Of a stretch of 64,000 bases of DNA, positions 1 through 64,000 are shown one piece after another. The stretch spans positions 248,001 through 312,000 of the forward strand of contig JAPYMA010000379.1 of assembly GCA_035041965.1 (NCBI GenBank), read 5' to 3'. The stretch is from Anisakis pegreffii. Lineage: Eukaryota > Nematoda > Chromadorea > Rhabditida > Anisakidae. Every line of letters starts with the position of its first letter. Positions within the stretch are counted from its first letter, which is position 1. Both the position numbers and the translations under genes were made by a program. Below the pieces are notes generated by a model. It saw only the letters and a program-made list of their open reading frames with translations. It searched no databases and had not been told where the DNA came from.

Positions 1-80
1 CCAAACATGGAATTAATCAATCCATGTTGACTCTTTTCAGTGATATTTACTTTTCAAATTGGCTTTCTGCTGCGAAAATG

Positions 81-231
81 AAACAGTTTTTGAAGAAAGC
101 AAATTCATTTCGTAATTTACAATGTCCCATTTATGATAGCCATCAATCATACACATTCGTGGATGGTTGATGGCTGCTATCATGAATGGGACATTGTAAA
201 TTATAAAATGAATCTGCTTCAAAAACTGTTT
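81..231. repeat. Imperfect inverted repeat, fold-back element
   Basis: Two arms of about 65-70 bases (roughly 82-150 and 163-231) are reverse complements of each other with scattered mismatches, around a short centre near 156. The arms share runs such as a 13-base stretch reading tttacaatgtccc on one side and its complement on the other. A weaker third partial copy follows at about 266-295. The form fits a palindromic fold-back or MITE-like element. No terminal duplication was identified. Confidence 0.65.
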
Positions 232-920
232 GCTTCAAAAATTTCCTTCAAATTTGCTTCAAACGATTGCTATCATAAATGGGAGAACATGCTTGATTCT
301 GTGATTCATCAACTAATTTGAATGATTCAACTGATCGTTCCATCTCAATTGTTATCCACATCCTCTAATGACACATTTCAAATCCATCTCAACAGTCTCT
401 TACCTCAATTTTTATGCATCGATCTTTCAAACTATCCATCAAAGTTTCCAGCGCAAACGAATCCAATTGAATCAAACAATTTTCACTGCGCAATTGAATG
501 ATGTTAAAATTGCGCGTTTATCAGTACAATGCAATACTCAGTTCGTTCTTATCATCTGTGTTGTTTTTCGTTTCTTTGATTGATAATTTATGTTCATCAG
601 CTTTGTTTTCAAAGGTTTGTGCATTTGCAGTCGTCGAACACTCGTCCTTTGTAGTTTGTTGATCACAACAAGCAGCCAGTACGCAAACATTCACGTTCTT
701 GTTTTTTTTAATGCACACAATATGCGTTCACTAATATTTTTTGTTTCCACAAATCGTCAACACGCTGACATTTGCTCTTGTGAATCGTTTGTGTAGGGAA
801 TTGAATTCATTTTTTCGGAATTGAAAAACTCATTCAGTTTGTTGATAATAATGATTTGTGAGCAATTTTCATAAGCACACACACAGAGCAGTAAACATAA
901 CGAGTGAATTAATTTCTGCA

Positions 921-1006
921 CTGAAAGGTGGCATTCCACTGAATGAGAACCGATTGAAACTTAATAACGATATGTGAGCTTTATTATTCAGTGGAATGCC
1001 TTTCAG
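921..1006. repeat. Inverted repeat with about 21-base arms
   Basis: The arm at 921-944 pairs with the arm at 986-1006. The left arm carries about three extra bases near 929-931. The 41-base spacer is A+T rich. It could form a cruciform or hairpin and resembles the other fold-backs in this window. Confidence 0.65.
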
Positions 1007-1333
1007 AAGTGAAAAAAGATCGTTGAATTGTTTTTTTGAAGCCACAACAATTTTTGTAGGTGCTCACAAGCATCAGATTGAGCCAGTATTTGCTAACTCT
1101 CGTTCCGTTGAACAAATATTTTCCCCACGAAAAAATCTGATCAAAGTATGCGAAAATGTGATGATGATGATGATACGAATCATACTTTTGTTACTGTGTT
1201 TGCATTATGAACTAACCATCAAGCATTCAATCAAATTGATTATTCGTTCATAATTCATTGCTTTTTTGTGAACTCGAAAAAAATCCTCCCCTTTATATCA
1301 ACGAATACCAAAAATTCGATCTTATCAAGATAC

Positions 1334-1360
1334 GGCATGAAACCAACGTCGTTTCATGCC
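1334..1360. repeat. Short perfect hairpin
   Basis: Ten-base arms at 1334-1343 and 1351-1360 are perfect reverse complements around a 7-base loop. No gene is attached to it, so its meaning is unknown. Confidence 0.6.
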
Positions 1361-1829
1361 ATTCACATTCCCTGTAGATTCGTCTTATTAGTTACAATAT
1401 CTCATAAAATCAGTAAGTCCGACACAATTAAATACGTTAATGCAAAAAAAGTTGTCATTCAATCGCCGCACAACATTGCATTAAAGTAACGAAATCATAG
1501 AAAACAAATAACTTAGAAGGAAATTAGTGGAATGGAAGAAAACATTAGAGGTGGAAACACAGGTTGTGGGATGTGCTGAAGTGAATGGCCAAATCTTTAT
1601 TAATCGTTCTCATCAAGAACATCACGGCAAAAAAAAACTTATCGTTACGAAATATTATTTGATTGTATGTTGCTGCTGAACGACGACGAACTGCAATTAT
1701 CTCGAGGTTATTTGCAAATGCAATTTACAGAATCTCTGCAGTGCCTGATCTCACGATTAGAACTCAATCGACATGATTTGATAGCACGAAAAAAAGAAAC
1801 ATTATTGCAATAACATCACCGAAAAACGA

Positions 1830-3603
1830 ATGGCGGCTAATCGACGTTCAACAGTTGGCAGTTTGAATGAGGTGGATGGACCTCGTGGCTTGCTATCGTA
1901 TGGTTATAATGCCTTTTCAACTATTTATCATACAGGTTAGATCAAAATCTTTTTTTTTGTGGATGCACATTACATGAAGTACAAATTATTCAAGGGATCA
2001 ATTCCATTTTGAAAACTGAAACATAAAAGTAATGCTTTTTGTGGAACTGTACTCCAGTTCGTATTAATGATCCAAACTTAAGAGATCGTCATCTTTTTAG
2101 ACAGCTTTTTGTGAAAGTTTTTCGCAATTTATCAATGGAGTGAGGACTATCTGCTGAAGTTGCTTATATAGGTGACAATCAGAAAATACTTCCTCGTGCT
2201 CGTGAACATTTCTAAAAATTATGACATGACTACTAGAGAATCTGAAAGAAATCTGAACACAATGGCGAAATAGGCGAGAGCGCCTCTTTTGACCACTTTT
2301 GAGCTTCCTAACTGGTCCCAAAAGTCTGGACATGTCGTAAAGTGTCCACTGTAATTTCTCCTGCCCATCTTATGAAAATTTGCGCGTGTCCACTTTTTAG
2401 TGGCACCTTGTAGGTTGAAAAAACAACGAGTTCTCCCACATATTCGGACTTCGAAAATTCATAATTCTGGAGATTAGAAGACTAGTTGAAGGGCTTTCTG
2501 GGTGCTTACAATAGAGTAGCATCCATGGAGCGTTCTCGCTCATTCGGTCACCACGTATCCAGAATTTTAGAGTCTTCCGGTTTATTAATAATCTGTGTGA
2601 AATTGAGATGGCATTCGATAGAATCACAAAATGAGAACTTTGTTTGTTTTCAGCGTTCGGATTAGCTTTTGCTGCCGTAATGAACATAATACCAATATCG
2701 ATGATTGCAGTTGGTTATTTGAATATCGACGAATGCCCTGCAGAACCATTCATACCGCAGTGGTTAATATGGATGGGTGTGATATTATTGTTTAAATATT
2801 TAATTGATACTTCAGTCTATGTGTATAAAATATGCTTTAATAAGCAAACAATTTTATCTGATCAGCATCAAATGGGTCCTTTGGATTGGTTCTCTTCACT
2901 CGTTCTCACTGTATGGTTCATTTTGGGTACGTTTTAGCTGCAGTTCTTTTTGAATTCTCAGTTGACAATCGAAAACCAAACGCGCTCTTGTACGTTGAAA
3001 TCATTTAATTGCACTCGGATGGATTATTCAGTAGACCTGAAATTCGTAATTTGTATAACTTCTTACACAAAACAGCATTCGTTGAGCTCATTTTTCCAAT
3101 AGGACTGAAAATAAAGAAGTTCGAGAGTAGGAAGTTTTCGTAATTCTAGACGATTACAGATTTCTCTCAGCACTCTTTGGAATCCTAAAGATCGATTCAA
3201 TTACCTGAAGGGAAATCTTCACTTCTTGACTATCTTCATTAATATTATCATATTAAAGACTTACGATTAATATCGTACCCATAATTCCTCGTCAATCGGG
3301 AGTCATTTTCTTTTGAATTCCGATTCAGAATAATAAATTGAATGTATTTTTTTCGTTCTAGGTTCATATTGGTTGTTTGGAACGTTCGGAGTTGTGCAAT
3401 TTGAAATGCACGGATACAGCGACTTTTGTGATGAGGTGACTTATTGTAGTGTGTTTGTGATCATAATGCTTACTTATCTTGTTTTGTTCCTTTTATCGGT
3501 TTGTTTTTGTGTTTTTTGTGCGATCATCTGTTGGAAGCTGAAAATGGATCGTAATCAATATCGCTCACCGAATACCGAAAATCTACAGATCTCGTCATTG
3601 TGA
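1830..3603 (+). CDS. Four-pass membrane protein, TMEM272-like family
   Basis: Proposed CDS join(1830..1935, 2654..2926, 3362..3603), 206 residues. All introns are phase 1 with good GT/AG signals, and the joined length is in frame. The start is the ATG at 1830, which opens a polar N-terminus of about 35 residues. Four hydrophobic segments follow: about residues 36-60, 70-92, 115-135 and 155-182. Between TM1 and TM2 sits a motif of the form DECPxxPxIPxWL, which matches the cysteine-proline loop typical of TMEM272-like proteins, a family expanded in nematodes. The cytoplasmic tail is short and polar. Function in the family is unknown. An AATAAA signal follows 102 bases after the stop. The family name rests on the motif and topology only; a MARVEL-like four-TM protein is the main alternative. 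Confidence 0.75.
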
Positions 3604-3704
3604 ATGAATATACCTGCGCATAATATCATAGCTGTTGCTCATTGAATGTACCATATTATTGTAATTATTGTAATTGAGTCGTTTGTTCTGTTCTGATGTT
3701 TAAG

Positions 3705-3710
3705 AATAAA
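3705..3710 (+). terminator. Polyadenylation signal of membrane-protein gene
   Basis: A canonical AATAAA about 100 bases after the stop codon at 3603, on the coding strand, with no competing gene nearby. Confidence 0.55.
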
Positions 3711-6165
3711 ATCATTCAATTTTGAAGTGAACATTCATTAACATTATCATATCATATCAAAGACGTATTATCGATAACACAGTGGCACGACGTCTGAACG
3801 TCGAGTGAATTCTTTGCTGGTTAGTTGTTGTTAGTTGAAAGACGTTGAAATGCTCTGGCAGTGGGTTTCATGAATCATTTCCATAGTTCTCCCTTTGAAC
3901 GATCAATTTTAATGTCATCGGATTTGACTGATGGAAAGTAATTTAATTTCTTCACAGCGATTGTTTTGATGAGTTTGGTAATCGTTATCATGTGATAACA
4001 AAATCAAACGTTTGAAGTGGTCTCATTCGAATTTTGTTCAATTGGAACGCTGATTCCGGTTATGACCGAAACTGCAGTAAACAGCACTCGATAAGATGAG
4101 AAAATATTAGGGAAGGTACGAGAGGATTCCGAAAAAAAGTGTGGCTAAAAACATTCTGCAGTGCACCATCTATAGACTCTCATTCTAAATAGACGTGCTT
4201 TTTGTTGTCATTCCGTTCGATTTATTTTACACGATGAATTTCGCCTTCCATTCGCATCTTATTTCTCTGCATAATATTTCCAATGCTTTGAACAATGTTG
4301 TGGGAACAACTTCAATAAAAATGGATTAATTCTTAATTGATGATTAACTCACTGATCTTCTCTGAATAATGACGATCAAACTGAATATTTTGATACGTCC
4401 CATCACTGATAATACTATACATAAGTGGATATCACATTCTTCTGAAATGTGCAGAATCAGTTCCTTTGAAATCTCTTCGTTTAGCGTAAAACTGTCGGGA
4501 ACCCATTGCATTCAGCTAGAGCTGGATTAATCTTAACCTAGGCTAAGGCTTAGTCTAACGCCTGACTTCGCCTGCGCCCAGGTGCTCAGGATAATGTTTG
4601 GCCTCATTCTAGCGCTCACCTTAACTGCTTGAGCCAGGTTCTGAAGGGTTACCAAATTTTGTATCATTTTTTCGATAACTTCGAACAAAAGCTGCGTGTT
4701 CACTGGAAGTTGATAATGTTTTATGCATTTTTATGCAGGAAGTGTAATTTTTGGATGACACATCAATAAAACTCGCATAACAGAATGTGTGCAAAAAAAA
4801 ATTTTTTTCGGTCCAACAAACTAACACTGTTGCGATCGGTTGAATGCCTTTTTTCTCATCATTCGCACGGCTTATCACTGATTTGACGTTTTCCGTTTCC
4901 AGGCACATTCCTGAAAGGTATTTTACACATGAACATCTATTGACACTATGATGCCACTGTGGAACGTTTGCACATGTTTGAGATTTCTTTTCATTTTATT
5001 TGAGCATAAAAACATTTCGTATCGATTCACTGACTATGAGATAACCAACCAACACACAAGCGCAACGCAAACGCACTTTAGTCGTTCATTTAACGATCGA
5101 CGAAGTTATATTACCAGTCACGGCTTGTCTTCGAGCAGCCGTACACAAAACAGACTTTTTAAGTGTATATTTCATGATTATTTGTTATTTATTCACTTTG
5201 AATCATTGCTGCAAAATTTTGAAATTATTTCGTGTTCAATCATGAATTATTTTGCACGCTTATGACGGCAATTTATTGGAGACCGCTTCACAGAAATTTT
5301 CATTTTCATTTCCTCTTTGTAGCCGATCATCAATTCTCAATTCACTGAGTTTCGTGCGATTTTTAGACGTTTCTCAGCAGTTTTCAATAGTCAAGTCTGA
5401 TTTTCACTTCGCTGTCGATGTTCGCTTTGGGAAACAACGTACGTCAAATTCTGAATGATTCAACCGTAAAGTTGTGATCTTAGAGTTGTTTCTATCGCAG
5501 TTCTTATTAGTGTATCCTTCAAGAGAATTTATTTAATGTCATATACTTCGGAGTCAGACGACGTTGATGTTCACATTTGTTGGACGTGATTTATTTTGGG
5601 ATGCAGCACTTCATTCAAGCACACTCTTAAATGATATCGTTCATTCAGATAATCAAAAAGTTTATGTGCGATGCCAAAACGATCACACGACACCGATGAT
5701 AGTGAACCAACAGGCCAAGAAATAATCCCAAAAAAGATGTTCAATTGCGGTGAAATCGCCGCACAGACCAAACTTCTTCCATTCGCATCGAAATATCAGT
5801 TCATTGATAAACGTTATCGATTTAAAAAGAGGTAAAATTTAACGTTTTCAATCGCTTCGACGATATTTCAAAATAATGGAACATTGAATTCGCTTCGTAA
5901 ACACCTGAACCGATTTCCATCGCGATTCGTCTGAAATCAGTGAATAATTCAGATGGATAAACGGTTGTCAATGCATGGATTTTCCACTGTCACAAAATAT
6001 ATACGAACAACCGTGCGGTTATGGCAGGTTGATACCGAAACCGAATCCTCCGGTGCCTAGCAATGAGTTCACGCCTGTTAAGGTTAATCGAACACGATCT
6101 ACTTTTGTTTGATTCCTTCGAAGAACGAACTTAGCGTCAAGGCTAAGGGTGAACTTGTCGTATTT
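3711..6165. other. Intergenic, nothing supported
   Basis: Open frames up to about 105 codons occur on both strands but show no domain, signal peptide or splice-consistent partner. A G+C-richer patch at about 4490-4630 stands out against the surrounding A+T-rich DNA and may be part of a dispersed repeat. A tiny candidate 5' exon of the following F-box gene (ATG at 6063, donor after 6082) was considered, but its phase does not fit the best acceptor. Confidence 0.5.
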
Positions 6166-6276
6166 GAATTAAAAGAAAACGAATTACTTTGAGATGGCTC
6201 GACCGATGGATGCGTACTGAAACAGTGCGCATTCATCGGTCGAATCATCTCAAGGTAATTCGTTTTCTTTTAATTC
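6166..6276. repeat. Near-perfect inverted repeat, about 52-base arms
   Basis: The arms at about 6166-6217 and 6225-6276 are reverse complements with only a few mismatches around a 7-base centre. This is the strongest fold-back in the window and lies about 300 bases before the first recognised exon of the F-box gene. An open frame of 134 codons that runs out of this repeat is an accident of the palindrome. A palindromic MITE is the simplest reading. Confidence 0.75.
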
Positions 6277-6565
6277 ATTATCAATATGCGCATAAACCCA
6301 CACATTTGTCGTATTCGGTTATATCCCACGTGTTCATTAGATCAACACCCGGAGTGTGGTTATTTCTAATGCACGGTTCCGAAATCTGTCAGTCATCTTG
6401 TACACTCATTATATTCTCACTGTTTATGAAGAACTCATTTCCTAACCATTATTTGAACCTACGAAACCTTTACGAGCATCTTCCGAAACATTTTCTATCT
6501 TCCATTTCACCTTTTACTGGCCCGGTTAATATCCTGGTTCATGCAGTTTGTAACATCATCTTCAG

Positions 6566-8816
6566 AAGAGAGTTCCTGATCTTGTTCTGTTGAATATATT
6601 CAAATATATGCATCCAATCGATCTCATCAATGGAGTATCAAAAGTTTCGAAGCGATGGAATCAATTCGCTAAAACCAAATCATTTTATCGAAACGTTCGT
6701 GTTCTGGTGAACGATCAATCACCAGAGGCAAGCAGTGCCAAACGCTTTCTAGAGCTGGTGATTATTTGATGTGTGTTGAAATTTTTATTGCCATTCATCA
6801 CTGAATGCAGTTTAGAGGTACTTGATAAGTGGATGACTTTCGCATTAATCTCTGCAAACACGCTTCTGTTCAGCAGTACAACTTCCTGTTTTCTGATTGA
6901 TCATCATATTCCTACACCATTCAACTCAATCTGCTCTATTCAGATGAAAGACGATATCAGGAGGTTGGCATTGGTTTACCAAAACTATAAATTTTTTGAT
7001 GTACTCCCCGATTGTATGCCAAACGTGACAACGCTCGATATTGCACACTTTCCTGGCAAGTGCTTTAGTACATCGCATCTTTATCGACTCTAAAAGAAGT
7101 GAATATGATAAGATATTCAAGGAAGTAGATGACAACTTCGTTGAGTTAATTTCAACTGCAGAATTCGAAGAGAGCGCCATCGAATTGGCCAGTTGTTTTC
7201 CTGCTGTTGAGGTTCTCAATTTGTACTATGCCAATGTAAGTAAAATCACGAGATATTGATATTGTCTCATGTAGATTGTATCAAATTTATCATTTATATC
7301 GTGCCGTGATTCAAACTGTTTCAGATCGACCGTTACGGTGTTCATAATTTACTCACGAAGAGATCCTTTAAGCGCCTACGTCAGTTTTATTTTAATGACG
7401 GTGAAATGCCCGAAAACTTGCTCGACAGACTCGATATGGTCGCTCGGCCAATACAACTACTGTGTATTAGCAATACTGACAAGTGATATTCATGTGTCTT
7501 TTATTACCACCTTATGTTCACAGTCAGTTGAATCCCGCTGTAATGGAATCACTAATATATTTTACTTAGAGAAAATTTCAGTTTGAATATGATCACTCTG
7601 CGATGGTCGAAATTTGTTTCAACATTGACAGAACTTTATTTGAATGATGTTGTCAGTGGGGATGATTTTGGAACTATTGGAACACTGACGAATCTGAAGA
7701 CTTTGGAGATCGACGTTTCGATGTACGCAACTCCAGATCAGTTCATGCAACTGAAGGTGACTAATATTGCTCGTCATCACTCGATATTATCCATGAAAGT
7801 GACGTCCGAACGGTGATTAAAATGTTGCTTCTCTCATCTGAATGGCTTCGTGCATTTAAGTCGCTCAAGAACTTGGAACACATTCATTTGGACTGGTCAT
7901 GTTGTCGAGACCTCAAAGCAGAGCATCTCGCTCGACTCTTCGAACTTCCATCCGAAAACGCATCCAGCTATTTCCCGTATCGTCTGAAGTATTTGCGTCT
8001 ATGGAATTGTCCTGAACTACTTCAGATGGTTGCCGTAAAAGCCATTATAAACAGGTAATGAAATGCCTCATTGTTTGCATTAATAAATTCGTCACAGAAT
8101 CGACAAAATTTCATTTGAATGAATAAAGCGTGAATGATCGAAATGATTACAGCTGTCCACAACTGATATCACTCAATATTTCGCGGGATGATCAAATGGG
8201 AGAGGAGGCGTTTGCTCTGTTGCTCAAGAATCTATCGTATGGGCCGTCTAACATATTTATGCGCTCCTTTAATGTCAAAATCACTGAATCTTTGATAGAT
8301 CTGCCGAATATTCTCACTCGTCACTGTTCAGTAATGAAATACCGTCTAAGTTGAGCAGGCAATTTTTTACATAAATTCAAGTTCAAGATACACTGTAAGG
8401 TGGCGTTATCTTCAGGAATCTCCATTTCCTGGATATATCATGTCTATATAAGATGAGATGTGATGCGTTCTATGAGCTGACCGATGATGACCTACCTAAA
8501 CTGGAGTTCCTCATATTACATGACACCGAGGTAACACTCCAGAAATGTTTCTTTCAATTCATTTACAAACCGGAAAGTGACATCTTTGATCGCAGAACCT
8601 TTTCCTATTTCACAGATAGACCAAAAATTCCTCGAGAATCTCAATTTGAAACGTCCAAAACTGATGATATCGAATCGTCGGGAACATTTCATAAATTGGG
8701 ATCTGAAGGATGGAAAGCAGCCGTGTTTTAACGAGGACTTTGCTGGTGATCTGAATGCTATTTTAAATGATTTGAGCGAACTGGATGGATTTTGTTGCAT
8801 GCATAGTGTGATTTAA
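6566..8816 (+). CDS. F-box and leucine-rich-repeat-like protein, 5' end unresolved
   Basis: Proposed join(<6566..6757, 6944..7067, 7129..7235, 7325..7482, 7582..7756, 7861..8054, 8153..8343, 8400..8530, 8616..8816), at least 490 residues; the joined length is divisible by three and phases agree. The first exon encodes an F-box core: VPDLVLLNIFKYM, then a PIDL turn, then KRWNQFA. That motif normally binds Skp1 in SCF ubiquitin ligases. Later exons hold irregular leucine-rich stretches (such as LTELYLNDV, NLEHIHLDW, RLKYLRLWNCP, NLHFLDIS), which usually form the substrate-binding part. Introns are about 55-190 bases. The intron at 7068-7128 and the one at 8344-8399 were chosen to keep frame and are uncertain. 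The starting ATG was not found; an in-frame ATG at 6608 would cut the F-box. A decaying family member is possible. Confidence 0.6.
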
Positions 8817-8831
8817 TAACATCTTCGCAAA

Positions 8832-8837
8832 AATAAA
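8832..8837 (+). terminator. Polyadenylation signal of F-box gene
   Basis: AATAAA 16 bases after the stop codon at 8816, on the coding strand. Confidence 0.55.
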
Positions 8838-11287
8838 GTTGCATCCAAACCGATAATATCATTCGTTATTTCTTCAAAAATAATGAAATTCATATTAAAT
8901 GCGAATGGAATAAAAGTTTCCTCAAACTATATGTATCATCTTCTTATCAAAAAAAAACACACACACATCAAAAAAGCTCTTATATTCATTTAAATGTGGT
9001 GATCTCATCAAGTAAAGAAATCTATGGTTGAAATCAAATGAGTGAATTAATTTCATCGGGTATGTAGTACAAAAATAGTATAAAATAGTATAGTATAAAA
9101 ATACGGCCCAATATATGATATTAAAAAGAATATATAAAGTCGGGAAGACAATTTTCGACGGTGAATCAATACAGCTCACCACATATGCGGAATCTTTCAT
9201 GCGTAACTTCTGCTGGCCTTTGCCGCATTAACAGCCATTCGATAGAATACTGGAAGCAGAGCTGTTATCAAAATGGAGGATTATCAAGCAATAATAAGAA
9301 TGATGATAAAACATGAACGAGAATAAAGACTGATAAAACAAGAAGGTGGTGTTCGGTGATAGGAGGATTGCTATCGATTGAACTAAGGTTGTTAAGGTGA
9401 ATGTATTAAGGTGAATACTGAGACTGTTAAATTCAGCGATATAACGTCAAATGATAATGTGATATCAGCACAACTTCTTTCTAGCAATATTATCAAAATT
9501 GGGAAATTCTTCAGCACTCAGCCAAGTGCTTACCATGGATTCATACTTGAACGAAATCAGTCATTATTCACATGTAAACGCTCGACACGACGTTCACTGT
9601 TGACCATCCTTGAAACCAATGGATACAGAAGGATTCATTGGAGTTGCTGTCTTTTAATCGTACTGATAAAGTTTCGAATATTTACAACAACATTGAAATA
9701 TAATCGATTTTAAGTTTTGGTGAGACGGAAATTATTTCGGAATATAAGTTCTGATTGGCGAAAAATCACTTGAGTAATTCAATTTTTATATTTGAAAAAA
9801 ATTCGACTGTTACAATGTTGTCGTGGTGTGATTTTAGATAAATTGTCGACTATGAAAAGAAAGAAGGGAGTAGTTTCGACTAAAAAGGGTGTTGTTGGCA
9901 CCGTGAATATGGAATAAGCTCGAGAACGAATCTCATAGATATCGAATCTCATAGATATCTTCCTTCACACAGGTTTAGTCAACCAAAAGAAATAAATGTA
10001 TTTGAACAACAATGCAATTGGGTGCATTTTGTTTGATTGCTTCAAGAAAACTGTAAACTCTTAGCCATGTTTATAATTTCTCATCAGTCGACCACTTAAA
10101 AGTTATTCTGAATGCTATTTCATCGCATTTCCCCAAATATGCACATAATTCTCGCAACACGAACAATTTTTTCTCCTGAGCTTTATCGATATCTGCTGAG
10201 AGAAAAATGCTTGAGCGTTTTTTTTTTTTGATTTTGCTCTTCAAATGATGCTCTTGATCAGCTGATGGATGCTGGGTGTTGGTCGTGAAGAAAATTCGAA
10301 ACATTCGATATCCGTTCAGTGAGATATAAATTATGTCAAATGTTGTTCAACGCTTCATGTGAAAATATTTGTGTGAACTTATTGCAATGTAGTGGATCGA
10401 TTCCGCCAAAATCAATTGTCGAAACGAAACAAAATCAACTTCTTATGAAAATATTTCGATTTGAAATGATTATTTATTGATGTTAAAAAAGCGTTCAATT
10501 TTATGAGTTGCATTAGAATTTATTCTGCTGATTTTCGATGGAGAATAACAGTTGATATTAAACATTCAATATCGAATAAATTGATAATTCTGGTCCATTG
10601 TAAAGATTATAAAGTCACATTCTTCATCAATGCTTGCAGTCCATTCTCCATATGTTGATCGTTGGATTGAATCTTAAACAACAACATTTTTAATCACTAC
10701 AATGTAAAAAGCCATAAGTTTAAGATGGCAAAATGGCTGTTATTCTTCTCTTTATTTCATGATGAGAAAATCCAACTGAATAACTTTCTGCTGTCAGTTG
10801 ACAACTCACTGATCTAATAATTAATCGAAAAATACTTCGAAACTGAGAAGAAGAGTATGATGCAGTAATCAGGAAGAGGTGGAAATATGTTTCAATTTAA
10901 TCATTTTTAATCAGTCAAAAGTTTCCAATTACGAAAAATTGAGAAAAGAAACCTCTTTTGTATGGCACCTTATCACGGCCAAAACGACCACCTTACCTGA
11001 TCACTCACCATGCCTTACTTCTTCTTACCTTATCACACAATCTTATCGATCTCATCTACTTTTATTTATATTATCATCGTCAAATTGTCAAGCATTTGAA
11101 TTGCTGTTGACGGCGTTTAGTTTGTATGCGTTAAAATGAAAAATGAATTCAGCATTTATAAAATTCAAAACCTTTCCCTCGATTTCGTAAAATTTGTGAT
11201 TTTTTTAAGTATGTGATGCACTCAACTTTCGGATGACCGCATAATTTGCTTGAACAATAATGAAACGAGAAATCGAAATATACCCAA
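8838..11287. other. Intergenic, nothing supported
   Basis: No coding exon is supported on either strand. Frames of 77-100 codons (for example 9411-9713 and 10071-10304) lack domains. A direct duplication of a 16-base unit occurs at 9927-9942 and 9943-9958. Short homopolymer runs are common. Confidence 0.5.
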
Positions 11288-12144
11288 TCAATGTTGTGGG
11301 CATTGAATTTTCCTTATGCATCTGCCGTCAGGAATTCTTCTGTACTGATCAGGAGAGCAATAGCATTTCGGTTCTCCACAAATCGCTGCACACGGTTTCT
11401 GAACGATTTGAAAATTGACAGTTACAAATGTGGTAGAATTAGGTGGGAACAAGATATGGTTAATGAAGTTGAAATTTTAATCACTATCATCCGCTTAATT
11501 TCGACAATTCAATTAAAACTGATGTCTCTTATAATGATCGATGACAAAAATGGGCAAATTTTCTGCAAAATCTGATGTTTCGACTACTATTTTCACTATT
11601 TAGTGATATATTGCAATTGAGTGCAGAGGAGATAGTCCGGATTGGAGAGTTTGAAATTATTCAATATCACATTACTATACGGATTCTTGCAATATGCGGT
11701 AATTCTATCAGATGTTCTTCGCTCGATTAACGCTCATCCGAAATTCATTGGAATTGGAAACTCATTTATCATGTAAGATTCAACTTGTTCTCACATCACT
11801 CTCTCCGCATTGCATTTCACATCCCGGACAGTCCGACCATTGCTCATTGGGACCGCACGGGTGTTTAGCTGTAGCGAGAACCAATAGAGTCTGAAACTAA
11901 TAGAGTCGAGAACCAGTTCATGTGATTATTCGATAAAATTCGCCGACATAAAATATTGGCTGTATATTGCAGTGGGAGGAAAACTGAAAAGATGATTTCT
12001 ATCGCTACAAGATTGGAATTGGTGGCTCAGTCGTTATGAAAAAAATGATAGATTAGGGAGAAATTGATGAATGAGATATATACCTGAGTGCAGAGATATC
12101 GATCGAATAGTAGCTGTTCTAGTTACGGCAAGAAAACTTTTCAT
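11288..12144 (-). CDS. Secreted single-domain TIL serine protease inhibitor
   Basis: Proposed complement join(11288..11398, 11795..11890, 12127..12144), 74 residues, with three short exons that no single long frame reveals. Exon 1 (MKSFLA) joins exon 2 to give a signal peptide ending near ATAKH. The mature part is one TIL domain with all ten cysteines. It starts with CGPNEQWSDC, the usual Ascaris-type opening, and ends IQCPQH. Both introns are phase 0 and match the intron layout of the other TIL genes here, with one intron just after the signal start and one between Cys4 and Cys5. The reactive loop reads Cys-Ala-Ala-Ile-Cys. By analogy with Ascaris inhibitors this puts alanine at P1, suggesting an elastase-type target; that is inference. 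Confidence 0.8.
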
Positions 12145-15100
12145 TAGAATTTTGTTCGAAAAGAAATATGAAATGCACCAGAGAAATATTCAGTGTTTTT
12201 GCTAGATTCATAAATATGATGAAAAACAATAACGAATTTTAAAAGTTTGCTCGTTCAATGCACTTTCTGCGTCAGATAAGGAATGAAATGTGATTTTTTT
12301 CTCGTTCGATCATTATCATTGCAACCATCTTTAGCAAATTCAGATGATCAATTTGAAAAAAAAACTCAAAATAAACTTCAGAAACATTACCAAAACAATG
12401 AGAGGCGTGAACATCATTCTGTGATCGTTATCAATCCACACAACACTAGTGAATACCAACTGAGGAACTGTTGGCAATGCACAATTTGCAATCGTTTTAT
12501 ACGATCATTTGAAGGTTTTTTTCTGAAGAGATTTGGGGTGAGAGAGGAGGATGATTACTCAAAACATGTGTTATTCATTCGCACTCACATTTCCACTTTA
12601 AAATCATTTTGTAAACGGTACTGAATAGGTACTTCTTCTCTTTACTTTAACTCTCAAACAAGAAAAAGCATTCGTTTCACAATTATTACTCGAGTGGTTC
12701 AACTGTATCAACAATGCAGTGCGATTTTGTAAAACGTACTTGAGTTGTTGCCGAGAGAAGTAGCGCGATTGAGAGGCAACTGACTGAGTCATCACTGAGG
12801 AATCACCGCACATCAATGAATGCCCATTTTTGAATAATTATTTCCTCTCATCACCTAAATGTCTGTTGATCACTGTAAAAATGATAGGAATACATTTCAA
12901 GGGTCATTCGAAACCATATATTATCAAATGAGAGACCAGCATTTATGAAGAGATAACGACAGTGCATATCACTTGAACTTGTTCAGTCTTGAACTTCAAA
13001 CGTTGTTTTGCATGATTTCTTGATTCGAGTCGACCAGTTTTCAATGTTGTTCTTTTCGCGGCACCTTGCTTTTTTTGCTATGAAACGAAGAAAGATACTT
13101 GTAGGTGACAATGAGTGATTTTATGGATATGTTCGCATTTTAGATGTGAAAATTCGTTATGGTTATCGAAGTTTTTTAAAATAAGTGCAGCAGATTCGTT
13201 CGAATAAGTCGTCTCATCGTTAAAAGAGGTTATTTTTCAATAGATGTTATTCGTTTTTCGAATAATAATAACAACAACAACAACACGAAATACAGTTTGT
13301 TCAGTGAATAATTGCCCTTATTCAACTCAACTAGGTTGTTTATTGTCGTCGAAAAAAGTTTCGGTAGTCTAGTAGCACTTAGAGCGCCATAAAAACAGCT
13401 TGCTGTGTATAACAATTGATAGTTCGCACAAAATAAAGCGGCGGATAATTTTTATGCGCCGAATGACTAATTATATCAACTGTTCGAAACATTACTGTTT
13501 CATTGTATTCGATTTCTCGCTCTGAACATCAATTGTTGTTGTGCATTTGCTTTGTTGTTGCTTGAATGCAGCTACAATAAAAATTGTTTTCATTCGCAAA
13601 AATAAACTTGATCATTACCGCAATGCACTCAATTTCCTCGAATAACATCATCTTAAATTTAATAACAACAATCCATTTTGCTTCGAAAACATTGAATCTT
13701 ATTGGAGAATCGATGAAAATTTCGACATAGCAACTTCTTGCTGGCAGTGATAATCTTCGCACTCATTTCGTCTACTAAAATTGAAAGATGTTTCCTGGTG
13801 GTTGATCACGATCTAAACCTATAATTGAGCATATTGGTTACATAGCCGTGAGTTCATCACAGATCACAAAAGCTTAAAAAGCTGCAATCACTCGTTTTGA
13901 ATGAAGACTGTGCAAATAATTCACGTTCTCGGAAGATGTATTGACGACGTATAATCGTTTCCGAGCGATCATCCGTCGATAGAGTAGCACGGAGGCGATC
14001 GCATTGTCCTACTACTAGCAATTCACCATGCCTTGTGGCTGGCTGGCTTCGATGTTCAATCATAGCAATCGGTTACACAACCAATAATATATCACTGCAA
14101 ACATTGTGCAGATTCAGAAACGTTTTCTTCCGCTTTACACAAATCACTGCAGCTGTTTATCGCGGCCGTTTGTTGGCTGTTGCTTTCTTTTCGCATAAAT
14201 AAACTAGAAATGTGGTAAAAATCTATGAGAATTGGATTACTTTTTTCTTTCAAAAAATTTGATCGCAGTTAGATTAATTATCAAACATCGCGTCATCGTC
14301 GTAGGTATCGAAAATTCTTTATTCTGAATTAATCCAAACAGTGTGCGAACAACCACTTATTGAGTGCACAAAACTTGCAAAACGAGTGGTGTACACTTAA
14401 TCTCACTCAGATGTTTTCTTGCGGATATACGGATAAACGATTAATGAAGTTGTTTCTATTCTGAAACTGCTGATCTGAAATATTCATTTGTTATCAACGC
14501 GAAACGTACCACTGAGATAATGGTTGATGGCATTCAGCTGACCATGTTCATTCCATCAACCATTTGAAAGTCTCGTGCGTCGACTTTTTGTTCAGTCATG
14601 ATCATGATAGGATCAATGCACATTGAAACTCCATAGCCGAAAGCATCAAAAAGGCTCACAATCAGCAAAATGGCATCGTTATCAGGCTTGCAGGCTGCAT
14701 AGAATTATTGTTAGAAAACTTTGAATTGAGTGGGAAATTCGAGGCTGATGAACATTTTAAACAGCGAAGTTTCCATTTGAAAATTGCTTTTTCATTCGTT
14801 GAAGCTCCTCGGTCTTGAGTTGTTTTTCTGCAGAAAAAATTTAAAAAGACTCTTGTTTTCAGTTGCAGACTCCATCTGATAATTTGTTAGTGATGGAAAT
14901 CACATCGCAACAACCGCTAAAATGCAATGATCCATCATCGCATTAACATAAAATTCTATTGCTCATGCCCGCTATATTGCAATATTCAGAGACCATTCTC
15001 AAAAAATTTGCTACTTAATTTCATTCCGAATGGCGGACGGTACAGTGTGTGCTCGAATGTTGTTGCTGGCTGATTCATGTTTGTTATTCGTATAAAGCGG

Positions 15101-18100
15101 AAAAAATGTACAACAGTGCATGTTTCTCACATTCCTCATTTTCACTAATGTACTTTTAATGCCTAATAAAACTGGTTTTGATCGTGAAATTAATAATCGC
15201 AACCTTGTTTGCCACATTTTCCAACGTTCACTTCTAAAAAGCACTATGACGTCGAGTGTATTTTGTTTGCGTTGTGACGCAGTACTGTAATAGCACAAGC
15301 TTGGCTGCATAATTTCAAATTTTGCCATCCATTGAACTATTTTCAGTTCATTTACTAAAAATGACTGAACGATCGGAAACTCTATTTTCTCACAAGTAAT
15401 GATCTCCTCTATAAATGTTTCGCAATTTTCTAGTGATCATACCAGAGCACAACATTTTCGGGACATTTATAACTGCAGATTCGTGACTCAACCGATTTTG
15501 ATTGGTGAAGTGGTGACGACGAGCATTCAGTAGAAATAAATTTCAAAGATTGCGATAACAGTTTCATAAGTGATTTCCAAAAAATAATAACAGACCCTAG
15601 AACGGGCGTGATGCATGCAAAACAAATGACGAATGAACTTTCAGCGGATAAAGTCAATGTCCTCGTACCCTTCTAACTGGTTGACCCCTAACAAACATCT
15701 GACACACTACACTGATAAACAACAACAATAGGTTTTATTCGATAACGGTTTGTCGACCTCACATTTCTGCACTTCTTCACGTCACCTTCACACAGGCATC
15801 GCATCATGCATCTCGATAAATTCAAAAAAGTTTCATCTTTCAAACCAGATTCGCATTCATATCAATTATCTTCCAAAAACACAAATGAGCATGAGCCGAA
15901 TAGAGCCAAACAAAAAAAGTGGCATCAAATCCTATTTGTAGTTGAAATTTGACGAGTCATCAATTTCTCGTTTCAGCCATAATACACAATCCAATATATC
16001 TGCAGAAGACTGTACTGAAAAGATTTCTTCTTATGATATTATATATTGTGATATTGCTTATGATATCGCTCACTATCGAAAAATTATCATGTAGCGCATG
16101 CTTATTGTTAGCATTAAACACTTGTTCAGTGAAAAGAGCATAGGTCGTTAGATTTATAGAGTGATTCAATGAGCGAAAGTGTCTGGCAGCAATTGACTAT
16201 ATTTGATATTAGCTGGGTGATAAGATGATCGATAGTGTGCCGTTAGTTGTTGTTGATGTTGGTGTGTTCTGAGAACAGATAAACACTCATAACTGATCAG
16301 TTCAACGATTGTCAAGTGATAGCGTTTAGGTTCAGCAAAACACACCCATCAAATGATACACACTGAACGAGAACAGGTTGAATTGGAATGCGGTACCTGG
16401 TTAAAGTTTTTCTTTTTTCAGAAAACGATAATCTTAGATAAAATCTATTTTTGTTTAGCAATTATTTCAGTTGATTCCATCTTGCATCATCAGGTTTATG
16501 AGAAAGGAATGCATCAGAGTAAAGAAAACGAAAATATAATGAATGAGTTCAACTCTAATCATAGGGAATATTGCCTTTACGATGAAATACAAATCATAAA
16601 TGAATCGCAATTAAACATGAAACGATCGATCATCAATTATATTTCAAAATGCTGCTTCAAGCGAATGGCTTATTATGCAACTTTGGGTGGTAATATTGGT
16701 GGAGGAGCTTGTTCAATAGTGTGATGCTTATCAACACAATCTTATACTATTGTAATGAAATTTAGAGGAGATGATCAAAAATTGCTATTAATCTTTTCGA
16801 ATTAAAGCATTTTGAGTGTAGTTCAGTGGCTAAGAGCACATACTGATGTCGTTTTGTCATAATGAATCATCATTGTTGGGTAAGTTTCAGGTTTCCAATA
16901 AAAATAGTCAAGTTTGAGTGGTTAGATGGTGTTCGGAACAGTTCTCTTTTATCACAAACTAAATTTATCACCAACTAAATATCACAAGTCACTTGAGCCG
17001 ACTCAACGCCGGCTGCTAATTTTATCGTTATCTTCGCTGGTATTGCAGCTAATAAATTGTCGATACTCTTGTAAGTTCAACAGCAACTGATCCAGACCAA
17101 CACTGTGACTGGACAGACAGGTGATTTATGCACACTGAATGCTCACGTTCCGTTCGAATGCCGAAAAACGATTGCCTTAGTTTGCGTAAACAAACAACAT
17201 TCAATCAGCATTTACGAATAATCTTGTTATGACACTAAGATAAGTCACTTTCACACGACATTTGATGTTTTTTTCAGCAATGGCAATGAACTGTGTGATG
17301 AGTTGCCTGTTTATAAACAGCCTTTTACCTATGGAAATTCGCTGAATGCTTGTCAATCTACCAGAACGGATTTGAAATTTTTCGTTGTTGGCTATGCAAA
17401 GTTGGAAGTGTCACAAAATGAAACTCCAAATGCCAGAGTGTTCAATTCTTTCAGTGGTTTTATTATGTCCAATAACGTTTTTGTTCTTCAAATTTGCGTT
17501 CACATCACTGAAAGTATTAATGGGGAAAATATTTTTGCTACGTTGTAGTTGTTGCACGTATGGAACTGTGCCTTAATGATTGTTTATCGGCGCTCTCTTG
17601 ACGAATACTTTCGCTTGATTTCGGATTTTTGACGTTTGTTTACGTTATTTTACATTGGTGGTTAAAACTGTTTACCATTTTGCACACGAACTCAACGGTG
17701 GTCATTGATCAACTATTATTTATTAAATGACGTTCAATGTTTCATAAAACGTTATTCTTAAATTGCACAATCCAAAATAATCAACTGCTAGCAGTTTGAG
17801 TGCTAGCCACACATTCGATAGTTTTTTGATGAGTTAGTTTGTGAGCAGACTGAACATTGATGATGATCATATGTCTGCAACAATTTGATATGGTCAAGAT
17901 GGATGACTTTCCTGGAAAGGTCATGCATTGCCTTCTGTTACCTCACAAAATATCTTCGTTACGATGCACTAAGAAACGTCCAAACGAAACTACCAGTTCG
18001 CTTGCTTCTTTGCGTGTGGTGGTGCGTATTATCGTAAACTAGCACAACGTGCAGCAATACTTGTAAATACGAATTCCATAGGTAGCAAGCGATGAATTTC

Positions 18101-18703
18101 ACTTCAAATCCCTTTTGAACAATGTAATCGTTTCAGTGAACTTATATTCTATTGACCATCAAGCTACCCGATTACTAACATTGTTTTCCACGTCCATTCC
18201 TTTTTTGCCATTATCTCAGTAACAGTAGAGCAATGACGAATAGGGAATTTAGCAGTTGTTTTCATACGAGAATTCGCATTCAACACGGATCAATTAATCA
18301 TTACAAATTTCCTACTACTACATCAACTCATTCTCACTTTTTATGAATTCCACTTGATCACGTTGATTTCTTGAAACCAGTTTATAACTCTGCAAGGTTT
18401 TGTATGAAGCATAATCCAACGAGACAAAAAAAACACCTTTATGAAACACGATACGTCGTTGCTTATAAACGTTACAGAGATACGTGACTGATAGATAGGA
18501 AGAAAAATTCGTGTTAACGATCGAATAAATATTCGTTTAATTCGATATTTTGAACAAACGACATCTGTCAGCGTCGTCACTTCATTCAAATACACTCATC
18601 GCTATCGGTTTTCAAGCATTTCGATTCTTGTTTCTTTAGAAGAACGTCAACACCGTTAATACATATCTGTGCTACAATCCTTCACTGACCTCACCTGAAG
18701 AAG
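12145..18703. other. Long stretch with only weak candidate exons
   Basis: About 6.5 kb without a convincing gene. The frame at 12283-12624 (+) is 113 codons and contains a CWQCTIC cluster, but it has no splice partner. The frame at 15011-15328 (-) is 105 codons with no domain. A possible exon at 16353-16724 is listed separately. Trinucleotide AAC repeats occur near 13268-13285. I see no tRNA, rRNA or transposase. Confidence 0.45.
16353..16724 (+). CDS. Possible hypothetical protein or terminal exon
   Basis: An open frame of 123 codons ends in a cysteine- and glycine-rich tail (CCFKRMAYYATLGGN, then GGGACSIV). The first half crosses good acceptor-like sites (TTTTTTCAG near 16421, ATTTCAG near 16470), so only the second half may be coding. 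I do not recognise any family. It could equally be chance in A+T-rich DNA. Confidence 0.25.
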   Translation: MIHTEREQVELECGTWLKFFFFQKTIILDKIYFCLAIISVDSILHHQVYEKGMHQSKENENIMNEFNSNHREYCLYDEIQIINESQLNMKRSIINYISKCCFKRMAYYATLGGNIGGGACSIV

Positions 18704-20164
18704 ATGATCTTTCTGGCTGTCTTTCTTTTCGTAAGTCATTTTGACTTTATTCTTCACAGCATGATTTCATTTCATGAGAAAATTGTGACGCTAGAAACAA
18801 TGAACTATTCTAAAGGTCGCTCACTGCATGTGAATATAATTGCAAAACAATTGTGGCCTCGAATTAATGAATTTTTTTCAAATGTATAATTTCGATGGAT
18901 CACGGAAATAAACGGTCCTGTCTGTATTCATGGAAGTTTCCTTCGCATATTTTTGTACAAAAAGGTGTCAATTGCTAGCAAAAATCATGCGAACGTTCAA
19001 ATGAGAGTTCATTTTGAAATGAAAGAAAACTATTCGTAAAAATTATTCCTACATCCAGCTTATCAAGTTTAGATTTCGCTTGATTAGTTATTGTCCTCGT
19101 TTCGAGTTATTATGTGAGCAATTGAGATTATGTAACGTAATATTGTCCATTGATGTTAATTTTATCATTGAGAGCAACAGTACGCTTTCTTATTCACATT
19201 AGCTGATCTATACGACAGTTTGTTCGAAGTAAATTGCATTTTTCCGGTTAATGCAAAAAATCGCTCGTTGTAGGCGATACTTTATTATTTCACCAAATTT
19301 CTTCGATTTTGAGTCTGCGTACATTTCGGTTAAAGAACTACAGTTGTTTTCAATAAATTGCTGCGCACTGAATTGAAAGTTCTTTCAGAAATGTTTGCAA
19401 AGAAATTTCAGTTGACAATTTGTCTTGCTGCATCAGCACCTCCGAAGTGTGGCAAAAATGAGGTTTTGTCTTTGTGTTCAACGTGCGAATTCAAATGCGG
19501 AGAAGATGATGTATGCAGAATTGTGCATTTGTTTTTCGTTTGCTCATTTTTTTAAAATTCATCTCACTATCAATATTTTCCAGTTATACAGACACAATGA
19601 CGATATAGTCTCTTAACTGATTATGAATTGGCTGATTATGATTTGATGCAAGTGATATTAAAGGTCCATATCTCGAAATAATTTCGAAAAATGACCGGGC
19701 GGTTAATTCCGGTCTCGAATATAGAGTAAATGTGAAAAATCATTCGTTTGGGAGTCATTGTTGTTTGTTTTCTCTCTGAGAAACTAGTAAGACCATTTTG
19801 AACCTCCGTGAAATATTGTCGTTATTGTTGTAGAAACAGAATTCTTACGGTGATTCAAGTTATTTTTGAAATATTGCGCTAATATGAAACGTTGATCATA
19901 ATTTCAAAAGCGCTCTGCACGCAAGCGTTTGAGTTGGATTCGATGTTATTCAACGTAAAATGGGTAGTTGAGAACAAATTATTTTCCACAAAAACTGCGA
20001 CCCTTGATGAGTTTATCTTTCATTTGAGAAAACAATCATCTCGCTGAAAAGTTCAGGGTCAATGTGACATCGGCTGTGGAGAACCCAAATGCGTATGCCC
20101 AGCAGCCAGAAAGCTGAGACGAACTTCGGACGGAAGATGTGTTCTGTCGAGTCAGTGTCCGTGA
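18704..20164 (+). CDS. Secreted single-domain TIL inhibitor, divergent
   Basis: Proposed join(18704..18730, 19412..19510, 20057..20164), 77 residues, with both introns phase 0. Exon 1 (MIFLAVFLF) and the start of exon 2 make a signal peptide ending near CLAASA. The mature domain keeps ten cysteines in TIL spacing but begins CGKNEVLSLCSTC, without the tryptophan seen in its neighbours. The second half is close to standard: CVCPAARKLRRTSDGRC and a terminal SSQCP. The reactive loop reads Cys-Asp-Ile-Gly-Cys, so the inferred P1 is isoleucine, which is unusual for trypsin or chymotrypsin inhibitors. The introns (681 and 546 bases) are longer than in most genes of this window. No AATAAA was seen close to the stop. 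Confidence 0.75.
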
Positions 20165-22200
20165 TGAAATTTTGTGATGAATGAACAAAACTTATCGCTT
20201 TATCGGCAATGGAATTGTATGTATTTGCTTGACGTGCTCCTTACAGTAATGAATAATCATGTCTGAATTTGTTTATAAATTGTGAAATATCAGTGTCCAT
20301 TGTATATCTGTTTGTTTATGTGATTCAAATACACACTTCAAACGCACTCAGAATAGGCATTCAAATCCGAGCTCCATGTTGCTTTGATAGAATCCAACTG
20401 AGGGCATGATAATGACGATTCTCAGTCGGTTCGTCACAACAGTTCTGCTGCTGATTTACTGGCTGATGTTTATATTATTGGTATTCAAATGTGAAATGAA
20501 CTCACTATCAGATTCAGCGAAGGCATCCGAACGTCGTTTTTGAATCAGGTGCTTTCCCTAAGACCGACATGCAGCAAATCTAATTGAAATTTCCAGTCTT
20601 GGGTGTGCCCATGCAAAAAATTAACTTCATTACACGCTACGTGTATTCCTTTAAAATTAATCCGTCAATAAAGCTGCTAACGATGCGTTGATCTCAAAAC
20701 TCAGTCGTCAATCGCTAGCGTTATTCCGCGAATGTTAATTCTCCTTCAAAATTTGCGATTGCCATGTGAATCTTATCGAAAAAATCCTCTTCACACCATT
20801 CGCTTCCTTTTCAGACTCATTCGGTATACACCAAAATGAGATGAGTTTTACGTTAATGTTTTATGTTTTTTCGATATGAGGCGATGAAGTGAGTTTTGCA
20901 AACAGTTTTTGAGAGGCAGGCAATTCAACATCGCTGACGTTACAGAAGAGATCATCCCACGTTACTGTGAATTCTTAACATATTGAATTGCAATGCAACC
21001 ATGGAATTTTAAGAAGTTCGTCAGATATCCGTAATTTTCAATCACAATCGATTATGATTGTGATCAAAGTTATGGATCACTGGTGATTTCAACGTAGAGC
21101 TGCTTGTTCTAAAAGTTTAGTTTACCAATAGCTACTACCTTGTCGGAGTGATTCGGTATAAAATCAATAGCGCAGTTAGAACGCGATCACTCAGGATGAC
21201 AAAAATAAGCGTAGAGAGTCATTCTCGAAAGTTGTGTATTTTCGTCATTAAGTGAACCACCGAGCCAAACAAGTGTCGCTTTGTAAAACAGCAGCAGTTC
21301 TGTGGATAATTCACTGTGACAGGAAAAGAAGATAATTGAGGGCGGTGGATGGCAAATTAAAGTCAAACGTATTTTCACTTCATTATTCTTCAATAATGTT
21401 TTCAAAATATCTGAATGATCACAAAGCACTGACTCTTTTAGCACTATGAAAGAAATGTTGATACCAAATATTTTGTGGTCACTGAGAAATTTTTCCACTT
21501 CTTTGATATTCCACATCATTTTGCTGAAAAAGGTGAATGACATTCATGTGCATTAATGGTGAAGAGGAACGACAATTTCACGTACGGTCGAGAGAGGAGA
21601 GTGGGCACAAATCGCTTGAAGAACTTAGATGAAATATCCGTTGACGGATACGGCGAAGATTTGCGGATGAGAGGCAGATGAAAAAAATACCTCGTTAAAA
21701 CGTCGATGATGAAAAACACAGGCAATTATCGTCAATCGCTAGCGCTAAAAAACAATTTCAGCGGTATTTGTGGTCGATAGGTTCCATTCAAAAAAACTTG
21801 GGATTAACGAACAAATTGCTTTCGTTAATAGGAATCGAGCGATTAGTGCATAAATACAACAGAAATTCTGAAAGGTAGTAATCGTTGAATATGCGCAATC
21901 AAAGGCTGATGCTATTCAATTTTAATTAGCATTTCGTTTCGTTTGAGTTTTGTTTGAGCGATTTGTTTGAATGAAAAATTAGTGAAACTGAACAGAACAC
22001 GAATAAAATCTACGAAGACGACAGACTTTGCTGTGGAAATATACCGACTTATGTTTCTGATTGTTTTGATTAACATTAGATGAGACCAAGTTACGGGAAG
22101 ATGTTACTTTATTAAAAACTACCAAACTTGCAGATTATACGTCTATGGTCAACATGTGCAAATGAAAAGTTCCATTTATCTATCAAATTATTCACGCGAT
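20165..22200. other. Intergenic with weak coding candidates
   Basis: A hydrophobic leader-like stretch starts at the ATG at 20406 (+, about 25 codons, MIMTILSRFVTTVLLL and onward), but the only nearby acceptor would make a 31-base intron, too short to believe. A frame at 21187-21543 (-) is listed separately. Nothing else is supported. Confidence 0.4.
21187..21543 (-). CDS. Unrecognised candidate 3' exon
   Basis: A minus-strand frame of 118 codons has balanced composition and runs to a stop. A strong acceptor (CACCTTTTTCAG on the minus strand) just inside its start suggests an exon beginning about 21528 rather than an ATG-started gene. Just upstream, another frame reads RRFNEVFFSSASHPQIF, which looks like the end of an F-box, but it is interrupted. 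It may therefore be a fragment or pseudogene of an F-box family member. No domain is certain. Confidence 0.3.
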   Translation of the reverse strand: MSFTFFSKMMWNIKEVEKFLSDHKIFGINISFIVLKESVLCDHSDILKTLLKNNEVKIRLTLICHPPPSIIFFSCHSELSTELLLFYKATLVWLGGSLNDENTQLSRMTLYAYFCHPE

Positions 22201-22206
22201 TTTATT
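22201..22206 (-). terminator. AATAAA overlapping the stop codon
   Basis: On the minus strand AAATAAA overlaps the TAA stop of the two-domain TIL gene. It could serve as a polyadenylation signal for a very short 3' untranslated region, but the overlap may be chance. Confidence 0.3.
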
Positions 22207-23563
22207 TAGGGCAATCGTCGAATTTGATGCATTTTCCCTTAGAATCACGAACGAATCCAGCGCCGGCGACACACTCACAGCTTGGCGGTTTGCACATTCT
22301 TACGCACGGAACAAGTCTTTTATCGCACGTTCCTTCGCATCCTCCGCACTCTGTCCATGTCTCATTTTCGTCGCATTTATGCTCTGAAATTTGATTGGTG
22401 AAGATGGATGCAACAACGGATTAGCACTTCAACATCTGCAAATTTTAGGATATCGATGATGACTATGAGACCAAATTGAATTTATTCAGTTATTTGCTGT
22501 GTTCAGAAAATCAAATCAAACTCAGCCATTCAACGTTCCTACCACGTCTGATTCTGTGTTGGGGGCATTGTGCAGTCGGGATACATTTGCCGTCCTCAGT
22601 TCGTCTGAATTTGTCAGGAGAACATTCGCATGCTGGCGGGCTACATATATAGGGACATGGAGTCTGAAACTTTCAAAAATTCCACAGCCAAAACTTTGAT
22701 TCAGATTAGCCAAATCATTAACCGCATCATATTTTCCGAAAACAACTTGCGTCCAATGTTCCGATGTTTCCCGGCTTGAACTCTGTTATTTGACTCTTAA
22801 ACTGCAAATTCTAGTAAATCAATGAGCGGTCGAGATCAAGAAGTAATACTATAAACCATTTCATCTTGTCCACATTTCAGCTCACAATTAGGACATTCTC
22901 TCCACTTCTCATTCGGACCACACTCTTGATGAGCAACAGCAGTAGAAACCACAAAGACCTGAGAATGAAATTTTTCGTCAATATTTTGAAGCATGATGGT
23001 AAGAGAATTACTAGCTAAGATAAGGAAACTCTTGAGGTTCACATAAGGTTCACATAAGGTTCACATAAGGTTCACATAAGCTGCTAGAAACCGACATGAC
23101 AATGATGACATTCAAGATGAATATCGTTAATGCAATATCGTGAATTTTGTCTAGACATGTTTCAGTCAAATAGAATGTGCAGTGCAAATGAGCACGGAAA
23201 ATTTTTTAATTTAGTTCAACAGGATAAATAAAAATGATTTTGTTTTTGACCAATGAACTAGGACGTTCGATTTGACTACTTCATGAAGCTTATCAAATAG
23301 CAGTATCTAGTGTAGATCGATTAATCCGGATTCGTCATCTCCACGAGCGTTAATTCATAAGGCTTGTTAGGATACATTAAGCTTGTTGCTATTTGTTCCA
23401 AAGAAATCTCAAGGTTGTTGATGAACTTCGATGAAACTGCATTGGTCTCGAGGAAACAACTCAAGACTTAGAATGGAACATCAATGGAAATAATCGAAGC
23501 ACTTACGATGAATACGACGAGCATTTGTGATGAAGACGCGTTCTGTACGACTAGTGATTTCAT
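22202..23563 (-). CDS. Secreted two-domain TIL protease inhibitor
   Basis: Proposed complement join(22202..22383, 22543..22663, 22857..22958, 23507..23563), 153 residues, or 140 if the inner ATG at 23522-23524 is used. The inner start (MLVVFI) gives the shorter and more typical signal peptide; the upstream ATG adds 13 residues. Two complete ten-cysteine TIL domains follow. Domain 1 opens [13 protein letters not shown] and its reactive loop is Cys-Pro-Tyr-Ile-Cys. Domain 2 opens [13 protein letters not shown] with loop Cys-Val-Arg-Met-Cys and ends DDCPK. By Ascaris analogy P1 is tyrosine in domain 1 and arginine in domain 2. A phase 1 intron separates the domains and a phase 0 intron splits domain 1. 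The gene is a clear paralogue of the one at 27381-28694, with the same exon plan. Confidence 0.85.
23037..23080. repeat. Perfect 11-bp tandem repeat, four copies
   Basis: The unit gttcacataag is repeated four times without mismatch. It lies in the first intron of the two-domain TIL gene. A small minisatellite that may vary in length between individuals. Confidence 0.9.
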
Positions 23564-24889
23564 GTTCTGTTCGTCATTTTATATTCACTTTCCCGTGTGC
23601 CACACACAAAAAAAAGCTCATCACACAATATATAAGCCATATCAATTCACAAACATTGCAAATGCACAAAACAAAAAAAAAATTTTACTCACTGCCATAC
23701 AAAATATTTTCGTTTAACAAATGCGGACATAACAAAACAAGTAATGATTACATAAAAAAAAGCAGCATCTTGTGTAGACTTCTTCAAGAAGAATACTCCA
23801 AGTAAACAGTCACACTTCACAGAATTTCAAACACAATTATGATGTGATTTGACGAGCGTTTCTTACTCTGAACGCTTCGATATTTTCCAAAAATATCAAA
23901 ACTTCTTCAGTGATCGATGACTTGCATGATGAGAAACGCACATTAACGTTCGATTGCAGATACATGTGATATTGAGCTTTTTGTCGAATCTTTTCAGTTG
24001 ATTTGGTGATAGCCCAAAATGTTTAGCAACAAACTCATTGAAGTTCTCCCGACAACCACCAAGTGGACGGCTGGTACGTTGCGACTATCATTCAACGAAG
24101 AGCAGACGTACTCAACAAGAATGATATCTTTCGTAAAATTTCTTACTGTTTCAAGTAAACAACCGCAAACAGCATTGTTTCGTTATCATTTCAGCTCACA
24201 CGCAAAAATATGTATGAGTAATTTCAAAAGAAATGCTAAAATTTTTGCAAACTTTGAATTCAGATTTCTACTTTTGATAGAAGCGCACATTACACAGTAC
24301 TCCCATAATCAGTGTTCACCAAACAGTCGTTTGATTATAGTTTGAACGGTATGAATGAGGGATTAGTGATCAATTTTACAGGCGGATCATAACATAATTT
24401 GGAATTCCTTTCACATGCACTCAGTTCGAATTCCTGATTGGTATCCTTCAGCATGGATTTCAAATTGCTGATCAATCCGACTGAGTGACACAATTTTAGA
24501 TGTGCTTTTTTGTGGAGGGCATTGGCAGTCAAAATGATATTTCAATACATGAATTTGTGATGTCGACTTTATTGAAGCATTAAAAACACATCACAAAGTA
24601 TTTTGGTTACTTTAATTGATTGTATAGTTGATGTTTTGTTGAGATGTGGTAGATCGACAGTAGTATTCGAATACAATTTATTGAATATTACTGAGTTATC
24701 AATTACAATTATGAAACCAAGGAAGCGGCCGATCAGCGGCTCTTAGAGTAAGGAGACGATTGATGATAGTTTCAATAAGAATTTCCTATAATAATTTGAT
24801 CAACCAAGGCAGTTGCCAATCAATGGCTTTTTCCACGTTAAGAATACTTTCAGTTAATTAGCGAATGATAATTAATAATAATTAACAAT

Positions 24890-25072
24890 TCAACAATCAG
24901 GGCAGTTGCCAATCGATGGCTTTTCACAATTCAGTTTGATTTGCACGACTTCAGTATAGATACGACCGATCCAAGGGTCGACACACTTGTAGCTATGAAC
25001 TTCGTCTATCTCTCTGCCTCCGGTCTTCTTCTTCTTGCTTTTTAAGCCAATCCATTGTTCGTGCTTTCCCAT
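24890..25072 (-). CDS. Unrecognised small basic frame with cysteine-rich end
   Basis: A minus-strand frame of 60 codons begins after an acceptor-like TTGCAG near 25078 and ends KPSIGNCPDC and stop. Its start region (GKHEQWIG) faintly recalls the opening of a TIL domain, but the cysteine pattern does not match. A diverged second copy of its last 30 bases lies at about 24803-24832 and would encode KPLIGNCLG and stop. I cannot name a family; a decayed duplicated 3' exon is possible. Confidence 0.25.
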   Translation of the reverse strand: MGKHEQWIGLKSKKKKTGGREIDEVHSYKCVDPWIGRIYTEVVQIKLNCEKPSIGNCPDC

Positions 25073-25917
25073 GCTCCTGCAAGATGATATTCGTAGATAA
25101 GGTCATCTGCTAATGCTTTTAGCTTTCAGATAATGCCTTTGTTTTGACTGTAGGTATGCATTTTTGCTTGGTATGTATCTTTTCATAAACATGCAACAAA
25201 GAGAATGCAACAAAGATGTTGCCTTTCTCATGCATTTATCTTTTGATCTGATCCTTTCGTCGCATATTTTGGGAATTCGAAAAGTGCAATGTTTACAGTA
25301 TAATATAATTGCATTGACCGGTGAGTTTGATGACTAATTCATTTGTTTTAGTCTTCCTTGATACTGTTCAATATTAATTTTTATTTGGACAATGCATGGA
25401 TGATCTGAAATGATTTATTTACATTTCAGTGTATATAAACATTAATATCATATTTACATTAATAGTATAATGATGGTGATAGTGATGAGTCAAAATTAAA
25501 CTGCAAGCAAATCGTTCGAGAAAAAGTTTTAAAATATTTTGATTCGTTTGTTGTTTATAACAGAATCCGTTACTCAGTTCAGTTGGACTGTGGAGTGGTA
25601 AGTGATGAGTTGCTGAACATGATAAACAAATGAGTCAGATTAATGCAGTTTATTGGTGTCTACTTGAAAAGTCTACAGAGATGAACAAAAAAGGAATGGG
25701 TAGGGTAGTTCAAAAAGCAACAATACCATCCATCATCGACATTCAACGGCACATTGTTGATGGCTCTGAGAACTTATTTCAAATGACAACAATAAGTGGT
25801 TGCAGTGACGTTTTAATGGTAACATCTCTTCGCATAGAGAAGTAATCTGTTGGTTTTCGATAGAAATGAATGCAGTGTATCGGTTGCTTTGAAGATTACT
25901 AGTTTAAATCAGCTGAT

Positions 25918-25992
25918 CTGATGCATTTTATTCAGAATCATGAACGAATCCATTCACGATGACACTTCTTGCATATGGCACTTCTTTCTGCC
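25918..25992 (-). pseudogene. Remnant of a TIL second-half exon
   Basis: On the minus strand this segment aligns with the last exon of the two-domain TIL gene (the [11 protein letters not shown] region). Here it reads GFVHDSE, then a stop codon, then KCI, and the cysteine spacing upstream is lost. The in-frame stop and missing cysteines indicate a dead copy of the inhibitor exon. Confidence 0.5.
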
Positions 25993-26034
25993 TATGAACT
26001 CAGATCAATTTGACCGTTGTTTATTATCTTCGCA

Positions 26035-26140
26035 GGTGTTCATCGCTTGAGAGTCAAGCTTTAGTATAGCCCCATGGCAATGTGAGTGCTGCCCTGACGG
26101 TTTCTTCGCACTCGCAGTTAGAGATGTACGCAACGGAAGT
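26035..26140 (+). pseudogene. TIL-like fragment on the plus strand
   Basis: A plus-strand frame reads CECCPDGFFALAVRDVRNG, resembling the C-x-C-P-D stretch and following Asp-Gly turn of TIL second-half exons, but the flanking cysteines are absent and no splice-consistent partner was found. It sits back to back with the minus-strand remnant at 25918-25992. Confidence 0.3.
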
Positions 26141-27350
26141 AAGTATCTGATGTATCATTGCTGCGCTCATAAATTGGTTGTCCATCGCTTTCTTGCATTT
26201 CAACTGTACCACAGGTTTATATCATCCCTGCATAGATATTCAGTTAGCAAATTGGTGCAAACTACCAATCACTTCAATCTGTTTTTATTTCCTTCTTTTA
26301 ATAATTTCAGAAAAAAAGCAGTAATGGAGAAAATTTAAAAAAGTCGGAGAAATTAAATAGGATTTTGACCGCAAAACTTGGAAATTAGCGCAAAAGACTT
26401 ATGGGATTTGGATTATGTTGACAGCTAATTAGTGCTCCCAGAAGAGTGATTGGGTGGTTTTGCTAAACTTGCAACGAGTTCACCTCAGTCTCGCCATAGA
26501 TTGCGATGTATTAATTCACAACCCGATCATTTTTTTTCATTGCTTGAACACTGCACATCTGACGTTGATGAATTCAATTCAGAGGTGGTTACGTAAGGCG
26601 CAAATAATTTCAGGAAACGAAAGAAAAGAAACTGCAATTTCAACAAGCATGATCTTTACTGAAGTCATTTGCGTGTCATTTTCAAATGACGAACGAAAAT
26701 GCCCACAACTTGGGACGTCATTACAACTCGACGTATTCTGATCATAAATCAAGGATGGCATCACATGAAAATCATGTTTCTGAGTTCACACGGCTCTATT
26801 CAAGTAACAAAGCTCAATGGAATGTACTATCAAAAGATTTGATTCATAAAGCAGAATTCAAATGCTCTCAAAGCTGATTTACAAGTCTCGCTGACAATGA
26901 GATTATCAACAAAAATCAGAGCCCATGGGGAGCTCGTGGACGAATTGTGGACCGTTGAAAGTGTCTAGTTCATTCCGAAGTATTGCTTTATGCGGCACAC
27001 GAACTTTTCTGCTACGGAAGTTTGGCTGACGAGAGTTTTTTTTTGGTCGGCCAGTGACCATCGATCGCAACCGATCGATGTTAAAACATTAAATTTCTAC
27101 GGCTATCGACACGGTATTCGATGGGTATCAATCGAAAAAATCATTCGGTCACAAACTTCGGTTTGTTCATCTGATGTACTGAGTGAATAAGTACAAATGT
27201 TAGGGAATGCAATTGCGTTACCGCAACTAAACGATTAGTGCTAATGAGTTTGAACGATTGTTTTTGGTCACATTTTCTGGTGAAAATAACATCGTGTATT
27301 GTTGTACATAGAATTAATCAGTGCTGATGAAAATGATGCGAATGATGAGT

Positions 27351-27356
27351 TTTATT
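27351..27356 (-). terminator. Polyadenylation signal of two-domain TIL gene
   Basis: AATAAA on the minus strand, 24 bases after the stop codon at 27381-27383. Confidence 0.5.
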
Positions 27357-27380
27357 TGAATACGAAAGGATGAACGCAAT

Positions 27381-28694
27381 TTATTTGGGACAATCTTCGA
27401 ATTTGATACATTTTCCTTCAGCATTACGAACGAATTCATCATGTGCAACGCATTCACATCCTCGACCATGACATTTTCTTGTGCATCGACCAGGTCTTCC
27501 ACCGTTCTTTGCTCGTTCCTCGCATGTTTCTTCACATCCCTTGCACGCTAACCATTTCTCATTTTCTGCGCATTCCTCCTCTGAAATACCGCTGATGAAT
27601 TCTGCACGTAAAACACTTGTTCTTCAATGAAATCGAATTTATCTCCATTTACAATGCTTTACAAAAGTCGATTTGAATCAGTGTTCTAACCTCGCTTCAT
27701 TCTGTGCTGTGGACACTGAAACGCCGGAATACATCTGCCTTCGTTAGTTCGTCTGTAACCGCTGGCAGGACATTCACATTTTTGTCCATGACAATTGAAC
27801 GTGCATGGACCCTGAAAAATCCGTTCACGTGTATTTTATTGAAGTATTTTATGGCTTTTATGACTTGAAATCAACTTCGTTCGTCTGTTGAATCCCAACG
27901 CAACCTCAATTTTGAATGTTCAGTCATGGAATATTTTACAACATTTCAAATGAATTCCACGAATCCCAACTGACAGCAAACCACGTTTGATTATTTCAGC
28001 TGGGTGATGCCTTCAATGAAAAAATCCATTTCTCAAAGAAATAATGATGCGATAATCAGATCGGTTACCTACCGGAGTCTCACCACACTTCACTTCACAT
28101 CCAGCACAATCCGACCATCTTTCATTTCGACCACACTCTTGGTGGGCGTTGACCAATGCAACAATCGCCTGAAAATTCGACAAGGTTTATACCAAAGAAG
28201 GGCATCGATGAACTAGATCATCTCCTGCTATCAAATGAAACAATTTGAGCCCTTAGAATAGTGAAGAATCAAATTCCAATGAGAAGTAATAACATCATCG
28301 TATAAGGAACAATCTCCATGCGATTCGTTGACGTCAATCAGCCAATAACTCACGTATGAAACACATCATTCAATCGAAAACTTAATTCGAAAATTATATG
28401 TCTGTGTTTTCTGCTAAGACAAATCCATGAAAGTATCTACGTGAATTTATTAATACACTCATGTGCAAAAAAATAAAACTGTTTCCTAGGCAAAGCTTCA
28501 TGAGATACCGGATTTGCTCACAGTCCCACAGTTAATCTTTTCCCTTTTCTTTGACATGAAAGATCTATTTAATAACACTGAAGATTGCTTAATTTGTGAA
28601 GTTTTGAAAGTTATACTGTAGCTCGGACACGGTTGCGCTGAATAAACATAAAACTGTGAAGAGGACTTACGAGGAATGCAATAACAGCGAGCAT
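27381..28694 (-). CDS. Secreted two-domain TIL protease inhibitor
   Basis: Proposed complement join(27381..27580, 27691..27811, 28073..28168, 28671..28694), 146 residues. Exon 1 (MLAVIAFL) plus the start of exon 2 (AIVALVNAHQ) form the signal peptide. Domain 1 opens CGRNERWSDCAGC and its loop is Cys-Thr-Phe-Asn-Cys. Domain 2 opens CAENEKWLACKGC with loop Cys-Thr-Arg-Lys-Cys and ends EDCPK. Both domains have ten cysteines. By Ascaris analogy P1 is phenylalanine in domain 1 and arginine in domain 2, so one chymotrypsin-like and one trypsin-like head is likely. Intron phases (0, 0, 1) and positions match the paralogue at 22202-23563. Domain 2 has a longer arginine- and glycine-rich stretch before its loop. 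Confidence 0.87.
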
Positions 28695-31420
28695 TACTAT
28701 TGAAGCACTGCGATATACAGAAAGAATATTAACTGTCGATTTGCCTCTCGCTCAGCAATGTTTTATACGGGTTTTTTGGGTGCGTAGAGTTGATAATGAT
28801 TGTTATTCGGTAGATAATGATGTGAACGATCGTTATCTGTACATTTTGTGTTGTGGAAGTAACAATTAGAGTTATAGTAAACACTATCGTTTCATCACTT
28901 CAAATTTTGTTATTGAAGTTGTTGATTTGCGAATGTTTTTGTGGTGTTCTACGAGCAGCAATTGAAACAGAAAACGCTTTTGATAATCCATCTATGGAAG
29001 AATTTCCATAATTAACTTTTCAGTAGAGAAATTTCTGCAAAAGTTGTGACATTGAAGCACTCTTGTTTGGTTGCTGAATCAAAAACTGAACCTTCAGCCT
29101 ATGAATTTTGATAATTTAAATAGATATTTTGATATTATATCAATTAGTTCGATTGATGAATCGAGAATTTTCATCATGTTTAATAGTTGGCATTTATTTT
29201 TATGAATTTATGCGTAAGAAGTGTGCTCAACGATCAATTTTGAATGGGAACATGAAGTGGGAATTCACTGAGTGCGACGAGACTGCCAGCATCGTTGTTT
29301 CTGACAATGAGCATCACATCATTTTCAAACTTCTGTGGATCTGCTTCTTGACACTTTCAATTGCAAACTTTCGCTGAGCTTTTTGTGAGAACGCAATACT
29401 TCATTTATTTGAGTCAATCTTCTGGCTTTGTTGCAATCTTTGTGAAATCAAGATTGCTGATATTTTGATTGTTGATTCAAGTTCTCCATCTATAATACAT
29501 CATCGAAATAATAATTTTCTAATAAAAACCGGAAGCAATAAACTTTGAGGCAGTATAATGCACATAATCCATAGATGCTTATTTCGCTGTTCATTGAGCA
29601 ATTCAATTTAATTGCTATCATTTTTAACAATTCGTTTTATGAATTCATTTCATTCCTAACGAAATCATTTTATCTTTGTGAACATAAAGCTTAAGAAATT
29701 ATAATGCCTCGATGGTTTAATTCTTCTCAATATTCCAGTGGAAACGTTGAAATTTCCGATTTTTTAATGATCGACCAGTTCATTGAAACGAAATCCTCGT
29801 TAATCTCCTCATTAATACTTAATAGTTGCTTTTAAAAGAGTTTTTTAAAAAAAATTATCTTCAGTTCGTTCGAAATATTTTTAATGCAGCGTTTTCTCAA
29901 CAACAAGTTTGTTGAACTTTTCTCTCGTAGATCGATTTCCTGATTCAGCATTCGCCAAACCGAACTGCAAAAAACGTTTGCACACGACCAATTAAGGATT
30001 GAGTGATATCTCAAGGTCGCGAGAATCATACGTATTTATGTCATCACGGAATTCAATTTATAAACAAGCAAATGAAGCACATCAAATCCATTTCAGGTGA
30101 TCAACTGTGAGATTTGCATATAACCGGATTGACGTCTTGACAGTATCCAAATTATTCTGTTATTATATATTTCAGTTTTAATTCAATACAGCTACAATTA
30201 TTTGTTGAAATTCATTGAAACGATTGCATTAATTTTTTTCGCAGTTTCAAATGCAATTTAGGCGTAAATAATTGATATAAAACTCTCCATGCTGAACTTT
30301 TTATTACGCTCATTGACATCCAATTATGGGATTTTTGGAGAAGTCGTTTCATACGTAGAAGAACAGCAAATGAACATTGTGAAATGATATCGTATGAATG
30401 GATAGCAATTATTATTTTATGTTTTAGTAAGGTTGTGAAAACAATGTAGCGATTGTTTTGTTTGCTAATGATGATAACGGTTCATCTGAACACGTTTTGT
30501 GATGTTTTTAATGATGACATTTTGAATGGCTGTCCAATTCAGTGATCACAATCTGGCTGGTGTGAGAGTGAAATGAATTTGCTGCTGCATATCACAATCT
30601 ATCAAAACAGCCACAGTTCGTCGCTCAAAAACTGATTTGTTTCTGTTCCCAGACTGTCAGTTGTTTGAAAAAATCAACAGCTAGAAAATTTGCTATTCTA
30701 ATCAATGCAACGTGAAGTGGTAAATAAGGGCATGTTGACTGAATGTTTGATTGATTATCTACAAAACAGTGGATGATTAATAACATCAAAAATGTGTTCA
30801 TTCGAGACAAATGTTATCTTTTTCATTTTTTCGATCAGACTCTGCAGGGATTCTCATAATTTAACTATTTGTATTGCTTGATGCAAGACGTATTTTCAAC
30901 TGTTTTTTTCTGTTTGAGTCAAGAGTCACAGTGAATCACTTCTGTAGCATTCGCCACTTGCATAACACCTGAACATGTTATGCTGCAATATTCATAACAT
31001 ATCTGCCTATTTATACAGTTCAATTGCTATAACCATTTCAGTTGTTAAATCTGAATAGAAACTACCGATCACCATCAGTGAGTGATTACTAACATGATTG
31101 AAATAATCGCCCGCCGCTCGGTGGAAAAATAAAGCGTCACTAAGAAATGGATCGACTTCCAAATAAAATAAACCTATCAACAAATCTCGTGTAATAACAT
31201 TCTTTACTTCGCGAAATGCACCAAACTGTAGATGTTCGTTTATTCGTTCACAGGTATAATAAATAAAGGAATATTGTACTGACAATTGTTTGTATATTAT
31301 ATCATAGCATTGCAACTTTCACGCTACAGCAACACTAATGAATGAGTGTTTCCGCATTTGCGTGTTGGTGTTTTGAAGGAGAGAACGATAGATCAGTTAA
31401 AGAAATGAAACGATTGAATA
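28695..31420. other. Intergenic with isolated candidate exons
   Basis: Three frames may be exons. 29129-29377 (+) ends in a hydrophobic tail (IIFKLLWICFLTLSIANF) after a cysteine-containing polar part. 30625-30810 (-) starts with a signal-like MNTFLMLLIIHCFVD. 31007-31315 (-) is listed separately. None has a recognised domain. The rest looks non-coding. Confidence 0.4.
31007..31277 (-). CDS. Candidate unrecognised 3' exon
   Basis: A minus-strand frame, open from about 31315, contains a good acceptor (CATCTACAG), after which about 75 codons run to a TAG. The translation has ordinary protein composition, for example GLFYLEVDPFLSDALFFHRA. It lies downstream of the collagen on the same strand, but its 5' exons were not found; the space to the collagen stop holds a perfect hairpin. 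No family is recognised. Confidence 0.35.
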
Positions 31421-31475
31421 ACTTCATCTTTATCATGTTTACTGCATTTGAAAGTAAACATGATAAAGATGAAGT
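31421..31475. repeat. Perfect 23-bp hairpin
   Basis: Arms at 31421-31443 and 31453-31475 are perfect reverse complements around a 9-base loop. It lies 65 bases past the collagen stop codon, so it would fall in or near the collagen 3' untranslated region. It may be a transcribed stem-loop, a microRNA-like hairpin or a small fold-back insertion. Confidence 0.85.
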
Positions 31476-31539
31476 GATTCAAGAGGAATGTTTTGATATG
31501 GTGATAACGCAGTGTGACGTGATTGATCGATGTTATCGC

Positions 31540-34500
31540 TCACTGCGTGAAGTAACGTCTTCGGTATTCATTCGCAAGCACCGCTGCGTCCTCTTCGTTC
31601 CTCTTTGGGCAAGGGCAATACTCGGCATCGTGACCCGGCTCTCCTTCTTCGCCTGGTTCACCAGGGGCGCCCTAGAATATGCTCAATGAACGCATCAATT
31701 TAACTGAAGCGATTGAAAAAATACAGACGAATTCATCGATACAAGAAGTGTGTTTCTTGGAAAGTTCAACAGGCACACTGAAGATTGAAAATGAAGAAAA
31801 TATTTCCGATCAAAGAATCTAGTTGAGATATTCAACTGAAATGAAATATATCAAGAAATCTCGCATCTCTTGAGGCTTTTTAAAGTATTGTCGATTATTC
31901 GAATCATTTTTTCTCATCACCGTTATCTCCGTTAAGAAGTGTCATCCATTCAATTGAAAAACATTCAAAACTTCCAACCACAATACGTACAGTAAATATG
32001 ATGGATTGTGCGCTCTAATCAACAGAGGAAACTTCATAGAAAATAAGTCTAAACGAGAGTAAGTGCTGCATATCTGTGCAGTGAATCAATATCTTTGAAA
32101 ATTCGAGGATATCTAAATCGATGGATTCTATGACTGTAGGATGCCAAAGTTTCAGCTCAGTACCTGCTCTCCATCCTTGCCAGCTTCTCCTTCAGATCCA
32201 CGCTCTCCAGGAGGTCCAGTCACACCGACCACTCCAACATCGCCTCTTTCGCCTTGATTCCCTTCGTCACCCGGTGGTCCTGGCACTCCTTTCAATCCCC
32301 TTCTTCCCACCATATGTTCAGTGTTCTCTCCAGTATCGCCTTGCGGTCCCTCTAATCCTACGATTCCAGGTGATCCATTTGGCCCCATCTGAAAAATTGT
32401 TTCAAGAGATCATCAATTGCTTAATCAGTGAAAATTGACGTTCAAAATAAGAAAGCAACCTTAATTGAGTGTTACTCAAATCAGTCGAGGAACCCGTTTT
32501 TACGGCATTGACGAGATGATCGCTCATTTCGACATATTTATTCATCAACGGTCAACAATTCTATTCTTCTCAATATTACGTGTTGGATCATTTGCATCAA
32601 AACTTATCATTCGTCGTGAAATTTGAAAGCAAATCAATTCTTAGGCTACTTCCAGAGATTTCGCACATATTACACCAATGCACTGGCTGGTGATGAGCAA
32701 ATGTGATTGTTCGATAATGACTTATTGAATTAACCTGTCCAGGGAAGCCGGGTTGACCATCCCGCCCAGGCATACCAGCTTGTCCTCTGGAACCACGCAT
32801 TCCTCGTGGGCCTGGTCGTCCTTGCGGTCCTGTTAGTCCTTGTGGTCCAGGTGGACAATGGAAACATTTGTCGTATTGTTGTTGTTGGGCTTGAACATCA
32901 TCTGAATCTGTTCCGTCCTGTGCATTCTGTAAAGACTTCACGTTAGTGATTACGCAAGGATGTCAGGCACGAATGATAAACTGAATCAATTTGAGCAGTC
33001 AAATAAAATTCTACATATTTTTAATGAATCGATGAATGAGATGAAACCGTAAAAGCTATTATTAACAAAAGACATTTTACGTGGCAGACTGTCAAATCTT
33101 TCGAATCCTCATCTTAATTTTAGCATATTGATATAAATTGAACGACAAATTGATAATATGCTAACCGTGCCATCAGCTCCGTCCATACCATCAGCACCAG
33201 GTATACCTTTCGGTCCAGGTGAACCCGCTGGGCATTTATTTTCAGCGTTGCAATTGCACTTTTCTGCAAAACGATTTCAGTGTAGCGATCATTATACGAT
33301 GGTGGATGCCGCTTCGAAAATATCGTCGCGATTTTCGTTGACCGAATTGAATTTCGTTACATTTGCATTCTTTTCGATTGGAAGAAGACGGCATATGATG
33401 CCCTCTTTTGATTTCATGCACTTTTCAATTCTAGTTATTACGGCTGATATCCACAGTTGATGTTTCAGCTAATTTATCGCAAACATTCAGAAGAGGAGAA
33501 AATTTTGGTCGATATAGTTGCATTAAGAATCTTGCATGAATTTTCCCTAAATTGATAATCACCTATGAAGACCTCAAATTTGGAGCAGAACTTCGTCTAA
33601 CAATATTTTCGGTATAATTGCTGTTGTGCAAAGTGAGTAAAGTGAATTCAATTTTGAAGTAACTTACTCGCTTGTTTTTTAGATGGAGGTGCTTGACTTG
33701 GTGGAAGCGCTGAAATGAATCGATTCATTGATTGCTCATAAGTCATAGCTGATAATTGGACTTAATGTTCAAGCATCGTACATTAAACTTAAGCGTCCCC
33801 ACAAATGTAAGCTTAAGCATTCAGTTGGAACGTAAGCATAAAATGAAGCAAGAAAAGTAAAAAGAAATTAGGAGTGGTAAATTTCCCTCGTATTTTTACA
33901 TGAAGTTCTAAGCAAAACTCAATATGCTGAATGAAGATCTTTCTCAAGAATTCACTCGAAATCTACCTTCAGGAAGCCGTCGAGGTGCTTGAGCCTGAGC
34001 TTGAGCTGGAGAGGAGTCATAATAAGATTGGCGACGGAAACGATCCTTCGCGCCCATCGCAACCATGTCCTTCCACATATCACTGGATCTCACCTAAAAA
34101 TAGAATGATGAAACTTTCGATAGATATACCCAAGTTCTTGTTACACACTGTCATTTGATAAAGTCCGCTGGAATAACGAATTCGATACGTCAATATTTGG
34201 TGAACAGAATCATGTTTTCAAACAACTACTTGCTGTTGCTCTGCAATGAAATTCTCTAATAGGACGAAAGAAATTTTGACAGAACTTTCATGAGGTAATT
34301 TATGCATAAATAAAGTGATGTTGCATCGAATAAACGTGACGAATATTGTCTTGAAGAGAGTATTGATGGAATGCTCAACTCGGCATGATTGAAAAGAAAA
34401 CAAACAGTAATTAGCAATTACACTCATTATCAGAGAGTTCAGTTGTTTCGTTGGAGATTGCACATTGCACAAACTGGTGTAAAGATAGAGGAAAAGACGA

Positions 34501-34653
34501 AATGAGACGAACCCGAAATGTGTCCATTTCGAGATTGAGTTCATTTTCAATGTCCTGGATGTCGTTGAGAATCTGTGAGATGGCCATCAACAAAGCCAAA
34601 ATTGTGCCCGTACCGAGTAGCACGGCTGTTACTGCTGATGTTTTAGCCAACAT
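31540..34653 (-). CDS. Nematode cuticle collagen
   Basis: Proposed complement join(31540..31671, 32164..32388, 32735..32926, 33166..33263, 33668..33709, 33967..34093, 34513..34653), 318 residues, all phases consistent. The N-terminus has a membrane/signal segment (VTAVLLGTGTILALLMAI) as in Col_cuticle_N proteins. It is followed by a homology-box region FRVRSSDMWKDM and a basic RFRRQ site, the likely subtilisin-type cleavage site. A CNCNAENKC cysteine cluster precedes the first Gly-X-Y block, and a CFHC cluster the second. The longest block spans exons 5-7. The protein ends DAEYCPCPKR plus a short polar tail, the standard cuticle collagen signature. Chains of this family trimerise and are cross-linked in the cuticle. 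I cannot assign a specific gene name. Confidence 0.93.
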
Positions 34654-36203
34654 CTTGCAAACTTAACACCAACCTTTAACAAACAAAATTTCAACGAAAT
34701 ACTACTATCCTCTCAGTTCAATTTCGAATGCTCCATTCAAACAATTGATTCTTTATTGAATAACTAAAAGTAGTCGATTCCTATTTTGAAAGTGAATAGA
34801 ACGACGGATGTGAGGACAACTGAAAAAGTGCACGTGTCACTTGCAGTGAACCATAACTGGACCTCAGAACTTTTAAATGTCTGTCCGACTGATTACGAGA
34901 TTCTTCTGACAATTGCAACGTCGTTAATTTAATCTTTTTTTTGACTCAAATAGATATCTGAATACATTAGATTTGGAAGCTTGCAAGGATTTGAGGACTT
35001 TCCTCATACAAGATCATATTAAACGAATGAACATACTTTCAAGCGAGCTGAACACGTTGAAATTTAGGCGATTTATTAGAATTCACTCGAAGATTCGCTG
35101 TATATATACGTGATGAAGTTGACGACGCTTATTAATATGACCTCATTTAATAATTGCCGATAATGATAAGAACACATGAACAACAATGACGAATATGGGT
35201 CAGTTGAAAGTTATGCAAAACTGGTACAAGATGATCATAGTAACGATCATATTATTATGTTCTGATAAACAAATTATTACTCTCATTTCAAAACATTCCG
35301 CAACAATTTCAAATCATCCATCGAAATGCCCATATCCAAAACAAGTTTGCAACTTTCATGTTATTGTTCTCACTCATCAAATTCATCATATCTGTTAATA
35401 AAGGCTATCGAAGCGTATTTGTGAACCATTGATGAGATGCATTCATTCAAATCACTTCAAATTGACACATTCACTTCCAAATTTTAATTCTCTGAACATT
35501 TCTGAATTCTTTACCATTAGATGATTAAATTTTATTAATATAATTGATGCCATACACTAATATTTAATGTATAGCATCAATTATTAATGTAATTAATGCT
35601 AAAAGGTTTGCAAAGTAAAATCAGCGATTCGCTCAGTGCATCAAACAATCTTTTTGAGGTTTTATTTATGATAAGAGATTTGTGATTGGAAAATGCTGAA
35701 CAAATATGTGATTGCTTCACTCCAAATCGATACAATTATTTTCTCCTTTGCAGAAATTCATTTCATCAACTTTATTCCATGAATCCAATCAACATCTCTT
35801 AATACTCTTCACACACAAATATGCATTATGTTCGACTCAACAGCCGTTCGTTGTCAGCAAATGAGAAACTATCAAAAAATTTCGTTTTCTTGAATCAGTT
35901 TGAAATTAAATTAAGATGTTGGTCCAATGTTCAGGACAGTATGTTGCGGGGATGGAAAAAAAGTTGCGGACGGGAAAACTCGTGGACGAAATTTCGCATT
36001 CGGCCTAAAAAAATTTAGAGATGGGGAGGGAGCGCTCGAAATTCCCCATTCCCTGCAACACGGCTCAAGGTATTGCTGAATGGGCAAGAGCTCATAAAAT
36101 ACTCATATCATAAGATATAAACACAAACAGAAAAGTTTTCCATAGTAATTTTGAATAGTAACAATAGCAAAATTTGAAAACAGTTACAAATTGGATCAGA
36201 TTT
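34654..36203. other. Intergenic upstream of collagen
   Basis: The collagen promoter should lie at the left end, but I see no definite element. A frame at 35186-35398 (+) has a hydrophobic start (WYKMIIVTIILLC) and could be a small secreted peptide; it has no recognised domain. An inverted repeat lies at 35534-35588. A G+C-richer patch at 35935-36060 shares the phrase actcgtggacgaa with a patch near 26935, hinting at a dispersed repeat. Confidence 0.4.
35534..35588. repeat. Small A+T-rich inverted repeat
   Basis: A left arm of 17 bases (35534-35550) pairs with a right arm of 15 (35574-35588), the difference being a two-base insertion in the left arm. Further pairing continues toward the centre. 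Confidence 0.55.
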
Positions 36204-36845
36204 TCAATAGTAAATATTTTTCTCATCCGAAGGTGCGATTGATATTTGCATTTTATTTTGTAACCAATTATCCAAGTCACGTAAACTGCCAATCCGCCGT
36301 GTATTATCACCGACAGCAACCGCTGAATGTCGATGTACCAGTGATGGTCTCGATTCAATTGTGTACACATTCGAGGATCGTGAACAGTTCGAGAGATTAA
36401 GACATTTATAACACGTCACTTCAATATACATATCCTCTTCGTACACCTAAAAAAGAACTCGCTTATTTCAATCATTCATTAGTAATTGCTTGTGCGACTT
36501 CTGTTGTCGAGTGACTCTGCTAACTTTGACAGTAGCTATTTGAAAGTATTCGGCATTATCATAAGCCAGTTTCACAAATCTTGACCCTCAAACGAATGAA
36601 TAGTTGTAGGACGAGAACACATTTGACTGTTTATTAGAAAACAAATTTTATGTTATCAGAATTTGGTGAAATCGAAAGTATTTAGAAGAAATGAACGAGT
36701 TAACCTCATAAATAACTTGTTCGCATTGTTTGTGTGTGCGTAGAACACTGTGATGCAATCCAAATAGGAAGAGTGGAAAGTTTATGTAAGGGAATAGCAA
36801 CGGGTAACCAAAAACACTGATTGAATTGTATAAATCGAATGCCAT
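36204..36845 (-). CDS. Hypothetical membrane-anchored small protein
   Basis: Proposed complement join(36204..36446, 36705..36845), 127 residues, phase 0 intron with GAG/GTTAAC donor and TTTTTTAG acceptor. The N-terminal half has a hydrophobic segment at about residues 9-31 (FGYPLLFPYINFPLFLFG). The second exon is polar, with two close cysteines (CYKC) and later acidic and basic residues. I do not recognise a family. It starts 53 bases after the stop codon of the next upstream minus-strand gene, so the two may be expressed together as nematode operon genes are. Confidence 0.45.
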
Positions 36846-36898
36846 ATCGATATAATTAATCTAAAGTTTGCAAATGAACTTCTTGTTATAGAGTTGAA

Positions 36899-37241
36899 TC
36901 ATTTTGAGAGGGAATTTGGAGGAACCGAATTAGGTCTAGCATTAATTGTAAGATCGTAATCATTCGATGAAGGTTCAAAACGAGATTCTAGAAGATTGAT
37001 GTAATCCTCGGCTCTGAAATAGCAGTGTATTTAAGTGATGGAAGCAAAGAATCGCATGAGTAACATTCGATGATAAGAACGAATATATTGTCATAATTAC
37101 CTTTCATTATCTACGAAATGAAATTAGAGTGAAAACAAACTTACGATCAGAGTTAGTAAAAAACAACCGAGTGCAATAAGAGTTACGCATAAATCGGTTT
37201 TGCTTTTATAAAATTCATTCTGCAATCCATTCACGGTCAAC
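36899..37241 (-). CDS. 3' exons of a membrane protein, with a 10-base exon
   Basis: Proposed complement join(36899..37013, 37101..37110, 37141..37241, upstream exons). The rightmost exon encodes KSKTDLCVTLIALGC followed by more hydrophobic residues, a transmembrane segment. The last exon encodes a polar tail beginning AEDYINLLESRFEP and ends PPNSLSK. Frame is kept only if a 10-nucleotide exon (TTTCGTAG acceptor, GTAATT donor) is included and the donor at 37140 (GTTTGT) is used instead of the overlapping GTAAGT. The first exon may be 41547-41683, whose phase fits, but that needs a 4.3-kb intron or unseen middle exons. Function unknown. Confidence 0.4.
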
Positions 37242-40200
37242 CTGAATAAGTGAACTTCAAACAATATGAAGATTAATTCAAAGTGATCATTGTAGGCAAG
37301 AACTGTTTCTTTTGAACTACTCCATATGAAGCTCTCGAGCTTATCCGGATGTCTAGTGAGCCATCAGTCCATAAGACACTACGTCGTGCCGCATCTCATC
37401 TAATTCTCAATCGGTCGGAATCTGCGGATGATGGTGATGAACATTTTTGGATTCAATTTTCATGCCACCAAAATGTTTCATGGATCATTCGGTTCAAAAA
37501 AATTTGATCGATTTACATCAAATTCATTGCATTTCTATTTCAAAGATGAACTACATTTTGATATTGAAATATGATTCAAGTACATAATCGAGGTCCTGTA
37601 TCACTGCTTCTCAACCTCTTCCCAGCCATCGCCCATCCAGGTCAAGATGGCGACCAAATCATTACTCGTTTCTCTTTCCAAGTGCAGCAGTACTTAATGG
37701 CTAATTTCGAGACAGAAAGCAAGACACTGCAATGATTCTAAAAAGTTCAATTTGTCGCGATAAAATCGTTGCACCTGTGCTCGTACTCACCCACTCGTGA
37801 GCGGCACTGTTCACGGTGAGAAACACAATTTCATAGCTACAGCTTAAGTTCGGTTGTCTCAAGTGCGATGTATGCGTGATTACTCAGTGAATGATTATTC
37901 AATTAACCATGAAATCGCATGCAACGCTTGCTACATTCAGCTTCACATATTGTTTTATAAAACTCGCGTGCTCGTCACCCACATCTATGCATAGCAACCA
38001 ATCACATCCCTGTTCCGCACTTTCGATGAATTGTTCTATTTTGATCCTTTTTTTGATCCTTTTCGATCAATCTACACTCTTGTTTTCAATCTACACTCTC
38101 GTTTTCCAAGTGATTCTGTTCTATTTTGCTCCCACATCTCAAATACTATTCTATTTTAGTGGAACCGAACAAGATTTTGAAGCATGTGCAAGCAACTAAA
38201 GATTCAACTGGAACAAAAAGGTCCGCACTGTGGACTCGATACCCTGATCACAACCTGCTCTAACAATTTCATTATAACTTGCTCTATTTTTGTTGCTAAC
38301 TTTCAACTGCAACATCTATCTAAACAATCCTCCAGTGTTGTTATTATCATCCAGTTTAATTACTTTACACTCTGCACATTTAAGAAGACCAATAATCAAA
38401 TTTGCGAGCGCAAAACTGCAATTAAATATAAATCTCTACTTTTTGCATTTCACCAACTTCAGTACATTCTTCAACTTCGCTAGCCATGAAAGAAAGTTTG
38501 TCAAGTGAATATCGACGAAGAATTCAGTTCACCAGAAAACGGAGTGATTACGTATGCAATCACATCGCACACATTCAAATATTGGCTCATGGCTCAATAC
38601 AACTAACTAAAAATGTTCATAAACCGATTGGAATACAAAATTGTTTCACGAACCGAATCAGAGCGATTAAATCGCGAGCATACGGTGAAATAAGCAAAAG
38701 TGAGCATATGCCATTGGTGATGGTGAATATGAAATGAGCTCCATAACCGTACACGTAAGGCGAGCACAATTCTCTGCAATTTTCGTTTGTAATTTCGTTG
38801 TTCGACGAACATCACAACAAATTGTTGATCTCATTTTATTCGCGATAAATTTTTGCATTTTTGAGGCTGTCATTCTGGACGTTTGAAGAGAATCTCAATC
38901 TACAGACATTTCAAAGATCACAGGGAAGAATCTAAACTAAGTTCACTGAGCAAATCGATTCACGCTACATCATCTCTTCGTCGTTTTGTCGCTTGCCTAT
39001 GACAATTGTCGAGTCTTCAACTTTTAAGCCTTATGCAAACCCCCGCTACGTTTCATAAACTCAATTTTTATGTTAACCGAAGTACTTCTTCAATTCGGGC
39101 ATCTCAATAATGCCTAGCAATCCTTCAACGTCCACGATGAATGAATCAAATATCGTGCAGAGCTACGATCGATCGTTATCATCATCGAACAACGAACGAA
39201 TTCAAGAGGCATTCACCAAAACATTCGTCATGCAATATAACAAGTAGTTTAATGCTTAGACAAGCTGTTAGATTGCAGTAATATTGTCGAAAATAAATGA
39301 AATGAGGGCTGTTATGTTTCGAATTCGCTTATGAGAAATAACACTGAAAATAGTAATTAATGAAACAACGTTGGACTATTGCGAACGGTATTTGAACTCA
39401 ATGCACTGCAAAAAAAAAGCAAAATAACGGCTGCTCAATGCACAAATTCAATGGCTGCTTTTATCAGCAAACATTTAAAAAATGCGAATTCTTTAAGCCA
39501 ACAAGAAAGGCCGCATTGAAGTACTGCTGAAAAGAGCTCGCAGAACCAGATTCTTTGAATTGAAGATTTTTTTTCGGCTTTTCTGAGCTTATTTCATTGA
39601 AGTGCTCACTTCAGCTTCTCTCATTCAACGCTCTCCCGTAAAACTCAGACATGAGAAAGCGAATGCTGACAGATGTGCTTGAATCTAAAAGAATCTACAA
39701 TGCTACAATTTCAAACGATTATAACTTCGAGCAGCCACATTGAACTGATGAACTCAATCACCTGGTAATATAAGGTACGGCCAGAGCGCCATTCAGATAG
39801 ATGCCCGGTAGAACTTGTCGCACACAACAATGCTCGAAACTTTTCAACCACATCGATTCGAATTTGAACGATAATATTCGAACAAAATTGAATAAAGCGA
39901 ATAGGAAGAGAGCTTTCCGTTGTCGAAAGCAAAACGAATTCGGAAATGGCTGTGCGGAGTTGGATTTGACCGCAGAGGAACTGCAATAGAAGTCAGTCAT
40001 TTCAGAGTGAATTGAACAATCAAGAATCTCAAATTCCAATTTGACTCAGCCATCAACCTCGGAAGCATGTGGCTGGCAGTTATCTGATCGAAGGTTCGGT
40101 CGGACGGATAACTGTCATTAATCACGTTCTCAATGTTCTCCGACATTTTTTTTAGCCAATCTGAATGATTTTTCATGGGTTGTGATTGGAATTTCGAAAT

Positions 40201-41546
40201 GGAATTTAGAGCATAATAAAAGTTGAGAGCTCTTAACGCGATTATTGATCTTCTTTTTACGGCTTTAAGTCTCATGATACCCATCCGACTTCTGTTTTGT
40301 GCTTTCGATTGCTTTTTTGCTCGTCCAAATTACCTATGCGATTGCACTGTCAACTCTGTGATCGTCGTTTCCGAGCGACATTTTGCATCTTTTATCAGCT
40401 CAGCTCCAACTCATCATGCACATCTTCATCACTCATCGCCTTCATTACTTATTACTTTCGGCTTTTCATTGGTCCGAAAGATTTCACGCGTGACATTTCT
40501 TGTTTTATACACGTCGTCATTGATGGTCGCAAAGAAGTGGAAAATGAAAAAGAATGAATTTTTTTGGTTGTTGCACTCATCTCAGGGAAACGGAAGCCTC
40601 TACTCGTCCTAACTCTTTATTTCCTACCAAATAGCTTCAGAAGAGAGCATACTGAATGAAATTTTGAGCGCTGATACAATTTTCTCGGTGGCACTGTTAG
40701 ATCATTGACAAACAAGAGCATTTGCAGATGAATAGAACTGATCCTTCGTTTCTTGAGCAAACTATCAGCTTTAACCATCCTCTTTGAATGCCCTCGAATG
40801 ACTCTTAGCGCCTTCGCTTTTCACGTTCTTTCTTGATATCTCAGCGTTTATACTCTTGACATTTCTATCACTGTCACTGTCACGTTGTCTTTGCATGATC
40901 AATACTTTTTTGTTTGAACTGAACACGGCATTGTTCGGCTGTTCACGAAACTTGTTGCCTCATTAATCAAATGAGTGAATAGCAGAAAGATTGCAGCTGG
41001 AAACTGCCTCTGCTTCAACGAATCATACAACTGCACAATGCAGACGAATATTCAAAAACATGTGTATTCATCAAGAGATGTACCTATCCAGCAGTCATAT
41101 AATGTTGGCAATGTATTGTGCAAAGCAAAATTCTGCCGAAGTTTATGCTGCTCAATGAAGCGAAGGAGAAGTTCTGCATAGTTTTAGATCGGGAAATTTT
41201 GGAAAATCGAATCAAACGATCGGGTTTCATGTATTATGTTTCAATCGGTGAATTGAATCAAGATCAAGCTTGCTATTGATCGATGTTTTGGTGAACATTC
41301 AATCAAGCGTCTTAAAATTCTGACTAATTTTAAATTGGCTAAAATAAGGCCCGATAATACGAATGCTTCTGATCTTTCTGTTTTGGAAATAGATTTCGAA
41401 GAAAGCTAGCGAGAAATCGTTTCAGAATTTTTTTGTATAGAGCACATCACTTCGCGATTTTTTTCGACAGATGATTCAAAAACGGATGCAAGATCTATTC
41501 GAAATCATCGCTAAAAGAAATCATTCAATAAGTTCAATTCGCTAAC
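37242..41546. other. Largely unassigned; may be an intron
   Basis: If the exons at 36.9-37.2 kb and 41.5 kb belong together, this is intronic. A minus-strand frame at 39997-40284 has coding-like composition (DWLKKMSENIENVINDSY, then FDQITASHMLP) with a phase 2 donor-like site at CCGAG/GTTGAT, so it could be a middle exon. Other frames (37891-38199 +, 38184-38483 +, 39711-39986 -) are not supported. Confidence 0.35.
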
Positions 41547-41683
41547 CTCCTGTTCGAACACGATGCAACAATAATCGCTTCAGTGTGCACATAAACAGCG
41601 GATGGAGCGAAAAGCAGCACCGGTATGATAATCAAATTACCAATGAGAACGGCTACCGTAAGGAATCGATATAGACAGTGCAT
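41547..41683 (-). CDS. Candidate first exon encoding a membrane segment
   Basis: Starts at the ATG at 41681-41683 (MHCLYRFLTVAVLIGNLIII) and ends after 137 bases at a GTTAGC donor in phase 2. It encodes one hydrophobic segment followed by a short extracellular-looking stretch with threonine and cysteine. The next in-phase exon I can find is at 37241. The exon is too short to appear as a long open frame. No family is recognised. Confidence 0.45.
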
Positions 41684-44040
41684 CTTCAATAGGTCGAATA
41701 AGCGAACAATATCATCAGTGTAGGTCGATTTGTTGAAGAGTCAACCGATCACTGCGAGGCTTTACGCATTTCATGCAAATGTTCCATCTATGAGAACACC
41801 CAACTCATAGAATACGGTGTTTCACTCACGCAATTTATCAGTTGCATTGTTTATCACGCAATTTTGTCATCTTTTTTCACGCAATTCATTATCTTTTTTG
41901 TCCTTCTAAAGCATTTTCGAGTTTTGAGTGCTCTTTGCGATAATCAATATCATCCAATATCAGAAATTTTCAATGAATATCAATATGGATTCTAACTCGA
42001 ATGCAATGTACCCGGAAATGGCGTAAAATTTCAGCCTAAGCAAGTGATTATCAAAATAACTTCAAATAACGCTTGTAGCAATGAAGTTATTTTGATATGT
42101 TTACATTATCACTCGTTTCAGCCTAATCACTGATTTTTCATGTCACATACTGAATCTTTAATGTGAATCGTGAAATGTGAAGGATGATTATTCCTGAATT
42201 GTCGAACTGATATCATCGTTTATGGAGCACGAAGGGCGCAGCACATCGCAAACGACTCATCACAACTATAGTTTTCTGACGGTACGTCGAAGAAAGATAC
42301 GAACCATTTGAATTTCCACCTAAGCAACGAAAATTATTCTGTTCACCGTACAAACATTAAGTATTGAAGAACATTTTTCACTCCGATCATTTCCTCAAGA
42401 AGATTGAGAAAAGAAATAAATTAGCAACAAGTGAACGTATTCAAGATTGTGATACGCTTACGTAATTTCATTTTGTGTCAGAATTTGACATGTAATCCAA
42501 GTGAAGGAATCTAAACAATCCGAACGTTTCTGAGTTTTTTGAGTGCTCTCAACCAATTTCATTCACTGCTAGGATCGTTGATCTCTTCGAACAACCGCTA
42601 CAGCGTTCTTGTTAGAACGTCTTGAACTCTCTTGTTGGCTTTTTCAACTAATAAAACGTAACTTTTAAAATGGCGCTATTATTTACTGAGCGCTATCGAG
42701 CTGTTGTAGTAACAGATAAATTCAACATCACGGCAATTTCTGATTCTAATCATGTACTGAATCTGTTATTGTTATGTATATGGGAATTCTACAGTGAATA
42801 TTAACAGAGAATTGCGAGAATGTGAGACTGGAAGAGAGATTTGACCACTGATTTTCTTGAAATAACGATAGCGAAGTGTGAGGAATGCAAGTAAAAACAA
42901 TTTATAAAGATAACATTGACAAGAAATGTTGTATTTTGAAGTTGACAACGGTAAGAAGCGAAATGCTAAAGTGTAATGGGGATGTGTGTGTGTGTATGAG
43001 TTGAAGTGGTAACTTCTTGGAATAACTCTTGGCATATTTATGCATAATTCTATGTCATTTTAAAATGAATGTGTACTATGAAAGCTTCTTCATTCAATCA
43101 TGCATGCACAAACGCTCATGAATACGAATGAGGATGGTTCGAAATGAAGATTTGAGGATGTGGTAAGGAGTTCGTTTGTACTTATTTCAATGCACTTCCT
43201 CGACACACTTCCTGCAACATCTGTCCGCAACAACTGCTGTTCGTATGTTGTGCTCGATTCACTGGAATTTCTCTTCCTCTGTATCAATTCATAACTCTAT
43301 TGAACTTGAGCGTATCAGTGAAAAGTTGAGGCTGTCTGTGAATAAAGCTCAGCCGAAATGGAAACCCTCCAAATTGCGGTGCTATGAAAACTTTCTGAGC
43401 ATGCAATTAGACTTTGCCCTCTGCTAGATTATTGCTGAGATTATGTTTTTACTTCCCATCATAATGATGACAATTCTGTCGGAAACAACAGTATGCGCAT
43501 CAATCAGCACAAAGTCTAATTGCATACGTTCGTCAGTTTAAAACGCATCTGTATGATTGCCAATAATTGTTCATTGCACTTGCAGCGATGAGGTTATTTG
43601 CACCCAGCAAGTTCATTCTTAAAGCGATATTTACGAATCAAATCAAATTGTCTTCAGATATCGCAAATTATTTACATTAAACTGAATACTTTATAGTGGA
43701 ATGGTAAACAGTGAAGATGCTATCAAAAAAGACACATTACCCGCAACTCACTTCAAAATCAGTTACGTATTTATATTGCACATGAGTAAACATCAACTGC
43801 TCAGCATTATGACAAAACCATCACATCAAAATGCAGCAGCACCAAAGTCATCGTTCGTTTTGATCCGTCACTCAATTGCTCAGCCTCACCTTCAGCTCGC
43901 TTCAGCAAACTGCTTTCATAAATGCTTCCGTAAAATTTGCATTCACATTATTTCTTTCGACTTTCCTAATTGTGAGAAACCTGATCTGCTTGAACGGGAA
44001 CTATTCCTGACAATGAGATTGTTACCGTTTGAGCGTCAGT
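41684..44040. other. Intergenic, nothing supported
   Basis: No supported exon. Contains an inverted repeat at 42049-42097, a short GT-rich run near 42980, and frames at 43176-43427 (+) and 43701-44057 (+) without domains. The latter overlaps the start of the candidate gene at 44050 in another frame. Confidence 0.4.
42049..42097. repeat. Perfect 16-bp inverted repeat
   Basis: Arms at 42049-42064 and 42082-42097 pair perfectly around a 17-base spacer. A few further bases outside the arms can also pair. Confidence 0.7.
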
Positions 44041-44049
44041 ATGAGCTAC

Positions 44050-44879
44050 ATGACTGAAGAGCAGCGCCGTAAATGGTTGATTGCACTGTTACTCACTCCG
44101 TTTTTAGTTTTAACGTCGCACATTATTCGTTATCAGATTATCAGGCACTCTATCTTCATATGCATTCATCACCATTCATCTATTATCATCACCATAATCA
44201 AAATTAACTTATTTTTAGCAGAAGAATTGATATTCACCTCAGCAATCTTCGATGCTACCAGAAGTAAAGGCATCGCAATCGATTGCAAATAACTCTGATC
44301 AAAACGATCGAGTATATGATGCCGGAACAAGTGGAGTTATTCTCGACAAAATTATCATTCAAGGTAAACAAAAAGTTCACGGCAACTTTACGAGTTGGGT
44401 TTTATTGAGCTAGGAAGAGTTTCAACGATGTTGCACTAGCGTTCGCTTCAGTGCAATGCGAGCAATTGATCAGTGATTTTATTCATTCATTTTCAAAAAT
44501 CGACATACAATTTACTTCAATGTTCTGTAGCGGATGAGCAGAACATGCGAATGTAACGAATGTGAAGTTTAAAACTAATCATAGGCATGTCATAACATGC
44601 TGCAAATCGCAATCATTTCACTCTCTTCAGTTAACGATTGCTGTTGCTACAAAACTTGACAGAAACCTTCGTGATTCGTGCACATCAACTTGTTTCATCC
44701 ATCAGAGAGCATCTGATTCTCAGATTCCTTCACAACATTTCCACTGAATTACTCTTGCAGACTTTGCGAATGGTAAACTGAACAAACAACTCAACAGAAG
44801 ATCAACAGACGACGATTCAGTGAACTCAAACGTCGATACACAGAGTATTAGCAGTTGTGAGTTTTTTTTTTTTAATTAG
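44050..44879 (+). CDS. Hypothetical small protein, three exons
   Basis: Proposed join(44050..44106, 44243..44363, 44761..44879), 98 residues, phases 0 and 1. Exon 1 from the ATG at 44050 reads MTEEQRRKWLIALLLTPFL, a short polar start plus hydrophobic stretch. Exon 2 is polar (ASQSIANNSDQNDRVYD). Exon 3 is rich in Asn, Ser and Asp and ends just after a T12 run that encodes phenylalanines, so the true 3' end may differ. The first donor (GTTTTA) is weak and an in-frame ATG at 44041 is an alternative start. Composition and phase agreement support coding; I recognise no family. Confidence 0.4.
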
Positions 44880-45811
44880 TGACTTCATCCGACCGACGAT
44901 CAACTGGAAAACCTGACAGTTTCAATCGGAATTCTAATATCCGGATTTCGACCAGATAATTCGGAAAGTATTTGGTTGGAATTCCGACTATCGGAATATT
45001 GGAATGTGAATTCGGACGGATTCTGACCGACATGAACTTCTTTTGGATGCACTCACTGGTCTCTGTTGAAACAAATTCGTAATTTTTGGTCACATCATTT
45101 TGAGTTCAGCGTAAAACAGTGAATAAGTGATGCTGATTAGTTTGAATAGTTGGAAACTTCAGAAATTCATTACAATAACCGATCCACACTTGTTTGCTTC
45201 CACATTAACGTATGATAGAAAAATATTCGTTTATGGCACATTCATGAAATAGCATGAAAATTTGATGAATGAGAATTACAGCTGGACCAATTTGCTCACA
45301 TCGGTCGAACGGTACTTCAGCCAAGAAATATCCGATTCATGATAGATTCAGAGCTATATTTTCTCGACAATGCACTGATGGTTTGAAGTGGTTTCTTCTC
45401 GGTTCAATCGGATGTGAGAATGTTGATTATTGACATGGTCGAGGCGTTTCCAAACGTTTCCCTTTCAACATCGATTAATCAATTGAAATTCATGAGGAAA
45501 TATCACTGACTTGTTTTTTGACAAAACTGACAAGTGATTTTGGATTAATTTCAAACAATCTCACTGTACTAAAGTCATGGACAGTACTAAATCGAGAATC
45601 TGTGCTCATTATGGAGCATAATTGATAAGAACAACCCAAAGTGTATTTCGTTGCGCTCACTTTATTAGTAATTATCACTTACTGCTAATGGAGGAAGTTA
45701 AAGAGAGGATCAACGCTATTTCTGAGTGCTATTCGTTTTCATTGTCCGTATATTTCGGGCAATATTGTCGTTTTTGTTGGCATTTCTCAAAGATTGATTG
45801 TGACTGAATTG
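44880..45811. other. Intergenic, with a degenerate TCGGAAT-rich patch
   Basis: No gene supported. At about 44920-45030 the motif tcggaat and near variants recur many times in both orientations. A frame at 45490-45678 (-) follows the gene at 45812 on the same strand but has no domain. Confidence 0.4.
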
Positions 45812-46448
45812 CTAAAGAATGAGCATTATCGTTGCGGTTGTCTTTCGAGAGTCAGCACATTCCAAAAAAATTTCATGCAAAGGTTCTCGATTTTGCATCA
45901 ATGAGCTCGTTGCTACTTTCGGATCGGATAAGAAATAAATTCTGTAAAATGGTGCACATGACTCATTGTCAATCGATTCATCATTAACGTTAAGTGAACA
46001 ATTACTATTAATTTCAGGTGCCCTTTTTTTAACAGTCGCAGTTATTTCATTCATAATATTGGCAATCTTCTTCTCTGTTTGAACAATGTTGATTGGTTCA
46101 ATTTGTTCGCGCAATTTGTAGCGGCAATCGATTGAACGCTCAATAAATGTTTACAGTCAATGGCAACGATAATTACATATCTGTGCAGTAACGTGAATTA
46201 TCTGTTGAAACTTATGAAGATGTGTGGCTCTCGAATGAAACGACTTCAACCTACAATCTATGAATGTTTCAGTGTTTTTGTTCGTGTTTCATCTAAATCC
46301 TGCAAAACATTTCTCTTCACTGTAAAAATTTTTAATCACCCAACCTTTCCGGATATACGATCCAGCAAAATATTTCATGAAACTCACAATATTGCGACGC
46401 TCACCTTCAACACTTCTAGGAAAATGACAAAATAATTTTTGAATTCTA
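45812..46448 (-). CDS. Hypothetical protein, 3' exons only
   Basis: Proposed complement join(45812..46138, 46340..46448, upstream exons), with the shared intron in phase 0. The upstream exon reads IQKLFCHFPRSVEGERRNIV and ends SYIRKGW. The terminal exon encodes a soluble segment (EKKIANIMNEITATVKKRAP) and ends at a TGA at 45812. The exon before should end in phase 2. A hydrophobic minus-strand frame at 46740-46900 (with FPFLIIVVKYSTGIIWYCF) could supply an N-terminal membrane part, but its donor phase does not match. I do not recognise a family. Confidence 0.4.
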
Positions 46449-47661
46449 CTGAAATCATTTGTAATACGTATAACCACACATAGTCAATTCGGTTGACTCA
46501 GTTCATTTTACATGCAATCTCTGTCCATTTTCACGCGTAAATGTAGAGGAGTATTGCTTTGGAGGGAACCAGCAAAAACTGAACAACTTTATCAACACAA
46601 TAAATGAACATTATTAAAACATGCTGTAATTAATCACCGTAAAAACCACACGCAACAAGCGACTAACTCATAGAGAAACACAGCGAAAAGAGAAGAGCAC
46701 CGTGAAATGAAACAAACAACTCACAACACGTAAGAACATGGAGATCGCATTACGGACAATGTAAAAACAGTACCATATGATACCAGTACTGTATTTGACA
46801 ACTATTATAAGAAACGGAAACGGTGACATGTCTATGAAGCACACAAAAGCAAACCGAAGACAGACGACGACCATAACAGAACAAGGCAGAGATTGAGGTT
46901 GTGCATAAGTGTGGTACATGAGTCATCAGCAAACAAGGAGTGAATGTGTACGGATGAAGCCCAAGTGTGAAAACTGCTGATCTCACGATATGTGCTTACT
47001 GCTGCGGGTTGAATTCAATGAGTTTTGCAGGAAAACGAATCGAATTGAATTCTCAGAATTTGAAGCCAAGCTAAAGTTTTTTTCCCAATTTTTTATTTTC
47101 AATATCCAGTTTAATGAAATTTCTAAAAATTTTCCAACTTTCCTTAATTGATCACTTCCAACTGCTACAATAAATACGAATAGTTGAAATCGGGTGGAGG
47201 GGAATATTTCAATGTATCATGCAGATATTTCGTTGCGGTGAGAACGCAACATAATATTCTACAAAATTGTGCAAACTCAACATTTTGGATCTCAAAAATA
47301 AAAACAAAATCAAAATCACAAAAGCATCAAAGCAATAGATCACAAGCATGAAAGACATCTTCAATTAGATCGTTCAGGGCAGACAAACGGAAGAATATTT
47401 AAAACATATGAACACAATACAAACTGAACGCATGATCCATCATTCAGATAAAACATCCTCTTATAAAAACGTTATCACAAGCTTGCTGATAAAGCCATGA
47501 GCTGAGTAAAATTCTTTTGAAGCGATGATGGTTCGGTGTTGGTTGAATATTTGATATTAACAAAACTTAACAATGCCCACCAAAAAATAATTCACTCTGT
47601 TGTTTCAATTCTCTGATACCAAAATCATCAGTCTCAGAGTCTCAAAGCACAAAACCATTTA
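46449..47661. other. Spacer between hypothetical gene and chitin-binding gene
   Basis: Apart from the possible membrane exon at about 46740-46900 (-), I see nothing coding. The 3' untranslated region of the chitin-binding gene should begin at 47661 and run leftward; no obvious AATAAA was found close to its stop. Confidence 0.4.
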
Positions 47662-50232
47662 TCAGAGCATGAGAGTGCCGAAATCATCACTGCTGTCAAG
47701 ACTGTCGGCCAATGTGGGTGCAACGGCCAATGTGGGTGCAACCGAAGTTGTTCCACAGCTCGAACTCGTCTCGCTTGGATAATCACAAACGCTCAGAAGC
47801 GTATTGAAGACTGTTCCTTGTGGACACCTCATCGGTTCCAGTTTGCCCCAAACGCAACGGTAGTATCGAGAGCAGTCCCGATCATCCACCAAAAATCCAC
47901 CATGCGAAATGCCTCGACAACCATCATCTTTGGATGATGATGCATCACCTAAATTTGCTATTACTGCATGATTTCAATCTCAATAAAGGTAAACGGCATC
48001 CAAACTCAAAATCATCAATAGTACTATTCAGCATACTATAGAGAAACGAACAAAGCTTAAACACATAAACGTATTTACTATCTCAACGTAACATTGGTTA
48101 CTAAAAGGTAAGATCAACATTGCATATGCATCTTCATACTCTTTCTGTGATCTTCACAATGTGAATACACAACTGCTCAGTGCTCATTGTTGAACATTGC
48201 ATAATTTGAAGCTTTATGATGACGTTTGATTGCAATTTGCCATTTGAGTGATTTCAAAACAGAACACAAAAATGTTACCTTCTGTAACAGTGTTATCCGA
48301 TGACGGCCCTGCAGTGGCAGTAGCAGCACTATAGTTGGCACAATCCGGTACGTTCGCTCTGTAATCGCATCCACCAGACACTTCATTAAACACCAGTCCA
48401 CGAGAGCATGACTCGTACTCGAATTGCTCTCCACCGAAACACTGCAAAACAAAACACATTATATATTGTTCAGGCAGCAAAGCTAATAGACAATAAAAAA
48501 ATATCCTAATCTGATAAGGTTAATGTCGCACCTGTATGATTTTAGCGCAGTTCTTCGGATGTCTGTATAATCCATCTTCACGTACCAAACAAAACTGATT
48601 TCTCGATGAGGATCCGTTACCCGTCTCCTGTGAGAGTATTGGTTGACTTTGCATCACCAATGTCTCTTGCTCATGATCATCACTGTTCACTTGATTTGCC
48701 ATCTGATCTTTATTGATTTGTTCTTGAAGCTTCTCGGTTTGGCTTTCACTCCGGTCCTGGTCGTCTTGTCGGTGACTAACTTGAGTACGACCATCAGACT
48801 GAACAGTCGAATCCCGCACGCATTCGCCATTGTTCGACTTGGGGATGCACACACCGACAGTCGGCGAGAAAACGTCATCAATATTAACGCAATGACGGTA
48901 TGACACTGAACCCTGAAAAGTTGATCATCTCATCCGGTTATAATGCCCGACGTGAGGCAAAATTGAATCTAAACTCATTCAAGTGCAACTTTGTTAACAA
49001 ACAGGCAAAATGGCCAACCGCATTGCATAAGATATACTGATTATAGCAAGGGCCAATTGCTATCTTCGAGCCATCCTCAACACCGTCACAGATTGGATGC
49101 GAATATCTCGACACTTTGTCATCACTCATCTTTCGATCCAGCAATGGCACTTGCCAACGCCCACATTCAGCCGCTGGCATGCAAGTGCGAAGAATATGAT
49201 CGAACAAGTAGCCACGAATACAAAATGTCTGCAATTTCAGAGCGAATCGTCATTGAATCATTCAATTTTTTCCCACACCAACTGATCAGATCATCAAAAG
49301 GATCCTTTCATAGCTCGAAAGCGATACAACACCAAAAACACTCACGTCATGTGCAAAACCACGCAGACAAACGATGAAGTCTATACGGCAGAATCCGATC
49401 GCAACAGCAGATGCACCCGAATACGCACATCTTATATCTGAGTTGTAAGCTGGTTGAATGAAAGATTCCAACGATGAATCTGAAAACACCAACGCATTTC
49501 AGTGTTACGACTGAGAATATTAATGACTACAGCATTCGACGGATACAACTTTTCGCATATTTCCTTGAATCACATTGATACTTTTAATCGTGAGCAATAC
49601 GGCGGCTGCCAATAGTAAGCCATGATTACTATTGGCAGCCGAATTAGCCATAAATTAGCCGAATTATCTGAATAATTAGCCGAAAATTGAGAGACGATAC
49701 ATTCCGATGATGTTACTGGATGATGCTTCAAACTATCTTACCGTAGATAGGAAGATTTTCTCCTGGCTGGTTCTGTTGAGCGACGTCTCTTTGATCCGAC
49801 GATGTGAAATCGGGTTGTTGCATTACTGTTTCAGCAATGTGCTGAACTGGCATCAGCGGATCATTTGCTTGCTCATGTTCCAATTCGAAATTGCCACTGT
49901 CACCACATTCACCAGTGGCTATTGGATGATTGCACGAATCAGACACCTAAATCAAATGTACGAATTGAATTATGGGATTCTATTGATAAGGCTGAATAAA
50001 CTGCATCTGGTAAACGGCAGTAACTAGGAACCTTATCAAAGACAAGTCCCTCTGGACACGTATAAACATTTGTTTCTCCATTCACACACATCAGAAAGGA
50101 TTCTGAGCATCCCAATGAAATCGTTGCGCCTTCTCTTTGGGAACAATCGAAATCCAGTTCATCAGCTTCCTCAGATGAACTTCCTCGAAATTGTGGCATT
50201 TCATCATGTGTACGGTGACTTACAACCTGTTC
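47662..50232 (-). CDS. C-terminal part: five chitin-binding domains
   Basis: Exons 50002..50232, 49742..49946, 49346..49479, 49019..49228, 48532..48912, 48279..48441 and 47662..47948. Unlike the rest of the gene, domains here are split by introns: the cysteine ladder of one domain starts in one exon and ends in the next (for example CVNGETNVYTC then SDSCNHP). Linkers are long, acidic and glutamine-rich (a run around SQTEKLQEQINKDQ). The final domain (CRGISHGGFLVDDRDC and RCVWGKLEPMRC) is followed by a short Ala-Pro-Thr-Leu-Ala tail. These domains are the most diverged from the array, suggesting an older conserved core. Confidence 0.82.
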
Positions 50233-53200
50233 CTAAAAACAGTCAGTTAATACCTTCAATGGACTGATATTTACACGTGGAATATATCGAACATTGCCGT
50301 TATTACTATGGATTCAGAAGAATGACATAGAACGATAGTTCGATGAAATAGCGCAATTAGAATCATTCACTCACAGGTGGCCTTGGTGGATTTGGGCTGA
50401 ACCGAAAATGGTGAAGCGATCGCTTTGGGCGGAGTGCTGACACTTGATCATTCTGTTTTCTTTCGTCCTCTTGTCCTGAAGCTAAAACATTCTATGATTC
50501 CATGAAAAATCCACCCCAATTTCATTAACATTATGCTGACCTACTTATCATCCTGCATGCAGCATCAGATGAGTGAGCAGGAAAGCAATTTCAAGAAATC
50601 GATTCGGGCCTTTTCAAACGTTCGATTCATAAAGTCCGCCAAACTAATAGGTCATGTTTCCAAGTCAATAAATTGAGATTAAAATTATGCCAAATATTCC
50701 AAATAAGGCCAACCTTCAATTTCACTCTGCTCTATTCTACTGTACTCCCTTGAAATTCCTACCTCATCATTCCGGCCGAACTTCGCTGTATTTCTCAAAA
50801 CCTACAAAAATTATCATAGATATTATCCATCAAACCTGCTTTCCCAACAGTTTTTCAAAAAAAAAAGAAGTTTTATTCACATGCCTTAGAAGGTACCACT
50901 GCGCCACCACTAAATGGAGGTCGTGCGGTCATGGTGGGATCAGCAGGTACTGGAGGATAAGGATACACCTGGAATATAGGTGATGGCCGGTATGGCAGTG
51001 GTACCGCCGAGAAAGTATCAACACCTCTTTCCGGAACAGAAGGTACCTAAAAGCAAGCAATTGTTAAAATAAAACAATTCAAGTGAACAAATGAAGTAAC
51101 CCTGTCGAAATGAATGCATCACACACCTAAATCGCACGCAACACAGCTTCATAATAATAATATTCATACAGTCATAAAACTGTTATAAATACATGTGATT
51201 ACGTTAACTTATCAATGCTATTTTTCTTCTCAACGAATTTCTCGAAAACTTGACACAGTAATACATGTTTTCATAAGCCAGTTATTTTAGAAGAAATCTG
51301 ATACAAACAAGAAAAAAGCCACTAAAAAACTCACTCGGAAAGGATTGAAATAAACTGGTTTCAAAGGAACCATATAGGCATCACGAACTAGTGCAGGTGG
51401 TCCACCAGGAGGGAATATTCGCTGGCTAGGTGGAGGAGGCACTACCCAAGGTGGTATGAATGCAGTTCTGCCAATCGGCAGCACCGCTGGAAGGTTGAAG
51501 ACATCACGAGCTAAAGAATAGTAATGGAATTCATCACAATGTGACCTTGTTAATGAGGAATAATGATTCATCAACTAAAATCGATATCAAACTAATCGAT
51601 GACGATTAAAGTGTCATACCGAAATAAATAATGATAAAAGCCAACGAAAGATTAACAAACAATAAAGTATGAATGGGCGAGCAAAAGAAACAAGATCAAT
51701 TATTGTGCAGATCAGCAGGCACTAAAACAATGAGCAATGACAGGTAATGATAAAAATGATGATCTTAATGAGACCAACTTAAACGAGCCGGTTCCGGTGG
51801 AGGATAGGGCACCAGGTGAGGTTTATGTCCGAAAGCATCATAAGCGTTGCCATATGGTGGCATTTTGACGAATAGACTCAACGATGGTATTCTTGCCGAA
51901 GGTACTATGAATGTGTCATCAACGTGCTGAAAACTCTCGTTATTAAGAAAATATCTAAAACACTTGCAATATGCCACATTTCCGAACATTGCATTTCTCT
52001 GCGATTTTTACATTTCACCGTTATTAATGAATCTTTAACGATCATGAATGAAGTAAAAAGCTCTTAAGGGCGATAGAAACTCAGCGATGTCAAAATGCGA
52101 CATCGCGGTCATCTCGCCCCATCAAATTTCACACTCACTATGCATGCTGCCGTCGCTCATGGAAATGTGTGTCTTAGCATGTCAATTAAAATCACTCGAG
52201 TTCATCTGCACAACACGTGAGAACTGGCTGGTATTCATAGATTTTGATGGGCAGCGTTGGAAGAAAATTGAAGAAAGAATGTCGAAAAAGATGGTTTCGC
52301 AGGCGACAAATGTGATCCCACTGTGCACAGCACAAGTAATATGTACGCATAAATGCATCGTATTTCGAACGGATTCATATGCAACCAGTGCACTTAGCTC
52401 ACATTAATCCGCCGCTATCTCACTGACCTTCTATCGCTTCCAAACTAAGGAAATGCCCAAAAACGCAGAAATGGAAAACGTCTTAATATCGGCAGACTGG
52501 CAAACTCAGAAATTGTTGAATTCATTTTACTGATAACACAAAGCAAAGACTTACATCTGTCATGCGAATAGGCTTTTTGATTGGAGGAGCAATTGTAGTT
52601 GACACTGGTGGCAGCTCAGTTGGTTCGAATGACGGTGAAATACATTCTGAGATTTGTGTTGAGTAACGACATACTTTCAGTCGGAAATCAAACAAATAAC
52701 CCTGAAATCATCTAATCTTTATCACTGATCATTTCGTTGTACAGTTTCATACTGTCAACATTCCAATACCTGTTGCTTTGTGACTACAACAAATGCAGAA
52801 CAGTCTTTAATGTGATCAGTAGAGTACATAACATGCAATCAATAAGAACGATCAACTCCACCTCATCACAGTGACGTAACACGAACTTTCCGCTACTGCT
52901 GCATTCCAGGTAACTTGCTAAACATTCACCACGCGGTATCACCTCTCCGGCTGGACACTCTGGTGGTTGAATTACATGCGACTGTGGAATGAGTGTTGAT
53001 TTTGTTCGAGGTGGAACTGTGGATACGAGATGAGGCTGCTGGCGGACGGCCGTTGCAGAACAACCAGGTACCGAATAGGCACATTGTGAAATTGTTGGGT
53101 CGAATACGGTGCGGTCAGGACAAGCCTTTTTACGCCATGAACCTTGTACACATTCCACATAAACGGTGGCACATTCAGTGATCACATGTCGAGAGCCAGT

Positions 53201-56200
53201 CGAACAGAACTTAAAATGTTCAGTAGTAACTACAGTGACCTTCAGAACTCCTTCCTGACTAATACTCTTCCCTCAAGCAAAGAGACAATTGGTGGCCAAA
53301 CACCTCTGAACATCTAGACATGGCTGATGCAATAACAGCTGTTAAGTTTACCATAGTCCATTCATTATCGTCACCTCAATCTAACAGAAAAGACTCACTG
53401 CAGTACATAAGCTTACTTTCACACATCCACTCCTTGAAAACGAACATATTTGATAAATCGATCAATAAATCAATAGGTCGAATTAAAAACATGTACGGCA
53501 AAAAAGAATGTGGACTTTTGGTATAACAGTAGACTTGACGTCCGATGCAGTTTTATGAGTTGGCGAGCGTTCCTTGCTGCCGCAATGATAAGGCCAATCG
53601 CACCGTCTCGTATTCTGATCGAACACTAAACCAGCTGGACAAGAGCGGACAGACGCGTGACCACTGGAGCATTTTGTGTAGTCGCGAGAGCACGATCCAC
53701 CGTAAGTGTCGTCGGGAAGATTCGAGCAATCGAACGCATCTGAATCGCAGAAATTTTTTCCTGATATTCCGATTCAAATAGTTGCAAACGAGAAGAGAAC
53801 ACTTCGAATGCCACTAAAACTCAATGGGTATAATCACATACGCGTCTCTGCAGACGTATCAGCTTGCGGGATCGTTGTATCCGGATCGAATAAGACTTCG
53901 GTCATTCCCATCGGACAACCTGCCTCCTCTTCAGCGGGTATGTCCGTATCACAGCTCTCTGGCCAATCACAGATGCCAGATGAAGGCGAGAAAACGAGTT
54001 CGCTCGGGCAGTGATTTACGGTCGCCTTGCCATTCGAGCAAACGACATAGTCGGGCAAACAACCAAGAGAATAGGCACCATCTTCCAAATGTGAACATTT
54101 AATTGCACCTAAGAGAAAGACGTACATTTCACTCGGGTGTAATGCGATAGTTCGATTGAATTTGGAAACTGCAAATTCATAATATTAGTTCACCGCTTTG
54201 AGGCTGAAACCATAAATATTCACCGCCTTGTTTTATGCATCGTCATCTTACGACGTCTGACCTAAAATCGACTTCCGGATTTAAAACAATCAGAGACATA
54301 CCCGGTGACTGCGGTACAGTGTTCATGGTGCAAAACGAAGTAGATTCCAGGCTATCCAACGGCACAGGCTCATGTCCTTGCGTAACTGTGGATGGAATAC
54401 CAGTCGTCAGAGGCTGCGGAGTAGATGCATCCAATGGAATCGCGGTTGGTTGAAGGGCCGAAGAGCAATCGGGCGTGAAATAATCACAACGACGCTTACT
54501 CAAACGGAATACTAAGCCTTGTGGGCATTGCATTTGATAAGAGACACCATTTGAGCATTCGGTAAATGTTGGTGAACAATCGCTGCCATATACACCATTC
54601 GGTAATGACGAGCAGTCTGTTATAACTGAAATGATCCGACCATTCGCAAGACTATTCACAGTGATTGACATTATTCACTGGCGCAATCGCGAATCGAATG
54701 CTAAATGAATATCAAATGTGATTCTCGATCACGCAAATCTTTCTCATCCTTTTGAATACACCGTTAAAATGACGATCGCTTCCACTTAAAAAATATTCGG
54801 TTACAGGCCAAAGCTCACCCGTAGACTGGACATCTGATGTGGTTCCAGGTTGTTGCTGTTGGACAGGTTGAGTCTGATCAGGGTCTCTATGTGGGCTGTG
54901 TCGTATGGGCTGCTCCGTTTGATCAGGCTGCGAGGTAGACGTATCCAACGGAATCGCGGTTGGTTGAAGGGCCGAAGAGCAATCGGGTGTGAAATAATCA
55001 CAACGACGCTTACTCAAACGGAACACCAAACCTCGAGGGCATTGCATTTGATAAGCGACACCATTTGAGCATTCGGTAAATGTTGGTGAACAATCGCTGC
55101 CATATACACCATTCGGTAATGACGAGCAGTCTGTTATAACTGAAATGATCCGACCATTCGCAAGACTATTCACAGTGATTGACATTATTCACTGGCGCAA
55201 TCGCGAATCGAATGCTAAATGAGTATCAAATGTGATTCTCGATCACGCAAATCTTTCTCATCCTTTTGAATACACCGTTAAAATGACGATCGCTTCCACT
55301 TAAAAAATATTCGGTTACAGGCCAAAGCTCACCCGTAGACTGGACATCTGATGTGGTTCCAGGTTGTTGCTGTTGGACAGGTTGAGTCTGATCAGGGTCT
55401 CTATGTGGGCTGTGTCGTATGGGCTGCTCCGTTTGATCAGGCTGCGAGGTAGACGTATCCAACGGAATCGCGGTTGGTTGAAGGGCCGAAGAGCAATCGG
55501 GCGTGAAATAATCACAACGACGCTTACTCAAACGGAATACTAAGCCTTGTGGGCATTGCATTTGATAAGCGACACCATTTGAGCATTCGGTAAATGTTGG
55601 TGAACAATCGCTGCCATATACACCATTCGGTAATGACGAGCAGTCTGTTATAACTGAAATGATCCGACCATTCGCAAGACTATTCACAGTGATTGACATT
55701 ATTCACTGGCGCAATCGCGAATCGAATGCTAAATGAGTATCTCTCGATCACGCAAATCTTTCTCATCCTTTTGAATACACCGTTAAAATGACGATCGCTT
55801 CCACTTAAAAAATATTCGGTTACAGGCCAAAGCTCACCCGTAGACTGGACATCTGATGTGGTTCCAGGTTGTTGCTGTTGGACAGGTTGAGTCTGATCAG
55901 GGTCTCTATGTGGGCTGTGTCGTATGGGCTGCTCCGTTTGATCAGGCTGCGAGGTAGACGTATCCAACGGAATCGCGGTTGGTTGAAGGGCCGAAGAGCA
56001 ATCGGGCGTGAAATAATCACAACGACGCTTACTCAAACGGAATACTAAGCCTTGTGGGCATTGCATTTGATAAGAGACACCATTTGAGCATTCGGTAAAT
56101 GTTGGTGAACAATCGCTGCCATATACACCATTCGGTAATGACGAGCAGTCTGTTATAACTGAAATGATCCGACCATTCGCAAGACTATTCACAGTGATTG

Positions 56201-59200
56201 ACATTATTCACTGGCGCAATCGCGAATCGAATGCTAAATGAGTATCTCTCGATCACGCAAATCTTTCTCATCCTTTTGAATACACCGTTAAAATGACGAT
56301 CGCTTCCACTTAAAAAATATTCGGTTACAGGCCAAAGCTCACCCGTAGACTGGACATCTGATGTGGTTCCAGGTTGTTGCTGTTGGACAGGTTGAGTCTG
56401 ATCAGGGTCTCTATGTGGGCTGTGTCGTATGGGCTGCTCCGTTTGTTCAGGCTGCGAGGTAGACGTATCCAACGGAATCGCGGTTGGTTGAAGGGCCGAA
56501 GAGCAATCGAGTGTGAAATAATCACAACGACGCTTACTCAAACGGAACACCAAACCTCGAGGGCATTGCATTTGATAAGCGACACCATTTGAGCATTCGG
56601 TAAATGTTGGTGAACAATCGCTGCCATATACACCATTCGGTAATGACGAGCAGTCTGTTATAACTGAAATGATCCGACCATTCGCAAGACTATTCACAGT
56701 GATTGACATTATTCACTGGCGCAATCGCGAATCGAATGCTAAATGAATATCAAATGTGATTCTCGATCACGCAAATCTTTCTCATCCTTTTGAATACACC
56801 GTTAAAATGACGATCGCTTCCACTTAAAAAATATTCGGTTACAGGCCAAAGCTCACCCGTAGACTGGACATCTGATGTGGTTCCAGGTTGTTGCTGTTGG
56901 ACAGGTTGAGTCTGATCAGGGTCTCTATGTGGGCTGTGTCGTATGGGCTGCTCCGTTTGATCAGGCTGCGAGGTAGACGTATCCAACGGAATCGCGGTTG
57001 GTTGAAGGGCCGAAGAGCAATCGAGTGTGAAATAATCACAACGACGCTTACTCAAACGGAACACCAAACCTCGAGGGCATTGCATTTGATAAGCGACACC
57101 ATTTGAGCATTCGGTAAATGTTGGTGAACAATCGCTGCCATATACACCATTCGGTAATGACGAGCAGTCTGTTATAACTGAAATGATCCGACCATTCGCA
57201 AGACTATTCACAGTGATTGACATTATTCACTGGCGCAATCGCGAATCGAATGCTAAATGAATATCAAATGTGATTCTCGATCACGCAAATCTTTCTCATC
57301 CTTTTGAATACACCGTTAAAATGACGATCGCTTCCACTTAAAAAATATTCGGTTACAGGCCAAAGCTCACCCGTAGACTGGACATCTGATGTGGTTCCAG
57401 GTTGTTGCTGTTGGACAGGTTGAGTCTGATCAGGGTCTCTATGTGGGCTGTGTCGAATGGGCTGCTCCGTTTGATCAGGCTGCGAGGTAGACGTATCCAA
57501 CGGAATCGCGGTTGGTTGAAGGGCCGAAGAGCAATCGGGCGTGAAATAATCACAACGACGCTTACTCAAACGGAATACTAAGCCTTGTGGGCATTGCATT
57601 TGATAAGAGACACCATTTGAGCATTCGGTAAATGTTGGTGAACAATCGCTGCCATATACACCATTCGGTAATGACGAGCAGTCTGTTATAACTGAAATGA
57701 TCCGACCATTCGCAAGACTATTCACAGTGATTGACATTATTCACTGGCGCAATCGCGAATCGAATGCTAAGTGAATATCAAATGTGATTCTCGATCACGC
57801 AAATCTTTCTCATCCTTTTGAATACACCGTTAAAATGACGATCGCTTCCACTTAAAAAATATTCGGTTACAGGCCAAAGCTCACCCGTAGACTGGACATC
57901 TGATGTGGTTCCAGGTTGTTGCTGTTGGACAGGTTGAGTCTGATCAGGGTCTCTATGTGGGCTGTGTCGTATGGGCTGCTCCGTTTGATCAGGCTGCGAG
58001 GTAGACGTATCCAACGGAATCGCGGTTGGTTGAAGGGCCGAAGAGCAATCGCGTGTGAAATAATCACAACGACGCTTACTCAAACGGAACACCAAACCTC
58101 GAGGGCATTGCATTTGATAAGCGACACCATTTGAGCATTCGGTAAATGTTGGTGAACAATCGCTGCCATATACACCATTCGGTAATGACGAGCAGTCTGT
58201 TATAACTGAAATGATCCGACCATTCGCAAGACTATTCACAGTGATTGACATTATTCACTGGCGCAATCGCGAATCGAATGCTAAGTGAATATCAAATGTG
58301 ATTCTCGATCACGCAAATCTTTCTCATCCTTTTGAATACACCGTTAAAATGACGATCGCTTCCACTTAAAAAATATTCGGTTACAGGCCAAAGCTCACCC
58401 GTAGACTGGACATCTGATGTGGTTCCAGGTTGTTGCTGTTGGACAGGTTGAGTCTGATCAGGGTCTCTATGTGGGCTGTGTCGTATGGGCTGCTCCGTTT
58501 GATCAGGCTGCGAGGTAGACGTATCCAACGGAATCGCGGTTGGTTGAAGGGCCGAAGAGCAATCGGGCGTGAAATAATCACAACGACGCTTACTCAAACG
58601 GAATACTAAGCCTTGTGGGCATTGCATTTGATAAGCGACACCATTTGAGCATTCGGTAAATGTTGGTGAACAATCGCTGCCATATACACCATTCGGTAAT
58701 GACGAGCAGTCTGTTATAACTGAAATGATCCGACCATTCGCAAGACTATTCACAGTGATTGACATTATTCACTGGCGCAATCGCGAATCGAATGCTAAAT
58801 GAGTATCAAATGTGATTCTCGATCACGCAAATCTTTCTCATCCTTTTGAATACACCGTTAAAATGACGATCGCTTCCACTTAAAAAATATTCGGTTACAG
58901 GCCAAAGCTCACCCGTAGACTGGACATCTGATGTGGTTCCAGGTTGTTGCTGTTGGACAGGTTGAGTCTGATCAGGGTCTCTATGTGGGCTGTGTCGTAT
59001 GGGCTGCTCCGTTTGATCAGGCTGCGAGGTAGACGTATCCAACGGAATCGCGGTTGGTTGAAGGGCCGAAGAGCAATCGAGTGTGAAATAATCACAACGA
59101 CGCTTACTCAAACGGAACACCAAACCTCGAGGGCATTGCATTTGATAAGCGACACCATTTGAGCATTCGGTAAATGTTGGTGAACAATCGCTGCCATATA

Positions 59201-62200
59201 CACCATTCGGTAATGACGAGCAGTCTGTTATAACTGAAATGATCCGACCATTCGCAAGACTATTCACAGTGATTGACATTATTCACTGGCGCAATCGCGA
59301 ATCGAATGCTAAATGAGTATCAAATGTGATTCTCGATCACGCAAATCTTTCTCATCCTTTTGAATACACCGTTAAAATGACGATCGCTTCCACTTAAAAA
59401 ATATTCGGTTACAGGCCAAAGCTCACCCGTAGACTGGACATCTGATGTGGTTCCAGGTTGTTGCTGTTGGACAGGTTGAGTCTGATCAGGGTCTCTATGT
59501 GGGCTGTGTCGTATGGGCTGCTCCGTTTGATCAGGCTGCGAGGTAGACGTATCCAACGGAATCGCGGTTGGTTGAAGGGCCGAAGAGCAATCGGGCGTGA
59601 AATAATCACAACGACGCTTACTCAAACGGAATACTAAGCCTTGTGGGCATTGCATTTGATAAGCGACACCATTTGAGCATTCGGTAAATGTTGGTGAACA
59701 ATCGCTGCCATATACACCATTCGGTAATGACGAGCAGTCTGTTATAACTGAAATGATCCGACCATTCGCAAGACTATTCACAGTGATTGACATTATTCAC
59801 TGGCGCAATCGCGAATCGAATGCTAAATGAGTATCTCTCGATCACGCAAATCTTTCTCATCCATGGATTGTAAACAACTTAATCCAAAGACCGCATCTAC
59901 GATTATCAAGTTTCTTGAATCAAGTATGTTCCGAATGGAGAAAGCTTTACTCGTTAAAAGGAAGGAACTCTTGAGAATTATACCACAAACAATAAGAGCA
60001 GTAATTAAAAGCTGAAAGGAGATAAATCACCTTCTGTCGACGGGAGTTGCGTTGGCAGAGATGTAGGTTGAAAACTTGATTGAGGCACGAATGTGGAGTC
60101 ACCAGTGGGCATTCGTTGTGGGGCCGTTGAGCGACACTGTTCAGGCCATACACACTGCTTCATGATAGAATCATAAACAAGTTTTGATGGACAATAACGT
60201 ATGTGCGCAATACCGCCTATGCAAGTAACATATCGAGAGGCACATCTCAATGAGTAGTCACCATCTGAATGGTGAGCACAGTCGAAAGCAACGTCTGAAA
60301 CTTTTTGTCATTTTCGAATAATACAAGAGTATGATTGAAATGTGACGATTGTGTAACACCAATCAATTACTGCGACCAAGAGAACAAGGTTCATAAGATG
60401 TGAAAAAAAAAACTTACCGTTTGCATGTGAAAGTGATGAATCCACCATTGCTGATGCATCTATTGGTCCAGCAGATGCCGTTGGCTGAGTGGTTGCAAAT
60501 GGACGTGGCGCTATGACGGACATACAAGTATCGCTTGGGTATTCACACTGTCTTGACAGCGCATCGAAAAGTAGTCCAGATGGACATTTGAATATCTTCG
60601 CTTTTGAATTTGAACATTCAGCGAACACTGTTGAACATGATCCACCATAGAGCCCATCAGGTAAATAAGAACAATCCATTGAACCTTAAAATATTCACAA
60701 AAATGCAGAGCCATTTCCTCTGGAGCAGAAAAAGAACACAAGAAATAAGAACACTTTGATTACAATTTTGAGTCACTTTCAGAAACATCACACGAAAGTC
60801 GAATAACAATCAGAATAAATCAGAATTCCAACTTTGTTGAGTAGTCGTTAGCGGCGTTTCAGTGGTCATACTGACAGGCGATAGCTGATCAGAGGATGGA
60901 GTACCGTCACTTTCAACACACTCTTGAGGCCATACGCAGAAACGTCGCCTCTCAGAGAAGACAAGACCTTGCGGGCAAAAGCGTCTTATCAACGTACCAC
61001 TTAAGCACGTAACGTATTCAGTGAAACAACCCAACGAGTAATCCCCTGTCGGCAATTTACTGCAATCCACTGCAGATCCTATAAACGTAATTCATTTTAA
61101 TATATGAACAGATCGTTTACAATCTCAAAGATAGTCACACAAGAATAGCACAGTCCGACAGTAGGGTTGAATTTTACGAGCTGTTGCAATTGATAACGAA
61201 TATGCATATAATTACCAGGCACAGAGTGTGCTTCAGTCTGTGGTGTTTGTGTAGTCTCAATCAAAGATTTCACTGTAGGTTCCAATGAAATTATCGAATT
61301 CGATGCTTGCTTCTGACACTGAGGCTTCGGGAAATCGCATTTTGAAGAGTGGTCATCGAAAACGAGGCCGTTTGGACAAACCATAACGAACGGTTTCCCA
61401 TTAGAGCATTGCATAAATGTTGGAGAGCAATGCACACCATACACTCCATCTTTCTGCACTGAACAATCTACTACTGATGGTTCTGAAAATGATTCACAGT
61501 AACCTCTTGAGAATGGCAGATGGCTTGCGTACAGTTCACTTCATAAAACTTCTGCCTTGAAATTACAGTATCATATAAACGAATCATTACAGTAACATTA
61601 TTACTAAACAAATTACAGTATCGTATAAAGAAAAGAATCATATAAAATTGAATGAGCCACGAAAACTAAGCGAAATAAGCAGAACGCATAACCTTGCTGC
61701 TGTTGATGACCTACAGTTTGTCCAAGCGTTTGGACACTTCCCGACCACGGCCGGTCAGTATTGCTGTCGGCTGCCACGGGTACAGCTACAGTGGGCATAA
61801 AGGCTGGTGCGGTCGAAATTGAACACTCCAATGATGGAAAATCACACGCTAATATCTTCGCATTGAAAAGAAGACCCGACGGGCAGTTCATTGATTGTGG
61901 TCGACCGTTTGAACAGTAAATGAATGTATTTGCACAGGGACGGCCGTAAACACCATCTCTTCGAGTTGAACAGTCAACCGGACCTACAATCGCAATGATT
62001 CGCTACAACGTTGGTCATCAGACCTACTCTTAACGAAGATAATGAATACTTTCTAGGCAAAATGCTTCAGACTCTGCTTATAAGAATGCTTCGATCGAAT
62101 GCATACACTGCATAAGAACACAATACACTGAAAGATCCTCTGCTGAATTCCATGAAAACAGATACAATGGTCAACTAGTGCAATAAACACAATTTCAAAT

Positions 62201-64000
62201 GAGCAACTAAATCACCTGAGTCTATTGGCATTTGAGTGTTTGGCGGTAAGGTAGCTGAAGATTGGGCTACTGAATCGGCGTTAAGTGGGTTATCTGTTGC
62301 GAACCCGCACTCAGATGAGGGTAGGTCACATACCTTACGATCAGAGTAAAAAACAAGGCCTGATGGACAGTGCTGAATGTGCGTAAGACCGTTTGAACAA
62401 TGAACGAAGGCTGTAGCACAAGACGTGCCGTATATACCGTCAGCCAACGACTGACAATCTATCACACCTGAAAATTGAATGACTCATAATTATCATCAGC
62501 GTTGTAAACAATAACGAACGGCACTGCCACCATCACCGGATTTCAATCAGAATTATTTGCATTTTCGTACCTGATGTTGGGGCAGTCGATTCGGGCACTG
62601 CTGGATCTTGAGGAAGGGGTGAAGTCGCTTGTGACGATGGTGAACTTGGTGATGGAAGACAATTCATGAATGAAGGGTAATCGCACGACCGAGTTTTTGT
62701 GCTGAATAAAAGTCCTGGCGGGCACGACATTTTGAAAGTATGACCATTGGCACACTGAACATAGTCAATCGAACAGTCCGAGCCATAGATGCCGTCCGCC
62801 TTCATAGAGCACATCTCCGATGAAACTGTAAAATTATGAATGAAAATGAATTCATTAGGTAGAAGTACAGCTTTAGGATTATTGCTATCAGAAGAAGGCA
62901 ATCTTTCGAAGCTAAACTCTAATCCGCTAACCTCAATCCAACACATCACTTTCGTAAAGCTGATCGCAAATCTATTTTCAAATGCCCAGTTTTTAATTAA
63001 CAAAAATGATATTATCATCAAAAATTATTTCAAAATAATTGTTGAAGACAATCAAACCTTCGAATCTCTGTTCATCACTCTGCGCATTTCCGTTGTTGGA
63101 CGATGGAGCAACGAACTGATTTTCAGCGTTTGATGTTGGTTTCATGACGAATGGTGTTGACTGTTTCGAGCAACGTTTTGACGCGTAAGCACATCTCGCT
63201 ATCGATGGACTGTACACTGTACCAAATGGACATTTATGGATCGTTGAAATACCATTCGAGCAAATCACAAACGACGAAGAACAATCACCGCCATACAATC
63301 CATCGCCTAGTTTCGAGCAATTGAATAATCCTGAAATCAGCATCGCTTCAAATGTACGGCCTTACTTCCAAAATTTTAATGTGATTACATCACATTGTGC
63401 ATCTAAACTATATGGGCATGAAAATGGGATGCTTTTTACCATATTTCTTTGGTATCTACTGGCTTCATGGTGAATAGTGGAGCGGTGAAGCAACTGACCA
63501 GTCTCATCATCCATAAGCATGCCGAACGATCCATCGGAATGCTGTTCCATCAAACAATCTTCAGATGGTACACAACGTCTTTGTGTTGAGTCATAAACTA
63601 ATCCATCCTCACATCTACGTTTCACTTGGAAACCATCAACGCAAGACCAGTACTCCGGCGTGCATCCCAACGAATAGTCACCATCGCTCATTTTTGAGCA
63701 ATCAATTGAAGGCATTGCTGGAAATTTCTCGTTAACAAATGGAACACTCAGCAACATTTCGAAGACACTGGCGTTTTTGAAACAGAGGAAATCTGAAGAA
63801 ATGAAAACGGATAGCATGGATTTTAAAAGCCAGTATACCTGCAGATTGCTGACTCTTTTCAGCAGCTGCATTAGACTGATCTTGTTGCGCTCCCTTGGAT
63901 GCACAGTTCATTTCATTTGGATACACACAACGTTTTTTCACACTATCAAACAGCAAATCTGCCGGACACTGTGTCTTGTGCGCTCGACCATTTGAACACA
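47662..64000 (-). CDS. Giant multi-domain chitin-binding (CBM_14) protein, 5' end outside
   Basis: One minus-strand gene runs from beyond 64000 to the TGA at 47662-47664. About 36 exons join in consistent phase. It encodes at least 30 six-cysteine chitin-binding type-2 (peritrophin-A) domains, with Thr/Ser/Pro/Gln-rich linkers and a proline-rich middle. N-terminal and array exons each carry one domain and are bounded by phase 1 introns on both sides; several C-terminal domains are split by phase 0 introns. Such domains bind chitin outside the cell. In nematodes, multi-CBM_14 proteins such as CBD-1 and the CPG proteins sit in eggshell layers, so an eggshell role is plausible, with cuticle or pharynx as alternatives. 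A split into two genes near the proline-rich part cannot be excluded. Signal peptide and start are not in the window. Confidence 0.85.
47707..47742 (-). repeat. 18-bp tandem duplication in the last exon
   Basis: Two perfect copies of an 18-base unit (47707-47724, 47725-47742) encode a repeated six-residue Val-Ala-Pro-Thr-Leu-Ala type motif near the C-terminus. It is in frame and likely length-variable. Confidence 0.85.
49603..49641. repeat. Perfect 16-bp hairpin in an intron
   Basis: Arms at 49603-49618 and 49626-49641 are perfect reverse complements around a 7-base loop. It lies in the intron between exons 49742-49946 and 49346-49479 of the chitin-binding gene. Short ttagccgaatta-like repeats follow it to about 49684. 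Confidence 0.85.
50375..51926 (-). CDS. Proline-rich middle region of the chitin-binding gene
   Basis: Exons 51785..51926, 51335..51510, 50881..51046 and 50375..50481 keep frame with the domain exons on both sides. They encode no cysteine-rich domain but tracts such as PHLVPYPPPEPA, PPWVVPPPPSQRIFPPGG and YPYPPVPADP, with tyrosine and aromatic residues between. Such Pro/Tyr-rich segments often act as extended spacers or cross-linkable parts of extracellular matrix proteins. The exon 50881-51046 runs into TGTGAATAA right at its donor, so an unspliced transcript would stop here, giving a possible shorter form. Confidence 0.65.
52555..54108 (-). CDS. Central chitin-binding domains after the array
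   Basis: Exons 53842..54108, about 53528..53739, 52862..53254 (or start 53209) and 52555..52701. Four CBM_14 domains: CSHLEDGAYSLGC, CSNLPDDTYGGSC, the domain containing CATVYVECVQGSW, and one split between the last two exons (CPAGEVIPRGEC then DFRLKVCRYS). The donor of the second exon is uncertain; GTTATA and GTCAAG both keep frame. Linkers are Thr/Pro-rich. Confidence 0.75.
54302..59747 (-). CDS. Eleven near-identical chitin-binding exons
   Basis: Exons of 321 bp (107 codons): 59427..59747, 58913..59233, 58399..58719, 57885..58205, 57371..57691, 56857..57177, 56343..56663, 55838..56158, 55333..55653, 54819..55139, and the diverged last one 54302..54625. Each begins in phase 1 with Val-Ile-Thr-Asp-Cys, carries one six-cysteine domain (CSSLPNGVYGSDC, CSNGVAYQMQC, CDYF), then a Gln/Pro/Thr/Asp linker with PDQTEQ and PVQQQQPGTTSD. 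The unit appears in two main forms, with CPRGLVF or CPQGLVF after the fourth cysteine, and Leu, Pro or Arg before the sixth. Introns between them are also almost identical. Because exon and phase are symmetric, units can be gained or lost without breaking the frame. Confidence 0.92.
54430..59861 (-). repeat. Tandem array of 514-bp exon plus intron units
   Basis: About 10.5 copies of a unit made of a 321-bp exon and a 193-bp intron. Two consecutive introns (55654-55837 and 56159-56342) are 184 bp because of the same 9-bp deletion, giving 505-bp spacing. The same deleted form appears at the right edge (about 59830), where repeat similarity stops near 59861. At the left edge similarity stops inside the linker of the last exon near 54435. 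Intron identity is about as high as exon identity, so duplication or conversion is recent. Confidence 0.95.
60031..64000 (-). CDS. N-terminal-side chitin-binding exons, diverged
   Basis: Ten exons, each one CBM_14 domain with phase 1 borders: 63839..>64000 (cut by the window), 63499..63717, 63058..63330, 62571..62825, 62216..62467, 61693..61983, 61216..61482, 60833..61078, 60418..60684 and 60031..60294. Domain openings include CSKMSDGDYSLGC, CSKLGDGLYGGDC, CSMKADGIYGSDC, CQSLADGIYGTSC and CSYLPDGLYGGSC. Two subtypes alternate: one with DGxYG and a serine-threonine ladder, the other with DYSLGC or DYSLRC and a tryptophan-proline near the end (CVWPQEC, CVWPEQC). Linkers are rich in Ser, Thr, Pro and Gln, likely O-glycosylated. 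The donor of exon 60833-61078 (GTTGGA) is weak. Confidence 0.88.

What the first reader, a model, noticed from the sequence alone, without database searches (positions are those of the whole stretch)
54430..59861. Recent eleven-fold amplification of one chitin-binding exon with its intron
Eleven exons and the introns between them repeat almost without change, while the flanking chitin-binding exons of the same gene are strongly diverged. This looks like a single exon that was recently amplified by unequal crossing-over and kept alike by conversion. Symmetric phase 1 borders let copy number vary without frame damage, so protein length may be polymorphic.
Basis: partly seen in the sequence, partly recalled or inferred. 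Interest (0 to 1): 0.75.

Follow-up and report, generated by a model that had tools for sequence, protein, structure and literature searches.

The report
Recently amplified chitin-binding exon array
One exon of a large nematode gene, possibly for an egg coat, has been copied together with its intron into eleven almost identical tandem units that stay in frame, so the length of the protein could vary between individuals.

Summary
On the minus strand of 59862-54411 lie 10.6 copies of a 514-bp unit (321-bp exon, 193-bp intron; 184 bp in two copies): eleven chitin-binding (CBM_14) exons, ten introns. Eleven flanking exons are 24-40% identical in protein. All 23 modelled exons are phase 1-1 and stop-free. 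Outside one 51-bp block, exons and introns are equally invariant (3/270 against 2/193 variable sites), so whole units were homogenised as DNA. The block holds two mainly synonymous types (A, B); all four A/B x intron-SNP combinations occur, so units exchanged sequence. Ascaris suum has co-linear upstream domains but only diverged domains here, so the array most simply arose in this lineage. A Cooperia protein with the same C-terminal modules carries its own array of 12 similar domains of another type. Architecture and evolution resemble human LPA KIV-2 and abalone VERL. Copy-number polymorphism, splicing, assembly correctness, egg-coat function and CBD-1 orthology are untested.

The parts
53842..64000 (-). 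Window part of the 23 modelled exons of the multi-CBM_14 gene (the model starts at 64500, beyond the window end, in L009); all introns phase 1, all exons multiples of 3, no stop
   Evidence: the gene goes on 5' to the contig end (L009) and 3' to about 47.7 kb
54411..59862 (-). Tandem array, 10.6 copies of a 514-bp exon+intron unit
59427..59747 (-). Array exon 1 (321 bp, type A)
58913..59233 (-). Array exon 2 (type B)
58399..58719 (-). Array exon 3 (type A)
57885..58205 (-). Array exon 4 (type B)
57371..57691 (-). Array exon 5 (type A)
56857..57177 (-). Array exon 6 (type B)
56343..56663 (-). Array exon 7 (type B)
55838..56158 (-). Array exon 8 (type A)
55333..55653 (-). Array exon 9 (type A)
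54819..55139 (-). Array exon 10 (type B)
54302..54625 (-). Array exon 11 (type A; near-identical to the array over its first ~190 nt, then its own linker)
59748..59862 (-). Acceptor half of the intron upstream of array exon 1, the 5' border of the array
59234..59426 (-). First of ten array introns (193 bp; introns 7 and 8 are 184 bp)
60031..60294 (-). Upstream flanking CBM_14 exon, diverged; counterpart of A. suum domain 26
53842..54108 (-). Downstream flanking CBM_14 exon, diverged; best A. suum match is domain 28 (57%)
47662..48620 (-). Two C-terminal CBM_14 modules shared, in the same order, with Cooperia, Cercopithifilaria and Panagrellus proteins (the first module is split over two exons)

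Best explanation
A coding tandem repeat inside a large nematode protein made of chitin-binding (CBM_14) domains, most likely an egg-coat (vitelline-layer/eggshell) scaffold of the CBD-1 type. One phase 1-1 exon and its intron were multiplied in this lineage by unequal crossing-over between neighbouring copies, and the copies are kept alike by continuing unequal exchange and short-tract conversion. Every gain or loss of a 514-bp unit adds or removes one complete 107-residue piece (disulfide domain plus flexible linker) without breaking the frame. The protein effect would be a longer flexible tether with more chitin-binding sites of one kind. Shown: the array, the frame symmetry, DNA-level homogenisation, reshuffling of markers, absence from the A. 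suum protein. Inferred: crossing-over as the process, egg-coat role, chitin avidity as the effect, variable copy number. The confidence given is for the amplification and homogenisation part; the egg-coat role alone I put at about 0.6.
For: 11 exons and 10 introns near-identical; all 23 modelled exons phase 1-1 and stop-free; exon and intron equally invariant outside the A/B block, 3/270 against 2/193; all four combinations of A/B exon type with each of two intron SNPs; no homology of the array flanks to the unit (three comparisons, p 0.27-0.47); A. suum co-linear upstream but with diverged domains here, highest pairwise identity in the whole protein 0.64; CBM_14 by Pfam and by fold; 6 of 10 variable exon sites synonymous where 2.3-2.8 are expected (p 0.013-0.036), so the types diverged under constraint on the protein; no exon+intron tandem repeat in the stretches around CBM_14 matches on 6 of the 9 other contigs that have such matches.
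Against: Copy number rests on one assembly; the longest exact repeat is 782 bp, so short reads could hardly resolve it, and the sequencing method is not known here. Polishing could make units look more alike than they are. Two further markers do not show all four combinations with A/B: exon site 84 and the 9-bp intron deletion each give three, and recurrent mutation at the two single intron SNPs is not strictly excluded. The alternation of A/B and the pairing of identical introns are only suggestive (permutation p 0.089 and 0.091). No RNA or protein data. The egg-coat role comes from C. elegans literature on CBD-1, whose sequence was not obtained.
Confidence: 0.78

Rival explanations
1. Assembly artefact: one or a few real units were expanded, or many units over-homogenised, during assembly or polishing.
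For: No reads could be examined; exact repeats up to 782 bp; the contig ends 3.6 kb beyond the window, inside the gene.
Against: 9 of 10 exon+intron units are distinct, with combinations of markers that include a 9-bp intron deletion and private changes; both flanks are unique and uninterrupted, no N in 67.6 kb; the borders are clean.
Confidence: 0.12
2. One very recent burst made all units, without continuing conversion; the A/B difference is just the two seed exons carried along as an AB dimer.
For: A and B alternate in 8 of 10 neighbour steps; exact repeats of 518 and 513 bp at offsets of 1028 and 2056 bp, multiples of the 1028-bp dimer.
Against: All four combinations of exon type with two intron SNPs need exchange inside units or repeated mutation; the seven A/B differences sit in 51 bp while the rest of the unit is almost identical between A and B units, which whole seed exons would not give unless they were converted first.
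Confidence: 0.2
3. Old array kept alike by purifying selection on the protein.
For: Changes between A and B are mostly synonymous.
Against: Introns are at least as alike as exons; the A. suum protein has no such array.
Confidence: 0.02
4. The gene is not an egg-coat gene but another chitin-binding matrix gene (for example pharyngeal or cuticular).
For: C. elegans has eleven genes with this domain, one of them noted as expressed in the pharynx (passages of PMC1635065 and PMC5603424); CBD-1 orthology was not tested.
Against: The A. suum relative carries the name 'Chondroitin proteoglycan 2', that of an eggshell protein, but this is only a database label.
Confidence: 0.3

Closest known systems
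[quoted passage not shown]
   Same: Tandem coding repeat of exon plus intron that encodes a disulfide domain, beside diverged single copies of the same domain; unit types A, B, C defined by synonymous exon substitutions; duplication or gene conversion invoked (passages of PMC4378929 and PMC7613587; abstract starts of PMC11462820 and PMC6314250 in the listing).
   Different: KIV-2 units are about 5.5 kb with two exons, 1-40 copies and known polymorphism; here one exon in 514 bp, copy number in other individuals unknown. In LPA the types also differ at more than 100 intron sites; here the A/B difference is confined to 51 bp of exon.
Abalone VERL (egg vitelline envelope receptor for lysin)
   Same: Egg-coat protein with repeats 3-22 at least 95% alike beside diverged repeats 1 and 2, homogenised by unequal crossing-over or conversion (passages of PMC2704960).
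   Different: VERL repeats are another domain and repeats 1-2 adjoin 3-22 without introns; VERL is a sperm-lysin partner; here no gamete function is shown.
Nematode CBD-1 (C. elegans H02I12.1)
   Same: Multi-CBM_14 protein; CBD-1 sits in the vitelline layer and anchors the EGG and PERM complexes (passages of PMC5603424, PMC12273631, PMC7712855).
   Different: The C. elegans sequence was not obtained, so orthology is untested.
Cooperia oncophora P0017 and Trichostrongylus colubriformis P0001
   Same: P0017 shares both C-terminal modules with the window gene (65% and 62%) and has 12 domains linked at 80% identity or more; P0001, on an 8.9-kb contig, has 7.
   Different: Their unit is another domain type (41% identical to the window unit), their domain spacing varies, and the two species' arrays are about as alike between as within species (0.853 against 0.890 and 0.833). 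P0001 does not show the C-terminal modules. Only protein models were seen, no DNA.

Membership tests
CBM_14 (PF01607) chitin-binding domain | Profile score above the curated cut-off | tested here: met
   39.3 bits against 22.1 for the array exon; 4 of 4 exons tested pass
CBM_14 (PF01607) chitin-binding domain | Six-cysteine CBM14 fold | tested here: met
   Mean pLDDT 91-96 over residues 1-50; best PDB matches include chitotriosidase CBM14 and tachycitin, best E 1.3e-3, none at or below 1e-3; 5 cysteines invariant in 14 aligned exons, the sixth lies where the alignment shifts
Coding exon+intron tandem repeat (LPA KIV-2 kind) | Exon and intron repeat together, nearly identical, beside diverged single copies | tested here: met
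Coding exon+intron tandem repeat (LPA KIV-2 kind) | Units symmetric in phase, so copy number changes keep the frame | tested here: met
   321-bp exons, phase 1-1
Coding exon+intron tandem repeat (LPA KIV-2 kind) | Copy number varies between individuals | not testable with these tools
   one assembly only
Concerted evolution | Exchange between units: marker combinations that single mutations do not give | tested here: met
   all four combinations for two intron SNPs against the A/B block; three of four for exon site 84 and the intron deletion
Concerted evolution | Units more alike within than between species for the same array | tested here: inconclusive
   A. suum has no such array; no close relative with the array was found, and the P. 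univalens model stops where the array would begin
CBD-1 orthologue | Best reciprocal match to C. elegans H02I12.1 | not tested
   sequence not returned by any of the three protein searches
Nematode gene family of P0017, P0015 and P0010 | Same two C-terminal CBM_14 modules in the same order | tested here: met
   52-65% and 58-65% identity, best hits; a crinoid protein (P0019) also reaches 54% for module 1 but only 39% for module 2
VERL-like gamete recognition protein | Binds a sperm partner | not testable with these tools
   needs an experiment

The most novel reading that the evidence does not exclude
Nematode egg coats have evolved the VERL pattern on an unrelated scaffold: the same long CBM_14 egg-coat gene has independently grown homogenised, length-variable domain arrays in different lineages (from different domains in this ascarid relative and in trichostrongyloids), because array length and sameness tune sperm access, the polyspermy block or shell assembly.
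Probability: 0.15. Interest if true: 0.85.

Novelty: new member of a known kind. Interest (0 to 1): 0.55.

Why it matters
It is a clean natural case of exon-plus-intron amplification caught young: near-identical introns show it is recent, phase explains why it is tolerated, and A. suum shows a state without it. If the gene is the egg-coat scaffold, with a second array of other origin in trichostrongyloids, it gives a testable parallel to abalone VERL and to LPA KIV-2: does domain number in an egg coat vary within a species, and does it change fertilisation or shell strength?

Tried and rejected
Purifying selection alone: rejected by intron identity. A dispersed or transposon-like repeat: a piece of the array found only the array in the own genome, 11 of 11 matches, and no Rfam family or tRNA lies in the window. 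A general habit of CBM_14 genes in this genome: not seen in the stretches fetched around matches on 6 of the 9 other contigs (29 of 36 matches off contig C286; contigs C31, C1684 and C321, with 7 matches, were not fetched). Derivation of the unit's linker and donor half-intron from the present flanks: no similarity above 500 shuffles in three comparisons. Alternation of A/B and pairing of introns as significant order: not significant (p 0.089 and 0.091). Higher variability of exons than introns: not significant by sites (p 0.23). Equating the unit with A. suum domain 27 by position: only 42% identity, so left open. Ditylenchus destructor P0003 has 6 domains linked at 80% or more, but it is not among the 16 alignments shown for either C-terminal module, so it is not counted as the same gene. 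Concerted evolution within trichostrongyloids: not clear, between-species identity 0.853 against 0.890 and 0.833 within. Species identity: not established; the co-linear A. suum and P. univalens proteins point to an ascarid relative. Papers: searches were searches (one search found no paper), seen as listings; of seven papers (PMC5603424, PMC2704960, PMC12273631, PMC4378929, PMC7613587, PMC1635065, PMC7712855) only passages were read. I saw no description of this array in them, but most subscription papers are not held; the CBD-1 paper of 2018 (PMC6143425) is not held.
Full report
What is there. The window lies at 248001-312000 of a 315,599-base contig of a 122.7-Mb assembly in 1740 contigs. 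On the minus strand, from the contig end down to about 47.7 kb, runs a gene made largely of chitin-binding CBM_14 exons. I modelled 23 consecutive exons from 64500 (in L009, just beyond the window) to 53842: every one has a phase-1 acceptor and a phase-1 donor, a length that is a multiple of three and no stop. The gene's 5' end is beyond the contig; its part downstream of 53842 was only sketched.

The array. Array exons 1-10 are 321 bp each, separated by introns of 193 bp (8 of 10) or 184 bp (2 of 10). Exon 11 shares its first ~190 nt, has five mismatches in nt 191-207, then goes into its own linker. At the other end the array begins inside an intron, at 59862, with only its 115-bp acceptor half. 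The near-identical block is thus 59862-54411, 10.6 units. 9 of 10 exon+intron units are distinct, with 7 exon forms, 4 intron forms and 6 protein forms.

Divergence. Mean pairwise difference is 1.46% in exons and 0.48% in introns. 10 of 321 exon positions and 2 of 193 intron positions vary (plus a 9-bp intron indel); the difference is not significant (p 0.23). Seven of the exon positions lie in 51 bp (nt 104-154); outside it 3/270 exon and 2/193 intron positions vary (p 1.0). Equal invariance of intron and exon is what DNA-level copying gives and what selection on protein does not. By contrast the 11 flanking exons aligned (10 of the 12 modelled ones and one further downstream) are 24-40% identical to the array exon in protein.

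Two unit types. In gene order the exons read A B A B A B B A A B A. A and B differ at seven sites (in exon 10 the last one has the A state), five of the seven synonymous. Over all ten variable sites six are synonymous, against 2.3-2.8 expected (p 0.013-0.036 depending on transition bias); so the difference built up under constraint on the protein. All four combinations of A/B with each of two intron SNPs occur, while exon site 84 and the intron deletion give three each. The simplest reading is that pieces of units have been exchanged over about 200 bp; repeated mutation at the single SNPs is the alternative. Whether A/B alternation and the four pairs of identical neighbouring introns are real order is open (p 0.089 and 0.091).

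Origin. The unit's linker and donor half-intron show no similarity to the sequences that flank the array (three comparisons, p 0.27-0.47). The simplest history, inferred, is a seed of two neighbouring related exons whose 5' parts were alike; unequal crossing-over between them multiplied the first exon with its intron, and the second survives as exon 11 with its own linker.

Relatives. Three protein searches found nematode relatives. Ascaris suum F1KPH8 (P0016, 32 domains) and Parascaris univalens (P0014, 26 domains) run parallel to the window gene upstream of the array: in the domain tree 7 of the 11 upstream window domains (1, 2, 4, 7, 8, 9, 11) lie in starred groups with an A. suum counterpart, in the same order; domains 3, 5, 6 and 10 do not. 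That tree has 117 rows and only 50 columns, with many forks unresolved; of near-identical array domains I gave it only 3 of 11 from the window, 4 of 12 from Cooperia and 3 of 7 from Trichostrongylus, and it holds 6 of the 20 proteins. Downstream of the counterpart of the last upstream exon, A. suum has six domains whose highest pairwise identity is 0.54; the whole protein's maximum is 0.64. The next window exon after the array best matches A. suum domain 28 (57%), so by position one A. suum domain (27) lies where the window has eleven, but the array unit is only 42% identical to it. Loss of an array in A. suum cannot be excluded from one species. The P. univalens model stops just before this point and says nothing. 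The three array rows in the tree form one clade (97/89).

Other arrays. Among 20 proteins examined (the window and 19 hits), groups of six or more domains linked at 80% or more occur in the window (11), Cooperia oncophora P0017 (12), Trichostrongylus colubriformis P0001 (7) and Ditylenchus destructor P0003 (6); smaller groups occur in P0005 (3), P0012 (2 and 2) and P0013 (2), none in the other 13. P0017 ends in the same two modules as the window gene (65% and 62% identity), as do Cercopithifilaria P0015 and Panagrellus P0010, which have no such group; a crinoid protein, P0019, also reaches 54% for the first module but 39% for the second. P0001 is on an 8.9-kb contig and does not show the modules; P0003 was not among the alignments shown. 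The trichostrongyloid unit is 41% identical to the window unit, far below the window's 97% within. So, most simply, the same kind of gene has grown arrays from different domains at least twice; gene models of the other species were not checked on DNA, and within against between species their arrays show no clear concerted evolution.

Control in the same genome. CBM_14 gives 68 matches in the genome (a lower bound), 32 on this contig and 36 on nine others. Stretches on six of these nine contigs (29 of 36 matches) were fetched and hold no exon+intron tandem repeat; the only repeats reported are a 21-bp and a 69-bp tandem.

Structure. AlphaFold2 on an alignment of 14 of the gene's own exons gives a confident domain (mean pLDDT 91-96 over residues 1-50) and a disordered linker (residues 69-106 under 50); the best solved matches are human chitotriosidase with its CBM14 domain (E 1.3e-3) and, lower, tachycitin (E 0.03). 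Sequence search also lists CBM14 proteins.

How it probably works. In C. elegans CBD-1, a secreted chitin-binding-domain protein of the vitelline layer, anchors the EGG and PERM complexes; its RNAi gives embryos with more than one sperm and misshapen shells (passages in PMC5603424, PMC12273631, PMC7712855). If this gene has that role, each added unit adds one chitin-binding module and about 55 residues of linker. That effect, and the role itself, are inferred.

Comparison. Human LPA KIV-2 is the closest in DNA architecture, down to A/B/C unit types defined by synonymous substitutions (passages). Abalone VERL is the closest in possible biology: 20 repeats at least 95% alike beside diverged ones in an egg coat (passages). 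The phenomenon is therefore known; this member, its young age and the second array of other origin in strongylids are what I did not see described.

Limits. One assembly, no reads, no RNA, no named species, no C. elegans CBD-1 sequence.

Noticed in passing
window 32597-32962 (-): Collagen triple-helix exon (PF01391); the cuticle-collagen look is recalled, not tested.
   Followed up: no
L009 1-3599 (contig end): The contig ends inside the CBM_14 gene, so its signal peptide and first domains are missing; A. suum has 14 further domains upstream of the counterpart of the first modelled exon.
   Followed up: partly
P0014 C-terminus: The Parascaris univalens gene model stops right where the array would begin, perhaps because a repeat there broke the model or the assembly.
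   Followed up: no
L013 2500-2645: 21-bp tandem repeat beside another CBM_14 gene.
   Followed up: no
L010 8801-8980: 69-bp G-rich direct repeat downstream of a second region with nine CBM_14 matches.
   Followed up: no
window 52200-53800: The downstream part of the gene seems to depart from the one-domain-one-exon, phase-1 pattern: split domains and proline-rich exons.
   Followed up: no
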